From the NCBI GenBank assembly GCA_013178225.1, contig JABLXE010000011.1, positions 28,429 to 92,428 of the forward strand: 64,000 nt of DNA. Reading direction: 5' to 3'. Both the position numbers and the translations under genes were made by a program. Below are positions 1-64,000 of the stretch, piece after piece (the first letter of the stretch is position 1; each line of letters starts with the position of its first letter). Origin of the DNA: Methanotrichaceae archaeon (lineage in GTDB: Archaea; Halobacteriota; Methanosarcinia; Methanotrichales; Methanotrichaceae). Below the pieces are notes generated by a model. The model was not told the DNA's origin. It saw only the letters and a list, made by a program, of their open reading frames with translations, and did not search any database.

Positions 1-24
1 CTGGCTCCTCAGTGTGTAAGCCGA

Positions 25-155
25 GCTGAGGTAGCCAAGCGGCCTACGGCGCTGGTCTTGAGGTTGCGGGCATGAGAGGTCGATTGGGCCCAAATACCGC
101 GACATGACAACCAGTGGTGCATCGCACCTCGTGAGTTCAAATCTCACCCTCAGCG
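25..155 (+). tRNA. tRNA-Ser(UGA) with intron
   Basis: The acceptor stem 25-31 pairs perfectly with 148-154, with G155 as discriminator. The T arm is 131-147 (GTGAG / TTCAAAT / CTCAC). The long variable arm 116-128 (GGTGC-ATC-GCACC) marks a class II tRNA. The anticodon stem 52-56 (CTGGT) pairs with 110-114 (ACCAG), giving a seven-base loop C-T-TGA-G-A once 63-108 is removed. TGA at 59-61 reads serine UCA codons. CCA is not encoded. A tRNA-Leu is excluded by the anticodon. Confidence 0.9.
63..108 (+). other. tRNA-Ser intron (46 nt), canonical position 37/38
   Basis: The insert lies one base 3' of the anticodon, the usual archaeal site. Its ends (GTTGCGG near 63 and CCGCGAC near 98-104) can pair, which would build the bulge-helix-bulge recognised by the archaeal splicing endonuclease. 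Exact cut sites are inferred from restoring a seven-base anticodon loop. Confidence 0.75.
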
Positions 156-300
156 TTATTTTCCGGTAGCTTGGTGGATGGCCTTTAAGTTGTGAATCTT
201 TGGTCGGACTCCAGTCAGCCTATTTGCAGAGGGCTGCAACGATCTGAGGTTTCAAAAGGGTAGCTCTAGGTGCTGGAAAATTGCAAGTGCTGCAAAATGA

Positions 301-867
301 TCACAGCTTTTCCAGTCCCCACAGAGGATACCACTTCTCCAGATCCTTCTCTATCGGCAGCTCGGCATCCATTACCGAGCGCAGCCTGAACTCACGAGCA
401 TTATCGCGGCTTTTGTCCCCCTGGGGCACAAAGGGGTAGTAGTTTCCCTGCTTGAAGCTGTAAATCCAGTAGACTTTGCCGCCACCTGAAAAGTTATAGA
501 CCGCGCACAGCAGCTGGGTGCCGAAACCTTCTTCGATCAGGGTCTGGCTGATCATGTGAATGGTTGTCACCAGATCTTCGAAGTCTCTGTCCTCCAGCAC
601 CACCCATAAAAAGTCGTACTCGTCCTTCTGCATCCACCATCTGGTTCCGCTCTCCTTGGTGCTGATCCGGAGAAGGTCTTCGATCTCCGACTTTGCCCGT
701 TCGTATTTTGAAGATTCCATGGGCCTAAAACAGATTGCCGCCTTGCCGCTCGGGGACAGGCCGAGGTTTGACTCCAGGGTCACGGCAGCAGTGGATATGG
801 CGAAGAGCTTGTCGGTCTTCGCATTCGGAAGAGTGGTCCGGCCTAAAAGAGAGTCCAGGAAGCCCAT
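301..867 (-). CDS. pspAB: PspA-associated protein PspAB
   Basis: A soluble 188-residue protein with no signal peptide or membrane segment. Its N-terminus (MGFLDSLLGR) and its position directly after htpX match the archaeal and actinobacterial PspAB family, which is linked to the phage-shock membrane-stress response. The start codon abuts the htpX stop (867/868), so the two genes are surely co-translated. No catalytic motif is visible, and the molecular role is inferred from family and context only. No pspA gene is in the window. Confidence 0.75.
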   Translation of the reverse strand: MGFLDSLLGRTTLPNAKTDKLFAISTAAVTLESNLGLSPSGKAAICFRPMESSKYERAKSEIEDLLRISTKESGTRWWMQKDEYDFLWVVLEDRDFEDLVTTIHMISQTLIEEGFGTQLLCAVYNFSGGGKVYWIYSFKQGNYYPFVPQGDKSRDNAREFRLRSVMDAELPIEKDLEKWYPLWGLEKL

Positions 868-1737
868 TCAGGCCTCCAGCTCCCTCTCGATCCTCTCCAG
901 AGCCGCTATCCGGTCCTCGACTGGAGGGTGGGTGGAAAGGAATCTGAAGATAGATTTGCCAGAAACCGCCGGGATTATAAAGAAGGCGTTTGCGCCCTCT
1001 ACCTTCCGCAGGTCCTCTGTCGGGATGCGGGGCATGACTCCTGAGATCTTCATCAGCGCGGAGGCCAGGTTGGAGGGCTTTCCGGTAATTATGGCCGACC
1101 CCCGGTCGGCAGCGAACTCCCGGTAACGGGAAAGGGCCCGGATCAGGAGAAAGCTGGCGAAGTAGACCGCGTAGGATGCCAGCAGGACCAACAACATGTT
1201 GCCTGAATCCCGGTCACGTCTTCCGGTTCCCCCGAACAGCATCATGTAGTAGGCCAGAGTAGAGATGAAGCTGGCAATGGTCAGCACCATGGCATCTCTG
1301 TTCTTCACATGGGTCAGCTCATGGGCAAGGACTGCCTCAAGCTCGGCATTGTTGAGCTGCTGCATTATCCCGGTGGTCACCGCCACCACCGCATTTCTCT
1401 GATTTCTTCCTGTGGCAAAGGCATTGGGAACTGCAGTTTTCACTACAGCTATCTTGGGCTTGGGCAGGTCTGCTATGGCGCAGAGCCTGCTCACCATCCC
1501 GTGAAGGTCAGGAGCCTCGCTCTCCGAGACGATCCTGGCATTCATGGACCAGAGAACGATCTTGTCGGAGTAATAGTACTGAATGAACATCGATCCCAGG
1601 ATGAAGATCGCAATAATGGGCAAATCCGCGCCCAGGTAAGTCAATACTGCCAGGAATGCCAGATAGATTATCCCCAGCAGGAAGAAGGTCAGGACCATCC
1701 TGGCTTCCAGACCTCGATCTGATTTCCATCTTCTCAT
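868..1737 (-). CDS. htpX: Membrane zinc metalloprotease HtpX (M48 family)
   Basis: A 289-residue membrane protease that degrades damaged membrane proteins. The zinc motif HELTHVKNRD lies near residue 139 and a second glutamate ligand is likely in the downstream FAADRGSA segment. There are two hydrophobic segments at about residues 14-54 and further ones at about 150-200. The length is typical of the family. The ATG at 1737 has AAGGTGA about 10 nt upstream. It is first in an operon with pspAB, so it probably responds to membrane stress. A TATA-like site lies at 1819-1834. Confidence 0.93.
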   Translation of the reverse strand: MRRWKSDRGLEARMVLTFFLLGIIYLAFLAVLTYLGADLPIIAIFILGSMFIQYYYSDKIVLWSMNARIVSESEAPDLHGMVSRLCAIADLPKPKIAVVKTAVPNAFATGRNQRNAVVAVTTGIMQQLNNAELEAVLAHELTHVKNRDAMVLTIASFISTLAYYMMLFGGTGRRDRDSGNMLLVLLASYAVYFASFLLIRALSRYREFAADRGSAIITGKPSNLASALMKISGVMPRIPTEDLRKVEGANAFFIIPAVSGKSIFRFLSTHPPVEDRIAALERIERELEA

Positions 1738-1818
1738 ATCTTTATGTCACCTTAAGCCCAACCGGACACGGGGCCGGGCTTTCTTCCTTTCAAATTGATA
1801 ACATAATCTCTCACCAAG

Positions 1819-1834
1819 CTATTTATTCTTTTAG
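1819..1834 (-). promoter_or_regulatory. Putative TATA/BRE promoter of htpX-pspAB
   Basis: On the minus strand the sequence reads CTAAAAGAATAAATAG, an A-rich BRE followed by an AT-rich TATA box about 85 nt before the htpX start. This divergent spacer (1738-2090) must also carry the FKBP promoter. The AT-rich stretch around 2007-2045 is the likely place, but no box is clear enough to call. Confidence 0.35.
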
Positions 1835-2090
1835 CAACGGTCGATTTTCCGGAATCTATAGTTTGAAAGCGGTATTTCTTCCAGCTGAAATTTCTGGGAT
1901 AACCTCATCTGAGAGTTGAATAATCCTTGAGATCTGCCCCGGACGATGGACGCGAATCCGGGTCTTTACAGAGTCCACAGATGCCATGCCGATTGGGGAA
2001 TATAGGATATTAGCTAAATAGTAGTAGATACCAGCTAATTATCAGCCGTTGATGAGATTCTCTCGCATCTCGAATGGGGGTTTGATCTAA

Positions 2091-2555
2091 GTGCCAAAAG
2101 CCAAAGAAGGAGATACCGTAGTAGTGCATTATACCGGAAAGCTAGCAGACGGCTGCATCTTTGACACGTCCAAGGATTCGGATCCTCTCCGGTTCACTCT
2201 GGGAGAAGGACGCATGATCCCTGGTTTTGAAGAGGCGATCGTCGACATGAGCCCGGGCCAGTCCAAGACCGTAAAGATTCCTCCCGAAAAAGCCTACGGC
2301 AGATACCGCGAAGACCGTCTCATAACTTTGAACCGCAGCGACCTTCCAGAGGATTTAGTTCCTGAGATGGGAATGATCCTGGAGATCCCTACATCCACCG
2401 GAACTATGGTTTCCGTTCAGATTACGGACATGGACGAAGAAGTGGTATGTTTGGATGCCAATCATCCTTTGGCAGAGCAGACGCTTAACTTCGACATCCA
2501 GCTGCTGGAAATTGTAGAATCGGCACCAGAAGGCGGAAAAGGCAAAGGGCAGTAG
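2091..2555 (+). CDS. FKBP-type peptidyl-prolyl cis-trans isomerase (SlyD-like)
   Basis: Catalyses proline isomerisation during protein folding, probably in the cytoplasm as no signal peptide is seen. The FKBP core begins at residue 6 (GDTVVVHYTGKLADG) and continues with IFDTS, the GEGRMIPGFEEAI loop and IPPEKAYG. An IF (insert-in-flap) chaperone domain follows at about residues 75-130, and the core resumes with LNFDIQLLEI. This is the short archaeal class at 154 residues. The GTG start at 2091 follows a G-rich stretch. It is divergent from htpX. Confidence 0.92.
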   Translation: MPKAKEGDTVVVHYTGKLADGCIFDTSKDSDPLRFTLGEGRMIPGFEEAIVDMSPGQSKTVKIPPEKAYGRYREDRLITLNRSDLPEDLVPEMGMILEIPTSTGTMVSVQITDMDEEVVCLDANHPLAEQTLNFDIQLLEIVESAPEGGKGKGQ

Positions 2556-2877
2556 GTCCCTCTGGTTCGCGATGCTGGCTCATTTCCGGAGTAATCTGCC
2601 TTTGATGGTCAGAACCATGAGCGACGGAAAGGTGCGAAAAATGCCTGAATTGTCTCACCATGTTCTGTACATATCTTTATCACATTTTGAAAAGAATAAT
2701 CCTGTAATGGGCCGCATTAGCGACTTCCATCCAAATTCACGAGATTTATGTTAAGGACTACAAGTAAGAATTTTAACCATCGCAATTTAGATATAATTGT
2801 AACGGAAGAATTAAGGGCTATAATAGCCGCTGCCGTTCCAGTGGATGGCAGTAAATTATGATTAAGGTGGGAATGTT
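2556..2877 (+). promoter_or_regulatory. Intergenic region with TATA-like box before NYN gene
   Basis: No convincing gene lies here. TTAGATATAATTG at 2787-2799 is a good archaeal TATA candidate about 80 nt before the NYN gene start. A 60-codon open frame at 2572-2754 has no SD and no recognisable protein. Confidence 0.35.
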
Positions 2878-3411
2878 TTGGATAACCGGGCTGCTGTATT
2901 CATAGATGGTGCATATCTGACCAAGATTCTGGATCTGGATTTCGGCAAGCCCAAGATCGATTTGGCCGGATTCTCAGATCTTCTTTGTGGCAAAGATGAG
3001 CGTTTAAGAACTTATTACTATAATTGCATGCCTTATCAGAGCTGCCCTCCCACGGAGGAAGAGCGCAGGCGATTTGCGGCTATGGATAAATTTGTTTACA
3101 CCCTCAAAAAATTGCCGCGATTCGAGGTCAGGCTGGGACGGCTGGGATGTGTGGGGGGCGAATTCATTCAGAAGAGGGTGGATATAGCTCTGGCCGCAGA
3201 TCTGGTAAGACTGAGCTACGGGCGGATGATCGGAAAGGCGGTGCTGGTGACAGGCGATAGCGATTTCGTCCCTGCCATAGAGGCGGCCAAGGAGGCCGGG
3301 GTGGTAGTGGTTCTTTATTATTCGCCAAGCTCGATACACGATGAGCTTCTATCGGCGGTCGATGAGAGCGCCACAATCGATCAGGAACTGATAAGCAGAG
3401 TTGAACGATAG
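2878..3411 (+). CDS. NYN domain (LabA/DUF88-like, PIN-fold) protein
   Basis: A 177-residue predicted metal-dependent RNase of the NYN/PIN fold. Acidic active-site residues sit in the expected places: FIDGAY near residue 8, the KRVDIALAADL block near 101-111 and TGDSDFVPAI near 124. The TTG start at 2878 is set by AGGTGGGA 6 nt upstream. The gene is solitary and ends in a T9 run. Its RNA target cannot be read from the sequence. Confidence 0.85.
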   Translation: MDNRAAVFIDGAYLTKILDLDFGKPKIDLAGFSDLLCGKDERLRTYYYNCMPYQSCPPTEEERRRFAAMDKFVYTLKKLPRFEVRLGRLGCVGGEFIQKRVDIALAADLVRLSYGRMIGKAVLVTGDSDFVPAIEAAKEAGVVVVLYYSPSSIHDELLSAVDESATIDQELISRVER

Positions 3412-3422
3412 CGGTCAGCTTC

Positions 3423-3431
3423 TTTTTTTTT
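3423..3431 (+). terminator. T-run terminator after the NYN gene
   Basis: Nine consecutive T residues start 11 nt after the NYN stop codon, which is enough for archaeal intrinsic termination. The rest of the 3432-3901 gap shows no gene. A minus-strand open frame reaching into the NYN gene is an antisense shadow. Confidence 0.5.
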
Positions 3432-3901
3432 ACAATTTTGGCCTCGGGCCCTGCGGATTGGATCAGGCTGCTGCAGACCGCCGGAGATGAAAGAGATACG
3501 ACCCCGTGAAGAAGTGCTTCAACAGCCTGTTGCGTCTTTCTCAGAATAGTTATTTTCTTTAAAATTTCCTCCAACAGCCTCAATTGTCCACCTGTGATTT
3601 GCCAGTTCTATGGCCATTTATAGACGATCCGGACAGAGTTGTCTTTTATCCGATCTCAACCGCATACTTGGGTTTTGCTAATTAAGCTGGAAGCTGATTG
3701 GCAGCTTTTGCCGAACCATCCGGCCTTTCTAAAATTACATAACTCTCCTGAAATTGACCCTTTTAAAATTGACTCTTAATAGATAATGTTATATAGCCTG
3801 TCAATGGTTGAATTGTTAGAGAAAGCCGCTTTGTAAGCCTATTCTGAGGGAGAGACGACAATACCATCAAGACTGACTGAAGAGACGGTAAAGAGACGCT
3901 C

Positions 3902-6900
3902 ATGAATCTACGTGAGAAGACGCTCCTGGTGACAGGAAGCATCCTCCTCTGCCTCATGCTGGTGATCTATGCCACCTCGCAACTGGTCCTGCTCAGCAGC
4001 TTTGCCGGCATCGAAGAAAAAGATGCCGTTCAGGACGTTGAGCGTGCCTTGGACACCATGTCCCTGGAGCGTACCAGCCTCAGCAATACGGCAGCCTACT
4101 GGGCAGCGAGAGATGGAACTTATCAGTTCATCAACAATGGCAATCAGGATAACATCCGGACCGACCTGGTCCAGGGATTGCTCTCCAACGAAACATTCTC
4201 AGAATTCAGAATAAATCTTATGATGTTCATAGGATCGTACGGCCAGACGGTTTATGTCAAATGTTTCGACCTCAACAATGAGAGCGAGATCCCGGTTCCA
4301 GCGGGGCTGTTCGAGCAGCTCTCTCTTTACGGCTTCTGCCCCGGATGTCTTGACAGGCAGAACAATCTTGAGGGTTTCATTCTCCTCCCTGAAGGTCCGA
4401 TGATGATCGTATCGCATCCTGTGACCCCTGTAAACCGTACCGGCCCTCCGAAGGGAAGGCTGGTTATGGGACGGTATCTCGATTCGCATGAGATCGAAAA
4501 GATTGCATCCATCGCTCATCTCAACCTCACCTTGGAAAGGCTGGACAGCCCCAACCTGCCTGCTGACTTTCAGGATGCTCGACGCTACCTCTCTTACCAG
4601 AGGCCCATACGGGTCGAAGACCTGAACGAGAACTCCATAGCCGGGTACGCCCTGATCAGAGACATATACGGCGATCCTATCTTGATCCTGAAAGCCGACT
4701 CGCCCAGAGACATCTACGTGCAGGGGCAAGCCGGCTTGCGCTACTTTATTGTGCTGTTTGCCCTGGCCGGATTGATAATCGTCCTGCTGACTTTGTTCTA
4801 CCTCGATAGGTCTGTGCTCTCCGGCCTGGTACATCTGAGCAGAAAGGTGGAGCAGATAGGGACCATGAGCGACCTATCAGTGCGGGTGCCTTCTGAGAGA
4901 AAGGACGAGATGGGCCGTCTGTCAGCTTCCATCAACAACATGCTTTCCGAGCTGGAGAAGGCTCAGGCTGAACTTCGCCAGAGCGAAGAGCGCTATCGAG
5001 CAATAGTTGAGGATCAGACCGAGCTCATCTGCCGCATACTTCCGGATGGAACCATGACCTTCGTGAACGATGCCTTCTGCCGGTTCCTGGGCCTGGGCAG
5101 CAAGGATCTGGTTGGCAAAAACATCTCCGAACTCTATCCCGAAATTGCCGCTCCCCTGAGCGGCGACTTCAGCAAAGGTACGGCAAAGAGCTATGATACG
5201 CAGATATCCCGGCCGGATGGATCCAGCTGGCTGCACTGGACATGCCGCGCCATATTCGACAGCTCGGGGGATCTCTTCGAACTGCAGCTGGTCGGACGGG
5301 ACATAAGCCTGCGAAAGAAGGCCGAAGAAGAGGTTCGAAAGCTCAACGAAGAGCTGGAGAGCCGGATTATCGAACGCACCAGGCAGCTTGAGGAGGCCAA
5401 CGACGAGCTCCAAAAAGCCAAAGAGGCGGCTGAAGAGGGAGCAAGAGCCAAGGCGAAGTTCCTGGCCAATATGAGCCATGAGATTCGCACCCCCTTGAAT
5501 GCGGTTATCGGAATGACCGAGCTGCTCCAGCAGACGAGCTTGTCTCCAGAGCAAAGGGATTGTGCCGAGACCATCAAACGAAGCGGGGAGGCTCTTCTGG
5601 CTACGATAAACGATATTCTTGATTTCTCCAAGATCGAGGAGAGCAAGATGCAGCTTGAGAGCCGTCCTTTCGATCTCTGTAATACCATCGAGGAAGCTAT
5701 GGATCTGGTCGCTGTCGGAGCGTCGCAAAAAAGACTCTCTCTGGCCTACATAGTCGAGGCCGAGACGCCCACCTGGATAATTGGCGATCCTGACCGGTTG
5801 AGACAGATTTTGACCAATCTCGTCGGAAATGCGGTGAAGTTCACCGACAGAGGCGATGTTGCGATCTACGTTCAAGGCCGTCCCCGGCCGGAAGGACGTG
5901 CCGAAGAAGATGAATTCGAACTGAAGTTTGCGGTAAGGGATACGGGAATCGGCATTCCGCAGGACCGCATGCCTCATCTCTTCCAGTCCTTTTCCCAGGG
6001 GGATATGTCCACCACCAAAAAATACGGCGGCACCGGCCTTGGACTCGCGATCAGCAAGAGGCTGGCTGAGATGATGGGTGGCAGAATTTGGGTGGAGAGC
6101 GAGGAAGGAAAAGGGTCGTCGTTCTATTTCACAATTAAGACCAGGATGGCCTCCGGCGATCTCTACGCCTCGCTTGAGGGATCAGGAGAACTGCCGGGTC
6201 TTCTCAAGGCTAAAAGGGCGCTCATAGTGGATGAGAATAAGATCTACCGCGAGATGCTGGAGTCTGTGCTTTCCTCGTGGAAAATGGCCCGCTGCTCGAC
6301 CGGCTCGATAGAGGATGCCGTCCGCCAGCTGGAAGATGGAGAATCTTACGACCTGGCCCTGGTAGAGATTAAATCACAGGAAGCATACGGCCGGGCGCTG
6401 GACGGGATTTGCAGCCGCTGGCCGGATCTGCCGGTAGTCGGAATGGCATCATTCGGTAAGACTGATATCGAGGGCTGTTTTTCGGCAGTTCTCACAAAAC
6501 CCGTCAAGAGGTCCCAGCTCAGGGCGGTCCTGAAGGACATCTTTTCTGAGGGGGAGGATTGGGAAGCGGTTGAATCCAGGATTTCCAGTAACTTGCACGC
6601 CCAGGAGCCTATGAGCATCCTGCTGGCGGAAGACAACCCCATAAACCAAAAAGTGGCTCTGAAAATGCTGGCAAAGCTGGGCTACAGGGCAGACCTGGCG
6701 GAAAACGGGACCGAAGTGCTGGAAGCCCTGGAGCACCGGCAATACGATATCATCCTGATGGATGTGCAGATGCCGGAGATGGACGGCCTGGAGGCCACGC
6801 AAGCGATCCTTCGCGGCGGCTCGAAAGCTCGACCCAAGATCGTGGCTCTGACCGCTCATGCTCTGGAGGGAGACAGAGAGCGGTATATCGAGGCGGGGAT

Positions 6901-6979
6901 GGATGATTACATCTCCAAGCCCATGACTCTGGATAACCTCAGGACGGTTCTGGCCAGAGTAGCTCGCGATTTGCATTAG
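3902..6979 (+). CDS. Hybrid sensor histidine kinase: CHASE4-HAMP-PAS-HisKA-HATPase-REC-REC
   Basis: A 1025-residue membrane kinase. TM1 lies at about 8-33, an extracellular CHASE4-like sensor at about 35-270, and TM2 at about 278-300. HAMP (about 302-355) and PAS (about 365-480) follow, then a coiled coil (about 480-515). HisKA has phospho-acceptor His526 in [10 protein letters not shown]. The ATPase domain has its N box at 639 (NLVGNAVKF), DTGIGIP, and [10 protein letters not shown]. Two receivers follow. The second has Asp954 ([12 protein letters not shown]) and a complete active site. In the first, the acceptor is Glu822 (LALVEIK), so it cannot be phosphorylated normally. The N-terminal layout recalls the Methanothrix kinase FilI, but identity is not shown. 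There is no DNA-binding domain, so a separate regulator must exist outside this locus. Confidence 0.9.
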
Positions 6980-7074
6980 ATCTGCAATTTGCATTGGTGC
7001 ATTGGAAATGAAAATGTCCGGCAAATGGTAACGCGAAAGCTAAATAAGATGCACAAAGGCAGAAGACGAATATT

Positions 7075-7362
7075 TTACGGATATCTTTTCAATTTGAGTG
7101 ATGATGGATCGCGGTCCAGGTTGACATTGATCATGGAATTGATGTCTGCCAGATTGGATAACAGGGCCTCGCCTGAAGGCGTGATCCTGTAGACTTTTCC
7201 ATCAGCCTTTAGATAATCGTGCTTGAGGAGCCAGTTCAAATAGATGCCGGCGTTTTTGAAGTTCAAATTGGCCTGGTAGACTATGCGAGTCTTGCTTGCG
7301 CCAGACGATTTGCATATATTGAGTATGCAGGCTATGATCTCCAGCTTATTTCGCCGTGCTAT
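7075..7362 (-). CDS. Small winged-helix transcriptional regulator, ATA start
   Basis: A 95-residue protein matching the archaeal winged-helix family typified by HTH_45 (PF14947). The N-terminal ARRNKLEIIA helix is followed by SGASKTRIVYQANLNF as the recognition helix-turn-helix and YRITPSGEALL as the wing. The common prediction would start at the TTG at 7266 and lose half of the DNA-binding domain. The frame is open upstream to about 7400 but has no ATG, GTG or TTG there. ATA at 7360-7362 lies 6 nt after GGAGG and would give M-A-R-R-N-K, the family's usual N-terminus, so I place the start there. The target is unknown. The adjacent kinase gene is convergent. Confidence 0.7.
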   Translation of the reverse strand: MARRNKLEIIACILNICKSSGASKTRIVYQANLNFKNAGIYLNWLLKHDYLKADGKVYRITPSGEALLSNLADINSMINVNLDRDPSSLKLKRYP

Positions 7363-7753
7363 TTCGATGCCTCCTAGAAAATCCTGAAAAGTACTTTAAC
7401 ATATCCACCTTGACAGTGATAAAACTTTCGAAAAGATGTAGCTATGAAAATCGGCGTATTCCGTCTCTAGGATTCCGGCCCTATTATAGCAGTTGATTTA
7501 AAACTGAGTGAAATTTTATCATTATGTTCCAAATTGTAATTTTATATTTAATTGTAAATATTTCAGTTCGCAAAGAGGCCGAAATTCCAATTGAGAACTG
7601 CATGATTGGACCCAATTAACTTCCCATGATAAATTAGACACTTTGTGGTATTTGTAAAGGCAAATTGTTCGCCTTTGATCATGCGAGATTCTGGCAACTG
7701 AGCTAGCAATGCCACATGTCGCTATTAGCAATATAAAATCTTTTAAATGGACG

Positions 7754-8053
7754 TCAGAGCATTTCCAGTGCCTCTCTTCCTGAGATTCCGGTCTTCAGTC
7801 CCAGCTTCTCGGCGGAGAGGTTCACTTCTTTGACGGTTCCTTCCAGCAGGTCTTGCAGGCTGACAATAGATGCTCCGTTCTTGTGTCCCACTTTGGCCGC
7901 GGGACAGTCGAACTTGTCCAGAGCCGCCAGATCGAAAGCACCGCATCCTATCATCCCGCTGTCTGTAACTGCGCTCACTATCTTGAGGTCACCCAAAGGA
8001 ATGACATAGCCGTCCGCGCTCTTCCTGGAAAGCTGAACCTTCATGTGGATCAT
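7754..8053 (-). CDS. DUF1805 (YunC-like) protein
   Basis: A roughly 99-residue cytoplasmic protein of the DUF1805 family, found in Bacillus YunC and many methanogens. The core GMIGCGAFDLAALDKF, PAAKV and the C-terminal region are intact. The ATG at 8053 is chosen because GGAGG sits 5 nt upstream. A TTG at 8068 would be inside the SD region. The biochemical role of the family is not established. It stands alone. The spacers 7363-7753 and 8054-8532 on either side are AT-rich and show no gene. Confidence 0.85.
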   Translation of the reverse strand: MIHMKVQLSRKSADGYVIPLGDLKIVSAVTDSGMIGCGAFDLAALDKFDCPAAKVGHKNGASIVSLQDLLEGTVKEVNLSAEKLGLKTGISGREALEML

Positions 8054-8532
8054 TTCTTCCTCCGACAAGTCTTACACTATCTTTTTCTTCAGCGTGTACT
8101 GCTTCAACCCTTAAAAAGTCTTTGGCCGACGCATAATCAATTTCTCATCTATAATATGCGAATTTGAATCAAAAATACCTCCTACTTCCTGAATAGATTC
8201 CCCGATAATGATCTGGAGAGAGTGGATGAGTGATGACGTGATTATTAATTGATATTGATACTTCTCGAAAGCAGCAGAAGCCAGGGGGAAAAGATCTAGA
8301 AAGAATCCCGCATAGACCTAAAACCCTATTTTTATATCGAAAGAGTTAAATACTATGATGATTACTTGCTTATTATTAATATTATGTAGGATGAATCGCT
8401 ACCTCTAAGCGGCTCAGGGCATACATCCCCTCAATTAGTCCCTTCGCTCTGGGCCGTCTCTTCTATTCCCGAAAAAACAGCCGTTAAGAGGCGCTTTGGG
8501 TCCATTCTTGCGGCCTTGGCCGCAGCCTGGCT

Positions 8533-9960
8533 CTAGCGCATCCTTTCCAGCAGCTCTTTCAGATTGAAGTGCTCGTAGCCCCCGTACTGGGCCGGAAAGC
8601 CTCTGGCTGCCAGCCAGAAGTCTCCCGCCTGTGGATAGGCCACCATGCTCCACATGTTGGCGATATGGGCCCGAAAGGTCCCGAGGGGCTCTTTCGCATG
8701 GTAGGTGAAATCCGGATAGAGAGCGCAGATGGTGCACAGAATATTATTGGTCCAGGAGGGAAAATCCGGCGGTCGAATCTGGCGAGTGTAGGGATCGTAG
8801 CGATCGCTGAGAATCTTCATGGCAGTCTCAGGAGTGATCCGGCCGTAATGCTCGTGGATCAGCTGTCTATAGCGCTCAAAGCGGCTGGGTGCTTGAACAT
8901 AAAAGTTGTATGGATCTTTGAGGCTGTTCTGCCAGGCTTCGACTGTGGAGATGTCCTTCAGCTCATTGACCGGGGCCTGGTCCGCGACCATGTTGTATCC
9001 GGAGTAGCCCATCCATCCCGGATAGCAGTTGGAGTGATTGGTCTGCCAGAGCGCTTTCACTTCAGGCATAGGATGACGGATGGCGATCCTATCTGAAGAG
9101 GTCTCTACAACTGCCGCTTTCCTGGCCCCGGCATCGGCCAGTTGATAGGCGATGCCGGCGCAGCCAGGATGCAGGCGGAAGATCTGTATGGCCTGGTCCA
9201 GGCTGCCGGCGTAAGTCAGCAGTAGACGGGTAAATACGGCAATTCCGCAACCCTTCATGCTTTCGTGCTGCATGGAGTTCAGCTGGGTCATCATCTCCAT
9301 GCCGCTCTCGTTTAATCCCCCGTCAAGCCCCACCATTCCCGGGTAAGTCATGAAGGCATGGCCGAAACCCTGGGAAGGATCGGCAACGACCAATAGCCGG
9401 CTATCCAGCTGCTCCGGCATATTGAAGTTGTCCTCGTTCTTGCCGAAGATCAGTCGGCCGTCGCCTCCTGCCCAATCATCCCAGGCGCAAAAGCTGGAGC
9501 ATCCGCCTGCGGGCCCAATTGTCATTGCTGAGCCTGCAGAGTTAGATGCATCTGAACCGTCGCGCTGCCGGTATTGAGGATGGCAGTAGATGCACCACTG
9601 GTCGTAATTGGTGTTCCAGAGCATCACCTGGCTTAGCGTTACATCGCTTCCTGCGCCTTTAGCGCCGTCGGCGATTCCTTCCATCTCTTGCCTCAGCTCC
9701 GGGGGAAGATGCGGCTCGGCCTCCTGCTGGCCTGCTCTCAGCAGCTCTTCTGCGCGTTTTGTGTCGCTTCCGGTCTGCGCAGCCACATAGGCAGCTGTGG
9801 CCAGCAGAGTCCGGTTGATCATCAAACCGATCTCTTCTGCCAGCAGGAAGCCATGTTGATAGCCCATCTGGTAAGGGCTGCCCTTGATGTGCAGTACCTT
9901 GATTCCGTTTCGATTATCGAGCCCTGCGCCTCTTAAGATCTCATCTTTCATCCAGGCCAC
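8533..9960 (-). CDS. C45-type autoproteolytic acyltransferase/hydrolase
   Basis: A 475-residue N-terminal-nucleophile amidohydrolase of the penicillin-acyltransferase (AAT, C45) superfamily. These enzymes self-cleave before a cysteine that then becomes the nucleophile. The likely cleavage site is Gly153-Cys154 in AGGCSSFCAW. The downstream FGKNEDNF and PGMVGLDGGLNESG segments are typical of the fold. The N-terminal RGSPYQMGYQHG-like motif (here KGSPYQMGYQHG, about 26-37) is a further hallmark. No signal peptide is visible, so it is probably cytoplasmic. The natural amide substrate cannot be inferred. Gene neighbours are unrelated. Confidence 0.82.
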   Translation of the reverse strand: MAWMKDEILRGAGLDNRNGIKVLHIKGSPYQMGYQHGFLLAEEIGLMINRTLLATAAYVAAQTGSDTKRAEELLRAGQQEAEPHLPPELRQEMEGIADGAKGAGSDVTLSQVMLWNTNYDQWCIYCHPQYRQRDGSDASNSAGSAMTIGPAGGCSSFCAWDDWAGGDGRLIFGKNEDNFNMPEQLDSRLLVVADPSQGFGHAFMTYPGMVGLDGGLNESGMEMMTQLNSMQHESMKGCGIAVFTRLLLTYAGSLDQAIQIFRLHPGCAGIAYQLADAGARKAAVVETSSDRIAIRHPMPEVKALWQTNHSNCYPGWMGYSGYNMVADQAPVNELKDISTVEAWQNSLKDPYNFYVQAPSRFERYRQLIHEHYGRITPETAMKILSDRYDPYTRQIRPPDFPSWTNNILCTICALYPDFTYHAKEPLGTFRAHIANMWSMVAYPQAGDFWLAARGFPAQYGGYEHFNLKELLERMR

Positions 9961-10195
9961 CTGTTCGAAGATGATATGGGGGATAAAATATATGCCATCT
10001 TGAGGAGACGAATCTCAATAGATTTTCGCTTCTGCCGGATGAGCCGGGGCCGTGTTCTGCCGGTGGGGAAAAAAGGCCTTCGCTAATGCAGTTTGGCACA
10101 ATCGGCATCCGCTCAATCCTGGCGATTGCTGTCTGAGATTAGTCCCCTTATCGAGATGTATTGCTCGATATCAATCGCTGAATTTTTCAGATCCT

Positions 10196-10570
10196 TCAAA
10201 CCTGAGGCCATTTGGGCAGATGGTCAAACGGAGTGTACCAGAAGGTTCCATACCAGGCGTCAACGCCGAGATGCCGTCCGCTGGTAGCTGTAACAGTGCA
10301 GGGTTGTGTGTAGTTGCAGGGCGCTGGTGGACAGTAATACGGCCAGCAGCAACAGCTGGAGCAAGACTTTTCCGCTTTGGTGGATATCACCGTATTTCTG
10401 GCATTGCTTCCGACGATCTCCAGATCAATAGAGCCTGCGGCAGGTGCGGCGATGCGAGTATCTTCGGTATTGCTTCCCACTATGTCTACCACTATCGATC
10501 CGTGGCCGGCAGCTAAGGATACGGACGATAGAGCCACAAACATCAATATGAATGTTATTGCCTTCTTCAA
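10196..10570 (-). CDS. Secreted protein with tandem VGS motifs and Cys cluster (paralogue A)
   Basis: A 124-residue exported protein of no named family. A signal peptide (about residues 1-21, MKKAITFILMF...LAAGHG) is followed by two approximate repeats, VVDIVGSNTEDTRI and DLEIVGSNARNTVI. A cysteine cluster (CSSCCC, about 69-74) and a Pro/Tyr/Cys-rich tail come after. The same order, signal peptide then two (V/I)GS repeats then CCC, occurs in the gene at 12926-13363, so these are paralogues. The repeats look like short beta strands. A surface or sheath role is a guess. The 9961-10195 spacer shows nothing. Confidence 0.7.
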   Translation of the reverse strand: MKKAITFILMFVALSSVSLAAGHGSIVVDIVGSNTEDTRIAAPAAGSIDLEIVGSNARNTVISTKAEKSCSSCCCWPYYCPPAPCNYTQPCTVTATSGRHLGVDAWYGTFWYTPFDHLPKWPQV

Positions 10571-10602
10571 CCCTCTTTCCTCCCTTTCGATCTATAGTTA
10601 AG

Positions 10603-10633
10603 GCTTTTTATATATACTGAAAGTAGAAAAATC
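10603..10633 (-). promoter_or_regulatory. Promoter of VGS paralogue A
   Basis: The minus strand reads TTTTTCTACTTTCAGTATATATAAAAAGCC, a strong TATA box about 40-50 nt before the ATG at 10570. The TTTTTCTACyTT part recurs in front of the paralogue at 13363. Confidence 0.6.
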
Positions 10634-10723
10634 TTTCGCCCATTCTTTTGGAAGTCATCAGGACGGGCGGGAATGTGAGGATGATTGCTGAGTCTCCCGT
10701 TTGGTCCCGAAGGAAACTCAGTC

Positions 10724-11182
10724 TCAGGATTTCGAAGGGCAGCTTACCAATATCGTCACCCGGTCTCCGTCACTGAGGCCCAGGACCTCCCTGAGCTTTG
10801 CCGGAGCCAGGACCTCGATCACATCGCTGGGATAATGGGTTCTCTCTGGGATCACCACCGCCGCTGAAACGCCGGATATCCTTGCCGGGTAGCATCTGCT
10901 GGAGCCGTAGACGTGCTCACCCTGGACAAAGCCCTGGATAATGATTGCCTGACGCCTGTCCAGCTCTTCGCGATGCCCCATGCTGGACGGATAGAGATGA
11001 ACGTTGAGGGTCCCGGGGAAAGGTGAGAATCCCAGTTTCTCCTCAAACTGTCTCCGGTATCCGGGAATACTTACGTAATGCTGCGCTTTTCCTGATCCCG
11101 GCAGGACCCTTCCCTCCAGCTGCAATGCTTTCAGCTCACGGTCTGCGCCTTTTGCCGTCGCTTTCCCCGGTCGCCTGTCCAT
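10724..11182 (-). CDS. ribK: CTP-dependent riboflavin kinase
   Basis: The archaeal enzyme that phosphorylates riboflavin to FMN with CTP. This 152-residue protein is the stand-alone DUF120 domain without the N-terminal helix-turn-helix found in some homologues. Diagnostic segments are GRVLPGSGKAQHYV (about 24-37), PFPGTLNVHL (about 54-63), the Tyr/Arg-rich middle and AAVVIPERTHYP near 109-120. Its FMN product would serve flavoproteins such as the prenyl-FMN-dependent UbiD protein at 28.6 kb. It is divergent from the acetyltransferase gene. Confidence 0.93.
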   Translation of the reverse strand: MDRRPGKATAKGADRELKALQLEGRVLPGSGKAQHYVSIPGYRRQFEEKLGFSPFPGTLNVHLYPSSMGHREELDRRQAIIIQGFVQGEHVYGSSRCYPARISGVSAAVVIPERTHYPSDVIEVLAPAKLREVLGLSDGDRVTILVSCPSKS

Positions 11183-11401
11183 TCGTTGATCCCCTTTTCA
11201 GCCGAACCCTTCTCTCTTTTCCCGTTTTATCAGATTTCCGGAAGGAGACTCGGGGCTTTCCCGGATTCCTGGAGCGGCTCGGGGCGGGGAAAGTTTGGGT
11301 CAGGTGTGTTCGTTCGGGACGGACCGGTATGGATCGGTATTTATGTCCTAGCCCGGCTATTATTAATTGATAATTTCTGGGATGGCAGGAGAGGTTTGAC
11401 C

Positions 11402-11833
11402 GTGGTGGATGAGAATTGCATCAGGATCGATTTTGGACATTCGTGCGAGGAAGAGCCGGTGGTCGAGCTTTACCGCTCGGGCGGCTGGTGGAAGGAAGAT
11501 ATGGACCCTTCCAAGATCGGTATGCTGATCTCCGGGAGCTATTTGTTTGCGGCTGCGATTGAGACCTCGACCGGCAGGTGCATAGGCATGGGGCGGGCGG
11601 TCTCGGATGGGGTAGCAGATGCCTATATCCAGGATGTGGTCGTTCTCTCCGGCTGGAGAGGGAAAGGAGTTGGAAGGATGATTGTGTCTGCGCTCCTGAA
11701 GCGTTGCCGGTCCGGGGGAATTTCGTGGATAGGATTGATTGCCCAGCCGGGAACAGAGGGATTCTACCGCTCGTTGGGTTTTTCGCCCATGGAGGGACAC
11801 GTTCCCATGTTGCTCACGGGGGGAATTGATTGA
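11402..11833 (+). CDS. GNAT-family N-acetyltransferase
   Basis: The open frame begins at 11186, but its first 70 codons are low-quality. GTG at 11402 preceded by AGGAGAGG gives a 143-residue protein of normal GNAT size. The acetyl-CoA-binding motif A is clear: YIQDVVVLSGWRGKGVGRMI, with the Q/RxxGxG/A loop as WRGKGVG. GFYRSLGF near the end is motif B. The acceptor is unknown. Its stop overlaps the start of the next gene (TTGA at 11830-11833), so it is probably translationally coupled to the DUF2156 protein. Confidence 0.85.
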   Translation: MVDENCIRIDFGHSCEEEPVVELYRSGGWWKEDMDPSKIGMLISGSYLFAAAIETSTGRCIGMGRAVSDGVADAYIQDVVVLSGWRGKGVGRMIVSALLKRCRSGGISWIGLIAQPGTEGFYRSLGFSPMEGHVPMLLTGGID

Positions 11834-12744
11834 CGCTGAAAGACTCTGATTTCAAGCCGGTCGCTCTACAGGACCGGGACCTATTCCAAAGACACTACCT
11901 GGCGTTTCCTCAGCAGCATAGCGATAATACTTTTGTCAATATGGTTTGCTGGAACCATTATGCCCACTATCGATTCGCATTCGAGCAGGACTGCATCGTG
12001 CTCTCCAGCACCATCGATGGAAAAACCCGCTTTAGGCCGCCGATAGGTCCGCGAGATCCCGAACTGCTGGCTGAGGTGATGGAGCTTTCGGCAAGAAGCG
12101 ATGATCCACATCCTTTGGTGATCCTTGATCCTGGGTCTTGGGAGTGGATCTCGGAGCTTTACCCGGGCCTGGAGCTTCATCCTGAGCGGGACTACTTCGA
12201 CTACGTTTACCTGGCGTCTGAGCTGGCGGAGCTTCCCGGAAAAAAGTTTCAGACCATCCGGCATCAGTTAAACCAGTTCCAGCGCCAGTGCTCTCCGGAA
12301 GCTATGCCGGTGAACGCCGACTGCATGGATGAAGTGCGCGAATTTCTGGAAAAGTGGTGCGAGTGGAAGGACTGCGATTCTGAACCCATACTGGCCAACG
12401 AGAGGGAAGCTGTATTCTTTGCCATCGACCACTTCCAGTCGCTGCAATTGTCCGGGCTGGCCATTAGGGCAGAGGGACAGATCGGGGCCCTGTCCGTATT
12501 CGAGCGGTTAAACGAGAGCACGGCACTGGTTCACTTCGAGAAGGGCCTTCCTGATTGTAAGGGCATCTACAGGGCCATCAACGCCGAGACGGCCAGGTAT
12601 CTGGCTCCGGATTATGTCTACATCAATCGGGAGAGCGACATGGGGGTAGAAGGACTGCGGGAAGCCAAGACGAGGTATCACCCCCATCATCTGGTGGAGG
12701 TGCACCTGGTGAAGAGGGACGATCTGGAAAGGCTGGTGCTGTAG
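11830..12744 (+). CDS. DUF2156 / phosphatidylglycerol lysyltransferase C-domain-like protein
   Basis: A 304-residue soluble protein with two GNAT-like folds as in DUF2156 and the MprF C-terminal domain. Typical segments are QQHSDNTFVNMVCWN near 28-42, KKFQTIRHQLNQF near 138-150 and YINRESDMGVEGLREAK near 260-276. MprF proteins use aminoacyl-tRNA to modify lipids. Archaeal stand-alone forms are uncharacterised and this one lacks the membrane flippase half. It starts at TTG 11830, overlapping the acetyltransferase stop by 4 nt, so an aminoacyl or acyl transfer role for the pair is plausible but unproven. Confidence 0.82.
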   Translation: MTLKDSDFKPVALQDRDLFQRHYLAFPQQHSDNTFVNMVCWNHYAHYRFAFEQDCIVLSSTIDGKTRFRPPIGPRDPELLAEVMELSARSDDPHPLVILDPGSWEWISELYPGLELHPERDYFDYVYLASELAELPGKKFQTIRHQLNQFQRQCSPEAMPVNADCMDEVREFLEKWCEWKDCDSEPILANEREAVFFAIDHFQSLQLSGLAIRAEGQIGALSVFERLNESTALVHFEKGLPDCKGIYRAINAETARYLAPDYVYINRESDMGVEGLREAKTRYHPHHLVEVHLVKRDDLERLVL

Positions 12745-12925
12745 TGTCCCTTCGACGGCCGGATTTGATGGGATCATCCGGGCCTAAATAAATGCCAAGG
12801 CTAACGAAGCTCTCCCGCGTTGGGTCGCAGGCCTTATTCTCCTGCTCTGGTGAGAGCCTCCTTTTAGCCCCGTGGCTATCGATGATGCCTTATCGATGTT
12901 GCCTATCGATTTACCTGCATCGAAG

Positions 12926-13363
12926 TTACCTGTATCCTCCAATGGATAGAACCTGATTGTCGATTTGCGGTGAGCAGGGGCTCCAGCACGGTGGAACGCA
13001 CCCGCACGGCGTCCTTAGGAAGGATTTATGGTATCTGGTGGGGATGTAGGAGCTGTAGGGATAGCACAGGGATCGGGAAAAGTCGGCCCATTCGTTGGGA
13101 TAGCAGATGTTGCAGCAGCACGGTGCGTTCTTCTCGGCCAGAGGATTGCCGATCACGATATTGCTGGTCGTGCTCCCGACGATTGTCACCTCCACAGGCC
13201 TTCCACCGGGGTTGTCCACCTGAGCGTTCTCCGCCTGACTGCCTATCACATCCAGGGTCACGGTGCCATAACCACTAGCGTAACCACTGCCGTAACCACT
13301 ACCAGCGTACGCTGCAGAAGACCACAGCATAAGCAAGAGTCCTAACATGACTGCCCTTTTCAC
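12926..13363 (-). CDS. Secreted protein with tandem VGS motifs and Cys cluster (paralogue B)
   Basis: A 145-residue exported protein related to the gene at 10196-10570. The GTG at 13363 is chosen over the 13396 ATG because it directly precedes the signal peptide (VKRAVMLGLLLMLWSSAAYAG) and follows a purine-rich SD (GAAAGG). The mature part has a Gly/Ser/Tyr-rich stretch (GSGYGSGYASGYG), two repeats (TLDVIGSQAENAQV and EVTIVGSTTSNIVI), a CCCNIC cluster and a Cys/Pro-rich tail. Many even-spaced cysteines suggest disulfide or metal cross-linking outside the cell. No function is known. Confidence 0.7.
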   Translation of the reverse strand: MKRAVMLGLLLMLWSSAAYAGSGYGSGYASGYGTVTLDVIGSQAENAQVDNPGGRPVEVTIVGSTTSNIVIGNPLAEKNAPCCCNICYPNEWADFSRSLCYPYSSYIPTRYHKSFLRTPCGCVPPCWSPCSPQIDNQVLSIGGYR

Positions 13364-13399
13364 CCTTTCGCCCCCTTTCGAGCAAAATTTGAACATTAG

Positions 13400-13422
13400 A
13401 AGGTATTAAAGGTAGAAAAACT
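13400..13422 (-). promoter_or_regulatory. Promoter element of VGS paralogue B
   Basis: The minus strand reads TTTTTCTACCTTTAATACC about 40-60 nt before the GTG start. It shares the TTTTTCTACyTT core with the promoter of paralogue A, which implies common control. Confidence 0.45.
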
Positions 13423-13444
13423 TTTTGTGCTGGTATCTATCGTA

Positions 13445-13963
13445 TCACACCTTCGTCGCCTTGAACTTCCAGGACTCCAGGCCGGTCTTGATGAACTCGC
13501 CGGTCACGGTGTTCAGGCCCCAGAATTCGTTTTCATTGGTGCCGTACATCGATCCGGAGCTGCTAAGGATGCAGTTGATCCGCACAACCATGTAGACCGC
13601 AGAGCCGAGATCGTAGGTGCCCTCAAAGAGCGCCCCGTTTTCTGTGTACTGGCCGGCGATTGATCCGCTGCTGCCTGTCAGAACCGGGCCCTGGCCGTAG
13701 TCGGCGATGGTCCAGGTGTCGGGCTTGATGTCCCCCGGCTTTGGAGCATAGGGGTCGGCCGGATCTTCTGCCGGAGATGTCACCAGCTCGCCAAGCACGT
13801 CCCAGGTACCGATCACATCCTGGGGGCTGGCCCCGTCAGCACAGCAGATAGAGGCACCTGCACACGCAGCAAGGAGAAGCAGCAACGCGCTCAGGCCCGG
13901 CCGTTTCAAACTCTGATTCTTTGCCCTGGGTCCATTCATGTCATTCATGTTATTCATATTCAT
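13445..13963 (-). CDS. Secreted lipocalin-like hypothetical protein
   Basis: A 172-residue protein if it starts at the ATG at 13963 (about 8 nt after GGTGG). The frame extends to 14008. A signal peptide follows a short Asn/Met-rich head (MNMNNMNDMN), with core LSALLLLLAACAGASICCADG. The mature part begins QDVIGTWDVLGELV, similar to QSIYGSWNIVANGY in the gene at 15947-16783, and continues with many short beta strands and conserved Gly/Thr. That pattern suggests a lipocalin-like barrel. A lipobox-like LLAAC near the signal end could anchor it. The function is unknown. Confidence 0.6.
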   Translation of the reverse strand: MNMNNMNDMNGPRAKNQSLKRPGLSALLLLLAACAGASICCADGASPQDVIGTWDVLGELVTSPAEDPADPYAPKPGDIKPDTWTIADYGQGPVLTGSSGSIAGQYTENGALFEGTYDLGSAVYMVVRINCILSSSGSMYGTNENEFWGLNTVTGEFIKTGLESWKFKATKV

Positions 13964-14000
13964 GATTTCGTCCACCCCGAAGCCAAGTCGAAGCAAGTAA

Positions 14001-14043
14001 TTGATCAAGCGTCGATCAAGTATTATTGATCAAGTATTAATCA
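14001..14043. repeat. Three GATCAAG iterons upstream of the secreted gene
   Basis: GATCAAG occurs at 14003, 14014 and 14028. The last two are extended to GATCAAGTATTA, spaced 14 nt. They sit 40-80 nt before the ATG at 13963 and overlap the expected promoter, so they may be an operator. Confidence 0.5.
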
Positions 14044-14141
14044 TGAGTGAGCTATCCGTGAAAAAGACAGCGGTATGAGGCCTACCCCAGGTCCCGCCGG
14101 GCCAAAACCGCGAGAATTCTTCTCCGGAGCGCTTTTTCTAT

Positions 14142-14684
14142 TCAATCCTCTGTCAGATAGGCCAGCTTCTCCCAGCCGCTATTTCCCGTCCGCAAAGGCT
14201 GGTTCAGGATGACGTCGATCCAGCGAAATAGCAGCGAGGCGTAAGGGGCATAGAAATCTCGGGCAAAGGTCATGGCCTCTTCCAGGTTCTCGAAGCGACG
14301 AACCTCCTGATCCGAACCCGTCGACCCGGAAGCCGAGCCGATGGCTGTGTTGGCTACAAACGAGGAAAAGCCGCAAGAGGCCTTGGCCGGCTGGAGAGCA
14401 TCGATGTTCACCGGAACGCCGCCGTAGTTCTGGTAGATGTAAGAGATGAGCTGGTCACGATCTACTGCCCCCTCATCCTCTGCCTCCTGAATCAGGTCGG
14501 GATGCAGGCCTTCCGGCTGGGGGATCAGGCAGGCGTCCACCACATAGGGAAAATCGCCCCCACCCAGGTTGGCAGCCTCCAGGACCACGCCCAGCAACAG
14601 ATTCCGACCGCGCTTTAGGCAGCACTGCCAGTTCTCGTCCTCCACGTACAGCAGGTTTCTGTCCAGCTCTAGAATGTCGGGCAT
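14142..14684 (-). CDS. Conserved hypothetical cytoplasmic protein
   Basis: A 180-residue acidic protein with no signal peptide or membrane segment and no family I recognise. The N-terminal half is hydrophobic-core alpha/beta (NLLLGVVLEAANLGGGDFPY), and the C-terminal half has a helical segment (FENLEEAMTFARDFYAPY). It follows the YkgJ-type gene by about 38 nt on the same strand, so the two are probably co-transcribed and may act together. Its start is ATG 14684. Confidence 0.6.
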   Translation of the reverse strand: MPDILELDRNLLYVEDENWQCCLKRGRNLLLGVVLEAANLGGGDFPYVVDACLIPQPEGLHPDLIQEAEDEGAVDRDQLISYIYQNYGGVPVNIDALQPAKASCGFSSFVANTAIGSASGSTGSDQEVRRFENLEEAMTFARDFYAPYASLLFRWIDVILNQPLRTGNSGWEKLAYLTED

Positions 14685-14722
14685 TGTCAGAAATGATTGG
14701 AAAGGATCGAATTTAAGCCCTG

Positions 14723-15310
14723 TTATTCGCCCCGTTCTTCGCCCGGCTCATCCTTCATCTCTTCCTTCTGCTCCTCGTTCTTCTTCATGATCTCTTTGAT
14801 CTTCTCCTTCTCTTCATCGCTCAGCTTCTCGAATTCCTTCTCCGATCGGTCGACGATGTCCTTCATCAAAATGGCGTGGATTATGGGCAGAACCGCGATG
14901 AAGCGCTCCTCTTCCTGGTGCTCTTTTCTGGCAGCGTCTCTGATCTCCTCCAGCGCCTCCTGGCTCATCTCACCCTGATTGAGGCCCGGGCATTCCGGGT
15001 CTCTGATCAGGAAACCGTGGCCGTCGAAGCGCAGCGGATAGGCCCGGCAGGCGATGGGGCGGCTGTCGAAAATTGAGCACTCCTTCTTCTCTGTGTCATA
15101 CATCGGGCACCTGCCTTCTTTGTTCGTCAGGCGGATCTGGGGGAGGCCAGAGTCTTCGGCTACCGACAGATCGGCGAAGACCCGGTAGACCGTCCCGTCC
15201 TTTGACCACCTCTCGATGTCGTCCAGATAAACGGGCAGGTCGCCTCTGGTCTCGCAGCACCGGCCGCATCTCTGGCAGTTGAATATGAATTTGGGCTTTG
15301 AGCTGTCCAT
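14723..15310 (-). CDS. YkgJ-family cysteine cluster protein
   Basis: A roughly 195-residue protein with the CxxCxxCC signature at the N-terminus (CQRCGRCC, about 13-20), GRCPMYD, CSIFDSRPIACRAYPLRF and DPECPG. Eight or so cysteines are expected to bind a metal or Fe-S cluster. The C-terminal 50 residues are a highly charged Lys/Glu coiled coil (LSDEEKEKIKEIMKKNEEQK), an unusual extension. The ATG at 15310 is preferred over the preceding TTG at 15313. The family's reaction is not established. Confidence 0.85.
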   Translation of the reverse strand: MDSSKPKFIFNCQRCGRCCETRGDLPVYLDDIERWSKDGTVYRVFADLSVAEDSGLPQIRLTNKEGRCPMYDTEKKECSIFDSRPIACRAYPLRFDGHGFLIRDPECPGLNQGEMSQEALEEIRDAARKEHQEEERFIAVLPIIHAILMKDIVDRSEKEFEKLSDEEKEKIKEIMKKNEEQKEEMKDEPGEERGE

Positions 15311-15769
15311 CAAATCACCGCGTAGGTGGTGTATTCAACTGGGCGGATTTAGGTTTGGTGGTGCTGCAGACGATATGGGTGAGAAATTTCAATAAATCGA
15401 ATCATGTGAACCATCCGGTTGGGGGACCTGGGAAGAATCTTTCTCTCCATCTGCATGTTGTACGCGCTAAATTATACAAACAATAAAATTGGCCCAAATT
15501 CGCTCTGGGCAAACTGATTGTTCCTATAGACTTGATAAAATCGCATCGACAATTGCCCGATATCGAAAAATTGATCGCGGTTATTCTGAGAATACGTTAT
15601 AAAACCCGCCGCAAAAAGTAGGTGGGGTCACAGGTTTCAGAAAGGGCTTTATAAAATGCAGTTTCAGCTTTGAAGTTGCTAAAAAATAGAGAGAAGGGTT
15701 TACGGGTTACGCAATACCCCTGAATGGCAGGATTATCCGTTATAACTCAAGTCTTTGACCTGGAATAGG
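15311..15769. other. Intergenic region without recognised gene
   Basis: About 460 nt of mixed composition. Short open frames lack SD signals and show no similarity I recognise. AT-rich stretches near 15465-15545 and 15590-15690 may hold promoter elements of the YkgJ gene. Confidence 0.4.
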
Positions 15770-15922
15770 CTACTTTGGGCTTCTGTGATGTGCCCAATGA
15801 CTTAGAGCTTTCTCTTTATTATTCCAGGCATCTTCATATTGAGGATTGTTCTCTATGGCCTTATCATATGCTTGGATGACCTCATCATACATTTTTGCAT
15901 ATTCACCTTTTAGATTGATCAC
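15770..15922 (-). CDS. Short TPR-containing ORF or gene remnant
   Basis: Starting at a GTG at 15922 with GAAGGATGAAG upstream, this frame encodes 50 residues containing one clear tetratricopeptide repeat: YDEVIQAYDKAIENNPQY then EDAWNNKEKAL. It is in the same reading frame as the upstream gene (15947-16783) and begins nine codons after that gene's TAG. It is either a tiny separate gene, the tail of a longer gene cut off by a stop mutation, or a TPR remnant. The WNNK and ENNP wording resembles the TPR protein at 50301-51218. Confidence 0.5.
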   Translation of the reverse strand: MINLKGEYAKMYDEVIQAYDKAIENNPQYEDAWNNKEKALSHWAHHRSPK

Positions 15923-15946
15923 AGTCTCTTCATCCTTTCGCCCCCA

Positions 15947-16783
15947 CTATTGTGGAACCGGCCCAACCAACTCTGGCGGATATGAGAAAAGAAGAACGCC
16001 ATCAAAATCTGGATTTATCCAATAATCTCCTACGTATCCTGCATAATCAGCCCAAGCATTGCATTGGGCTACTCCCCATTTGACAATGCAATCGCTATTA
16101 CATTTTTGATGACAGGGTCCAAATATGCTGCTTTCTCCTGTATCAGCGCACTTATCATAACACGCGTCGTGATCACGGCAGCCTTGATGAGTCAAGCAAC
16201 TTACTACATTATTATAAACACAATTATATTGTTGTCCTGACGTGTCGGTGATTGGAATTACAATATGCTTCATGGGGTCACAGCGATCTGAGGGGCAGTC
16301 CTCACCACATGCTCCTCTGCACTGTGCACATGATGCAATGCCCGGGTCCCTTAAGTTAGGTGCGCCAGCTGTACCGATTGGGCAAATGGGAAGAGTAGCT
16401 TGATCTTCAGAACCATTTATTCGCTCAGCGCTCCACTCGAAAAGTCTACCTGGGATATTTTGTTGCGTGAATGTTCCAGTCACGGCTTCTCCAGATAGTT
16501 CTCCTGTGTATAATTGGCTATACTTTGATCCATAATTCGAGTTGCGATAGAACTTAAGGTTTTTTCCGTTGAAACTGATATCTGTGATTTTTTCCGTGCC
16601 TGCTTCGAATTGGATAGTGCTATCCTTATCATTCAATTCCATTGTTCCGTGATACCCATTTGCCACTATATTCCATGAACCGTAGATGCTCTGAGGATTT
16701 GATTCTGATTCCGCACAGCTTGATGGATTTTGCAGGCTACATATTAGCAGCATCAAAAATACAGCTTTTTTCCTTAGTGCCAT
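15947..16783 (-). CDS. Secreted protein: lipocalin-like domain plus phospholipase A2-like domain
   Basis: About 278 residues from ATG 16783, which has GAGGGA 8 nt upstream. The open frame's TTG at 16789 is too close to the SD. A signal peptide with possible lipobox (LQNPSSC) precedes a beta-rich domain (about 33-125, YGSWNIVANGYHGTMELND). A Cys-rich domain then carries the secretory PLA2 active-site pattern CxxHDxC (CRDHDACYDKC; His207-Asp208 in the longer numbering) and about a dozen cysteines for disulfides. PLA2 enzymes cleave sn-2 acyl esters, which archaeal ether lipids lack, so the substrate would be foreign lipid or the domain may only bind. The family call rests on the motif and the cysteine density. 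Confidence 0.65.
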   Translation of the reverse strand: MALRKKAVFLMLLICSLQNPSSCAESESNPQSIYGSWNIVANGYHGTMELNDKDSTIQFEAGTEKITDISFNGKNLKFYRNSNYGSKYSQLYTGELSGEAVTGTFTQQNIPGRLFEWSAERINGSEDQATLPICPIGTAGAPNLRDPGIASCAQCRGACGEDCPSDRCDPMKHIVIPITDTSGQQYNCVYNNVVSCLTHQGCRDHDACYDKCADTGESSIFGPCHQKCNSDCIVKWGVAQCNAWADYAGYVGDYWINPDFDGVLLFSYPPELVGPVPQ

Positions 16784-17146
16784 TTTCAATCCCTCGCAAA
16801 ACTATTGCCGCTAATATTAATTAATTTGCCTATATTGCTGAGCTACTGTTTGGTTTAACTCGAATACGATGTGCTAGAATCCCATCCCCCGCACATTAGG
16901 TTACGGCCGAATCTTCTCGAGGTTCCCATTCAACATCCTCCAGATGAAACGCACCATCAGTCCATCCCGATGGGTCTCCAGATAGCGCCTAGGCCCTCGA
17001 TGACCCGGCTGTTAATATCGGGAAACCACCCCGCTTGTATCCGCTTCTGTGCTTGTTAGGCCAAACCCGATAGCAGGGATATCGTTGTCTTTAATTCAGA
17101 CATACAATCGTATTCTATATCGTATTAGTTTCAATTTTTGATGGAT
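16784..17146. other. Intergenic region, no supported gene
   Basis: The 5' part is the upstream region of the lipocalin/PLA2-like gene. On the minus strand an open frame of about 60 codons ends at a stop near 16911 but has no plausible start, and its translation resembles no family I know. It may be a decayed gene. Confidence 0.35.
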
Positions 17147-17674
17147 TTAAAATTCCAGTGAATACAACGCGGACGTCGGAGCGGCCATCATCTTCCATTC
17201 GACTTCATGATGAGCAGCCTTAATATCCGGTGATATATTCTTCGCGGCTTCGCCGATTATCTCCAGACTTCTAACAACGCCCCGCTGCAATAGCTCGTCT
17301 TCCAAGAGATCTTCGAACTCCAGGCCTTCGACGTTAGTGGTCAGAAAAGCTATCTCGTCAAGGATATGACCCAGATAAACTGAATCATCTCTAATCAGCC
17401 CATACCACCTCTCTCTCTCTACATAGGGCCTGATTCTGCGGCTGATTCCTTCCGGAGTGAGCAGGTCAACCCTCCTGCCGAATAGATCCTCAAGGAAAAA
17501 GGCGAGGTTCATGAAGTTCCGAAAAGTCGGGTCTTCGAACTCCACAAGTACGTCAATATCGCTTTCATTCGTCTCTTCTCCCCGGACAAAGGACCCAAAG
17601 AGACCTATGCGGCGTACGGAAAAGCGGTCCTTGATCTCCTGTTCATGGCTTCGGAGGATCTCAATGACCTTCAT
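17147..17674 (-). pseudogene. MntA-like antitoxin fused to truncated HepT-like toxin
   Basis: Residues 1 to about 95 are a minimal nucleotidyltransferase (GSFVRGEETNESDIDVLVEF with the GSxxRG and DxD motifs), as in the MntA antitoxins that AMPylate HepT. From about residue 95 the frame runs straight into a HepT/DUF86 sequence (IRDDSVYLGHILDEIAFL, VRSLEIIGEAAKNISP). Normally these are two separate overlapping genes. The HepT part stops after EWKMMAA, where the family continues with its RxxxxH catalytic block. Neighbouring frames show only fragments of it, so a frameshift probably destroyed the RNase site. Likely inactive toxin with a surviving nucleotidyltransferase. Confidence 0.7.
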
Positions 17675-17691
17675 GAGGGCCCACCACAGCT

Positions 17692-18160
17692 CGATTCAAT
17701 TGACATGGCCACAACCATAGGATGCGATCACAGATAAGATAATGTGAGAACCTCCTGCTTCATAAACTAATCTCCCTCTTGCACATTCTTCTCATCTAGT
17801 CCATGATCCATCGACCAGCTCGTGAGTCCCGCTGCGGGTCGATGGAGGCATCCGGAACGATCGGCTGCCTCTATTCCGACCCGTCCCGCCATCCTATTGA
17901 GGCATTGGCCGACTCCTATCGCGACCCTCGATGCGGTTCTTTCCCGGCTGCTTCCTGGAATCCCGGAACATGTTGAACCCGGCGCGGGAACTTGAACTTC
18001 CTCTCCCCCAGCTCTCGGTCTACAGACTGCAGAGCCGTTTCATTCTGGCTCGCTGCCTTGACCCTGTTCAGAACCATATCCGAGAACTCTTCCTCCTCCA
18101 CCTGCACGTGTCGATGTACCACCTGCAGGAAGCTCCTGGTGGCCGGAGCGCCTGAGACGA
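17692..18160 (-). pseudogene. Duplicated fragment of ferritin 3' end and downstream region (copy 1)
   Basis: This stretch is an imperfect copy of 20575-21100. Identical blocks include ACCATAGGATGCGATCACAG near 17715 and the region around GAGTCCCGCTGCGGG near 17825. From about 18150 down to 17965 the minus strand still encodes a ferritin C-terminus (EEEFSDMVLNRVKAASQNE, VDRELGERKFKFPR), then drifts out of the parental frame where about 60 bp are missing. There is no start and no N-terminal two-thirds, so it is a pseudogene fragment. Confidence 0.8.
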
Positions 18161-18303
18161 ATATCGCACACGCAATTCAGATTCTCGTCAGAGCTGGATT
18201 ACGCGGTACAAAAAAGATCCGAGCAGGAAGGAGGATCGGGTCGCAGCATCCTCCTTTATCGGATTGCTTTCATGGCAAGAGACTGAACCGGGGAGGAGCG
18301 TTC

Positions 18304-20418
18304 CTATTTCTTGAGAGCCTCCGCCAGGCCAGGAACTCCTTCTGCTCCCGTCGGCACCGTTATGCTGGAGTTCTCGAATGCATCACCTATCGGCTCGCAC
18401 ATGCCTCCAAGGTGCTCCGCCAGGAAAGCCTCAGCCACTGCGTAGAAGGAGAGCTTGTTCTTGGGCCGAACAAAGCCGTGCCCCTCATCCGTGTAGATCA
18501 GATAGGTCACAGGAATGTCTCTGGCCTGCATGGCTTGGACAATCTGGTCCGATTCGTTCTGCTTCACTCTAGGGTCGTTGGCACCCTGGCTTATCAGCAG
18601 AGGTTTCTTTATCCGGTCCACGTAGGTCAAGGGAGACCTCTCCCTGAGAAAAGCCCTTCCTTCCTCAGTCCTGTAATCGCCAATCCTCCGAAACTCCTTT
18701 TCTATCTCCGGTAGCCAATAAGGCGGAATAGATTTCAGGAACGAGGTGAGGTTTGAGATGCCGCAAATATCTACCGCACAGTTGAAGACCTCGGGGGTAA
18801 AGGTCAAGCCTGCCAGGGCGGCATATCCTCCATAGCTCCCGCCCATGATGGCAATCTTGTCAGGGTCAGCAATTCCCCTTTCAATTGACCAGTTCACAGC
18901 ATCTATGAGGTCGTCGTGCATCTTTGCGCCCCACTGGCGGTCTCCTGCATTGATAAAGCTCTTCCCAAAGCCTTCTGAGCCTCTGTAGTTAACGCTCAAT
19001 ACAACGTACCCGCGGTTGGCAAGAAGCTGGTGAAGGCTGTTGAATCCCCAGTAGTCCCTGGACCAGGGGCCGCCGTGCACCAGCAGAACCATCGGCAGAG
19101 GGCTCTCCGGGAGGCTATCGCCATCTTCATCGCTCCCGACCGGTAGGCTGTAGTAGCAGACCATTCTCAGACCATCGCTGGAGTTTATCACCACGGGGTG
19201 CATCTTGGCCAGGGTCAAATTGTCCAGCCTGCTCCTTTCACTAAAAAGGAACCTCACTTCCCCTGTGCTGCGGTTGTAGTGATAATGATGGGCTGGGCCT
19301 ATATCCTGAGTATTGGATAAGAACCAGTTTTTATCGTCGAGGGTGTAATAGTATACGTTAACATCCCCCTCCGGTAATGTATTTCGCAGCAGCTCCATGT
19401 CTGGCTCTATCGACTGATCAAGTATCACCCATTTCCTGCGATCGTAGGTGTATGCTACAGCACGGATTAATCCCGTCTTCGGGTGAACTATGAAGGCATC
19501 GATATTGGCCGGCAGGTCGTCTACCAAAACCTGAACGTCGCCCGTAGTTAAATTTGTTGCAGTGAGTGCTGTTGTCTCCCGGCCACGGCTGTCGACCATA
19601 TACATCAGAGTATCATTGGTATCAAAGCCCCGGATCCAGGTGGTGAAGTCATCATCTGCCTCCTTTTTAATGAATGGCTCCCAGCTGCCGTTGTCCAGCA
19701 ACTTGAAGATCTCTTCACCGCCATCAGGGGTTGCATTGGCTGCAAATCGGATCTTCAAGTCATGGTCTGCCACAAAATAGGAGAAGCCCTCGTTCTTTTG
19801 CACTAGTTTCTTCTCCCCCGTAGTGATGTTGAACCGGTAGATATCGTGGTAGCTGGGATCGCGGTCGTTCAGCCCTATCAACACCTCGTGTGGTATCTTT
19901 ATGCTAGTGCTCAGCAGCTGGGCATTGACACCCTCCAAGGGAGTTAAGTTTCTTCTTTCATCGGTGATCACATCAACAGAATATATGGTCCAGTTCTCAT
20001 CACCATCTTTGTCTTGGACGTAGAGAATATGGCGATTGGTGAATGCCCAATAATAGCCCTGAATACCCCTGAAGGTGTCGTTGGTAATCGGCCGGGCCGA
20101 GGATAGATCGTAAAGAGGTGCTATCCAAACGTTAAGTACGTCGTTATAAGGTGCCATGAAGCTAATCCACTTTCCATCAAGACTATTGAGAATCCGATAC
20201 CTGTCAGGGTCTCCGAAGAACAGATCGCGCGGTATGAGCTCCGTACCGTTTGAATTTTCCCCCGCCCACGTCCATGTCTGCATCCCAGATGCTTGCACTA
20301 AGGAGGGCAGTTCCATGACTGGGCTTTGCTTTGGTTCACTAGAGAGTCCTTCTGAGTTGATCATGCTGAGACTTAGTAGTAATAGTAATGCTAGCCTAAA
20401 TGCCGGTGTATTTATCAC
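18304..20418 (-). CDS. Secreted S9 family prolyl-oligopeptidase-like serine peptidase
   Basis: A 704-residue peptidase with an N-terminal signal peptide (residues about 5-22). A seven-bladed beta-propeller domain (about 60-400) carries repeated Y-D-R/W blade motifs, and an alpha/beta-hydrolase domain follows. Catalytic residues are visible: Ser528 in GGSYGGY, Asp615 in GANDPRV and His647 in DEGHGF. The oxyanion region VHGGPWSRDYWG is present. The family cleaves short peptides, often after Pro or Ala. Export implies scavenging of peptides or processing of surface proteins. The gene is bracketed by two copies of a ferritin 3' fragment, as if inserted by a duplication event. Confidence 0.9.
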   Translation of the reverse strand: MINTPAFRLALLLLLSLSMINSEGLSSEPKQSPVMELPSLVQASGMQTWTWAGENSNGTELIPRDLFFGDPDRYRILNSLDGKWISFMAPYNDVLNVWIAPLYDLSSARPITNDTFRGIQGYYWAFTNRHILYVQDKDGDENWTIYSVDVITDERRNLTPLEGVNAQLLSTSIKIPHEVLIGLNDRDPSYHDIYRFNITTGEKKLVQKNEGFSYFVADHDLKIRFAANATPDGGEEIFKLLDNGSWEPFIKKEADDDFTTWIRGFDTNDTLMYMVDSRGRETTALTATNLTTGDVQVLVDDLPANIDAFIVHPKTGLIRAVAYTYDRRKWVILDQSIEPDMELLRNTLPEGDVNVYYYTLDDKNWFLSNTQDIGPAHHYHYNRSTGEVRFLFSERSRLDNLTLAKMHPVVINSSDGLRMVCYYSLPVGSDEDGDSLPESPLPMVLLVHGGPWSRDYWGFNSLHQLLANRGYVVLSVNYRGSEGFGKSFINAGDRQWGAKMHDDLIDAVNWSIERGIADPDKIAIMGGSYGGYAALAGLTFTPEVFNCAVDICGISNLTSFLKSIPPYWLPEIEKEFRRIGDYRTEEGRAFLRERSPLTYVDRIKKPLLISQGANDPRVKQNESDQIVQAMQARDIPVTYLIYTDEGHGFVRPKNKLSFYAVAEAFLAEHLGGMCEPIGDAFENSSITVPTGAEGVPGLAEALKK

Positions 20419-20574
20419 TCTTAGCCTCCTTAAGCTTAAACAGTAAGAAAGGCTAAAAGAGATTAAACTTTTGATTGAATTGTGGATCGTGGACGAGTCT
20501 TATTAAACAGGAATCCTGAAGTAATATGTCTCCAGTTCCACCAAGAACAGGATCAATAGGCTCGTTTCGTTATG

Positions 20575-21100
20575 ATTCAATTGATAGGGCCGCAACCATA
20601 GGATGCGATCACAGATAAGATAATGATTAGAACCTCCTGCCTCATAAACCAATCTCCATCTGGCACTTTTTTCCTCATCTCATCCATGATCCATCGCACG
20701 GGCTCGTGAGTCCCGCTGCGGGTCGGTGGAGGCATCCGGAGCGTGAGGCCAGTCATTCAATCCGGAATAGTAAGCCGCCTCCATCCTGATCTGTCCCGCC
20801 ATCCTCACTGTGGTATTGGCTGATCCCAATCGCGGCCTTATATGCTGTTCTTTCCCCAGCAGCTTCCTGGAATCACCGGATCTGCAATCGCACGCTTCTT
20901 CAGCTATCCTATGGCGTCCCGCCGTAGGGAAACATGTTGAACCCGCGCGGGAACTTGAACTTCCTCTGCCCCAGCTCTCGGTCTACAGCCTGCAGAGCCG
21001 CTTCATTCTGGCCCGCTGCCTTGACCTTGTTCAGAACCATATCCGAGGACTCTTCCTCTTCCACCTGCTCGTCGATGTACCACTGCAGGAAGCTCCTGGT
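20575..21100. repeat. Ferritin 3' end and downstream region (copy 2, parental)
   Basis: The intact partner of the repeat at 17692-18160, in the same orientation. It includes the last 190 bp or so of the ferritin gene and about 330 bp of its 3' flank. A short palindrome CCCGCTGCGGG at about 20713 is kept in both copies. The rest of the 20419-20574 spacer shows no gene. Confidence 0.8.
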
Positions 21101-21445
21101 GGCCTGGTCCTTCTCGGCCTCGGCCACGCCTGCCAGGGCCTTGATCAGTCCGGTCACCGCCCGCTCGTGGTCCCAGACCTGCTGGAAGGCCTCCAGCGGC
21201 GATCCCCAGGCGAATCTGGGCTCCTCCACCGCCAGCATCCGGGCCCTGCCGCCGGAGCTGATCACGTAGTCGTACATCTTCATGGTGTGAACCAGCTCTT
21301 CTCCGGCCTGCACCCGCATCCAGGAGGCGAGACCCTTCATGTTGATGGACTCGAAATAGGCCGACATGGACAGGTACAGGTAAGAAGAGTAAAGCTCCCG
21401 GTTGGCCTGTTCGTTGAGGGCCTCAGTCATCTTTTCGCTGAGCAT
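20909..21445 (-). CDS. ftn: Ferritin (FtnA-type, non-haem)
   Basis: A 178-residue four-helix-bundle iron-storage protein. Ferroxidase ligands are in place: Glu in ALNEQANRELYSSYLYLS (about 9-26), EELVHTMKMYDY (about 48-59, ExxH), and FLQWYIDEQVEEE (about 118-130). It oxidises Fe(II) with peroxide or oxygen and stores it as mineral in a 24-mer. A rubredoxin gene lies 28 nt upstream on the same strand, so the pair likely forms an operon for oxygen and iron stress. The C-terminus FKFPRGFNMFPYGGTP is longer than usual. Confidence 0.93.
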   Translation of the reverse strand: MLSEKMTEALNEQANRELYSSYLYLSMSAYFESINMKGLASWMRVQAGEELVHTMKMYDYVISSGGRARMLAVEEPRFAWGSPLEAFQQVWDHERAVTGLIKALAGVAEAEKDQATRSFLQWYIDEQVEEEESSDMVLNKVKAAGQNEAALQAVDRELGQRKFKFPRGFNMFPYGGTP

Positions 21446-21473
21446 ATCTAAATCACCCTTTAAATTACCCTGG

Positions 21474-21644
21474 TTATTGCATCTTCTCGAAGTTCTCTTT
21501 GCCCACTCCGCACTCGGGACAGATCCAGTCGTCGGGCAGGTCGGCGAAGGCGGTTCCGGGAGGTATGTTGGCTGTGGGGTCTCCCTTCTCCGGGTCGTAG
21601 ATGTACCCGCACACAGTGCACACGTACTTATCCAATTGCTTCAC
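21474..21644 (-). CDS. Rubredoxin
   Basis: A 56-residue one-iron electron carrier. The two CxxCG knuckles are clear, [14 protein letters not shown] and [12 protein letters not shown], and the spacing between them is typical. The start is the GTG at 21644, within GAGGTG and followed by KQLDKYVC. Aromatic residues Tyr and Trp (DDWICPEC) sit at the usual places. It probably donates electrons to oxygen- or peroxide-reducing proteins and is co-transcribed with ferritin. Confidence 0.93.
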
Positions 21645-21809
21645 CTCATGACTGTTATTGCTAATACTATCACCAGTACTGCAACTACCTTATTGTCGAA
21701 CATATTTGGCGAATCATATTTGGCGAATCCGCTAATATCCGCAAATTTTGCGGTCGTTGCTGATATGTGGATGGGTAGTGATGGCCTGGAATTGCTATTA
21801 GGCTGGATA

Positions 21810-22664
21810 TCAGATTAAGCCTTCCAGAACCTCCTTGATCCTGGAGTCTCTGTCCACATCCCGGATCTCGAAGCCCGGAAATGTCCGGTCGAACGTCGGT
21901 GCATCCACCTGATAGAACTTGCCCAGAGGTATGCGAGCTTCGTGGTCGTCGTAATTCCAGGATCTGGCGATCTTCAAGGCCTCATCGAAGCTGCTGGTGT
22001 CATTGTCCTTGACCTCGTAGGTCCGCTGGTTGTAGGACTCGTAGAGGTTGAAGAAGGTCACGCACACCTGCAGCACGTCCACGAAGGAGAAGCCCTGGTG
22101 AAGTATGGCCTCCTTGAAGAGCTTCTGCAATAGATCTATTCCGTGGGTGTAGCCCCGGGCGATGTAGGTGGCACCACTGGCCAGCATAAGCTCCGGAGGG
22201 TTCATGGGAAGCTCCTCGGTCCCGAGCGGCGTCGATTTGCCTTTGAAGCCCGGCGGCGAGGTGGGCGTGAACTGCCCGGTAGTCAGCCCGTAGACCCGGT
22301 TGTCGTGCAGTATCAGGGTGACGTCGATGTTCCTCTTGGCCGCGAAGATCAGGTGGTCAAGCCCCTCGGCCAGGGAGTCGCCATCTCCGGAAAAGCAAAT
22401 GACCTTGAGGTCGGGGTTGGCAAGCTTGATTCCCGTGGCCACAGGCAGAGTCCGGCCGTGGATTGAATAGAAGCTGTTCACGTTCAGATAGTCCACGATC
22501 TTGGCGTGACAGCCGATTCCGGAGACCAGCACCACGTCCTCCACCGGATAGCCCTCCTGGTCCAGCTGGGCCAGTACCGACCTGATGGCGCTGAGGATGG
22601 AGAAGTTGCCGCAGCCCGGACACCAGGTGTTGGTGGCATAGGATGCGAGGTCTTTCGGGTTCAT
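21810..22664 (-). CDS. 2-oxoacid:acceptor oxidoreductase, beta subunit (TPP-binding)
   Basis: A 284-residue subunit that binds thiamine pyrophosphate and a [4Fe-4S] cluster. CPGCGN at about 15-20 supplies cluster cysteines, and the TPP motif starts at GDGDSLAEG and ends at the LILHDN segment. The ATG at 22664 overlaps the alpha-subunit stop by 4 nt (ATGA). The longer upstream open frame is just read-through of the alpha gene in another phase. With the gamma-alpha fused partner this makes a two-subunit enzyme that oxidatively decarboxylates a 2-oxoacid to an acyl-CoA and reduces ferredoxin. The substrate, pyruvate, 2-oxoglutarate or other, is not resolved. Confidence 0.9.
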   Translation of the reverse strand: MNPKDLASYATNTWCPGCGNFSILSAIRSVLAQLDQEGYPVEDVVLVSGIGCHAKIVDYLNVNSFYSIHGRTLPVATGIKLANPDLKVICFSGDGDSLAEGLDHLIFAAKRNIDVTLILHDNRVYGLTTGQFTPTSPPGFKGKSTPLGTEELPMNPPELMLASGATYIARGYTHGIDLLQKLFKEAILHQGFSFVDVLQVCVTFFNLYESYNQRTYEVKDNDTSSFDEALKIARSWNYDDHEARIPLGKFYQVDAPTFDRTFPGFEIRDVDRDSRIKEVLEGLI

Positions 22665-24322
22665 TGTTCCACCTCTGTTAGCCTGGACTCTAAGTCCTCG
22701 ACTGAAAACGGTCTGCCGTCGTACTTCAGTATCAGCTCGTCTGCCGGAAAGCCGTAAAATCCGCACAGCTTGGCCAGCTGGCCGGTCGAGTTGCACTCCA
22801 CAGCTATCACCTTCTCCACTCCCTCCAGGGCCTCGCTCAGGCGGTCCGCCGGAAACGGAGAGAGCACCAGGACCTGGATCACTTTCAGCCCCATCTTGAG
22901 GCCTATCTCCTCGCACACTCCCTTGTTCGAGCCCCAGCACAGCAGAGCGGTCTTGCCCCTTCCCTTGACCTTCACCGTCTCGTAGTTCTCCAACTCTCTA
23001 GCCAGGGACTGTCCTTTGAGCAGCCGCTTGTCGCTCATCTCCGTGGCCACCTGCGGGTCCTCAGAGGTTACCCCGTGCTGGTCATGAGTGTAGCTGTCGA
23101 CCTTTATGGCCTGTCCTTTTTGAGGGGGAAAGGCCAGCGGTGAGACGCCGCTATCCGTTTGACGGTAGCGATCGTACTTCCCCTGTCCGTCCCAGCGGGC
23201 GAAATCTTCTTCGGACAGGTCTCCGGCCGCCTTTAGATCGAAGCTGTACAGACCTTCGGACACCGACTTGTCGATCAGGACGAAGGAAGGGACCTGGTAC
23301 TTCCAGGCCAGGTTGAGCGCCACTCCAGACCAGTAGTAGGACTCCTCGGCGTCTCCCGGAGAGACCACGAACCTGGGAAACTCTCCCTGTCCGGCGTTGA
23401 GGATGAAGTGCAGGTCTCCCTGGGCGGTATAGGTGGGAATTCCGGTGGAAGGTCCGGCCCTCTGGGACATCAGTATGGCCACCGGCATCTCGGCCATTCC
23501 GCTCATGCTCAGGCCCTCGCACATCAGGCAAAACCCGCCTCCCGATGTTCCTATTGCTGTCTTCTGACCGGCATAGGCGAACCCCTGGGCCATGAGCATC
23601 ACCGCGATCTCGTTCTCGGGATGAACCACCTTGAGACCGAAGCCGGGGGCCTGGTCGGCCAGGAAGTGAAGCGTGCTGGAGGAAGGTGTCATGGGATAAG
23701 CCACATAGGCCTTGAGCCCGGCCTTGAGAAATCCCAGGCCCACCGCCTGGTTGCCGGTGAGCAGCGGAAGGACGGGATTGAGGGCGCGGTCCACCCGGCA
23801 GAACTCCACCGCCGAGTCGTAGCCCCGGCGCGCCACTTTCAGGTTTTGTTCCAGCTTCTTGGGGATGTGCTTCTTCAGCACCGATTCCAGGGTCTGCCAG
23901 TCTATTCCCACCACCCGGCAGAACCCTCCCAGGATGCAGGTGTTGCGCATTATCTTGGGGGCATCCTCTTGCTTCAGGATATCCGAGACGGGAAGCCCGC
24001 AGCCCTTCTGCTCCAGACCGGCGGCCTTGACCTGGTCGGAGTCATAAATTACAAAGGAGCTATCTTTGAGCCTCTTTTCGTGCTTCTCTATCGTCTCCTG
24101 GTTCAGGGCGATTAAGACATCGATAGCATCGGTGTGCGTGCTCACCCGGCCTTTAGCGGCCCTGACTATGGAGAAGTTGTGCCCTCCCCGGATGAGAGAA
24201 GGGTAATCGTAGTACATGTAGATGCAGTAGCCCAGCCGGCTAAAAAGCCGGCCCAGGGTCAGTCCCGCCTCATTGATGCCGTCTCCGGCAATCCCGCCAA
24301 TCAGGGTTGAAAATTCGTCCAT
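22661..24322 (-). CDS. 2-oxoacid:acceptor oxidoreductase, fused gamma-alpha subunit
   Basis: At 553 residues it fuses an N-terminal gamma domain (about 1-185, GGIAGDGINEAGLTLGRLF, RGGHNFSIVRA) to the alpha domain (from about 190, GNQAVGLGFLKAGLKAYVAY, PMTPSSSTLHFL). A QRAGPSTGIPT motif near 290 is typical of the alpha subunit. No ferredoxin-like delta domain is present here, so an external ferredoxin accepts the electrons. This fused arrangement is shared with haloarchaeal enzymes and the KorAB class. It could link CoA esters with 2-oxoglutarate made through aconitase, encoded at 61.5 kb, but that is inference. Confidence 0.9.
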   Translation of the reverse strand: MDEFSTLIGGIAGDGINEAGLTLGRLFSRLGYCIYMYYDYPSLIRGGHNFSIVRAAKGRVSTHTDAIDVLIALNQETIEKHEKRLKDSSFVIYDSDQVKAAGLEQKGCGLPVSDILKQEDAPKIMRNTCILGGFCRVVGIDWQTLESVLKKHIPKKLEQNLKVARRGYDSAVEFCRVDRALNPVLPLLTGNQAVGLGFLKAGLKAYVAYPMTPSSSTLHFLADQAPGFGLKVVHPENEIAVMLMAQGFAYAGQKTAIGTSGGGFCLMCEGLSMSGMAEMPVAILMSQRAGPSTGIPTYTAQGDLHFILNAGQGEFPRFVVSPGDAEESYYWSGVALNLAWKYQVPSFVLIDKSVSEGLYSFDLKAAGDLSEEDFARWDGQGKYDRYRQTDSGVSPLAFPPQKGQAIKVDSYTHDQHGVTSEDPQVATEMSDKRLLKGQSLARELENYETVKVKGRGKTALLCWGSNKGVCEEIGLKMGLKVIQVLVLSPFPADRLSEALEGVEKVIAVECNSTGQLAKLCGFYGFPADELILKYDGRPFSVEDLESRLTEVEQ

Positions 24323-24580
24323 CTCGGTCCTCCCAGCTAGGTCTCTTGCCGGGCAGCAATCCCCAATCCACCGGCCGCAGCCCGATTGTTGTTATTGTCT
24401 TTATTGGGCACTATCAGTTATAAAAACTTCGGGTTCAAGACAGTTCAGTGTCTTCAATCTGGCGAAGATAGAAATAGCAAGAGATGACAAAGAAATTTAG
24501 GGAACTGGATTTCGGGAAGACCCTGAAATCTTTAGTCTTGCATTAAAATCTTACATTTCATTTCGAAGGAGGCTAAACTC

Positions 24581-24820
24581 ATATCGGAGATCAAGCCAGA
24601 ACAGGAGCTGGACTGTGTCGGCCTGTTCTGCCCCCTGCCCATTGCCCGCACCAAGGAGGAGATCGAGATGCTGGAGGTGGGGCAGATTCTGAAGGTGGAG
24701 GCGGACGATCCGGCCGCAGAAGAGGACATCCCCCGCTGGGCCAGGCGGGCCGGACATGAGCTGGTGAAATTCGAAAAATCGGGAAACATCATGACTTTCT
24801 GGATCAAAAAGCTTCATTAG
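24581..24820 (+). CDS. TusA/SirA-like sulfurtransferase, ATA start
   Basis: A 79-residue protein. The motif LDCVGLFCPLPIARTK holds the conserved sulfur-carrying cysteine in CPLP (about residue 17), and the C-terminal GNIMTFWIKK strand is typical. The frame has no ATG, GTG or TTG before this motif. AAGGAGG ends 8 nt before ATA at 24581, which gives the expected N-terminus M-S-E-I-K. It passes persulfide sulfur between proteins. It heads a plus-strand run with DsrE-like, IscS-like and IscU genes, an obvious sulfur-relay neighbourhood. A minus-strand open frame here is a shadow. Confidence 0.8.
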   Translation: MSEIKPEQELDCVGLFCPLPIARTKEEIEMLEVGQILKVEADDPAAEEDIPRWARRAGHELVKFEKSGNIMTFWIKKLH

Positions 24821-24886
24821 ATGAATCTGAAACGGAATTGGAAACTCAGCAGGGTTTTTTGAAAAACATCAGGTTGGTTGAAAAAG

Positions 24887-25246
24887 ATGACAAGCGTACT
24901 TTACGTTCAGACCAGCGGACTGGACAGCCCGGAGAGGCTTTATGCGCCCTTCATCCTGAGCGCGACGGCCAGGGCCATGGATTTGGAGGCGGCCATATTC
25001 TTCATGATCAAGGGCCTAACGCAGATGAAGAAGGGCGAGGCCGAGAAGGTCAAGATAGGGAGCTTCCCGAGCCTGAAGGAAGTCATGGACCAGGCCCTGG
25101 CTGCAGGGGTTAAGATGTACATCTGCGAGCAGAGCACCCAGCTCCTGGGAATTCCCCGCGGCGACTTCATACCCGAGGCCAAAATCGCCGGGGCCGGAAC
25201 CCTGATTGATCTGTCCCTGGATGCCGATTCAGTGCTGACCTTCTAA
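24887..25246 (+). CDS. DsrE family protein
   Basis: A 119-residue protein of the DsrE/DsrF-like sulfur-handling fold. Segments VLYVQTSGLDSPERLYAPF, AIFFMIKGLTQMKKGEAE and VKMYICEQSTQLLG are typical, with a cysteine near 81 in the usual position. The ATG at 24887 is preferred over the TTG at 24878 because it gives the family N-terminus M-T-S-V-L. It follows the TusA-like gene by 66 nt, with a T6 run between, and precedes iscS by 11 nt. It probably forms a sulfur relay with TusA. Confidence 0.88.
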   Translation: MTSVLYVQTSGLDSPERLYAPFILSATARAMDLEAAIFFMIKGLTQMKKGEAEKVKIGSFPSLKEVMDQALAAGVKMYICEQSTQLLGIPRGDFIPEAKIAGAGTLIDLSLDADSVLTF

Positions 25247-25257
25247 AAGAGGCCTCG

Positions 25258-26409
25258 ATGAGCATCTATCTGGACTACCAGTCGGCCTGTCCGGTGGACC
25301 CGCGGGCAGTTGAGTTTGCCGGGCGCTATTTGGCCGAGGATTTCGGAAACCCCTCCGCCCTTCACGCCACCGGCCTTGCCGCCAAAGCGGTTGTGGAGGA
25401 GGCAAGGGAAAAGGTGGCCCGGCTGATAAATGCCGAGGGTCCGTCTACAATCATCTTCACCGGCTCGGCAACTGAAGCTAACAACCTGGCCATCCACGGG
25501 ACCGCCGCCAGGAACGCCGGAGCCGGAAAGCAGCTGCTGGCCAGCGCCATTGAGCATATCTCGGTCTTAAATCCCCTCAAGTACCTGCAGAAGACCGGCT
25601 TTTCGCTCTCTCTGGTCCCGGTGGATGCCTCCGGCCTGCTGGACCTGGAGGCCTTGAAGGGACAGGTCAGCCCGGAAACCGTCCTCACCTCTGTGCAGTA
25701 TGGCAGCAGCGAGATCGGAACGGTGCAGCCGATAAAGGAGATCGCCGAGATCGTTCACTCCGGTGCCCGGTACCTGCACGTGGATGCCACAGCCGCTGCC
25801 GGAAAGATCCCAATCGATGTGCAAAGGGATTCAATCGACCTCCTGACCATCTCCTCCAACGACCTCTACGGCCCTCAGGGCGCGGGAGCGCTCTACGTCC
25901 GTCCCGGCGTCCGGCTCCAGCCGGTGTCGTTCGGAGGCGGCCAGGAAAGAGGCCTCCGTCCGGGAACGGAGAACCTGTTCGCCATCGCCGGCCTGGGCGA
26001 GGCCGCCAGGCTGGCCGGACAGGAGTTGGAGGCGGAAGGGTCGCGCCTGAAAGGGATGCGGGACCGGCTGATCGGGGAGATCCTGAAGATCGAGCAGTCC
26101 CATCTGACCGGCCATCCCCAAAGGCGGCTGCCGCACCATGCCAGCTTCCGCTTCTCCCGGATTGAGGGCGAGAGCATCCTTCTCACCCTGGACGCCATGT
26201 TCGGCATCCAGGTCTCCACCGGCTCGGCCTGCTCCTCTCGCACCCTTGAGCCCTCGCACGTCCTCCTGGCCATCGGGCTTAAGCATGAGGAGGCCCATGG
26301 ATCCATGGTCATGACTCTGGGAAAGCGCAATTCCCAGGATGAGGTACCTGCCATCGTGGAGGCGGTGGAAAAGACCGTGCAGAGGCTGAGGGCTATGTCC
26401 CCGCTCTGA
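25258..26409 (+). CDS. iscS: IscS/NifS-like protein lacking the PLP lysine
   Basis: A 383-residue fold-type I aminotransferase family member by length and alignment (YLDYQSACPVDPRAVEF, GNPSALHATG, TGSATEANNLAIHG). The catalytic loop cysteine is present, Cys325 in STGSACSSRT. The position that normally reads S-H-K, with the PLP lysine, reads S-N-D (Asn201-Asp202 in ISSNDLYGPQG). Family knowledge: the Archaeoglobus fulgidus IscS also has Asp there and was reported not to hold PLP as an internal aldimine. It may act as an IscU scaffold partner or receive sulfide by another route, fed by TusA/DsrE. The IscU gene follows 15 nt downstream. Confidence 0.88.
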   Translation: MSIYLDYQSACPVDPRAVEFAGRYLAEDFGNPSALHATGLAAKAVVEEAREKVARLINAEGPSTIIFTGSATEANNLAIHGTAARNAGAGKQLLASAIEHISVLNPLKYLQKTGFSLSLVPVDASGLLDLEALKGQVSPETVLTSVQYGSSEIGTVQPIKEIAEIVHSGARYLHVDATAAAGKIPIDVQRDSIDLLTISSNDLYGPQGAGALYVRPGVRLQPVSFGGGQERGLRPGTENLFAIAGLGEAARLAGQELEAEGSRLKGMRDRLIGEILKIEQSHLTGHPQRRLPHHASFRFSRIEGESILLTLDAMFGIQVSTGSACSSRTLEPSHVLLAIGLKHEEAHGSMVMTLGKRNSQDEVPAIVEAVEKTVQRLRAMSPL

Positions 26410-26424
26410 GGAGGTTGTTTGGAA

Positions 26425-26874
26425 ATGGCACAGATCGGTTACAGCAAAAAGGTGATGGAGCACTTCATGAACCCGCACAATGTGGGCGTGATCGAGAACC
26501 CGGACGGCTACGGCCAGGTCGGAAACCCCGTCTGCGGAGATCTGATGGAGATCTTCATCACCGTGAAAGACGACAGAATCGACGACATCAAGTTCCGGAC
26601 CTTCGGCTGCGGTTCAGCCATAGCTGTCTCCAGCATGGTCACCGACATGGCAAAGGGAAGGACCCTGGACGAGGCCATGAAGATCTCCCGGAACGACGTG
26701 GCAGAAGAGCTGGGCGGTCTTCCGCCGCAGAAGCTGCACTGCTCCAACCTGGGCGCAGACGCCCTTCACGCCGCCATCAAGGACTACTGGGTCAAGATCG
26801 GAAAGATCAAGCCAGAAGAGGCCAAGCCTGAGGAAGAGGCCGCTTCCGAGGGCGAGGCTTGCGGGACTGAGTAG
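26425..26874 (+). CDS. iscU: Iron-sulfur scaffold protein IscU
   Basis: The scaffold on which [2Fe-2S] clusters are assembled. Three conserved cysteines are present in GNPVCGD, FGCGSAIA and LHCSNLG (Cys39, 64 and 108 when counted from TTG 26419), and the Asp after the first is retained. The C-terminal tail is an acidic low-complexity extension (EEAKPEEEAASEGEACG) with an extra cysteine. GAGGAGG lies at 26407-26413. The ATG at 26425 is chosen, and TTG at 26419 is possible. It is adjacent to the IscS-like gene and is convergent with the ApbC gene. Confidence 0.94.
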   Translation: MAQIGYSKKVMEHFMNPHNVGVIENPDGYGQVGNPVCGDLMEIFITVKDDRIDDIKFRTFGCGSAIAVSSMVTDMAKGRTLDEAMKISRNDVAEELGGLPPQKLHCSNLGADALHAAIKDYWVKIGKIKPEEAKPEEEAASEGEACGTE

Positions 26875-26919
26875 TACTCTTCCGGTCCCTCGGGTTCTTC
26901 ATGACATACCCTGGAAGAG

Positions 26920-27720
26920 CTATCGATCATTATCCTCGTGGTCAGGTGCCTCCAGACGCTCTATTAGCCCCACCACTATCCTGTCAAACTCCCGGGCAGC
27001 AGCCGTTCCGGCGTTCAGCATGAAGGGCCGGCCGGAGTCGCCCGAATCGCAGATCTGGGGATCGATCCCGATTCTTCCCAGGAATGTAATTCCCAGGCGT
27101 GCTGCCGCGTCCTCTGCCCCTCCGGTCTTAAAGTCGGTCCTCTCGCCGCAACGGGGGCAGCAAAAGCCGCTCATGTTTTCGATCAGCCCCAGAATCGGGG
27201 TGTTCATAGTTCTGGCCAGATCCACAGCCTTCTCCGCATCCAAGAGCGCCACATCGTAGGGAGTGGTGACGATTATCACCCCGTCGGGATGCAGGAGCTG
27301 GGAGATTGTGATCGGCTCGTCGCTGGTTCCCGGCGGCAGGTCGACGATTGCGTAGTCGAGTTCTTCCCAGTCGATATCGCCGGTCAGCTTTTGCAGCATC
27401 TGGATCTTGACCGGCCCTTTCCACATCACCGGGCTGTCCCGGCCGATCAGGAAGGCCATGGAGGCCACCTCGATCCCCTGTCCCGGACCTACCTGGAGGA
27501 AGGCCGGCCGGATGGTGCCGTCCTCCTGAGGCGAAAATATCTCCTCTTCCAGCCGCAGCATCCGGGGCACATTGGGGCCGGTGATGTCGGCATCCAGCAG
27601 GCCCACTTTCCGGCCGTACATGGCCAGTCCGAGAGCCAGGTTGACGGCCACCGTGGTCTTGCCCACCCCGCCCTTGCCGCTCACGACCATTATCCGGTGT
27701 CTGGCGTCCTTGAGTTTCAT
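26920..27720 (-). CDS. apbC: Mrp/Nbp35/ApbC-type P-loop Fe-S carrier ATPase
   Basis: A 266-residue ATPase that carries a [4Fe-4S] cluster to target proteins. The deviant Walker A motif SGKGGVGKTT lies at 14-23, LLDADITGPNVPR near 41, DLPPGTSDEP near 125 and the cluster-binding CxxC in FCCPRCGERTDF. The protein is the short archaeal form without the N-terminal MIP18-like domain. Its neighbourhood, with IscU on the opposite strand, supports a role in Fe-S maturation. Confidence 0.93.
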   Translation of the reverse strand: MKLKDARHRIMVVSGKGGVGKTTVAVNLALGLAMYGRKVGLLDADITGPNVPRMLRLEEEIFSPQEDGTIRPAFLQVGPGQGIEVASMAFLIGRDSPVMWKGPVKIQMLQKLTGDIDWEELDYAIVDLPPGTSDEPITISQLLHPDGVIIVTTPYDVALLDAEKAVDLARTMNTPILGLIENMSGFCCPRCGERTDFKTGGAEDAAARLGITFLGRIGIDPQICDSGDSGRPFMLNAGTAAAREFDRIVVGLIERLEAPDHEDNDR

Positions 27721-27807
27721 CTTTTACCGCTTCAGGCTCTCTTCCTGGTAAATCCTTTCCCTGCGATTTCCTAAATAATTTATATCATTGCGGCACAGAT
27801 AAGCTCT

Positions 27808-28515
27808 ATGGAAAATCGGTTGGTCTACAGCCCTTTTAGACTCCTATTCATATTCATTTTGCTGGTTCTGCTCTTCGTGGTGGTGGGCCTGCTCTTCCTC
27901 AACCTGGCCCGAACCGCCTTTACCAGAATCGGCTTTTCCTGGGAGGATGCCCTCCTGGTCTTGCTGCTCTCTCTCCTGGGAAGCGGCATCAACATTCCAG
28001 TCAAGAAGCTGGAATGCAGCACTCCAGTGGTCCGTGACGGATACGTGCGGGCCTTTGGAGTTACCTACCGGGTTCCGGTGGTCGAAAACCTGGATTGCGG
28101 AACCATGCTGGCCGTAAACGTAGGCGGCGCCATCATCCCGGCCATAATCAGCCTGGCCCTGCTGATCCGCTATCCCGATGCGCTGATGTACGCCCTGGCA
28201 GCGGTGGCCTTTGTGGCCCTGGTGGTAAACCGGGTGGCCCGGCCGGTAAAGGGCCTGGGAATCGTAACTCCGGCCCTCTTGCCTCCGCTGGTGGCCGCCC
28301 TTTCGGCCATGGTCCTGACCTACGCTCTGGGCTCACCCCAGGAGTACATCTTCGTGCTGGCCTACGTGGGCGGCACTCTGGGAACGCTGCTTGGTGCGGA
28401 CATTCTGAACCTGAACCGCATTCGCGACCTGGGAGCGCCGGTGGCCAGCATCGGCGGGGCCGGGACCTTCGATGGAGTCTTCCTGACCGGACTAATCGCC
28501 GTCTTGCTGGTTTGA
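27808..28515 (+). CDS. DUF1614 integral membrane protein
   Basis: A 235-residue membrane protein with about six to seven hydrophobic segments (about 10-33, 45-62, 98-117, 121-139, 150-170, 175-200, 215-235). The family-typical region SLLGSGINIPVKKLEC and the GADILNLNRIRDLGAPVASIGGAGTFDG loop are present. That loop, rich in conserved Gly/Asp, suggests a ligand site. The function of the DUF1614 family is unknown. ATG is at 27808, with TATA-like AATAATTTATATC just upstream at about 27772. The next gene starts 115 nt downstream. Confidence 0.85.
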   Translation: MENRLVYSPFRLLFIFILLVLLFVVVGLLFLNLARTAFTRIGFSWEDALLVLLLSLLGSGINIPVKKLECSTPVVRDGYVRAFGVTYRVPVVENLDCGTMLAVNVGGAIIPAIISLALLIRYPDALMYALAAVAFVALVVNRVARPVKGLGIVTPALLPPLVAALSAMVLTYALGSPQEYIFVLAYVGGTLGTLLGADILNLNRIRDLGAPVASIGGAGTFDGVFLTGLIAVLLV

Positions 28516-28630
28516 AGAGCTGCTGGTCTGATGCCCCGGATCCCGGATGCCAGGACTTGCCGGCCCGGCAGCAGGGTGGGCATGATCGGGGGAAAAACAG
28601 CTATAAGTTGACAGGGGAATAGTTTTCCTC

Positions 28631-29902
28631 ATGAGCTTTCGGGGCTTCATTGAAGGCTTGCGAGACGGCGGCCTGATCGAAGAGATAGCTGAGCCCGTCT
28701 CGGCAAACCTCGAGGCCGCAGCCAGGGGCTGGGGCAGAGGGCCGATCTTCTTCCGAAACATCGACGGACACCAGTGTGCTATGAACCTGCTGGGCACCAG
28801 GGAGATGCTGGGAAGAGCCCTGGGCGTGGCCGTCCCGCAGATGGTTCAACACTTGAGCGGCCTGGAGTATCAGGGCCGGGTGCGGGAGGTTGACTCCTCT
28901 CCTTTTCAGGAGGTGGTCTCAGAGCCCGACCTGTCCAGACTTCCGGTCCTGACTCACTTTGAGGGAGACGGCGGCCCCTACATCACTTCGGCGGTGGTGG
29001 TCTCCGAGCTTTCCGGGCACCTCAACGCCTGCGTTCACCGGCTGATGGTTCTGGACAAGGACCGCCTGGCCGCCAGGCTGGTTCCGGGAAGGCACACTCA
29101 CCAGCTCTATCAGGCGGCACTGGCCGAAGGCCGGGAGCTTCCTGTGGCAATCGCCATCGGGGTTGATCCGCTGGTGCTGATCGCCGCCAGCACCAGGGTC
29201 CCTCCACAAAAGGAGTTCGAATACGCCAGCGCCCTTCGGAAAACGCCGGTGGAGCTGGTACGGCTGGACAACGGAGTTCCCGTCCCTCACGCCGAGATCG
29301 TCTTGGAGGGCTACCTGACCGCTGAGCGGGCGCGGGAGGGTCCCTTCGTGGACATCACCGGCACCAGAGATCTGGTGAGAGAGGAGCCGGTAATCCGGCT
29401 GACCAGGATGATGACCCGGGAAAGACCCATCTATCACGGCCTGATTCCGGCCGGCGGCGAGCACAAGATGCTGATGGGCCTCCCCTACGAGCCGCTGATG
29501 TTCAGGGAAGTATCCAAGGTGGCGAAGGTGAGGGACGTGATCCTCACCGAAGGCGGATGCAACTATTTTCATGCTGTGGTCCAGATCGAGAAGACGGGAG
29601 AAGAGGACCCGCTGCGGGCAATCGAGGCCGCGTTCCGGGCTCACGGCTCTCTGAAACACGTTCTGGTGGTGGACACAGATATCGATATCTACGACCCGAA
29701 AGACCTGGAATACGCCATAGCCACCCGCATGCGTGCAGATGAGGACGTGGTCATGTACCCCAACGTGCGCGGGAGCACCCTTGATCCCAGGAGTGTGGAG
29801 GGGATGACCACGAAGGCGGGGGTGAACGCCACAGCCCGGCTGGACCGGCGGTGGAAGTTTTCCCGGGTCACGCCCACCGGATCGGGAAAGGGCGGAAGAT
29901 AA
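28631..29902 (+). CDS. UbiD family prenyl-FMN decarboxylase
   Basis: A 423-residue (de)carboxylase using prenylated FMN. UbiD hallmarks are ILV-EGYLTAERAREGPFVDITG with the catalytic Glu/Arg set, PVPHAEIV and RMMTRERPIYHG. Archaeal UbiD homologues of this length include trans-anhydromevalonate 5-phosphate decarboxylase of the modified mevalonate route to isoprenoid lipids, which would fit a methanogen, but the substrate cannot be read from sequence. The flavin prenyltransferase (UbiX) partner is not in the window. RibK at 10.7 kb would supply FMN. Confidence 0.85.
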   Translation: MSFRGFIEGLRDGGLIEEIAEPVSANLEAAARGWGRGPIFFRNIDGHQCAMNLLGTREMLGRALGVAVPQMVQHLSGLEYQGRVREVDSSPFQEVVSEPDLSRLPVLTHFEGDGGPYITSAVVVSELSGHLNACVHRLMVLDKDRLAARLVPGRHTHQLYQAALAEGRELPVAIAIGVDPLVLIAASTRVPPQKEFEYASALRKTPVELVRLDNGVPVPHAEIVLEGYLTAERAREGPFVDITGTRDLVREEPVIRLTRMMTRERPIYHGLIPAGGEHKMLMGLPYEPLMFREVSKVAKVRDVILTEGGCNYFHAVVQIEKTGEEDPLRAIEAAFRAHGSLKHVLVVDTDIDIYDPKDLEYAIATRMRADEDVVMYPNVRGSTLDPRSVEGMTTKAGVNATARLDRRWKFSRVTPTGSGKGGR

Positions 29903-30011
29903 TCGAGGCGATCCGGATTCGGATCGAAAGCCTTGCCGGCATGAAAGATGGGCGGAAGAGCTATTCTGGCCGGGGCTCTTCTCACTCTCGCCTCAATTAC
30001 ATCCGCCGGCT

Positions 30012-30107
30012 CTAGATCTCGAGATAAAGCCTGATGCTGTAGATGGCGGTCACTCCCAGTATGATCGAGGCCATGAGCGCGGAAATCTGCAGCAGTAGTT
30101 CGTTCAT
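30012..30107 (-). CDS. 31-residue single-span membrane peptide overlapping ftsZ
   Basis: The ftsZ stop codon shares an ATGA with an ATG at 30105-30107. The frame encodes [20 protein letters not shown] followed by [11 protein letters not shown] and TAG. It is one hydrophobic helix from about residue 3 to 26 with a short basic/acidic end. The overlap means ribosomes finishing FtsZ could restart here. It could be a membrane tether or regulator of the divisome. It resembles no named family I know. Confidence 0.5.
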
Positions 30108-31168
30108 CTTATCACATCTATCCTGGTTATGATGTCGTTCTCCTGAGGTTTGACCTCTGAGGAGCACAGGATCTGGGGAGACCTGACACCTGTGATCACG
30201 GCCATGAGCCTGATCCGGTCCCGGAAGTCTGGACGGATCCTGGCTCCCCAGATGACGTTGGCGTCTTTGTCAAGCTCCCGTGTCAAGGCTTCTGCCACTG
30301 CGGCCGCGTCTTTTAGCGTCATATCCGGCCCGCCGGTGAGGTGCAACAGACAGCTCTTGGCTCCCCGGTAGTCCACATCCAGAAGCGGATTGTTGAGCGC
30401 AGTGCGAACCATCTGCTCCGACCTGGCTTTAGTGCTGCCCTCTCCCACCAGCATGAAGGAGGGCCCACCCCCGCTCATCACCGTTCGCACGTCGGCATAG
30501 TCCAGGTTGATCAGGGAGGGCTGGGTCACGGTCTCGGTGATGCCCTTGATGGTCTCGGAGATGATCTGGTCGACGACGGAGAAGGCCTGGTAGAGCGGCA
30601 GGTGTGGTGCGTACTTCAGGAGCCGGTTGTTATCCATGACGATCAGCGTGTCTGCGACAGGCCGCAGGGACTCGATGCCCGCCTCGGAAACAAGCACTCT
30701 GCCCTTCTCCATGTGGAAGGGGGTCGTCACCATGCATATCACTATCGCTCCCTGCTCTTTGGCCAGCTTTGCCACCACCGGCAGGGAACCGGTCCCGGTC
30801 CCTCCTCCCATGCCTGCGGTCAGGAAGACCATGTCTGAGCCCTGTAGGAGTTCTGAGAGGGTATTCTTTGCCGACTCGGCCGCTTTTTTGCCCAGCGCCG
30901 GGTCTCCCCCCGCGCCCTGGCCGCGGGTGAGCCTTCTGCCGATCAGGATCTTCTGGTCGGCATCAATTGACTCCAGGTGCTGGCTATCGGTATTGATGGC
31001 AATGGTCTCTGCTCCCTCTACCCCCAGGTGCGACAGCCGGTTGACTGTGTTGTTGCCGGCACCGCCACAGCCTATCACCAGTATTTTTGGAAGTCCGAAC
31101 CCCTCCATCGCCTCTTTTTCCGGGGCTTCAGCCCACGGGCTCCCGGCCTCTATCGCTATATCTTCCAT
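30104..31168 (-). CDS. ftsZ: Cell division GTPase FtsZ
   Basis: A tubulin-like GTPase of 354 residues that forms the division ring. GTP-binding elements are [15 protein letters not shown] (about 31-45), AINTDSQHL, the signature [16 protein letters not shown] (about 121-136), and the T7 loop [11 protein letters not shown] with its catalytic Asp. The C-terminal domain runs to [18 protein letters not shown]. The end [10 protein letters not shown] is a short conserved tail. Start ATG is at 31168. It is divergent from the UPF0146 gene. A 31-codon membrane ORF overlaps its stop. Archaea often have two FtsZ types, and I cannot assign FtsZ1 or FtsZ2. Confidence 0.96.
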
Positions 31169-31264
31169 CCCTTCCCCCTCATTGCCGTCCCTTGTTATTT
31201 CACGAAACTGATAATAACAATAATAATTTTAGTAGATAAGAGTTTCCGAAAAACGGACAGCTTT

Positions 31265-31726
31265 ATGAACTTCATCGTTTTCCAAAACCAAGGAATGGCT
31301 GACCTGCGAGGAGCGAGGGACCTGGCTGACTACATTGGGCAGAACTACTCCGGCCGGGTGGTGGAGGTGGGTGCTGGATATATCGTCAGTGTAGCCCTGC
31401 ATCTGCGATCTTTTTTTCCGAACATTGACCTGATTATCACCGACCGCGAGAAGAGGAGTGTTCAGGGCCTGGAGGTCGAGGAAGACGACATATTCTACCC
31501 CCGTCCTGAGCTCTATCAGGGTGCAAGCCTTCTTTACTCGCTGCGACCCCCTCTGGAAATGCAGCTGGCCATGGGCGAGCTGGCGGCCCGGATCGGCGCC
31601 GAGGTTCTGGTTCGCCCCCTGGGCGATGAGGTGGCGAAACTTCCCGGGTTTCAGAGGAAGCTCCTGAATGCAGGAGCGGCCAGGTTCTACCTCTTCCGGC
31701 CGGACAGAAAGCTCGCGGAAATTTAG
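31265..31726 (+). CDS. UPF0146 family protein
   Basis: About 153 residues with a Rossmann-like beginning (VVEVGAGYIVSVALHL) as in SAM-dependent methyltransferases, though the rest is shorter than a full enzyme. Motifs IITDREKRSVQGLEVEEDD and IYSLRPPLE-like LLYSLRPPLEMQ are typical of the archaeal UPF0146 family. The ATG at 31265 is used. The ATG at 31295 (MADLRGARDLADYIG) is an equally good family start. The upstream open frame reaching back into ftsZ is a shadow. The function is unknown. Confidence 0.85.
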   Translation: MNFIVFQNQGMADLRGARDLADYIGQNYSGRVVEVGAGYIVSVALHLRSFFPNIDLIITDREKRSVQGLEVEEDDIFYPRPELYQGASLLYSLRPPLEMQLAMGELAARIGAEVLVRPLGDEVAKLPGFQRKLLNAGAARFYLFRPDRKLAEI

Positions 31727-31730
31727 TCCC

Positions 31731-34379
31731 TCAGACCTTCAGCCCCGGCAAGATCTTTTTCATGACTTCAGACACCGCTATCACCAGCAGTCCTGCAACC
31801 AGTATGGCCCCCCAGGTCTCGCCCCTGAGAGGAACCGTCCCGAAGAATCCCTGCAGGAAGGGGATGTAAATTACCACCAGCAGCGAGAAGACTGAGGCAG
31901 CGATTCCCACCAGCACTTTCTTGTTGCTCAGGGGATTGATCCTGAAGATGGACTTCTCCAGGGAGCGGCTGGCATAGGCGTTGTAAAGGGTGAAAAAGCC
32001 AAGTGCGGCAAAGGCTACGGTTCGGGCATAGGTCAGGTCTTCCCCTGCCTGCAGCGCCAGGTAGAAGAGCCCCAGAGATCCGGCTACAATTGCTCCCGCA
32101 ATCCCCAGGGTGTAGATCAGCAGTCCCCGGTTAAGAAGCGTCTCTTTGGGATCGCGCGGAGGTCGGAGCATAATGCCGCGATGAGACGGCTCCACCGCCA
32201 GGCCGATGGCCGGAAATTCCTCGGCTACCACATTGATCCACAGGATCTGCACTGCCTGCAGAGGCACGGGAAGTCCAGCGAGCACTGCCAGAAATATGGT
32301 CATGATCTCGGCGAAGCTGACCGACAGCAGGTAAGATGTGCCTTTGCGGATGTTGTCGTAGATCCTCCGCCCCTCTTCCACCGCGGCGACGATGGTCGCA
32401 AAGTTGTCGTCGGCAATAACCATGTCGGAGGCCTCTTTGGCCACCTCGGTTCCGGTCCGGCCCATGGATACGCCAATATCGGCAGCTGTAAGCGCCGGAG
32501 CATCGTTTACGCCATCCCCGGTCATGGCCACGATGTGGCCCCTCCTCTTCAGGGCCTCGACGATTCTGACCTTGTGCTCGGCTGTCACCCTGGCAAAGAC
32601 CGAGACCTTTTCGATCTCCTGGTCGCTCAGGCCATCGATCTCCGCTCCCTCCAGGGCATCTCCCTCGCCTATTCCCAGCTCTGAGCCGATGGCCCTGGCG
32701 GTGATGCGGTGATCTCCGGTGATCATCACCGGGCGAATTCCCGCCTGTTTGCAGGTCCTGATGGCCTCCCGGGCCTCCGGCCTCGGCGGGTCCATGATCC
32801 CCACCAGGCCCACGAAGATCAGCCCGGACTCGACCTGTTCTCTTTCCAGGGAGGCATCATCCAGCGGCCTCCAGGCGAAGGCCAGAACTCTCAGGGCCCT
32901 TTCAGCCATCTGATCCGAGTATTCATGTATTGACCTTCGATCGGCGTCGGAAAGCGCCCTGACTCCTCCCGATCCCAGGATGTGTGTGCAGCGCTCGAGC
33001 ACCACTTCCGGCGCGCCCTTGGTGGAGGCAGCGAGGCCGGCCTGGTCTTTGGAGCGGTTGATGGTGGTCATCCTCTTGCGATCGGAATCGAAGGGATGCT
33101 CGGCCACCTCGGCGAAGTTCTCGCGCATCTCTTCCAAGAGGCCGGCCTTCTTGGCGGCGACTATGAGCGCTCCTTCAGTAGGGTCGCCCAGCACCTTCCA
33201 TTTGCCCTCCGCCTGTTCGATATCGGCGTTGTTGGAGAGGACGGCGATTCGCAGGAGCAGGGCCAGGTCGTCCTCCTTGGGATTAACGGCCCGGCCGTCC
33301 TGCAAGAACTCGCCTTCCGGGGCATAGCCCGAGCCGGTCACATCCACCCTTCTGAAGGTGCGAATCTCGCGGACCGTCATCTCTCCGCTGGTGAGCGTGC
33401 CGGTTTTGTCCGTGCAGATCACGGTTGTGGAGCCCAGGGTCTCCACCGCCGGCAAGCTGCGGATGATGGCCGACTTCTTGGCCATTATCTGGGTTCCAAA
33501 GGCCAGGGCTAAAGTAACCACGAAGGGAAGGGCCTCGGGCACTCCGGCCACTGCCAGGGAGATGGCGGTGATTAGCGTATCCAGAATCGGCTGGCCGCGG
33601 TTGACGGAAAGCAAGAAGACTGCCGCCGAAACAATCAGGACGATCACGGCCTGTCTTTTGGCCAGCTGGTCCAGCTTGGTCTGCAGCGGCGGCTCCTCCG
33701 GCCTTTTCTTGATCAGGCCCGAGATCTTCCCGAGTTCCGTTTTCTCTCCGGTAGCCGTCACCACCGCTCTGCAGTTCCCGTATGAGACGATGGTCCCCAT
33801 GAAGACCATGTTCTTCTGGTCTGCCAGCGGTGTTTCATCGGGGAGCGGAAAGGCGTCTTTCTTGATCGGCAGCGACTCGCCGGTGAGAGCGGATTCGATC
33901 ACCTGGAGAGAGGTTTCTTCCAGGACGCGGCCGTCTGCGGGAACCTTGTCGCCGGCCTCCAGAAAGATCACATCGCCCGGAACCAGCTTCTCCGCAGGGG
34001 TGGAGATCATTTTTCCCTCCCGGAAGACGTCCGCCTCCGGGGCCACCATCTCCCGCAGGGCCTCCATGGACCGCTCGGCGCGGTACTCCTGGAGGAAGCC
34101 GATGACCGCGACCAGGAGGATGATGGCCAGAATCACATAGGTATTGCTGGTCTCTCCGGCAATGTAGGCCACAGCGGAGGCAAAGACCAGCACCAGGATG
34201 AGGTAGTCCTGGAACTGGCTGAGGAATATCTTGAGGGGCGAAGGTTTGTAAGGGCTTTGCAGCCGGTTCGGGCCCTCGGACGAAAGCCTTCTTGAAGCCT
34301 CCTCCGCGCTCAGTCCTTCGAAACCGGATCCCAGTTCTTTCAGGACCTGATCAGCAGTCAGCGACGGCCAGGGCTTCAT
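31731..34379 (-). CDS. P2-type cation-transporting ATPase (Ca2+-ATPase-like)
   Basis: An 882-residue membrane pump with ten predicted spans. The N-terminal cation-ATPase domain (WPSLTADQVLKELGS) is followed by actuator motif LTGESLPIKK, the M4 motif VPEALPFVVTLALAFG, and phosphorylation site Asp324 in CTDKTGTLT. KGAPEVVLERC, MITGDH and MTGDGVNDAPAL come next. M4 PEAL instead of the common PEGL and the M6 segment (NVVAEEFPAIGLAVEPS) differ from SERCA-like NxxxD sites, so the ion may not be Ca2+. Na+ or Mn2+ are options. Start ATG is at 34379. The gene ends 5 nt from the convergent UPF0146 gene. Confidence 0.92.
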   Translation of the reverse strand: MKPWPSLTADQVLKELGSGFEGLSAEEASRRLSSEGPNRLQSPYKPSPLKIFLSQFQDYLILVLVFASAVAYIAGETSNTYVILAIILLVAVIGFLQEYRAERSMEALREMVAPEADVFREGKMISTPAEKLVPGDVIFLEAGDKVPADGRVLEETSLQVIESALTGESLPIKKDAFPLPDETPLADQKNMVFMGTIVSYGNCRAVVTATGEKTELGKISGLIKKRPEEPPLQTKLDQLAKRQAVIVLIVSAAVFLLSVNRGQPILDTLITAISLAVAGVPEALPFVVTLALAFGTQIMAKKSAIIRSLPAVETLGSTTVICTDKTGTLTSGEMTVREIRTFRRVDVTGSGYAPEGEFLQDGRAVNPKEDDLALLLRIAVLSNNADIEQAEGKWKVLGDPTEGALIVAAKKAGLLEEMRENFAEVAEHPFDSDRKRMTTINRSKDQAGLAASTKGAPEVVLERCTHILGSGGVRALSDADRRSIHEYSDQMAERALRVLAFAWRPLDDASLEREQVESGLIFVGLVGIMDPPRPEAREAIRTCKQAGIRPVMITGDHRITARAIGSELGIGEGDALEGAEIDGLSDQEIEKVSVFARVTAEHKVRIVEALKRRGHIVAMTGDGVNDAPALTAADIGVSMGRTGTEVAKEASDMVIADDNFATIVAAVEEGRRIYDNIRKGTSYLLSVSFAEIMTIFLAVLAGLPVPLQAVQILWINVVAEEFPAIGLAVEPSHRGIMLRPPRDPKETLLNRGLLIYTLGIAGAIVAGSLGLFYLALQAGEDLTYARTVAFAALGFFTLYNAYASRSLEKSIFRINPLSNKKVLVGIAASVFSLLVVIYIPFLQGFFGTVPLRGETWGAILVAGLLVIAVSEVMKKILPGLKV

Positions 34380-34545
34380 TTACCGCTCCTGGCCAATTGT
34401 GATGCCATTGAAACAGTTGCCAATTGCGTGGTTACTTGGGACCATCGAATTACTGTAGAGTTGCCATAAGGATATAGTTAATTATGCCGAATGTAAAAAA
34501 TAAAAGTCTTCTCAATTAAACTCTTTCGCTATACTCGGTCGATAA

Positions 34546-34557
34546 AGTTATATATCA
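34546..34557 (+). promoter_or_regulatory. TATA box of the transglutaminase-like gene
   Basis: AGTTATATATCA lies about 45 nt before the TTG start at 34598. The flanking TAAAGTTAT is repeated at 34543 and 34563. This spacer (34380-34597) is AT-rich and also holds the P-type ATPase upstream region. Confidence 0.5.
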
Positions 34558-34597
34558 CTAAATAAAGTTATTTTGTTAGATTTGATGGGGGATCGGT

Positions 34598-35302
34598 TTG
34601 GCGGTTGGATATAACTGGGCGGGCAATACTATTATTAGGGACACGGTGATCTGGGGAAAGCGCGCCGTCATTGGATATCAAAATATCTATATACCGACTG
34701 ATATCCGGGCCTGGTTGTTATCCCAGAACAGCGAGGTGATCAAGAGATCGCTGGAGGAGATCGGCCTTCCCTCTGCCAAGGGACCGGGAACCTTCGACCT
34801 CCGGGCCTGGCGGATCTGGGACCACGTGGCTCGCAGCGTCGAGTACATGCCCGACAAGAAATCCTGCGGCATGGAAGACTTCTGGCTCTTTCCGGAGGAG
34901 ACCATCATGCTGCGCAAGGGTGACTGCGAAGACTCGTCTTTTCTCCTGGCCACGCTTCTCCTGGCCAGCGGCATCAGCCAGCACTGCGTACGCGTGGTGC
35001 TGGGACGGGTGATATCTCCGGAAGGTCCTTTCGGCCACGCCTGGGTGGTGTACATGAATGAAGAGGGGGTGTGGTGCATTCTCGAATCCACCCTGGACGC
35101 CGCTCCGGCCAGGCTGGTTCCCGCAGATCCCTTCTCCCGGCCCGGAAATAATTATCAGTACGAGCCCAGGTTCTGCCTGAACGACGCCCATCTATGGTCC
35201 ATGTCTCATGACAGGACCCCAATCGCCGATTACCTGAAGGCCAGAGGTCAGATGCCGGAGAAGAAGATGGCTGAGAAATTTCAGAAGGCGTATTCGATCT
35301 GA
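34598..35302 (+). CDS. Transglutaminase-like cysteine protease/amidase domain protein
   Basis: A 234-residue soluble protein with the transglutaminase-core triad: Cys110 in RKGDCEDSS, His147 in GPFGHAWVV and Asp167 in LESTLDAAP. The fold usually acts as a peptidase or amidase in microbes. The N-terminal 40 residues hold no signal peptide, so it acts inside the cell. The TTG start at 34598 lies in GGTTTGGCGG. It ends 3 nt from the convergent Mut7-C gene. The substrate is unknown. Confidence 0.85.
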   Translation: MAVGYNWAGNTIIRDTVIWGKRAVIGYQNIYIPTDIRAWLLSQNSEVIKRSLEEIGLPSAKGPGTFDLRAWRIWDHVARSVEYMPDKKSCGMEDFWLFPEETIMLRKGDCEDSSFLLATLLLASGISQHCVRVVLGRVISPEGPFGHAWVVYMNEEGVWCILESTLDAAPARLVPADPFSRPGNNYQYEPRFCLNDAHLWSMSHDRTPIADYLKARGQMPEKKMAEKFQKAYSI

Positions 35303-35304
35303 CC

Positions 35305-35766
35305 TCATCTCGAATCTCTATTGAGACGCTCGAGCATATCCTGCATGCGGTTCCAGTGGGAGCCGCGCCAGTAAAGCTTGCCGCAGCACTCGCACCTCCA
35401 CATCTTGGATTCTGCACTCTCTTTTGCGAACTCTTCCCCGGACTTCTCAGGGGGCTCTATCTCTTGAAGCAGGCAGTTGCAGACTGTGCATCTCTGCGGA
35501 GAAAGCTCCAGATCGATCCCCTGTCTTCTCATCTCCAGCAGCTGCTCCTCCAGCAACGATGATTCGATCAAGATGCAGCTGGCACCTGCTCTGCAGCAGT
35601 CCTCCGCCAGACGGCGGTCTCTGGTGATGAGCGTCCTTTGTTCGGCTATCGCCCTTTGGAGAAGCTCTCGGTCGTCGCAGTCCTCCGGGTTGGCCGCATC
35701 CTGCCCCAGCAGCCGCAGCCATCTGCCCAGGCGCATCAGCATCTGGTCCACCAGAAAGCCTGCCAT
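35305..35766 (-). CDS. Mut7-C RNase domain protein with zinc ribbon
   Basis: About 153 residues. The N-terminal PIN-like Mut7-C domain begins FLVDQMLMRLGRWLRLLG and carries acidic residues DDRELLQRA and TRDRRLAED. A C-terminal zinc ribbon is formed by CTVCNCLL and CECCGKLYWRGSHW. ATG 35766 (MAGFLVDQ) is the natural start. The frame extends 11 codons further. Predicted RNase, target unknown. Divergent from rqcH. Confidence 0.9.
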   Translation of the reverse strand: MAGFLVDQMLMRLGRWLRLLGQDAANPEDCDDRELLQRAIAEQRTLITRDRRLAEDCCRAGASCILIESSLLEEQLLEMRRQGIDLELSPQRCTVCNCLLQEIEPPEKSGEEFAKESAESKMWRCECCGKLYWRGSHWNRMQDMLERLNRDSR

Positions 35767-35821
35767 AATTATGCCGTCGTTCCCGCAACTATTTATCAAT
35801 TGATTGCCAGGCTGTCAGATC

Positions 35822-37747
35822 ATGAAGAAGGCGATGAGCAACGTGGATGTCGCCGCAATGGTCGATGAACTGAGGTCTCGCATCCTGGGCGGCTTTGTGG
35901 GCAAGGCCTACCAGCAGTCCTCCGACAGGATCTGGCTGAATGTGCAATCCCCGGCAGAAGGCCGGCTGGATCTGCTTCTAGAGGCCGGAAAAAGGGTTCA
36001 TGTAACTTGCGGCAGTCGTCCGGCTTCCAAGACGCCGCCTCAGTTCCCCACCATGCTGAGGTCCCGTCTCTCCGGAGGAAGGATCGCGGATGTGAGCCAG
36101 TGCGATCTGGACCGGGTGCTGGAGATCGCTGTCGAGCGGAGCGGGGAAGTAAACTATCTCATCGTCGAGCTCTTCCCGAAGGGGAGCATGGTGCTGCTGG
36201 ACTCTTCTCGAAAAATTCTCACCATGCTTCGGAAGATGGTCTTTCGCGGGAGGAAGATGGCGGCAGGAGAGGTCTACCTCTACCATCCGGGACAACTGGA
36301 CCCCCGAACCATACGGGCCGAGGAGCTCTCTTCGATTCTCTCCTCCTCCGGTCAGGATCTGGTTCGGACGCTGGTGCGAAGCCTGAACATGGGCGGCATC
36401 TATGGCGAGGAAGTCTGTCTCCGGGCCGAAGTGGACAAGAGCCGGCTCGCAGCCACTCTGGATGCGGATGAGGTTGGGCGGGTTCTGCGGGCCCTGCACG
36501 AGGTTTTCGCAGAGCAGACCATGGACCCGCATATCGTGGTGCGGGATGGAGTGCCGCTTGACGTGCTTCCGCGCCCTCTCAAAGTTTACGGGGGACTGGA
36601 GCGCCGGAGTTTTCCCACCTTTTCCGAGGCTCTGGATTCCTTCTTCGTGGAGGAAGCGGCAGAGGCTCCCAAGGTCGATCCTCTAGAGCGGAGAATCAAG
36701 GTTCAGGAGAAGGCCATAGCCGGGTTCGAGGCTCAGGAGAAGGAGCTGACTGCCCTTGGAGAGCTGATCTACCAGAGCTACGGCCAGATAGAGCAGGTTC
36801 TCCGGGTAATGGAGGATGCCCGGTCCAAGGGCTTCAGCTACAATCAGATCTGGGAGAAGATCCGCTCATCCGGCATTCCTCAGGCCAAGATGATCAGGTC
36901 TCTTGACGGCCAGGGCAGGATGAGAATCGTCCTGGACGGACAGGAGCTGGAGATCGATGCCCGTCTGACGGTTCCCCAAAATGCCCAGACCTATTACGAG
37001 CGGGCCCGCGAGATGAAGAGAAAGGCTGCCGGTGCCAGGACGGCCCTTGCGGCCACTGTAGATCTCAAGGCTGCCAAGTCCGCTCCTAAGAAGACCAGGG
37101 CTACGCGTGTCTTCAGGCGCAGAAAGCCCAAATGGTACGAGAGGTTCAGGTGGTTTTATTCGAGTGATGGTTTCCTGGTGATTGGCGGCCGGGACGCAGA
37201 TGGAAACGAGGAGATCTATGCCAAGTACCTGGAAAAGAGGGACCTCGTTTTGCACACCGACGCCCCCGGCGCTCCGCTTACCGTGATTAAGACTGAAGGG
37301 CAGGCAGTGCCTGAGTCCACGGTAGAGGAGGCTGCACAGTTTGCGGTGAGCTACTCCAGCCTGTGGAAGGCCGGGATGGCTGCAGGCGATTGCTACCTGG
37401 TCAAGGGCGATCAGGTCAGCAAGACCCCGGAGCCCGGCGAGTTCCTGCGCAAAGGAGCCTTCGTAATTCGAGGGGAGCGCCGCTACTTCCGGGATGTTAA
37501 TGTGGGGGTGGCCATTGGCATCGACGACGATGTGCTCATCGGAGGGCCGGCATCAGCGGTGAAGCCCAGATCCGATCCGGTGGTCGAGGTTCTGCCCGGG
37601 GAGTTCAACGCCGACGACCTGGCCAAGAGGATTTACAGGCAGTTCTCGGAGAAGGTCGAAGATCGAATCTATCTCAAGGCCGTGGCCTCCGTGGATCAGA
37701 TCGTTCAGTTCTTGCCGCCGGGTGGCTCGGATATTCAGCAGAGATAG
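35822..37747 (+). CDS. rqcH: Ribosome rescue factor RqcH (NFACT protein)
   Basis: About 641 residues. The NFACT-N domain (about 5-220, VDVAAMVDELRSRILGGFVGK) is followed by helix-hairpin-helix and a coiled-coil middle (about 280-430). The NFACT-R domain has KPKWYERFRWFYSSDGFLVI and ends near residue 560. A C-terminal NFACT-C-like region follows. It binds stalled 50S subunits and recruits tRNA-Ala to add C-terminal alanine tails. ATG 35822 is used. The earlier ATG at 35804 is less likely. A T8 run ends the gene. Confidence 0.92.
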   Translation: MKKAMSNVDVAAMVDELRSRILGGFVGKAYQQSSDRIWLNVQSPAEGRLDLLLEAGKRVHVTCGSRPASKTPPQFPTMLRSRLSGGRIADVSQCDLDRVLEIAVERSGEVNYLIVELFPKGSMVLLDSSRKILTMLRKMVFRGRKMAAGEVYLYHPGQLDPRTIRAEELSSILSSSGQDLVRTLVRSLNMGGIYGEEVCLRAEVDKSRLAATLDADEVGRVLRALHEVFAEQTMDPHIVVRDGVPLDVLPRPLKVYGGLERRSFPTFSEALDSFFVEEAAEAPKVDPLERRIKVQEKAIAGFEAQEKELTALGELIYQSYGQIEQVLRVMEDARSKGFSYNQIWEKIRSSGIPQAKMIRSLDGQGRMRIVLDGQELEIDARLTVPQNAQTYYERAREMKRKAAGARTALAATVDLKAAKSAPKKTRATRVFRRRKPKWYERFRWFYSSDGFLVIGGRDADGNEEIYAKYLEKRDLVLHTDAPGAPLTVIKTEGQAVPESTVEEAAQFAVSYSSLWKAGMAAGDCYLVKGDQVSKTPEPGEFLRKGAFVIRGERRYFRDVNVGVAIGIDDDVLIGGPASAVKPRSDPVVEVLPGEFNADDLAKRIYRQFSEKVEDRIYLKAVASVDQIVQFLPPGGSDIQQR

Positions 37748-37770
37748 ATGTTTATGGAATAATTGATATA

Positions 37771-37778
37771 TTTTTTTT
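37771..37778 (+). terminator. T-run terminator after rqcH
   Basis: Eight consecutive T residues begin 24 nt after the rqcH stop codon, a typical archaeal U-rich terminator. Confidence 0.5.
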
Positions 37779-38272
37779 GAAATAACATAATGCCTAAAAA
37801 ATATATATAGAATAAGTGATGCAAGATATTTTACGATGCCGCGTTCAGGTAACACCAATCAAGAATTCAGTGTTATCTTACTGAACGAACAGCAGGATTC
37901 CTAACAAACGATCAGAACTCCAGTTAATAAAGAGATGATCTTTATATCGTTTATTCTTGCCTTGAATTCGATGGCATTTGCGGTCAATTATTTCTTATTT
38001 TTTACAATAGGTTGGCTATTGCAGATAAAATTTCTATTGATCTCAATTCAGTGGCTATTTTATTCAGTGCTGACCTACTTAACGTACTATTATCGATAAA
38101 TAAACTATCACTAATTAATCTATTAGTAGTATATAAAGCAAATTTTTATAAGCGATAACATTCTATCTTACGTTTAGGAGTTAAAAACGGAATCTAATTG
38201 GATTTTTTAAGATGTAAAATCCACTTGGCTTGGGGCCGTTTTTCTCCAAAGCTGAATCGGTGGTGAACGACA
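37779..38272. other. AT-rich intergenic region at island border
   Basis: Nearly 500 nt with no supported gene and a sharp drop in GC compared with rqcH. An imperfect inverted repeat GTTCAGGTAACAC / GTGTTATCTTACTGAAC lies at about 37844-37887. Several TATA-like tracts are near 38120-38150 and could drive the metalloprotease gene. Confidence 0.4.
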
Positions 38273-39724
38273 ATGAAAATAATTAAAATATTTTTGATAT
38301 CATTAATGATACTGTCGTTAATATGGATGGGCAACGTTGCCGCTATTCAAATTAGCGTCAGCAGCGATGATTCAACCGTCTCGACCAATTACATGCTGTC
38401 AGATGATGCTGCGCTCCGGGATGGGGTCTCCATCTTCGATGGTGGAACCGTGGTCAACCGTGCTGCAAGAGGAACCGGCAGCAATTCCATCTCCACCAAT
38501 GTTGGCGGAGATGACTACAGTGCCGGAACGGCAGTCTATAGCAGCGGACAGTTCAGCCTTTCGTCCTCCATCATAGCCGCTGGAAATGGGGCCCTGATCT
38601 CGCAGGATACGGGCTGCAGCGGCGATGCCGGAGCTGAAATCTACGGCATTGCGAATGGCGGGGCTGCCGGCCAGCAGGCGGCGGTTCTAAACGGCAGGCT
38701 GTCATCGCTGCAGAACCTGGCCGTTGGCGGAGGGGCGTTGGCATCGCAGGATACGGCCGTAGATGGTGAGAGCGGGTCCTTGGGTTCATCCGCAATATCT
38801 CCAAATCAATTGATTGATGTTTCAGGAAGCTACTCGGATGAAGGTGGGTTCATTGACGCCAAGTTATCCTCAATTGGTGGACTGGCTGTCGATATGCAAG
38901 GAACTGCCAATATTGTCGGGGTTGAGTGCCTGGACGATTCTATACTTGGGACTTTGAAATCCAATGGCTATTCTATGGAGATGGATGGAGTATATGAGGC
39001 ACAAGGTGGTGATACTGCTACCTTTAACCTGGAAGTCTCCAATATCTATCGGGCCTCGGCGGTAAGTAGAACTATGACTCCAAGTGTAACCTCTCTCTCT
39101 CTGATCACAAGTGGCGGAAGGCATCCAGAGATCGTTGCCAATCCACCAGGCAATCCGAGTTCATATGTACTCGAAGAAGGAATGATCGATTCATCGAACC
39201 CTCTACAGCTATACCTGAGAACAGATTCTTACCTCACAGCAGAAGGACTTAGTGCATCTGCATCTAGCAACGCAATTTCTTTGGCGGCTGGCACCTGGGA
39301 TTACTGGACATCGGCAAGTCTCTTTACTTCATCCGTGATCTGCGACTCCACGAAAGATGCTGACACCGTAGATGGGTACAGCGTACACGCCTTCAGACCT
39401 GTGAGTGGAACAGCTCTCGCATACACCAGGAATTACTTCGATCAGGGCGGCTATATTGTAGAATCGGATGTCGTTTACAACTCGAACTACGCCTGGACAA
39501 CGGATTACAATACAGCCAGGGCGAGCCGCGGCAAGACAAAGGACCTTCAGACTGTGGCATTGCACGAGCTTGGACATACATGCGGACTTGGAGATTTGTA
39601 TACGCTGCCAAGCAGCGATCCAAGGGCTAGCGACTATTACGAGATAATGAACTTGTACACAGGTCCTCGGCATTACCTCGGTGCAGGAGATATCGCAGGA
39701 ATTCAGGCCAAGTACGGCGCCTAG
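38273..39724 (+). CDS. Secreted beta-repeat protein with C-terminal HExxHxxGxxD metalloprotease
   Basis: A 483-residue exported protein. The signal peptide covers about 1-24. Residues about 25-215 are Gly/Ser/Asp-rich with recurring IxGGA/SxxDT units (ALISQDTGCSGDAGAEIYG, ALASQDTAVDGESGSLG), a likely beta-helix. The C-terminus (about 330-483) has a metzincin-like zinc site, His431-Glu432-xx-His435-xx-Gly-xx-Asp441 (HELGHTCGLGD). A Met-turn candidate follows (YEIMNLYTG). The HExxHxxGxxD pattern matches snapalysin-like families. It may process surface proteins. SD is weak. A hairpin terminator follows. Confidence 0.75.
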   Translation: MKIIKIFLISLMILSLIWMGNVAAIQISVSSDDSTVSTNYMLSDDAALRDGVSIFDGGTVVNRAARGTGSNSISTNVGGDDYSAGTAVYSSGQFSLSSSIIAAGNGALISQDTGCSGDAGAEIYGIANGGAAGQQAAVLNGRLSSLQNLAVGGGALASQDTAVDGESGSLGSSAISPNQLIDVSGSYSDEGGFIDAKLSSIGGLAVDMQGTANIVGVECLDDSILGTLKSNGYSMEMDGVYEAQGGDTATFNLEVSNIYRASAVSRTMTPSVTSLSLITSGGRHPEIVANPPGNPSSYVLEEGMIDSSNPLQLYLRTDSYLTAEGLSASASSNAISLAAGTWDYWTSASLFTSSVICDSTKDADTVDGYSVHAFRPVSGTALAYTRNYFDQGGYIVESDVVYNSNYAWTTDYNTARASRGKTKDLQTVALHELGHTCGLGDLYTLPSSDPRASDYYEIMNLYTGPRHYLGAGDIAGIQAKYGA

Positions 39725-39741
39725 GGAAAAGATATCCTCAA

Positions 39742-39779
39742 TAGCGAGGTTCTGCATCTTGCGGCCTCGCTAATTTTTT
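39742..39779 (+). terminator. Hairpin plus T-run terminator
   Basis: TAGCGAGG at 39742-39749 pairs with CCTCGCTA at 39765-39772 (8 bp), followed by a T6 run. It directly follows the metalloprotease gene. Confidence 0.75.
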
Positions 39780-40471
39780 CATTTTACTTTCATTTTTCGG
39801 CTGTTTTGTCTAATACTTAAATAAATATATTGCTGTATTTTGTTTTCGGATTGAGGTTTTTTAGGTTTTGAATTGATGGACCAATAGCCTATCGCGATTG
39901 CAGATGCAAAGTCTCGATAACTAACCTCTCTATTTTTAAATTAAAAACTAGGTATGTGTTTAGTTCATCTGATTCCACATCAATAGGCCATTTCAGGATT
40001 ATCTTTGTTTGCTAATCCCGTGGGACAAGATTGAGCGACTACAGCTATTGATATCGATTTCAGTTCAACATGGCCTCTGTTCAGCATTTGCGTCTTGATA
40101 AAAAAACAGCATCTATCGAGCTATTAGGGCGGAGCTAAACATGTGTAAAAATAGAATTTTTATTGCATACATTAAATGGTAATTAGACTGGAGTTGGTTT
40201 TTAGCGAGAATGTATTATCGAACTCGCACTTGGAAATCATAATGGTATGCATCCATTGTGTTTTATAAATGCATTGCAATTTATATTTTTTAATACATAG
40301 CGAATCAGAACGCAATTAATTAATTTATATTATAAATACTTTTCAGCCAACTCTTTATTTTAACTATTTACTTTATTTCCATATGTTTAGTAACACTTAA
40401 TACTTAATAGAATTTCTGATGAATAAGATTCGAAGGAATTGTCTTGCTATCAAGACAGGATAGGAGGTAAT
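39780..40471. other. Long AT-rich leader region before the Q/N-rich repeat gene
   Basis: About 690 nt with no supported gene on either strand. It includes several TATA-like tracts around 40315-40345 and 40365-40390. The size suggests a long 5' leader or complex regulation of the surface-protein operon. Confidence 0.4.
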
Positions 40472-42589
40472 ATGAGATATATATTGGCCACTTTATTGGT
40501 GGTCTTCACGCTATTGATTCCAGGTATTGCGGGAAATACTGTGACTCAGCAAGGTACTTCAACGGCGGCAGGTTCCGGGTCTGGATCTATTACTCAAGAA
40601 GCCCATAACGATGCCTCTGTGTATGGCGATGGCAATATAGTTATCCAGGATAAAACACTCACGGCAACTCTAGATGGTTTAGGGTATATCTACCAATCGG
40701 TAGATAATGATGCCTATGTAGGCACAGCGATTACGAAAGCGTACAATAACTACGTCAAGCAATATGGAGAGCAAACTTGCACCTTCTCCAACGAAGAGTA
40801 CGATCTAAGTTATGGTGATAGCTATATAGAACAAAAGGTCACCAATTCAGTTAATATAGTGGGCGATGACAACTATATTGTTCAAAAGAGTGATCGGTAT
40901 GCCACGCATAGTGCATGGGGGGGCTACATTTCTCAAACGCTAGAGAATATAGCGGAAATCTATGGTGCTTCGAATCTGGTTTCTCAAACAAATGTTGCAA
41001 ACGCAAACAATGAACCCGATGATTATCCAATAAATCCCAATGAATTTGCAGTGATTATCCAATCCGAGAGCAATATTGCTTATTTGGGATCCTTAACTAG
41101 TTCCGCGAATAACAATAAGCTTGATCAGTACAACGATGCCAGTGCCACTATAGAGACCGGCTTATGTGGCTTGATCGATCAGGACCTCAGCAACATGGCT
41201 TATCAAGAGGGCGATTATAACGAAATGTATCAGGGAAGCGACGACGAAGGCAATACTGCAGAAGCCATTATTGGCACAAGTGCTGAAGCTATGGCATTGG
41301 AACTGGTGTTTAATGAGATCGATCAGACTCAGAGCAATTTTGGAGCCCAGACCGGTGGATCCGAGGCAGATCCTAATAAGATGTATCAGGGCAACACCCT
41401 GGAAGGGTACATTTATGATGTCAATGACAACCTGATCGACCAGGATCAGTCCAATACTGGATACCAAGACGGCATCAACAACATAATGGATCAGGGATCG
41501 AACTATGCCCGAGCAGAGATCGACGTGGGCAACTACAACGAGATAGTTCAGGATCAGAACAGCATTGGGTATCAGAAGAACAACGATGTGGGTCAGGACG
41601 CAATGAACTACCTCACGCAGGGCAACTTGGCTGATGGCTACATAGATAATAGCGGCGACGATATGTTCTTTGAATCGGATCCCGCAAATAACATCGCCCA
41701 GTACCAGGACAACTTTGCATATCAGTCCGGATCTTCTCAGGACTGGACCGAAATCAATGATGCCGATGCCGACATAACTAACTCCTTAAGAACCACAGTT
41801 GTACAGGATCAGGATAATTGCGAGATAGACACGGAATCTGGATCGCAAGAGGGCGGCTCCAATAAGGTAACCGAGAGCAACATCGCAATTGCGGACCTAA
41901 GATATCTGTACTACGAGAATGAAGGAGATCGGTCTATTGTTCGTCAGGATCAGGATAATCTGGTATTCCAGTATGAAACCGATAACCTAATGGAACAGGA
42001 CAACTGGGCGGAGGCCTACATCTGGGGTGACACCTGCTGGCAGCCTGTTGGCGACGTGATAGATCAGATACAATCAAATAGCGGACTGCAGGAGGGTGAT
42101 GGCGATCTCGATCAGGATAACAAGGCTCTGGCCGAGATGAGGTACTTATACAACCCGGACGATGAGTCCTACTACAGTACTGGCTCTTACCTGAAGAGCT
42201 ATCAGGAGCAGACCAACTTCGCAGAAGAGCGTGTGCCCGCATTCGAAACCTGGGTCCAAGCCAACGATGGACATTCCCTGCTCAATGGCGACGGATTGGA
42301 TATAGATCACCCAGATTCGGCCTCCCAAACGGCATCTAACGAGGCTCATATATTTGAATCCAAAGTGATCTGGCAGCTCAATACCCAGAGTGCGGTCACC
42401 GATCCTGGACCAGTGGATGGCGATCTTATGACGATTGGTGAGGAAGATCCGATCACTCAGACCGCCAGCAATCTTGCCACTCTGATTGATGTTGTTGACC
42501 TGGAGCAGTCTAACGACCAGGTCGCAGAGCAGCCGGAGTATAGCGACAGAACAGACACTCAAACCAGCGAAAATAGGTATAATGTCTAA
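40472..42589 (+). CDS. Secreted Q/N/D-rich curlin-like repeat protein
   Basis: A roughly 705-residue exported protein from ATG 40472, which follows TAGGAGGT. The open frame starts 11 codons earlier. After the signal peptide (MRYILATLLVVFTLLIPGIAG) come roughly a dozen loosely repeated units of about 35-45 residues, each of the form I-x-Q-xxx-N ... N-xxx-Q, e.g. NLIDQDQSNTGYQDGINNIM, EIVQDQNSIGYQKNN and VIDQIQSNSGLQEGDGDLDQ. Aligned Gln and Asn rows and Ala/Gly spacers resemble curlin (Sx5QxGxxNxAx3Q) repeats, so a beta-solenoid or amyloid-forming surface protein is likely. It is strongly acidic. It heads a three-gene run of secreted proteins. Confidence 0.75.
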   Translation: MRYILATLLVVFTLLIPGIAGNTVTQQGTSTAAGSGSGSITQEAHNDASVYGDGNIVIQDKTLTATLDGLGYIYQSVDNDAYVGTAITKAYNNYVKQYGEQTCTFSNEEYDLSYGDSYIEQKVTNSVNIVGDDNYIVQKSDRYATHSAWGGYISQTLENIAEIYGASNLVSQTNVANANNEPDDYPINPNEFAVIIQSESNIAYLGSLTSSANNNKLDQYNDASATIETGLCGLIDQDLSNMAYQEGDYNEMYQGSDDEGNTAEAIIGTSAEAMALELVFNEIDQTQSNFGAQTGGSEADPNKMYQGNTLEGYIYDVNDNLIDQDQSNTGYQDGINNIMDQGSNYARAEIDVGNYNEIVQDQNSIGYQKNNDVGQDAMNYLTQGNLADGYIDNSGDDMFFESDPANNIAQYQDNFAYQSGSSQDWTEINDADADITNSLRTTVVQDQDNCEIDTESGSQEGGSNKVTESNIAIADLRYLYYENEGDRSIVRQDQDNLVFQYETDNLMEQDNWAEAYIWGDTCWQPVGDVIDQIQSNSGLQEGDGDLDQDNKALAEMRYLYNPDDESYYSTGSYLKSYQEQTNFAEERVPAFETWVQANDGHSLLNGDGLDIDHPDSASQTASNEAHIFESKVIWQLNTQSAVTDPGPVDGDLMTIGEEDPITQTASNLATLIDVVDLEQSNDQVAEQPEYSDRTDTQTSENRYNV

Positions 42590-42600
42590 GATGGACGCAG

Positions 42601-42617
42601 GAAGGCCTCTGGCCTTC
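42601..42617 (+). other. Perfect hairpin between the repeat gene and next secreted gene
   Basis: GAAGGCC TCT GGCCTTC forms a 7-bp stem with a three-base loop, 12 nt after the stop of the repeat gene. There is no T-run, so it may limit read-through or mark an RNA processing site rather than terminate. Confidence 0.4.
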
Positions 42618-42641
42618 ATTCATTTATTTGTAGGAGGTGCT

Positions 42642-43325
42642 ATGGGTCAAATTCGATTTGTCTTAATGGTAGTTGTATTAGGTTTGCTATTCTGTCCAGG
42701 GATTTTAGCTTCAGACAGCTGGTTTGACCAAGATTCATGGAAAATGGTGGCAGTTGGTGGCGAAGGAATGAGCGTAAGCTCTTATTACTCTAAAAACCTG
42801 CAGGTTGACGATGATGTCGTTAAGAGCCTGGTGGCAGAAGTGATCGGCAGTAGCGTGCAGAACATGGAACTCTGGACTTCTTCCGGGTATAGTGAGATTG
42901 TTGACGGAATCGAGTACTTCCGAGGTTCAGAGCTTTATCAGGAGCTCTCTCTTCCTGGCTACTTCACGGTGCAGATGTCCAATGATCATACGCTAGATGG
43001 ATCTGATCTTCTAAGCTCTGATCCAGTAATGGATGCAAACCTCGCAGTCTACGGAGCGGATGGCGAAGGGGCCTTCGATCTTCAAGCTTCAACAGATGAC
43101 GAAATTGAGAGTCAGATTAATGAGGCACTTGATGGGATCGAGCGAACCTGGGACCAATCATTCGGAAGCGGAGGGGAATCTAGTGGCGGGATAGAATACG
43201 ATGATGGGACTATTACCCTGACTATCGGCTACAGGCTTCCAAATAGCGCTTCCAGCAATGGCGTGACCTGCGAGTGGGGATACGGATTTAGCACTACAAA
43301 GTCGATAGAACTGTATCGAGTTTAA
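42642..43325 (+). CDS. Secreted hypothetical protein
   Basis: About 227 residues with a signal peptide (QIRFVLMVVVLGLLFCPGILA). The ATG at 42642 follows TAGGAGGTG, nearly the same SD as the upstream repeat gene. The longer open frame from 42486 overlaps the repeat gene and is not real. The mature protein is acidic, Ser/Gly-rich and low in cysteine (one near the end), with no named domain. A GFSTTKSIELYRV end suggests a closing beta strand. It is co-transcribed with 40472-42589 and 43331-44155. Confidence 0.65.
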   Translation: MGQIRFVLMVVVLGLLFCPGILASDSWFDQDSWKMVAVGGEGMSVSSYYSKNLQVDDDVVKSLVAEVIGSSVQNMELWTSSGYSEIVDGIEYFRGSELYQELSLPGYFTVQMSNDHTLDGSDLLSSDPVMDANLAVYGADGEGAFDLQASTDDEIESQINEALDGIERTWDQSFGSGGESSGGIEYDDGTITLTIGYRLPNSASSNGVTCEWGYGFSTTKSIELYRV

Positions 43326-43330
43326 GGAAA

Positions 43331-44155
43331 ATGAGACGTTTTGCCGTGACCTCTGCCATTGCCATTGTTTTTCTTCTGACAGTGATTCCAACATCCGGAG
43401 AGGTTAGCATTTCCAACGCCTATTATACCGTTGGAGCGCAGGTTAACGAGGATACTTATCTAGAAAACGTTGGCTACGAGAATCTCGTTGATATTTTTCC
43501 AGCCGATATCTCCCTGTCGGGAAGCGCCGAGTCATTTGACGAGAAGAATGTAAAATTTCAAAATTCAATTGATGTGCTTGGACCTGGAACTGGTGCAGCA
43601 TTGAGCCTTGAATCGTCTTCAGTAGAATACAAAAGGTCATTGTATGCTGGAGCTGGTGGAAACATGATTGATCTATCTTACGTTGCCGCCTCGGGTGGAA
43701 CCAGCAAGGTAAGTATGTATAATTCCCATACATCAGCTGAGAATCTGCTGGAAACCGCGGGCTGTGAGTATTCGGGCTCCATCATAGTACAGCCTACGGG
43801 CATTTCCTTAGTCGGGAGCGGATCGCGGTTGGAGGCATGCGTGGACGAAGGCTTTTTGAGCCAGAGTCTCACTCTGCAGCATAACGGAAAGAAAATAAAC
43901 ACAGATCTATCGCTAACTGAAACCTCGCTATTGGGCAATCCACTTGTATTCGACTGGAGCTACCGCATTGACAGCTTGGGCAGCGATTGGGCTAGGTCAA
44001 TGGTGGACTTCTCTCTAGAGCATGGAGAAAGGGATGCCGATTTTGAGTTCGTGGGAACTAGTTACATATCCCCATCCTATGATGAAGAAATTGAACCGAA
44101 ATCAGAAGGTACCGATACCTCCGAGAACTGGTGGATATATTACTTGATTCAGTAG
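43331..44155 (+). CDS. Secreted hypothetical beta-rich protein
   Basis: A 274-residue exported protein with a signal peptide (RRFAVTSAIAIVFLLTVIPTSG). Mature sequence is rich in Ser/Gly/Leu with alternating polar and hydrophobic residues (GAALSLESSSVEYKRSLYAG, GISLVGSGSRLEACVDEGF), typical of beta-sheet surface proteins. It starts 5 nt after the preceding stop with SD AAGGAA. No enzyme motif is seen. T7 at 44217-44223 probably ends this transcript. Confidence 0.65.
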   Translation: MRRFAVTSAIAIVFLLTVIPTSGEVSISNAYYTVGAQVNEDTYLENVGYENLVDIFPADISLSGSAESFDEKNVKFQNSIDVLGPGTGAALSLESSSVEYKRSLYAGAGGNMIDLSYVAASGGTSKVSMYNSHTSAENLLETAGCEYSGSIIVQPTGISLVGSGSRLEACVDEGFLSQSLTLQHNGKKINTDLSLTETSLLGNPLVFDWSYRIDSLGSDWARSMVDFSLEHGERDADFEFVGTSYISPSYDEEIEPKSEGTDTSENWWIYYLIQ

Positions 44156-44216
44156 GTTCTGCGATCAATTATTTAAAATAGGCCTTGAAATGCCTTTGAT
44201 TAAGAACATATTTCAA

Positions 44217-44223
44217 TTTTTTT
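44217..44223 (+). terminator. T-run terminator of the surface-protein operon
   Basis: Seven T residues lie about 60 nt after the 274-residue gene and before the next start. Confidence 0.35.
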
Positions 44224-44287
44224 GATGCTTAAATTTGATATAAATTGAAATTGCGCGCAAGATTGATAAACTCTCAAGCGATTTCTC

Positions 44288-45124
44288 ATGTGGACTCTGC
44301 CTGGAGGCAAAATTATTAGCAAGGTTAAAGGTAGTTCCGTTATTTGCCTGTTAGCAATAGTAATCCTGGCAGTGCTACTTGCTACATCAAGTGCTAAGAT
44401 AGGGTACAGCATAAATGTTCGCGTAAACGGCTCTGATTGGGGTTGGAGTCAGTCCACGAATATGCTGTCATTGAAGATGGAATCCATAGTTAATGGGGAT
44501 GGAAATTTCTCAAAATGGACCTCAGTTGATGGATTTGCCGGCAATGGCTTGAAGGAGAACACCCATGCAGGAGAGGGAAAGGTCTATAGCGAGGACAGCC
44601 TAAACGTGGTTAGCATAGAGAAGTACATCCATATTACTGAAAAAGTTAATGAAGAATCCAATCGCTATATAGCAGAAATAAATGAAAGCCTGCCCACAGT
44701 AGTGCATTATAAGAGCAATATTTATTATAAAGGGAATGGAATATTTAGTAGAAAAAAATATGTAACTGAATTCAATACAATTAGCACAGATTATTATGCT
44801 AACCTGTTAACTCAGTCTTCCAACTATGCCGGTGTGTATTCGAACTCGATAATCCGGGCAGATATAACTTCCGATTATAGAGACGTGCGAGAAATGAGCA
44901 ATCGATCGATGGCTTTCATGCTGTCTTCAACATCTGACAGATACTCTGGGTTCTCTTATACATCTGACAATCAACGGATGGAGGAGAGATACATGGGCTT
45001 ATATAAAATAAATAAAAATATGTATTATCGAAGCTCGTTCAATTTGGTTAAGGGTGAAGACCAAGTAGGATGTTGCCTCGACGATAGAACGCTGGATGAA
45101 AATTTGTCTTTGCTTGGCGAATAA
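44288..45124 (+). CDS. Secreted or membrane-anchored hypothetical protein
   Basis: A 278-residue protein with a hydrophobic N-terminal segment (SSVICLLAIVILAVLLATSSA) that acts as a signal or anchor. The mature part is Asn/Ser/Tyr-rich with many N-x-S/T sequons, typical of an exported archaeal glycoprotein, and two adjacent cysteines near the end (VGCCLDD). No domain is recognised. No clear SD precedes the ATG at 44288, so the message may be leaderless. It is followed by the 162-residue gene after 14 nt. Confidence 0.6.
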   Translation: MWTLPGGKIISKVKGSSVICLLAIVILAVLLATSSAKIGYSINVRVNGSDWGWSQSTNMLSLKMESIVNGDGNFSKWTSVDGFAGNGLKENTHAGEGKVYSEDSLNVVSIEKYIHITEKVNEESNRYIAEINESLPTVVHYKSNIYYKGNGIFSRKKYVTEFNTISTDYYANLLTQSSNYAGVYSNSIIRADITSDYRDVREMSNRSMAFMLSSTSDRYSGFSYTSDNQRMEERYMGLYKINKNMYYRSSFNLVKGEDQVGCCLDDRTLDENLSLLGE

Positions 45125-45138
45125 GGAATGGTGCTTAA

Positions 45139-45627
45139 ATGCGAAAGGTACTGCTCAATTACCTGGCGGCGCTTAATTTTCTGATGTTCTGCCTGTGCTC
45201 CTGTATATTGCCCGTTTCGGGAAGCGAAAGTCAATCCGAAGCAGAGGCGGATTACCTCAATCTATCTGATGCGGTGTGGAAACAATACAATGAGGATATT
45301 GCTTATGCATCTGCCATACTGGATCAGTATGTGAACGGGAAGATTTCCGGCTCCGAGGCCATGATGGCCACGGTCTCAGTCTATACTCTGAGTTCTCACA
45401 TGTATTCTGTTATCAATCAGGCTAATCCGCCCAAGAAATATCTCAACTTGCACTATGAGACCGCCTCGGCAATCTCTAATCTGCTGGGCTATTTGTGGAA
45501 TCTCTCCAAATATTATGAGACTTCTGACAAGAACTACACGCTAATAGCCTCTGATTATTTCAGCCTCAGCATCAGTGATCTGGAAAATGCAAAAAAAGAA
45601 AGGAGTGCATTATCTAGAGCTGTTTAA
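45139..45627 (+). CDS. Secreted alpha-helical hypothetical protein
   Basis: A 162-residue protein. A signal peptide with a possible lipobox-like cysteine run (FLMFCLCSCILPVSG) is followed by a mostly helical mature part (YLNLSDAVWKQYNEDIAYAS, ENAKKERSAL). The ATG at 45139 follows AAGGAATGGTG. It has no recognised family. It lies 25 nt from the convergent radical SAM gene, with which it shares a short spacer. Confidence 0.6.
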   Translation: MRKVLLNYLAALNFLMFCLCSCILPVSGSESQSEAEADYLNLSDAVWKQYNEDIAYASAILDQYVNGKISGSEAMMATVSVYTLSSHMYSVINQANPPKKYLNLHYETASAISNLLGYLWNLSKYYETSDKNYTLIASDYFSLSISDLENAKKERSALSRAV

Positions 45628-45651
45628 AATCTTGTGGAACGGCAATTGTCG

Positions 45652-46749
45652 CTAAACATATCTGCCTTCAGGGAAGATTCCCTCTCTATAGGCTTCATCG
45701 CAATACCAGAACGGCGCCCATAGATCTTTATTTCGGTAATAGTTTTGAGCTATGCAGCTTCCTCGGCATATATTCTTCATGAGGCATTTGCCGCAAATTC
45801 CCTTTAGCCTATTGGGAAGGCCGTTGCGAATCTGCCGCAACACCTCAGAATTTCTCCATATATCTTCGAGGTTATCATAAGCAGCATGGCCGAAGGTCAG
45901 CTCTGGAATATTCCTCCCAATTCCGCAGAGAGCGTAAGAACCGTCTGCCAGGACGCCAAGAATTTCTTGAATCTTGCAGACTCCGCATCCTGATCCCTCA
46001 TCCCCAAACATGCAACTCAGCGGCATAAATGCAAGAGGAAGGTCATATAAAATTTTAATGCTCGTAGACTTTGCCAGTATTTCTTCGATCCATTTTCCGA
46101 TATCCATTAGCTCTTGGACCGATAATCCCTCGCCCTCTTTGTGCATTGAATCGCCTCTGGCCATGGGTTGCAGGATATTGAGCTTTATCGAGTCTGCCCC
46201 CATGGATTCACCAAGTCTAACCATTTTTTCAATCTGATCTCGATTTTTCTTCATCAAGGTCATTATAATCTGAGGCTTCAGATCTGCTTCAACTAGGTAG
46301 CTCAGCCCCTTTAAGGTGTCTTCAAAACATCCGGGGACCCCTCTAATCCATTCGTGGGTCTTTGCGTCGGCTCCATCGATGCTTACAGATATCATGGGCA
46401 TCTCACATCTGGCAATAGAACTAACAAGCTCAGGAGTGCAAAGCACTCCATTTGTCTCTATCTCAAGCTTTAGCTTCTTGGATCGGATTAGCTCAAGGAT
46501 CTCAAATATTTGTGGATGAAGAAACGGTTCTCCTCCGGTAAGCTTGATATTCGTTAGTCCTAAGGGAATTGCCTGATCTATTATCGACCTGAACAGGTTC
46601 AGAGGAAGGCTTGGATATACTTTATCCGCGTGCTGATAACTGGGGTCAATCCAGCAGTGCCGACAGGCCAGGTTACAACCTTCTGTGAGATAAAAATAAA
46701 TCCTTCGCAGAGGATAAATCTTTTCTCCTCTTCCTGCAGTGCTTTCCAT
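45652..46749 (-). CDS. Radical SAM/SPASM RiPP-modifying enzyme (SynChlorMet-type)
   Basis: A 365-residue enzyme that uses a [4Fe-4S]-SAM cluster. CxxxCxxC is CNLACRHC at about residue 25, followed by the GGEPFLHPQ motif. The SPASM region holds auxiliary-cluster cysteines in GCGVCKIQE, YALCG, GICGKCLMKNICRGSCIAQ and WYCDEAY. It is last in a minus-strand cassette, 14 nt after the second radical SAM gene. It should modify the precursor peptide encoded at 49729-49929, for example by a thioether or other cross-link. It corresponds to ScmE or ScmF of SynChlorMet cassettes, and which is not determined. Confidence 0.8.
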   Translation of the reverse strand: MESTAGRGEKIYPLRRIYFYLTEGCNLACRHCWIDPSYQHADKVYPSLPLNLFRSIIDQAIPLGLTNIKLTGGEPFLHPQIFEILELIRSKKLKLEIETNGVLCTPELVSSIARCEMPMISVSIDGADAKTHEWIRGVPGCFEDTLKGLSYLVEADLKPQIIMTLMKKNRDQIEKMVRLGESMGADSIKLNILQPMARGDSMHKEGEGLSVQELMDIGKWIEEILAKSTSIKILYDLPLAFMPLSCMFGDEGSGCGVCKIQEILGVLADGSYALCGIGRNIPELTFGHAAYDNLEDIWRNSEVLRQIRNGLPNRLKGICGKCLMKNICRGSCIAQNYYRNKDLWAPFWYCDEAYREGIFPEGRYV

Positions 46750-46763
46750 TGATTAATCCTCTC

Positions 46764-47870
46764 TCATGATGGAATCTCCGGCAGCCTTCCTCCCTCCTCT
46801 AGGAATCTTCTCAGGCAGGAATCGGGGCTTGGATGATTTACTTGACCAATCAGATTGTAGGCCATGGCTGGACAGCTGCCCGTACAATATTCGATGTACG
46901 CGCATCCCTTACAAAACTCGTAGTCTTGAAGTGAGATATTGGTTCGGTCTCGCAAGCTTCTCAACGCAGGATGATGACGCCAAATCGTTCTTAAATCATC
47001 TCTGTTAATTCTTCCTAGCTCAATATGACTCAGTATGGTGCAGGGCACAATAATACCGTCAGACCTTACTGCCAACTCTCTTCTCACGCAGCCACAGCCT
47101 GTGAGATGCCCTCCATAATTCTTAGATGGCAGGTTCATACATCTGCTTTCCTCCATCTCACTCCAGATCTTGGCTTCTGCAAGCGGGCCGGCCATGGCCA
47201 TTATTCTATCTTTGTATTTTTTATCTAATATCAAGAGCGTTTCCATAGCTCGGGTTTGTTCTTTGGCCGTGAGCTGAATCTCTTCAGGGTTGGTTCTGCA
47301 GAGTCCCATGTAGGATGCCGAGTTGGTAGAAAAAGAAGGCAATTGCAGGTCATCCAGCAGGAGTTTGGCTATATTCTCGAGATCTTCTAGGTTCTTTTTG
47401 TGAATGGTCACTCTCACTGTCACCGGCAGTCCATAGCTTTTCAGAAACTCAATGCCTCTCATCGCCTTTTTAAATGTTCCTCTCCCTCGAAATGAATCAT
47501 TTATCTCTTCCGATGATCCGTCAATGGATACTTGGATTGATTCGCATCTCTTGGTAGAAGCTAGGAACTCTGCTATTTCTTCGCTGATCAGCGTTCCATT
47601 GGTCAGGATTCGATATCTCATCCTGTTCCTGACCGCCCCTTCGATTAGCTCTCGCAGGTCCTCTCTGCAAAAAGGCTCGCCCCCTGAGAAACAGACCCTG
47701 ATAACCGCACAGCGGTTGAGTTCCTCGAAGAATTTGAGCCATTCTTCTGCAGGAAGATCTATGCCTACGTCGCCAGGACTGTCGAAATGGCTGCAATATC
47801 TGCACCGTAGGTTACATTTGCCTGTAATCTCGAGTTCCATAGATCTCGGAGTGCTCATGACCGCGGGCAT
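46764..47870 (-). CDS. Radical SAM/SPASM RiPP-modifying enzyme, second copy
   Basis: 368 residues. The radical SAM motif is KCNLRCRYC at about 18-26, with FSGGEPFC. SPASM cysteines are in TGCGCVRRE, IVPCT, CKGCAYIEYCTGSCPAM and SPDSCLRRF. It starts 3 nt after the PqqD-like gene. It differs in sequence from the enzyme at 45652-46749, so the two probably perform two distinct modifications or form a heteromer. SynChlorMet cassettes have exactly two PqqE-like enzymes. Confidence 0.8.
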   Translation of the reverse strand: MPAVMSTPRSMELEITGKCNLRCRYCSHFDSPGDVGIDLPAEEWLKFFEELNRCAVIRVCFSGGEPFCREDLRELIEGAVRNRMRYRILTNGTLISEEIAEFLASTKRCESIQVSIDGSSEEINDSFRGRGTFKKAMRGIEFLKSYGLPVTVRVTIHKKNLEDLENIAKLLLDDLQLPSFSTNSASYMGLCRTNPEEIQLTAKEQTRAMETLLILDKKYKDRIMAMAGPLAEAKIWSEMEESRCMNLPSKNYGGHLTGCGCVRRELAVRSDGIIVPCTILSHIELGRINRDDLRTIWRHHPALRSLRDRTNISLQDYEFCKGCAYIEYCTGSCPAMAYNLIGQVNHPSPDSCLRRFLEEGGRLPEIPS

Positions 47871-47873
47871 CGA

Positions 47874-48155
47874 TCAGACCTCGTAACCCGCAAACCCTTT
47901 TTCAACAAGGTCCCTGACAAAGTCGACAAAATCGCTTTCTATGTTCTCCGGCACCTCTGAAAAGCTACTTTTCAGCTCCTGCAAGATATCTTCCTTCTTT
48001 GTTTTGCCATCGAGATTCTTCCATATCCTGACCGCTACAGGGTTAATCCCAAAAGCTTTTCCGCTGTCCGGATCAAATAAGATCGCCCAGCCGTCAAATT
48101 CCTCCCTGCAAACTACTTGAGGATTAATCGTCGGAAGCGAACATTCATGCATCAT
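47874..48155 (-). CDS. scmD: PqqD-like peptide chaperone (ScmD-like)
   Basis: A 93-residue RRE-type protein that holds the precursor leader for the radical SAM enzymes. The PqqD pattern is clear: DGWAILFDPDSGKAFGINPV and AVRIWKNLDGKTKKEDILQE. It is immediately upstream of the radical SAM genes. In PQQ and mycofactocin systems the equivalent protein is essential for modification. Confidence 0.85.
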   Translation of the reverse strand: MMHECSLPTINPQVVCREEFDGWAILFDPDSGKAFGINPVAVRIWKNLDGKTKKEDILQELKSSFSEVPENIESDFVDFVRDLVEKGFAGYEV

Positions 48156-48173
48156 TTGTTTTCCTCTAAATAT

Positions 48174-48809
48174 TTATTTCATCCTGGGTGATTGGAGACT
48201 ATTCATGCGATCGACGATTTCCGACAGATCGCTCTCTTTCAAGAAGAGCCGCATCGGTGGCTTAATGCGCCACGGTTCACCAGTTTTTTTCTTGCCAACT
48301 ATGTGTCCGCTCAGCATGAGCAGCAATTCCACTCCTTCCGGACGCTGCAGTGCAATGGCCTTAACAGGAAGCGAAATGAAGCCCAGTTTTTCAGATGTCA
48401 CCAAGCCCTGGTAAATAGGCCTTAATATCCCATGGACCCTCCAAAGCAGCTTGCGCTTGAAAATGGTTGGAGCTGATTGAATCTGGCCGCCCCAGCCACC
48501 CCGAACTATCCACTTTCTCTTGCCCCGGAGCGCATACATGACTTTGCCTGCAATTTGCTCGGATCTGAGCGTCCAAGAGTCGTCGGCGTAATTGTTGTCC
48601 CCTCTGGTAATAATACCTCTTTCGTTCACGGATACGACTCTATGAATTACTTTTTTCTCTAGTCCGGTGTCTATGACCACAACATCTCCCGCCCTAATCT
48701 CTCCTTTTTCAAAGGAGCAAAAATACAGTTTATCCAGATCTCTTAGGATCGGGTTCATGCTTGATCCGATGTATAAAATGGTCTTTATCCGTTCAGACTC
48801 TTGCCGCAA
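48174..48809 (-). CDS. S26-type (signal peptidase-like) protease
   Basis: A 211-residue protein whose N-terminal half is a signal peptidase core. The catalytic Ser is in YIGSSMNPIL (about 14-23). GDVVVID follows, and VIHRVVSV has His in place of the bacterial Lys, as in the SipW/archaeal type. Then comes ITRGDNNYADD. The C-terminal half (about 110-211) is an extension without a recognised domain. In this cassette it is a good candidate for cleaving the leader from the modified peptide. It overlaps the upstream gene by 17 nt. Confidence 0.8.
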   Translation of the reverse strand: MRQESERIKTILYIGSSMNPILRDLDKLYFCSFEKGEIRAGDVVVIDTGLEKKVIHRVVSVNERGIITRGDNNYADDSWTLRSEQIAGKVMYALRGKRKWIVRGGWGGQIQSAPTIFKRKLLWRVHGILRPIYQGLVTSEKLGFISLPVKAIALQRPEGVELLLMLSGHIVGKKKTGEPWRIKPPMRLFLKESDLSEIVDRMNSLQSPRMK

Positions 48810-49713
48810 TGCACGGCACCTCTACAGAGCGTGGCAAAGCTTCCTCTATATGCGACCAGAAGTCACCGGTGAGGCTGACATGCAGGCGGAAGGCGGGAAC
48901 GGATTTGGCTATTTGGCAGGCGTTGTCGAAGAGATGCCTGCGCAGCAAATTTTTATTTATGTCACTTAAATATTTAGAGCTTCTTAAAAGAATTTGGTAG
49001 GAGGATTGATAAATAAAGTTTGCTGCTTCGCTTTTTCTAATCGGTGATACGTAGTTCTCTTCCGACCGTTGCAACACGAAGAATCCTGCCATGGGAAAAT
49101 GCTGTTGCACGTCCCAGCTAGGTGCTGATCGTTGCCATAGATATTCGCTCCAGGTGGGAAATGGGTGAGCTTGGTATTCACCTCTGACATCTTTGGTTAC
49201 TAGTACTTCATCGTCACACAGCGCCTGCCAGGGTTCAGGAATTCTCTTGCAGCATGTACTCTTTCCGGTCCCTCCTGGCGCTGCAATCGCCAGACATCTA
49301 CCTTGATGCACAATCAACGCTGCGTGCAAGGGAAGCCCTCCTTTGTCAATGGAACCGCAGTAGATGGGATAAGTAGCTTGGATCAAGCATAGATAATCCA
49401 AAATCTCGTCTATCTCTTCAGCCAATTCGCACTCTATGAAGGGATCGCCCATTTTAGAGCGAATGCGTATAGCACCCAGCGTCTGCCAGTCAAGAAAGCT
49501 CGTGCTGTAATCCTCTCGGTTCTCGTTCGATCTCTGGCTGTCGTTCCTGTAAAAGAAGATCGTCTTAGCAGACTCCAGTTCTTCTGGACAAAGCTTCATT
49601 ATCCGGGCTGCAGATCGGAGCCAAGCTTCTGCACTGCTATCTGCCGTCAGCTTCCAGGACTGGCCATCAGCTAGACTGATAGCGTAGCTTTCGCAGGCTC
49701 TATCTTTTATCAT
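48793..49713 (-). CDS. HPr-kinase-like protein of the RiPP cassette (ScmC-like)
   Basis: 306 residues. The C-terminal half is a P-loop domain of HPr kinase type, with LPLHAALIVHQGRCLAIAAP followed by the GGTGKSTC Walker A loop and CDDEVLV as the acidic Walker B-like motif. Related kinases in lasso-peptide clusters phosphorylate or tailor the product, so it might modify the peptide with ATP. It would be the 'conserved hypothetical' component ScmC if I recall the TIGRFAM description correctly. The N-terminal half has no match. It starts 16 nt after the precursor gene stop. Confidence 0.75.
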   Translation of the reverse strand: MIKDRACESYAISLADGQSWKLTADSSAEAWLRSAARIMKLCPEELESAKTIFFYRNDSQRSNENREDYSTSFLDWQTLGAIRIRSKMGDPFIECELAEEIDEILDYLCLIQATYPIYCGSIDKGGLPLHAALIVHQGRCLAIAAPGGTGKSTCCKRIPEPWQALCDDEVLVTKDVRGEYQAHPFPTWSEYLWQRSAPSWDVQQHFPMAGFFVLQRSEENYVSPIRKSEAANFIYQSSYQILLRSSKYLSDINKNLLRRHLFDNACQIAKSVPAFRLHVSLTGDFWSHIEEALPRSVEVPCIAARV

Positions 49714-49728
49714 AAGACTGATTCGAAA

Positions 49729-49929
49729 TCAATTGGGGCGTCTTCCGTCGTTGCAGCCGCAATTGATACAAGCGTAACCGGCTCCCGACCAGCATTTCAG
49801 AGTATCGCTGCCGCCTGGTATACAGCCGCTTTGCTGGGAGCCCACCTGCCCTACTCCGAAAGGCTCTTCCCAGTCTTCTGGGGTCAAACTCACAAGCTTC
49901 GGCCGTTCATACTTCAAAATTTTATTCAT
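49729..49929 (-). CDS. Putative RiPP precursor peptide of the cassette
   Basis: 66 residues from ATG 49929, with GAGGAGGG upstream. The TTG at 49932 is not needed. The leader-like N-terminus KYERPKLVSLTPEDWEEPFG has the (Y/W)xxPxLxxL look of leaders bound by PqqD-like proteins. A flexible GVGQVGSQQSG link follows. The Cys/Gly-rich core has cysteines at about 36, 46, 54, 57 and 59 (CIPGG, KCWSG, YACINCGC) and ends NDGRRPN. It is first in the operon, 16 nt before the kinase-like gene. Cysteines next to Gly, Ala and Asn are typical substrates for thioether-forming radical SAM/SPASM enzymes. The modification and activity are unknown. Confidence 0.75.
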   Translation of the reverse strand: MNKILKYERPKLVSLTPEDWEEPFGVGQVGSQQSGCIPGGSDTLKCWSGAGYACINCGCNDGRRPN

Positions 49930-50300
49930 CAACGCCCTCCTCTTTTTTCGCTCCTAACAGTCTCTTTCTATCTTTAGCTGGCAAACTCTTGGATCTTCTA
50001 ACGATCCTAAACTTATACATCGCTTGATATACCAGCGATTATTAAAACTTTGCGTTTTTCGATCATTTTTGTTTAGATTAGACACTGTAAGGGTAGCAAA
50101 TGTAAAACATATCAAGCCAAACTATCAAAATTTCTGAAAATCCAAAAAGAAATCGTTGCCGATTTTTCAGTAGGCTGCATCCATAGATGTCCTAGACAAT
50201 CAAAACAAATTCTAGTTAATTCGGTTGCGTTTCACTCAATCTAGGTTTCGCAACAACATTTTAATTTTGGTATTAGATATTATATCTGCTTACCTGTTTT
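49930..50300. other. Intergenic region upstream of the RiPP operon
   Basis: About 370 nt, strongly AT-rich, with no supported gene. The SD of the precursor (GAGGAGGG) lies at about 49933-49942. TATA-like AT tracts around 50040-50055 and 50255-50290 could hold the RiPP operon promoter. Confidence 0.4.
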
Positions 50301-51218
50301 TTAGCCGCTATCAAATAATCTTCTCAGATTACTTTTGCTGCACAGAATCAAGAGCAGGATGGTCAGCCAGGTGCCATTTGCAGGAATGGCCTTATTATTC
50401 TCATCTATGAGATCTCTATTCGTTTCCAGTATGTAATCTTGGAAGGTTCCATTGTAGCCCCTATAAATCGCCTCTCGCTCAGCATCTTTCGACTTGGATT
50501 CTTGTCCGAGTGCCTCCAGGACCAGGGCCCCGTTCACCCAGGCCGCTGTCGAGTTTGAATTCAAGATGGCAGCGTGCCTGAAACAGGTCAGGGCTTCTTC
50601 TAATTTCCCCGTTCTGGCCAGAGCTACTCCCTTATTGCTCCACGCGGTGGCGTATTCCGCCTCTACTGAAATTGAGCCCTCCAGGCACTTTATTGCTTCT
50701 TGGTATTGCCCGAATTTCTCTAGTATTACGCCTTTATTATTAAGTGCGGCAGTGCCGTGTGGATTTAGATCCAGCGACCGGTTGAAGCAATTTAGTGCTT
50801 CTTTGTCTTCGCCAATTCTGACAAGCAGGTCTCCCATGTTGCTCCACGGGACGTAATTATCTGCATCCAATTTAATAGCCTCATAGTAACAATCACGGGC
50901 TTCTTCGTACCTTCCCATCGTGGTCAGGATTACACCCTTATTATTCCAAGCCTCTATATTTGCAGAGTCGACAGCAAGAGCTAAGTTATAGTTCTTTAGA
51001 GCATACGGATAATTGTGGTTCTTTATATCCTGATTTCCCCATTCCGTCCAGGTGGTTGAATCTATGCCCTCAAACGCGGTTTCGTTTGCAGACTCGTTCA
51101 TCTGGTCTATCAAAACATGCGAAATGGGCACCTCCTCCTGCTGTGAAAAGAGGTCCTGTCCCTGTCCGGACTCGATCGCCGTCAGCGTAAGGGCCAGCAT
51201 GAGAAGCGGAAGTCTCAT
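50301..51218 (-). CDS. Exported tetratricopeptide repeat protein
   Basis: 305 residues with a signal peptide (RLPLLMLALTLTAIESGQG) and five to six TPR units at about 55-245. The repeats carry NYPYALKNYNLALAVD, AWNNKGVILTTMGRYEEARD and the like. A C-terminal hydrophobic segment (GTWLTILLLILC) is followed by a basic end, perhaps a membrane anchor. TPRs mediate protein-protein contacts outside the membrane. The gene is between the RiPP operon and the divergent ABC exporter, but no direct link is shown. Confidence 0.75.
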   Translation of the reverse strand: MRLPLLMLALTLTAIESGQGQDLFSQQEEVPISHVLIDQMNESANETAFEGIDSTTWTEWGNQDIKNHNYPYALKNYNLALAVDSANIEAWNNKGVILTTMGRYEEARDCYYEAIKLDADNYVPWSNMGDLLVRIGEDKEALNCFNRSLDLNPHGTAALNNKGVILEKFGQYQEAIKCLEGSISVEAEYATAWSNKGVALARTGKLEEALTCFRHAAILNSNSTAAWVNGALVLEALGQESKSKDAEREAIYRGYNGTFQDYILETNRDLIDENNKAIPANGTWLTILLLILCSKSNLRRLFDSG

Positions 51219-51371
51219 AGCCTGTGATTGGCAGCCGAATGATATATTTTGCGCCTGCCAATATTGTTTAAATAATATTAATCTGTTTCAACAAGCGCTT
51301 CAGTAGCTTACAATCGTCATATTATCTCTAGGAAAGATATAAGTCGGTGGGCATATCTTCGCGAATACTGG

Positions 51372-53189
51372 ATGAGCCATCACAGCAGTTCCAAGAATCC
51401 TAAAGACCGACGGTCTCAGCTCGTCCTGGGCGCCTGGCAGATCCGCCGGGCAATTTTGCTGGCCTGGAACAGCTCCCGAGGATGGACCGCTGCCAATGTG
51501 ATTCTGCTGGTGCTGCAGGGACTTCTTCCTCTCATCTCGCTGTATCTCATAAAGCAGATCATCGACTCCATAGTTCCCGGCGGCGATTTCTCACGCACGC
51601 TGTTCTACATAGTCCTGGCCTGCGCGGCCGCACTGCTGGCAGCCTTTTGCCGCGCGGCAGCAGGTGTGGCCAGCGAAGCCCAGGCGGCTCTGGTCTCAGA
51701 TCACATCCAGGATCTGCTGCACGAGCAGTCGGTGCAGATGGACCTCGAATACTACGAGAACGCGAGCTACTACGACTCCTTACACCGGGCGCAGCGTGAG
51801 GCCCCCTTTCGGCCGGCCAGGATCGTGAACGGCCTGGCTCAGCTGGGCCAGGGAAGCGTATCCCTTTTGGCGGTCGTGGCCCTGCTCATATCCTTCAACT
51901 GGGTTTTGGCCGCGGTGCTGATGCTGGCCGCGGTTCCCGGCATATTCGTCCGGCTCAAATACGCCGACCGGCTCTACAAGTGGCAGCAAAGCGCGACATC
52001 AGGTGAGCGAAAGGCGCTTTACCTGCACTGGCTCCTCACTTCCGACAGCCACGCCAAAGAGATCCGCGTCTTCTCCTTGGGAAAGCTGCTCATGGACAGG
52101 TATCGCGAACTCAGAAACCGTCTTCGAGATGAGCGCTTGAATATCGCGCAACAAAGATCGCTGGCCGATTTCCTGGCCCAGGTTACCGCTGCTGTGGCCC
52201 TCTTCGCCTCGCTGGCCGCAATTGCCCACCAGGCCTATCTGGAGGCCATAACTCTGGGCGCTCTGGTCATGTATTTCGGGGCTTTCCAGCAGGGGCAGTC
52301 GTATATGCAGTCCTCCCTCGCGGCCCTGGCAGCCCTTTATGAGGACAACCTGTTCCTGACCGACCTGTACGATTTCCTGGACCTGCAGCCCAAGGTCAAA
52401 GAACCTGTCCATCCCAGACAATTTCCCCATCCGATAAGCGGAGCGGTAGTCCTGGAAAACCTGAGCTTCAGCTATCCAGGAATCGACAGAGAGGTGCTGT
52501 CGGGCCTGAGCATGACCATTAAGCCGGGCCAGACCGTGGCTCTGGTGGGCGAGAACGGATGCGGAAAGACCACGCTCATCAAGCTGCTGTGCAGGCTTTA
52601 TGACCCCACCTCAGGCAGGATAACCGTGGACGGCATCGACCTGCGGGATTTCAGAATCCGAGACCTGCGGGGAGAGATCGGCGTCATCTTCCAGGACTTT
52701 GCGCGCTATAATCTGACGGCCAGAGAAAATATCTGGTTCGGAAGCCCGGGCGAGCCCGCTCAGCATAGCTCCATCGTACTTTCTGCCCAGACCTCGGGAG
52801 CAGATGAGTTCATCCGCGACTTGCAGCATGGATACGATACGCTTCTTGGCAGGTGGTTTGAGGAGGGAGCTGAGCTGTCTGTCGGCCAGTGGCAGAAGCT
52901 GGCCCTGGCCCGCGCATTCTTTCGCAACTCGCAGCTGATTGTTCTCGATGAGCCCACCAGTGCTCTTGATCCCCGAGCCGAGGACGATGTGGTGCAGAGC
53001 CTGCAGAAGCTGGCTGAGGGAAGAACTGCCGTCCTGATCAGCCACCGCCTCTCCACGGTCAAGATGGCCGATTGCATCTTCTTTCTAAAGGACGGACGTC
53101 TGGCGGAGAGCGGAAGTCACGAGGAGCTGATGGCCCGCGGGCAGGAGTACGCCAGACTATTTGAAATTCAGGCCAGGCATTATCGTTGA
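51372..53189 (+). CDS. ABC exporter, fused permease and ATPase
   Basis: 605 residues. The six-span permease covers about 40-330. The ATPase domain has Walker A GENGCGKTT (about 396), Q-loop GVIFQDF, signature LSVGQWQKLALARA, Walker B LIVLDEPTSALD and H-loop ISHRLST. There is no N-terminal peptidase C39 domain, so a leader would have to be removed by another protease such as the nearby S26 enzyme. Exporters of this half-transporter type carry lipids, drugs or RiPP products. Its position next to the RiPP cassette makes product export a reasonable inference. Divergent from the TPR gene by about 150 nt. Confidence 0.85.
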   Translation: MSHHSSSKNPKDRRSQLVLGAWQIRRAILLAWNSSRGWTAANVILLVLQGLLPLISLYLIKQIIDSIVPGGDFSRTLFYIVLACAAALLAAFCRAAAGVASEAQAALVSDHIQDLLHEQSVQMDLEYYENASYYDSLHRAQREAPFRPARIVNGLAQLGQGSVSLLAVVALLISFNWVLAAVLMLAAVPGIFVRLKYADRLYKWQQSATSGERKALYLHWLLTSDSHAKEIRVFSLGKLLMDRYRELRNRLRDERLNIAQQRSLADFLAQVTAAVALFASLAAIAHQAYLEAITLGALVMYFGAFQQGQSYMQSSLAALAALYEDNLFLTDLYDFLDLQPKVKEPVHPRQFPHPISGAVVLENLSFSYPGIDREVLSGLSMTIKPGQTVALVGENGCGKTTLIKLLCRLYDPTSGRITVDGIDLRDFRIRDLRGEIGVIFQDFARYNLTARENIWFGSPGEPAQHSSIVLSAQTSGADEFIRDLQHGYDTLLGRWFEEGAELSVGQWQKLALARAFFRNSQLIVLDEPTSALDPRAEDDVVQSLQKLAEGRTAVLISHRLSTVKMADCIFFLKDGRLAESGSHEELMARGQEYARLFEIQARHYR

Positions 53190-53215
53190 GCCGGTGGTTC
53201 GGCAGAGTTCCTTGA

Positions 53216-54100
53216 TTATTGGTATTGATCTGGCGGCTTCTCTTCCCGGTATAGATCCTGCCCGCAGTTCTTGCAGTACTTGGCGTCAACGTCGTGCCTG
53301 TCCAGGCCGCAGTAGGGGCAGATCAGGACTTTCTTCTCTCTCAAGTTTATCCAGGCCCGGAATATCCTGGCCGCCTCGAAGGGTATTATGATGATTCCTG
53401 AAATTATCATGGCAATGGTCACGAACCTGCCCGCCTCAGAGACCGGCACGATGTCTCCGAAGCCCACGGTTGAGACGGCAACCACAGTGAAATAAAATGC
53501 ATTCCCGAAGTTTTGCACTTCGGGGTTAACCGGGCTTTCCACAAAATAGAACAGTCCCGAATACACAAAGAAAATTATTATAACTGTTAATATCAGCCTG
53601 GCTACATTTACCATACCCAGGCTGATCTTGCCGAAGAGAAGGTGATCTGCGGCGATGAACCTGATGAATCGAAAGATCCTGAATACGGCAAAGACCCTGA
53701 TTATCTGGATGAACCTGATGTCGTATATGAAGAAATAGCCGGGAAGCACCAGGAGAATCAGGGTGGGCATTATGGACACGAGATCGATTATGCTGTATAT
53801 GCTCTTCACATGCTCCCATCTTCTGGTAGCGCCGTACAGCCGCAGCAGGTACTCTGCCACGAAGATGAAAACGATCGCCTCCTCCAAATGCCAGATGAAG
53901 AGCTTCTGCTGGATGGTGAGTGGATAGGTGTTGATTATGAAGAGTGCCACAAAGATCAGATTCAGCGCGATGATCGAGACATCAATCCATTTTCCAAGAG
54001 GTGTGCGGAAATCGGTCATATAAAAGTTGACCGTCTCTCTGAGGCTCCTCTGGCCGGGGCTTGATGGGGCGTTGTGATCCGGATTGAGCGGTGAAGGCAT
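53216..54100 (-). CDS. Voltage-gated-type K+ channel with C-terminal zinc ribbon
   Basis: 294 residues. S1-S4 are at about 40-155, with S4 arginines every third residue (RFIQIIRVFAVFRIFRFIRF). Pore domain S5-S6 is at about 165-245, with selectivity filter STVGFGD near residue 212. The filter is GFG rather than the common GYG, which still passes K+ in many channels. The C-terminus is a zinc ribbon (CPYCGLDRHDVDAKYCKNCG) that could act as a regulatory or assembly domain. The gene is convergent with the ABC exporter and divergent from the threonine ammonia-lyase gene. Confidence 0.9.
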   Translation of the reverse strand: MPSPLNPDHNAPSSPGQRSLRETVNFYMTDFRTPLGKWIDVSIIALNLIFVALFIINTYPLTIQQKLFIWHLEEAIVFIFVAEYLLRLYGATRRWEHVKSIYSIIDLVSIMPTLILLVLPGYFFIYDIRFIQIIRVFAVFRIFRFIRFIAADHLLFGKISLGMVNVARLILTVIIIFFVYSGLFYFVESPVNPEVQNFGNAFYFTVVAVSTVGFGDIVPVSEAGRFVTIAMIISGIIIIPFEAARIFRAWINLREKKVLICPYCGLDRHDVDAKYCKNCGQDLYREEKPPDQYQ

Positions 54101-54197
54101 GAGAACATCCTGTTTTTTTGCCTGAAGCTTGCTGCCAGTCAGGTGCGATTATCTTGACTTTCTGTTGGATTAACTTTTCTTGACAAGTGATTTAACC

Positions 54198-55436
54198 ATG
54201 CCCCGACAATTCAACTTTATGGTCTTGCTTTCGGAAATCAAAAAGGCTGCCGCGCTGATCTCCGGATATGTGCTCAAAACGCCGCTCATATATTCGCCAA
54301 CCTTCAGCCGCATGACCGGCGCTGAGGTGTATCTGAAGCTTGAGAACCTGCAGAAGGGCGGCTCCTTCAAGGTGCGGGGTGCGACCTACAAAATCCTCTC
54401 TCGCCGGGAAGACTTCGACGGCCAAGGCTCCCGCGGAGTGGTGGCGGCATCAGTTGGAAACCACGCTCAAGGTGTGGCTTTAGCGGCAGCATCCGCCGGC
54501 GTTTCGGCCACTATCGTCATGCCGGTTTGGGCGTCTTTGCCCAAGCAGGAGGCTACCAGGGGCTACGGGGCAGAAGTTATCCTGCAGGGCCAGACTTTGG
54601 TTGAGAGCATCGGCATTGCCCGGGATCTGGCTCTGAAGACCGGCAGGACCTTCATCCATCCTTATGACGATTTTGAGGTCATGGCCGGCCAGGGGACCAT
54701 AGGCCTGGAGATCATGGAAGAACTGCCCGACCCCGACCTGGTCTTGGTGCCGGTGGGCGGCGGGGGACTGATAAGTGGAATCGCATCCGCGGTCAAGGCC
54801 ATTCGTCCCCTGACTCGCGTAATAGGGGTGCAGGCCTCGGCCTGTCCCTCTGCCAGGGAGGCACTAAGGCAAGGAGGACCTGCAGCCGTGAGAGCTTCGA
54901 GCACCATCGCCGATGCCATCTCGGTGACCGAGGTCGGCAAATCGAACTATCCTCTGCTTCGCGACCTGGTGGAGGATGTGGTCCTGGTTGGCGAGAGCGA
55001 GATCGCCGCTGCAGTGCTGCTTCTCCTGGAGCGAAAAAAAGTGCTGGCGGAGGGTGCCGGAGCAGTCCCGCTGGCAGCACTCCTCAGTGGCGCGGTCGAT
55101 ATCTCCAAGGGCAGCAAAGTGGTGCTGGTGATCAGCGGCGGAAATCTGGACAGCCTGTTGCTTGACCGGGTAATACGCCAGGGTTTGGCCACTCATGGAA
55201 GACTGATGCGGTTTTCTGTCTGCCTGGAGGACGTTCCTGGCTCCCTCTCGGGGCTCCTCGCCCGCATCTCGGAAAAGCGCGCCAACGTTGTATCCATCCG
55301 CCATTTCCGGCACGAGCGCGACCTGCCCCTGAATTACACTCGCGTGGATCTGGAACTGGAGACGCTGGGCTTTGCTCACATTCGGGAGATTGAGACATCC
55401 TTAAGCGACGAAGGGTATGAATTGAGAAAACGCTAA
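54198..55436 (+). CDS. ilvA: Threonine ammonia-lyase (dehydratase), catabolic/biosynthetic type with ACT
   Basis: Converts threonine to 2-oxobutanoate and ammonia with PLP, the first step of isoleucine synthesis by this route. The PLP lysine lies in GGSFKVRGAT (Lys58 from ATG 54198; Lys64 if TTG 54180 is used). SVGNHAQGVALAA and VPVGGGGLISGIA (the phosphate-binding Gly loop) are typical. The C-terminal 80 residues (SVCLEDVPGSLSGLLARISE) form an ACT domain for allosteric control by amino acids. Length is about 412 residues. It is not in an operon here. Confidence 0.92.
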   Translation: MPRQFNFMVLLSEIKKAAALISGYVLKTPLIYSPTFSRMTGAEVYLKLENLQKGGSFKVRGATYKILSRREDFDGQGSRGVVAASVGNHAQGVALAAASAGVSATIVMPVWASLPKQEATRGYGAEVILQGQTLVESIGIARDLALKTGRTFIHPYDDFEVMAGQGTIGLEIMEELPDPDLVLVPVGGGGLISGIASAVKAIRPLTRVIGVQASACPSAREALRQGGPAAVRASSTIADAISVTEVGKSNYPLLRDLVEDVVLVGESEIAAAVLLLLERKKVLAEGAGAVPLAALLSGAVDISKGSKVVLVISGGNLDSLLLDRVIRQGLATHGRLMRFSVCLEDVPGSLSGLLARISEKRANVVSIRHFRHERDLPLNYTRVDLELETLGFAHIREIETSLSDEGYELRKR

Positions 55437-55589
55437 TAGTATTAGTGGTCTTATTGGTTTGGTAATCCTAAGAGGGTATGGGTGATGTGCTTCAATGTTG
55501 TTTTGAAGCAGTTGAGAGCCGCGGAGGATGTTGATTTGAGGAATGAACGGGCTGAGTTCCAAGCTGAAGGGTAGGGTGCCTCAATCACC

Positions 55590-56168
55590 ATGAAGAAAGT
55601 GGCAGCCAATGCTTTAATGGAGTTGCGAAGTCCTAAGACCTTCAGACGGATATTGAGAGGCGGAATCGGCAAATATGCGGTCTATCGCATAGCAGCTCCT
55701 GAGGATCTTCTTATGATTTCGAGGTTTTATCAGTACCACAAGCGGCCCAACGGTCGCGGTCCGATGACGCGTCTTCTCGATGATGTGTTGAGTAGCAATG
55801 AACGTGGATGTGCTCTGGTCGCATCTGTTGGCGATCGAATAGTGGGGTCCGCAATCTTAGCGCGGTTTCCAGGCAATGAAGAATTTTTTCCCGATTGGTG
55901 GCTCTTCGGAATTGCAGTGCATATTCTCTTGAGAGGTGCGGGTATTGGTGAATCCATAGTCGGCATAGCGTTACATCAGGCGGTGCTTCTGGGAGCAAAA
56001 AGTGTATACCTCTCGGTCTCCGTGGGCAACAAAGCCGCTTTGGGACTGTACGAAAAGATGGGATTTAAGGAAGTATCAACGCCCAATTTCGAAATCATGC
56101 TTAAAGGCATGGCCAAAGAAAGCGGCCATCAAAGTAAGATTTTTTGTAGAAAAATAGTACGTGTTTAG
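55590..56168 (+). CDS. GNAT-family N-acetyltransferase
   Basis: 192 residues. The acetyl-CoA motif is LFGIAVHILLRGAGIGESIV, with the R-x-x-G-x-G loop as RGAGIG, followed by VSVGNKAALGLYEKMGFKE typical of RimI-like enzymes. The N-terminal 30 residues are a basic extension. The substrate is unknown. An IS256-family element is inserted about 30 nt downstream, so the stop region is close to the IS target site. Confidence 0.85.
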   Translation: MKKVAANALMELRSPKTFRRILRGGIGKYAVYRIAAPEDLLMISRFYQYHKRPNGRGPMTRLLDDVLSSNERGCALVASVGDRIVGSAILARFPGNEEFFPDWWLFGIAVHILLRGAGIGESIVGIALHQAVLLGAKSVYLSVSVGNKAALGLYEKMGFKEVSTPNFEIMLKGMAKESGHQSKIFCRKIVRV

Positions 56169-56201
56169 CCCCTCCATATGAGTTCGCTTGATTGCGATTT
56201 G

Positions 56202-57479
56202 GCAGCGTGCCATAATTGCTGTAACTTAGTAGTAATATAACAAGATATAATATAATGAGCCCTGTATCCCTAATTGGTGTCGAATCAAGGAGGGACACAG
56301 AGCTATGGATACATCCGGATTAATAGAAGATTATCTTATCGATCGCAACGAGGGAATGAAGCAAGTGCTCACCTGGTTTTTGAATCAGGTGATGCAGCAA
56401 GAGGCATTAAACCAGATCCAAGCCTTGCCTTATGAGCGCACAGGCCAGAGGAAAGCGCGACGCAACGGTCCAGGAAAAGATCTCTTAAGACCATTCATGG
56501 CGAAGTAGTCCTTGATAAGCCCCAATTTAGAGAATTTCCTTTCAAGACCCAGGTATTCGAGCGATATTCCCGGGTAGAAAACTCCCTCCGAATAGCAGTC
56601 GCTGAAGCATATCTTGAGGGAATAGCTACAAGAAGAGTCAAGGAAGTCGTATCCAAATTTGGATTGGAAAATATTTCTGCATCCGAGGTTTCCCGAATCG
56701 CCAAAGAGCTGGATGAAAAGGTCAAAGAGTTCCTTAATAGACCAATTGAATCTGAGATAAGTTACCTATTTGTTGATGCCAGTTACTTCAAGATCAGATC
56801 AGAAGGCCGATATAAAAACAAAGCACTGCTTATAGTCACGGGCATTCATGAAAACGGTTATCGCGAGGTCTTAGGTGCCAAAGTCGAAGATAATGAAGAC
56901 GAGCCTGCATGGGAAAGGCTATTCGATGAGCTGAAAGCCAGGGGACTCAAAGGCGTCAAGTTGGTTATATCCGATGGGCATAAAGGAATTCAGAAGGCGG
57001 TCGAGAAATCATTTCTGGGTGCTTCATGGCAGATGTGTAACGTTCACTTCATGAGGGCAGTGCTTAAGAATATTCCCAAGAAGGATAAGGCCAAAGTGGC
57101 TTATGAATTGAAAGAAGCCCTTGAAGACGAGGGCAAAATGCAGATATTGGCGAATAAGCTTGCAGATATGCGCTATTCAAAAGCCGCTGAAACCATCGAG
57201 AGGTTCAGATTCGATCTGTGGAACTACAAAGCATTTCCAAGAAGGCATTGGATAAGGATCAGGACCACTAACGGAATAGAACGGATTAATAAAGAGCTTA
57301 AACGCAGAAGTCGAGTAGCCGGAGCTTTTTCCAATGACGAATCGCTCCTGAGAATGGCGGTCTGCATCAGATGGATATAAACGAGGAGTGGATTACAGGT
57401 AAAAGGTATTTATCCTTAGAGGATGAAGGAAATCTGGATACAGGGCTTAACTAAATTACAGCAATCTGTGCACGCTGCC
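56202..57479 (+). mobile_element. IS256-family insertion sequence (1278 bp)
   Basis: The left end begins GGCAGCGTGCCATAATTGCT, and the right end, read on the minus strand, begins GGCAGCGTGCACAGATTGCT. These imperfect inverted repeats share the outermost ten bases and the ATTGCTGTAA block. The element carries one transposase frame with two frameshifts. Exact flanking duplications show it moved intact and recently, even though the present transposase is broken. Confidence 0.88.
56305..57454 (+). pseudogene. IS256-family (Mutator-type) transposase, two frameshifts
   Basis: The first frame (56305-56508) gives the N-terminal part (MDTSGLIEDYLIDRNEGMKQ) and shifts out at the GGAAAAGA run near 56477, ending at a false stop. 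The +1/-1 frame then continues KRSLKTIHGEVVLDKPQFRE and carries the DDE core: FVDASYFKIR (first Asp), LVISDGHKGIQ (second Asp) and RTTNGIERINKELKRRSRV (Glu). A second shift near 57370 replaces the normal end DINEEWITGKRYLSLEDE, which is readable in another frame to the stop at 57452-57454. It is not expected to be functional. Confidence 0.85.
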
Positions 57480-57695
57480 TGCGATTTTAACCCATTAATG
57501 GATGCTAATCAACAGCTTGCAGCATGTGGAAAAACAATATCTGTCGCCGAAGTCACCTGAAATTGGTTCAATGAAGCAGCCCATGCAAGATATCACAAAA
57601 GGGGGCCTATTGATGCTGATTTGGCTAAGCTAAACACATACGAAAAATATAATAAAATGTGGTCCGATCCTTATTGTCTTAATAGCGTCTGGATT

Positions 57696-59450
57696 CTATT
57701 CCTTGCCAACTATCTTCCTGATATCCGCCGCCACGCCCCTTCTCGACTCCACCATCTCCCAGCCGCTCATCTTGGCCCTGCCCACCCCGAAGGCCCTCGG
57801 TCCTTGAATTATCACCTCGTCTCCCGGCCGGATCTGAGGATCAGCCTCAACCACGCCCGGAGCCAGCAGCGATCCTCTGGGAAGGAAATCGCCGATGGTC
57901 ACGATATAGCTGCCTCTGTCCGCGAGCCTGCGGGCTCCCTCTATCGATAGGGCCATCGTGCCGTTGGGCGTGATCATCGCCAGAGCCTTTTTGTCTTCGT
58001 TCTGAAGCTCCCGTCCCTTGATATGAGCGTCATTCGAGAGCAGGGCGTCTCCCGCCCCTTCTCCGAAATAGAAGTCGGCAACAGCACGGTAGCGCTGGAG
58101 CCTTCCCTCCTTCAGCCTGACCGCGTCCCGGCAGGCTTCTCTCACTGCCCTGGCCAGCTTTTCCAGAGAGTCTTCGCGGGTCCCGCCGCCGGTAAAGGCC
58201 GCATCCAGGCCGGACGATCTGACTGTGTCCTCCAGCTCTCCTTCCAGGTGGGCCACGATCCTCGCATATTTGTTCTTCTTCAGGTAGGCTGCCAGGCAGT
58301 CCAGCAGCCAGGCCCTCTCCTCCCGGTCCCATCGTCCAGTCACCGGAACGTCATAGCTGGCTGCCGGATACACCTCCTCCAGCTCTCTGGGAACCAGTGC
58401 CAGCGGTGAGGTGAGAATCAGTTCGTGCAGATATCGTCGATGCTGCCCAATGGCCTCGGCAAAAAGCCGGTGCGAGCGGGAGGTGGAATAGGGCTTACGA
58501 GCCGAGCAGGGCAGCAGCAGCAGGACGTCGCTATTCGGAGCCCTGTACCTCTCCAGCACCCGCTGTCCAAAGCGCGTCACCTCCACCCGCTGTAGTGATT
58601 CGGCGGTGTTGGCCAAAAAAGCGCTTGACCGGTGTTGCGGCGTTCGGGCCTCCAGATAGCAGTGCTCCTGGTCCAGCAGCCGCAGGGCAGCGGTCTGGTC
58701 CGGGGTCACGCGCACCTGCCGCTCAACGTATTCCCGCAGGGTTCCGGACTCAATCATCAGCCGGACGATCCTCAGCTCCTCTTCCAGCTTGAGCACGTTG
58801 TGAGCGGCAATCTTTTCCGGGTCGATTCTGTCGTCGAGCGCCAGACAGTGCGGGCAGCGGCAGGGAAGCTCAGGAAGCGCTCCCACTTCCCAGACTCCGT
58901 CACGGGTATGATAGCGCCCCAAATAGGCGTCCGCTATGACCCTGGTCCTGTCTACCAGGTCGATTCCCAGGTAGATCAGCAGGGCCAGGTTGGCGGGGGT
59001 CGCCAGCGCCGGGGCATAGAGGGCTGAATCAGACCTGGTCCGGTTCTTGCAGCCGATGACGGCCTTTACCAAATCGCGCGGATTTTTCAGCGCCCCTGCC
59101 GAACCCATGACGTAGACGTCCGCCTCTTCAGGCCTCTCCTCAGACAGGGGGTGAAGCACAACCCCCTTGGGGCCGTCCGTTTCCATATCGGGAAGGGTTA
59201 TGATTGCCGGATAGTGAAGCGCTGCCGGGACGTAGGGTAATATGGTCAGCTTCTGCTGCCCCTTCAAAGCCTCTCCCGCGGCCAGGGCCTCTTCAACGCT
59301 TCCGTAGCTGAAGATGCTTCCGGCCGAGATGTAGTCCTCCGGGGCGAGAAAATCGGGCGTGCTCACCGTTCGCTCCAGCAGCAGTCTTCCCACCCTGGCC
59401 GGCCCGTCGCGCCGCAGGACCTCGAAGTACCTGGTCATCTCGGAATGCAC
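57696..59450 (-). CDS. arcS: Archaeosine synthase (ArcS/TgtA2)
   Basis: Converts preQ0 in position 15 of tRNA to archaeosine. 584 residues. It has a TGT-like N-terminal half, the ArcS-specific motif PCSARKPYSTSRSH at about 319-332 and a C-terminal PUA domain (from about 505, NGTMALSIEGARRLADRGSY). Zinc-like cysteines occur at PCRCPHC (about 195-201). It starts within the end of tgtA (16-nt overlap), so the two steps of the pathway are made together. Confidence 0.93.
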   Translation of the reverse strand: MHSEMTRYFEVLRRDGPARVGRLLLERTVSTPDFLAPEDYISAGSIFSYGSVEEALAAGEALKGQQKLTILPYVPAALHYPAIITLPDMETDGPKGVVLHPLSEERPEEADVYVMGSAGALKNPRDLVKAVIGCKNRTRSDSALYAPALATPANLALLIYLGIDLVDRTRVIADAYLGRYHTRDGVWEVGALPELPCRCPHCLALDDRIDPEKIAAHNVLKLEEELRIVRLMIESGTLREYVERQVRVTPDQTAALRLLDQEHCYLEARTPQHRSSAFLANTAESLQRVEVTRFGQRVLERYRAPNSDVLLLLPCSARKPYSTSRSHRLFAEAIGQHRRYLHELILTSPLALVPRELEEVYPAASYDVPVTGRWDREERAWLLDCLAAYLKKNKYARIVAHLEGELEDTVRSSGLDAAFTGGGTREDSLEKLARAVREACRDAVRLKEGRLQRYRAVADFYFGEGAGDALLSNDAHIKGRELQNEDKKALAMITPNGTMALSIEGARRLADRGSYIVTIGDFLPRGSLLAPGVVEADPQIRPGDEVIIQGPRAFGVGRAKMSGWEMVESRRGVAADIRKIVGKE

Positions 59451-60853
59451 CTCAATTTCAGGCTAAACCTGGCCTTTGGATTGGCCGCAATCAGCTTCTG
59501 CAAATTCGTCATCGCTTTCTCCAGGGCTGAGCAGTCATGTTCTTTGGGAGTTTCGAGATTGAAGGGATACGTCTCTCCCAGCTCCTTGGGATAGGGTCCG
59601 AAGGGCGGCTTGAAGTACATCACCTGGTCGAAGCCCTCAGTGTCCGTGCTGAAATCATCCGTGACCAGAACCTCTCCTTTCAGGGAGAATCTGTCCAGGC
59701 GGGAAGAGTACCTGACCACCTCCGGTCGGCTGGCCGACTCCGGGCTCAGATAAAAGAACGCCGATTTGGATGATGCATCCAGCCTCTCCAACCAGGCGCT
59801 TTCAGAGGCCAGTCTTCGCAGGCCGTCCAGCATCCTGGGATGAGAACGGCACCTGATCTCCAGCAGGTCCCATAAGGATCCCTCGCGGATACGTTGCTTG
59901 ACCAGATTGATCTCCTGCAAGGATACATAGAGGTTGTGCATGGCCAGCAGCCTGACCCTGTCCGGGCTCTTGAGGAGATCCTGAGGGTCCCGTCCCTGAC
60001 ATACCCGGCAGCTGCAGGGCAGGTATTTCATCTCCTCCAGCTTCCAGGTGCCGGATGAGGTCAGGTACCGGCCCTGACGGGCGTAAAGCGCATAGGCTGC
60101 AGAGTCGAAGAGGTCACAGCCCATGGCTGCAGCCAGGGCAAAGACCATTGGATGTCCGGCTCCGAATAAATGTACCGGCAGGCCGGAGCCCAGCCCCCTT
60201 TTGGAGCTGGTTACTACTTTTACCAGGTCGTCGAAGCGGTAGGCCTCCATCAGCGGCACCACTCCTCCCACCGGGCACACGTCGAATCCCTTATCCCTCA
60301 CAAACCGGCCGGCCTTCTCTCTCAGGTCGGGGTGGGTTGATCCCTGCACCGGCCCTGCTAAAAGCGATTCTCCTCGATTTCCTGCTGCCTCTTCCAGCCG
60401 TCTTTCCGTCTCTTTTAGCTCTGATTCGGCCCTTTCCCGGGAGACGTCTGGTGGAGTGGGTATGTCCAGAGGCACGCATATATCCGATCTGATTGTGTAC
60501 TGAAATTCCAGTATCTCCAGTGGCAGAACTTCGATATCGCCGTACACAGAGAGCTGAAAGGCTCCGGAGTCGGTCATGATCGGTCCCCTGAAATCCAGCA
60601 GCTCGTGCAGCCCAACTTCTCGGGCTCGGGCGTTCAGCTCGGGGTCCTGGTGAATTATGTAGCTATTTGTGATTATGATGCTGGCTCCCATGTCGGCCAG
60701 CTCGGGAGGTGTAATGAGCTTTAAATGGGGATTGACGACAGGCATCAAGGCCGGTGTTTCTATGGTTCCGTGAGGTGTTACCAGCTTTCCAATTCTTCCG
60801 CCCAGGTCTTTGTGCAGAATCTCAAAGCAATCCGGCATGCTCATCTTCCTCAT
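59435..60853 (-). CDS. tgtA: tRNA-guanine(15) transglycosylase (TgtA)
   Basis: Exchanges guanine 15 of tRNA for preQ0, the first step of archaeosine formation. 472 residues. The catalytic barrel has the DSGAFQLSVYGDI motif (nucleophile region near 95-107), MTDSGAFQ, and PVGGVVPLMEAYRF. The zinc-binding cysteines are CSCRVC near 279-284 with the later His. The PUA-like extra domains sit in the C-terminal part. Start ATG is at 60853. A secreted-protein gene lies divergently with a TATA box at about 60861. Confidence 0.94.
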   Translation of the reverse strand: MRKMSMPDCFEILHKDLGGRIGKLVTPHGTIETPALMPVVNPHLKLITPPELADMGASIIITNSYIIHQDPELNARAREVGLHELLDFRGPIMTDSGAFQLSVYGDIEVLPLEILEFQYTIRSDICVPLDIPTPPDVSRERAESELKETERRLEEAAGNRGESLLAGPVQGSTHPDLREKAGRFVRDKGFDVCPVGGVVPLMEAYRFDDLVKVVTSSKRGLGSGLPVHLFGAGHPMVFALAAAMGCDLFDSAAYALYARQGRYLTSSGTWKLEEMKYLPCSCRVCQGRDPQDLLKSPDRVRLLAMHNLYVSLQEINLVKQRIREGSLWDLLEIRCRSHPRMLDGLRRLASESAWLERLDASSKSAFFYLSPESASRPEVVRYSSRLDRFSLKGEVLVTDDFSTDTEGFDQVMYFKPPFGPYPKELGETYPFNLETPKEHDCSALEKAMTNLQKLIAANPKARFSLKLRCIPR

Positions 60854-60859
60854 CGATAA

Positions 60860-60870
60860 GGCATAAATAG
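60860..60870 (+). promoter_or_regulatory. TATA box of the small secreted-protein gene
   Basis: GGCATAAATAG lies about 60 nt before the ATG at 60928. Confidence 0.45.
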
Positions 60871-60927
60871 GTTGGGACAGATGGGCAGCAGGGGATAATC
60901 TACCCGATATTTATGGGATGAATTGAT

Positions 60928-61425
60928 ATGCGCTACATTGTGGCTTTATTAGCTTTGATTAGCCTGCTGGGGTTGGCCGCAGGCCAGACCATCTTCACCG
61001 GTGAGGGATACAGCACCAGCCAGCTGGCGTTCTTCAACGAACCTAATTCACGGACTTTTGAGCCTGACGTCCAGAAGTACTGGAACACCTATGTTGCTGG
61101 AAATTCCAATGCTACGGCCGGAAAGAGCCTCACCACCAATATGGACATCTGGCTGAATAGCTTCCCGGACAGATTCGACCGGCGAATTACGGTAGCAAGC
61201 TCAACCTTCAACTCCAGCGTTCCTGGGATTAGCGGCATGACGGCCACCGAGCTTAACAGCGCCAGCCTGAAACGCACCGTCGCCTTCAGATTTGAGCCCA
61301 GCCTGGGCTGGAAATACACGCCTGCGGATACCACATTCTCTTTCACCAAGGCCACCGGCGTCCCGGCCGATGATGCCAAGGGCCAGATAATCTCGCAGGG
61401 AATAACTGCCTTATTCACAAGCTAA
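60928..61425 (+). CDS. Small secreted hypothetical protein
   Basis: 165 residues with a signal peptide (RYIVALLALISLLGLAAG). Mature part is Ser/Thr/Phe/Asn-rich without cysteines and with alternating beta-type pattern (RRITVASSTFNSSVPGISGM, KRTVAFRFEPSLGWKYTP). It has no known family. It resembles in style the surface proteins of the 38-45 kb island. The stop is followed by a repeated TTCACAAGCTAAAA. Confidence 0.6.
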   Translation: MRYIVALLALISLLGLAAGQTIFTGEGYSTSQLAFFNEPNSRTFEPDVQKYWNTYVAGNSNATAGKSLTTNMDIWLNSFPDRFDRRITVASSTFNSSVPGISGMTATELNSASLKRTVAFRFEPSLGWKYTPADTTFSFTKATGVPADDAKGQIISQGITALFTS

Positions 61426-61473
61426 AATTCACAAGCTAAAAAAATTGGGAAATCTGCAGAAAATTATGCAGAT

Positions 61474-63420
61474 CTACTTTTCCTTTCTTGCCTTAACGGT
61501 GTAGGGCAGAAGCCCGCCTGCCAGGATGATCTTTCTCTGGCGGTCGCTGAGATTCATCTTCAGTAGGATCTCCTTTCCCTGCAGGACTGCTTTCACTTCC
61601 TCCTGTCCGCTGGATAGAGCCTGGCGTAATCCGGGTATGACGATTTTTTCTCCCTGCTCAAGGGAGCTGTAATCGGCTTCACAATCGAAGCTCAGGGGCA
61701 GGATGCCGAAGTTCACCAGGTTAGCGGCATGGATTCTCTCGATGGACTTGGCGATGACGGCCTTGACTCCCAGGTACATCGGGCAGAGCGCGGCATGTTC
61801 TCTGGATGAGCCCTGTCCGTAGCTCACGCCGGCCACGATGACGTTGTGAGCGCCCCGGTCTCTGAGCTGGATGGCTCTGGCGGGAAAGTCGCTGTCAAGG
61901 GGCTCGAAGACGAATTCTGAGTACTTGGGCACGTTAGACCGGTACTTGAGGCGGGAGCCGGCAGGCATGATGTGGTCGGTGGTCACGTAGTCTCCAACCT
62001 TGATGGTCACGACACCGATTATGTCCTCGGGCAGGGGAGCATTGGTCGGCGGCTGGCCGATATTGGGGCCGCGCATGATCTCTATTTGGGCCCGCTCACC
62101 TAGCGGCAGGGGCGGAATTATCATGCTGTCGTCTATCTCGAACCGGTCCGGCATCTCTATCTTTGGATAAACGATATCCAGTGAGCGGGGGTCTGTCAGC
62201 CTGCCGGTCAGGGCAGCGGCGGCGGCCACCGCCGGGCTGGTCAGATAGACATTGGCGCTTGCGGTTCCCGATCTTCCCTTGAAGTTGCGGTTGCTGGTGC
62301 GCACAGAGACCGAATCAGTGCGCGGGGAGAGGCTGTTTCCGATGCAAAACCCGCAGGCCGATTCCAGTATTCTGGCCCCGAAGGATATCATGGTGGACAG
62401 CGCGCCGTTTTTGGCGATGGTGTTCAAAACCTGTCTTGAGCCCGGCGCTATCCCAAGGCTCATGCCTGCTGGCAGGTGCTCGCCCTTGACCATCTCGGCC
62501 ACTGTCATGAGGTCGACATAAGAGGAGTTGGTGCAGGAGCCGATCAGCACCTGGTCCACCGGGAGGTTGAGTTCAGAGACTGCCTTCACGTTTCCGGGGC
62601 TGTGCGGCGCGGCTGCCAGGGGTTCGACGTGAGAGAGGTCAATCTCAAGGGTTCGATCGTATTCTGCGTCCTGGTCGGCTGCCAGCGGTATCCATTGATC
62701 CCCTCTCTCCTGGGCCTCCAGGAACCGCTTGGTCTGCAGATCGCTAGGGAATATGGATGTAGTGACGCCGGTCTCCGCGCCCATGTTGGTGATGGTGGCC
62801 CTCTCGGGAACGGTCATATTGGCGATGCCCTCGCCCGTGTATTCGCACACGTATCCCACGTTCCCCTTGGTGGAGAGCGTCTGCAGAACCTTGAGAATCA
62901 CATCTTTGGCTGTGACCCAGGGCTGCAATTTTCCGATTAGATGTACGTTGATTACCCGCGGGCAGGTGAGGTAGTAAGCCCCGCCTCCCATAGCTACAGC
63001 CACGTCCAGTCCGCCAGCGCCGATGGCAATTGAGCTCAACCCTCCGGCAGTCGGGGTATGGCTGTCTGAGCCCAGAAGTGTCTTTCCGGGTCGCGCAAAG
63101 CGTTCCAGGTGCACCTGGTGACAGATGCCGTTTCCCGGCCGGGAGAAGTAGATTCCATACTTTTCGGCGATGGACTGGAGGTAGGCATGGTCGTCTGCAT
63201 TCTCGAAGCCCACCTGGATGGTGTTGTGATCTATGTAGCTGACCGAAAGCTCGGTCGCGATCCGGGAGAGATCCATGGACTCGAATTGCAGATAGGCCAT
63301 GGTTCCGGTGGCATCCTGCGTCAGAGTTTGATCTATTCTGATTCCGATCTCGGAGCCTGGTTCGTAGGTTCCGTCTACGAGATGTGCTCTCAGGATCTTT
63401 TCGGTTAAAGTATAGCCCAT
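61474..63420 (-). CDS. acn: Aconitate hydratase
   Basis: 648 residues, an aconitase of the mitochondrial-like two-domain class without a swivelled extra domain. Substrate and Fe-S residues are visible: LLGSDSHTPTAGGL near 113-126, the first cluster cysteine in IGSCTNSS and the other two in ESACGFCIGNS. The swivel domain begins after the NRNFKGRSGTASANVYL segment, and GQGSSREHAA is the typical C-terminal active-site block. It interconverts citrate and isocitrate, for a partial TCA path towards 2-oxoglutarate and glutamate. The ATG at 63420 follows GGAGGT. Confidence 0.94.
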   Translation of the reverse strand: MGYTLTEKILRAHLVDGTYEPGSEIGIRIDQTLTQDATGTMAYLQFESMDLSRIATELSVSYIDHNTIQVGFENADDHAYLQSIAEKYGIYFSRPGNGICHQVHLERFARPGKTLLGSDSHTPTAGGLSSIAIGAGGLDVAVAMGGGAYYLTCPRVINVHLIGKLQPWVTAKDVILKVLQTLSTKGNVGYVCEYTGEGIANMTVPERATITNMGAETGVTTSIFPSDLQTKRFLEAQERGDQWIPLAADQDAEYDRTLEIDLSHVEPLAAAPHSPGNVKAVSELNLPVDQVLIGSCTNSSYVDLMTVAEMVKGEHLPAGMSLGIAPGSRQVLNTIAKNGALSTMISFGARILESACGFCIGNSLSPRTDSVSVRTSNRNFKGRSGTASANVYLTSPAVAAAAALTGRLTDPRSLDIVYPKIEMPDRFEIDDSMIIPPLPLGERAQIEIMRGPNIGQPPTNAPLPEDIIGVVTIKVGDYVTTDHIMPAGSRLKYRSNVPKYSEFVFEPLDSDFPARAIQLRDRGAHNVIVAGVSYGQGSSREHAALCPMYLGVKAVIAKSIERIHAANLVNFGILPLSFDCEADYSSLEQGEKIVIPGLRQALSSGQEEVKAVLQGKEILLKMNLSDRQRKIILAGGLLPYTVKARKEK

Positions 63421-63752
63421 AAAAACCTCCTGCAGTAGAAACTGTAATTCGCATTTGGTAGAGCGCGATGATATTAATACTCAACGATACATGCGATTGG
63501 TTTCTGAATTTCCGTGGGGCTATGATGAGGTGATTGTGAGGTCCTGGTTTGACAGTGCGGGCTCAAAAAGGTTATATAGGCGTAGGTTGTTGGATGGGTT
63601 CGGCCTCCTCGAAAGGGGAACTATGCACGGTCTCATGCTGCTGGTTTCGGGCAAATGAGAATCTCTCTCGTTGTCCAGAGACAGGGATTGGGGATATGTG
63701 TATTGAAAGGCCGCTGGATGTTGCGATATCTCTGCGCAACGGGCCATGAGAT

Positions 63753-63781
63753 GGCCTGCGCAGGCCAAAAGATATAAATAG
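63753..63781 (+). promoter_or_regulatory. Palindrome plus TATA box, outward-facing promoter 1
   Basis: A perfect 14-bp palindrome GGCCTGCGCAGGCC (63753-63766) lies just before GATATAAATA (63771-63780). The latter is a strong archaeal TATA box pointing toward the right edge. The palindrome could be a repressor site. Confidence 0.45.
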
Positions 63782-63840
63782 CAATAATCCAAACATAACA
63801 AGGCCGATGTGTGATTCCGGCATTCTCCTGCTGAAGGGGA

Positions 63841-63853
63841 ATGCTTAAATAGG
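63841..63853 (+). promoter_or_regulatory. TATA-like box, outward-facing promoter 2
   Basis: ATGCTTAAATAGG followed by an A-rich tract. A stem (GCATTCTCC / GGGGAATGC at 63820-63844) overlaps its left end. The transcript would leave the window. No coding frame was recognised from 63854 to 64000, so an RNA gene or a gene beyond the edge is possible. Confidence 0.35.
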
Positions 63854-64000
63854 AAAAAGGATTACATATTGGGGCCGAAAAGGCGCCGCGAAACAAAAGG
63901 CTGCGACCCTGATTTGATGATGGGCCGAGTTCCAGTTTGCGGCACAGTCATAGTGTGGAGATGGGAGTTTTTTCCTGTCTGACGCTGGTCTTGGCGAACT

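Follow-up and report, generated by a model that had tools for sequence, protein, structure and literature searches.

The window, by which is meant the whole 64,000-nucleotide stretch analysed from contig JABLXE010000011.1 of a Methanotrichaceae archaeon, carries a run of six minus-strand genes, transcribed from 49929 to 45652 in the order candidate precursor peptide, ScmC, S26 peptidase, ScmD, ScmE and ScmF. The intergenic gaps along this run are 15, -17, 18, 3 and 14 bases, which makes it likely that the six genes form a single operon. The exporter gene nearby is not part of the operon, being divergent and separated from it by a TPR gene. All genes named in the first-pass annotation were found where it had placed them:

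49729..49929, minus strand: most likely precursor peptide (divergent ScmA), 66 residues; leader and CxxG core, leave-one-out profile
48793..49713, minus strand: ScmC, HPr-kinase/PEPCK-superfamily protein; TIGR04249
48174..48809, minus strand: S26 (Sec11/SipW-type) peptidase; longest-ORF coordinates with uncertain start codon, without a clear membrane anchor
47874..48155, minus strand: ScmD, PqqD-type RiPP recognition element (RRE); TIGR04248
46764..47870, minus strand: ScmE, radical SAM/SPASM enzyme; TIGR04250
45652..46749, minus strand: ScmF, radical SAM/SPASM enzyme; TIGR04251
50301..51218, minus strand: TPR-repeat protein between operon and exporter; 37% identical TPR gene in a relative (G002)
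51372..53189, plus strand: MsbA-like ABC exporter, divergent, past the TPR gene; MsbA model TIGR02203, below cut-off

Family assignment and distribution of the cassette

The first-pass annotation had taken this run for a SynChlorMet (SCM) cassette, and searches with the NCBIfam models bear it out: ScmC (254 bits, cut-off 125), ScmD (108.8 bits, cut-off 100), ScmE (589 bits, cut-off 400) and ScmF (582 bits, cut-off 400) all scored above the cut-offs of their respective models, placing them in the SCM families and not in others. No SCM-named NCBIfam model matched the S26 and ABC proteins, in the case of the exporter among the best 25 of its 198 matches. The locus belongs to the SCM kind already named, its likely precursor falling outside the ScmA model.

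Scanning species genomes with the ScmC alignment gave 66 loci in the genomes of other species, including Deltaproteobacteria, Desulfobacterales, Omnitrophota, Chlorobiaceae, KSB1, Aminicenantes, Saganbacteria, Victivallaceae and methanogens, in which other cassette genes mostly adjoin ScmC where the contig is long enough. Judged by this recurrence, the gene cluster is more than a product of chance. Among the 31 long loci (14 kb or more, with ScmC as the anchor of each), S26 was found in 24, ScmD in 23, ScmF in 22, ScmE in 21, the ABC exporter in 20 and an NTP_transf_5 gene in 18, and a precursor-like ORF in 29, a count that includes chance hits because the whole locus was searched on both strands. 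The NTP_transf_5 gene, which co-occurs with SCM in those loci, is absent from the window cassette, and PF14907 was found in this genome only on contig C25.

A relative from the same family (L106) carries ScmD, ScmE, ScmF, precursor, ScmC, S26, ABC exporter and nucleotidyltransferase as one run on one strand, and in G002 the precursor-ScmC-S26-ABC and ScmD-ScmE-ScmF groups lie on separate contigs. Locus L070 contains precursor, S26, NTP_transf_5 and ScmC, without ScmE or ScmF within the stretch covered. Two further candidates for loci free of radical SAM genes, L058 and L059, were set aside on account of assembly gaps just upstream, and L058 retains a radical SAM fragment at its gap. Gene content points to a methanogen-type archaeon as the host. 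In a set of 60 genomes, made up of the window's own and those of 59 relatives, ScmF exceeded its cut-off in four; this, together with the lower G+C of the cassette (0.473, compared with 0.531 in the window once 45652-53189 is set aside), fits acquisition of the cassette by transfer.

The probable precursor peptide and its family

The first gene of the operon most likely encodes the SCM substrate, judging from its leader, core and position. Its product has 66 residues from an ATG that is preceded by GAGGAGGG and has a strong ribosome-binding sequence ahead of it, and carries the leader K-Y-E-R-P-K-L-V-S-L at residues 6-15 and cysteines at 36, 46, 54, 57 and 59, with a step of 10 residues from Cys36 to Cys46. 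The peptide is irregular: three of its five cysteines (36, 46 and 59) stand in CxxG units, Ala is absent at +6 of Cys36 and Cys46, and Pro occupies the position two residues before the conserved Gly, with G25-V26-G27 as an alternative site. The DNA pattern for Cys-x-x-Gly codons is uninformative in the window, where it occurs less often than expected by chance.

In bacteria as well as archaea, ORFs adjoining ScmC (77 candidates) have a leader whose commonest residues read K-[YW]-E-K-P-x-L-[IV]-D-L, followed by a core in which C-x-x-G-x-x-A repeats recur at intervals of about 10 residues. The co-conserved small ORFs that the first-pass annotation had proposed to look for in other genomes are thus present, with a shared leader and Cys/Gly core, and a profile built from 51 other precursors recovered the window peptide among 11,032 ORFs (E 9e-6, 25.3 bits), both in favour of its choice of the first gene as precursor.

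The leader rule, [YW]xxPxxxx[LFIM] in the first part followed by at least two Cys and three Gly, was drawn up on 39 loci and tested on a holdout of 38 (L062-L099) not used in writing it; left out of these counts were L112, which duplicates the window, L116, which duplicates L106, and three loci without ScmC (L105, L108 and L109). The holdout was first scored as 22 of 44 ScmC genes, after which the distance and overlap limits were changed and loci were counted. On the same strand within 1 kb upstream of ScmC, 25/154 holdout ORFs met the rule, compared with 3/158 on the opposite strand and 17/2700 elsewhere in the loci; shuffled sequences gave 0.43 per pass. Several of the matches elsewhere look, by eye, like genuine precursors in other positions. 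A rule-meeting ORF occurred within 1 kb upstream in 20 of the 38 holdout loci and anywhere in 28, the corresponding numbers for the seen loci being 25 and 33 of 39; none was found in 10 holdout loci (two of which end at a contig edge) and six seen loci. Loci that keep the enzymes without a similar peptide, named in the first-pass annotation as evidence against its precursor, accordingly do exist among the holdout (10/38), but the greater part (28/38) carry such an ORF.

The 77 candidates were picked by the leader rule plus a minimum of two C-x(2,3)-G, and because they were chosen by these features, [YW] and Pro are fixed and CxxG is enriched among them. Core statistics were therefore taken from 56 leader ORFs with at least two Cys, a set free of CxxG selection in which related sequences are unweighted. 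Here Gly stands at Cys+3 for 249/343 core cysteines (shuffle mean 0.198, maximum 0.266) and Ala at Cys+6 for 113/338 (shuffle mean 0.108, maximum 0.172), and the commonest Cys spacings, 10, 11, 9 and 12, together make up 192/293. The number of CxxG units per core ranges from 0 to 9 with a median of 4, and several differing precursors can occur within one locus. At the border between leader and core a Gly is nearly fixed, and the residue two before it is small in 44/48 cases against a background of 31%, a small-x-Gly pattern that resembles a signal-peptidase site.

The first-pass annotation held that the SCM precursor had not been identified, which is incorrect: NCBIfam release 20.0 carries TIGR04252, 'SCM_precur_ScmA'. 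This model matches 10 of 52 precursor candidates at E<=0.01 and misses the window peptide (no match at E<=10), so that the SCM precursor is already known and, as far as these matches go, the model has a narrow reach. Of ten proteins scanned singly, L041, L084 and L110 scored above its cut-off of 35 bits, and in 41 genomes it gave nothing over cut-off and one weak match (G011); the 52 candidates are all without a Pfam match at E<=0.01. Profile A2, built from these 52 of the 77 candidates with the window peptide standing for its duplicate L112, matches three of the 41 genomes, which are the three SCM carriers in the sample. Since A2 contains the peptides of two of them (G000 and G009), the independent evidence consists of the hit in G002 and the 38 absences. 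Searched against a set of 5.8 billion proteins, two precursor queries found 1 and 2 proteins (for the window peptide, one identical match), low counts that say little because the search requires shared 5-residue words.

In a library of 5.39 million open-licence papers, outside which most subscription-journal papers lie, no paper was found for 'SynChlorMet' or TIGR04248-TIGR04251, so that within this scope SCM is known only by the names of its HMMs. Among the titles and abstract openings listed, none describes SCM as a module like that of linear polyphosphorylated peptides (LPP) with radical SAM enzymes. The RRE-Finder paper does not contain the terms HPr, YxxP or Scm, and in the one open-licence paper that combines HPr kinase, radical SAM and precursor peptide, the HPr kinase passage concerns lasso clusters.

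Enzymes, peptidase and exporter

ScmC retains a His-Lys-Asp-Asp set that corresponds, by our own residue matching, to the residues which lasso kinases are reported to use in catalysis (PMC9266682). Sequence matches between ScmC and HPrK are weak, the relation resting on the fold superfamily and conserved residues, and the best 50 rows of the VIA list for ScmC contain PEPCKs and no HPrK, an absence that has no bearing on the relation. By analogy, ScmC is likely a peptide Ser kinase, a prediction for which a PEPCK-like fold would not by itself be proof of kinase activity. The ScmD profile A3 matched the PqqD family protein 9x8z (1.1e-8) and the lasso RREs TbiB1 (1.4e-7) and TfuB1 (6e-5) in the PDB, and ScmD is predicted, by analogy with these, to bind the YxxPxL leader. 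A test for covariation of the leader Tyr/Trp with columns of ScmD gave no significant result (best 0.553, 95% threshold 0.559); it skipped eight loci in which no one leader type was clear.

Both radical SAM enzymes carry the CxxxCxxC motif and the SPASM motif CxxCxxxxxCxxxC, with CNLRCRYC at 19 and CKGCAYIEYCTGSC at 320 in ScmE, and CNLACRHC at 25 and CGKCLMKNICRGSC at 319 in ScmF. Models for PqqE and mycofactocin maturase match them as well, at scores under the cut-offs, and they score far below the cut-offs of the listed sactipeptide and ranthipeptide maturase models StsB (94-108 of 625 bits) and PapB (68-96 of 340 bits).

The S26 protein, which the first-pass annotation proposed as a maturation protease, is likely the leader peptidase of the cassette. 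Its best model, TIGR02228, gave 49.4 bits, just under the cut-off of 51.85, and the protein itself has no Pfam match at E<=0.01, 18 of the 22 alignment members matching Peptidase_S26. Profile A4 of this family matched SEC11C in the PDB (9.6e-14), the best match of the predicted fold was a weak one to SEC11A (E 2.8e-3), and residues S17, H56, D71 and D77 are invariant in 47 sequences. Homologues (E<=1e-8) occur in four of the 60 genomes, exactly those with ScmF over cut-off. Single proteins joining ScmC and S26 (L091 by Pfam, L117 by eye) tie the kinase to the peptidase, and S26 is joined to NTP_transf_5 in L040 and L045 (by Pfam).

The ABC protein likely exports the mature peptide, a role already suggested in the first-pass annotation and favoured by its co-occurrence with SCM in genomes and loci. 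Its best NCBIfam model among the best 25 of 198 matches is MsbA (TIGR02203, 296 bits against a cut-off of 602), and a close homologue (E<=1e-60) is present in at least six of the 60 genomes, comprising all four with SCM and two without, lower bounds since about 21 candidates were scored per genome. The exporter gene adjoins S26 in L046, L058, L106 and L145. In G002 the 37% identical TPR gene lies beside precursor-ScmC-S26-ABC; the link of the TPR gene to the pathway is uncertain.

Proposed pathway and comparison with known systems

The preferred reading, to which we give a probability of about 0.7, is that the window holds an SCM cassette whose substrate is the first-gene peptide, which ScmD would hold for crosslinking (ScmE and ScmF) and phosphorylation (ScmC), and which the S26 peptidase would cleave and the ABC protein export. 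By analogy with the LPP and lasso pathways, ScmD would hold the 66-residue peptide through its Y-x-x-P-x-L leader, ScmC would phosphorylate a peptide Ser, and the S26 peptidase would cut off the leader, in an RRE-dependent manner, at small-x-Gly about 15-18 residues past the leader aromatic. ScmE and ScmF would crosslink the peptide at its cysteines, the enzyme family suggesting one intramolecular thioether per C-x-x-G unit (-2 Da each), and the nearby ABC protein would export the freed peptide. A secreted Cys/Gly-rich peptide with several rings would result, for which a role with neighbouring microbes is more likely than one as a cofactor.

Were the cassette instead to build a redox cofactor of the PQQ or mycofactocin kind, with the peptide as feedstock and the radical SAM enzymes starting the synthesis, the sub-cut-off matches of ScmE and ScmF to PqqE and mycofactocin maturase models and the PqqD-like ScmD would be accounted for. 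One would expect the precursor of a cofactor to stay constant, however, whereas the CxxG number varies widely and several differing precursors can share a locus, and an exporter and leader peptidase belong to the module; we consider this reading improbable. Somewhat less improbable, though still unlikely, is a secreted metal-binding Cys peptide, either bufferin-like or a metallophore, in which CxxG would supply metal ligands tuned by the enzymes. Its Cys/Gly-rich repeats adjoin an exporter and bufferins are described as copper-chelating RiPPs (PMC12452194), but crosslinking of cysteines by radical SAM enzymes would consume the thiols, and the eight proteins scanned included no recognised product of a metal-resistance gene.

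With the peptide still as substrate, the kinase, peptidase and exporter could also belong to an LPP-like pathway of their own, which uses the same leader and yields a linear phosphopeptide, leaving the radical SAM enzymes to another substrate. L070 and the split between contigs in G002 are in keeping with this, as would be L058 and L059 but for the gaps just upstream. Against it, L106 has all the parts in one contiguous run, two thirds of the long loci (21/31) have ScmE, and Cys-x-x-Gly repeats track SCM loci, which is hard to explain without Cys chemistry, so that there is little to recommend it. That the 66-residue ORF is a chance frame, the true precursor lying elsewhere, might be argued from its being missed by TIGR04252 and from the single, identical match in the protein database. 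This was effectively ruled out by the leader-rule enrichment and the leave-one-out profile, and position, ribosome-binding site, leader and CxxG spacing also speak against it, as does the precursor profile, which finds no second site in the window's own genome at E<=0.001.

The preferred reading of a crosslinked, phosphorylated and exported peptide can be set against several known systems. Compared with SynChlorMet as defined by TIGR04248-TIGR04252, the window has ScmC, ScmD, ScmE and ScmF over cut-off and differs in a precursor missed by TIGR04252, in S26 and ABC proteins without an SCM-named model, and in its gene order, precursor-ScmC-S26-ScmD-ScmE-ScmF as against the ScmD-ScmE-ScmF-(precursor)-ScmC-S26 common in other loci. 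The precursor rule reaches well past the curated ScmA model, and the SCM parts list gains a peptidase, an exporter and a nucleotidyltransferase. With the system also tied to an experimentally tested pathway, that of LPP, the SCM product can be sought directly.

The LPP pathway is the closest tested parallel to SCM. It has been shown experimentally to comprise an RRE, an HprK kinase, a Sec11/SipW-type leader peptidase and an MsbA-like exporter, with LppK phosphorylating Ser3, LppS (S29, H68, D93) cleaving the leader only with its RRE, and highly variable C termini (PMC13381572). The window cassette shares, by homology, the discrete RRE, HprK-like kinase, Sec11/SipW-type peptidase and MsbA-like exporter, and the Ser-to-His distance is 39 both in LppS (S29, H68) and in the window S26 protein (S17, H56). 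It differs in having no NTP transferase, and of the LPP leader YxxPxVLxHQxIxFETxxS the window peptide matches, by eye, only the YxxPx start. Radical SAM does not occur in the main text of the LPP paper (PMC13381572), and SCM looks like an LPP-type module to which two radical SAM enzymes have been added.

Paeninodin-type lasso clusters are reported to have a [YW]xxPxL leader, an RRE, an HprK-type kinase with His-Lys-Asp-Asp and sometimes a nucleotidyltransferase (PMC9266682, PMC13381572). The leader, RRE and kinase with its four residues are alike in the window, which has radical SAM enzymes instead, none of the eight proteins scanned being assigned to macrolactam cyclase or B2 peptidase. With sactipeptides and ranthipeptides SCM would share radical SAM/SPASM enzymes acting on Cys-rich cores, and it differs from them in having enzyme families of its own, the listed StsB and PapB models being far below cut-off. 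At about even odds, SCM cassettes in bacteria and archaea may constitute a RiPP class of their own, characterised by C-x-x-G-x-x-A repeats closed by radical SAM thioether chemistry, PEPCK/HPrK-type phosphorylation, leader presentation by ScmD, cytosolic Sec11-type release at an A-x-G site that resembles one in a signal peptide although no signal peptide is present, and MsbA-like export.

Genes flanking the cassette and NTP_transf_5 genes

Window 50301-51218, minus strand: TPR protein
Window 56664-57380, plus strand: transposase-like ORF (likeness judged by eye)
L157 (contig C25 of the window genome) 1032-2309 and 15839-17086: two NTP_transf_5 (PF14907) genes

The TPR protein has a 37% identical relative in G002, a related genome bearing SCM, which there adjoins precursor (A), ScmC, S26 peptidase and ABC exporter genes; the TPR protein may or may not be part of the SCM pathway. 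The transposase-like ORF is positioned close to the exporter side of the cassette. Both NTP_transf_5 genes are encoded in the same genome as the cassette but apart from it, the second (15839-17086) having two TPR genes next to it.

Variation among the compared loci

L061 4518-12273: four ScmC-type genes and six different precursor-like ORFs in a single locus
L105 (G002, contig C43) 1177-3574: ScmE-ScmF
L073 15909-16709: second PqqD-like and radical SAM neighbourhood

The last of the four ScmC-type genes in L061 is short. L105 is possibly a decaying extra SCM copy: its ScmD counterpart is only a short ScmD-like ORF, and ScmC was not recognised anywhere on the 10 kb contig. The second L073 neighbourhood, which encodes two small W-x-x-P-x-L ORFs without CxxG repeats, looks like a different peptide system.
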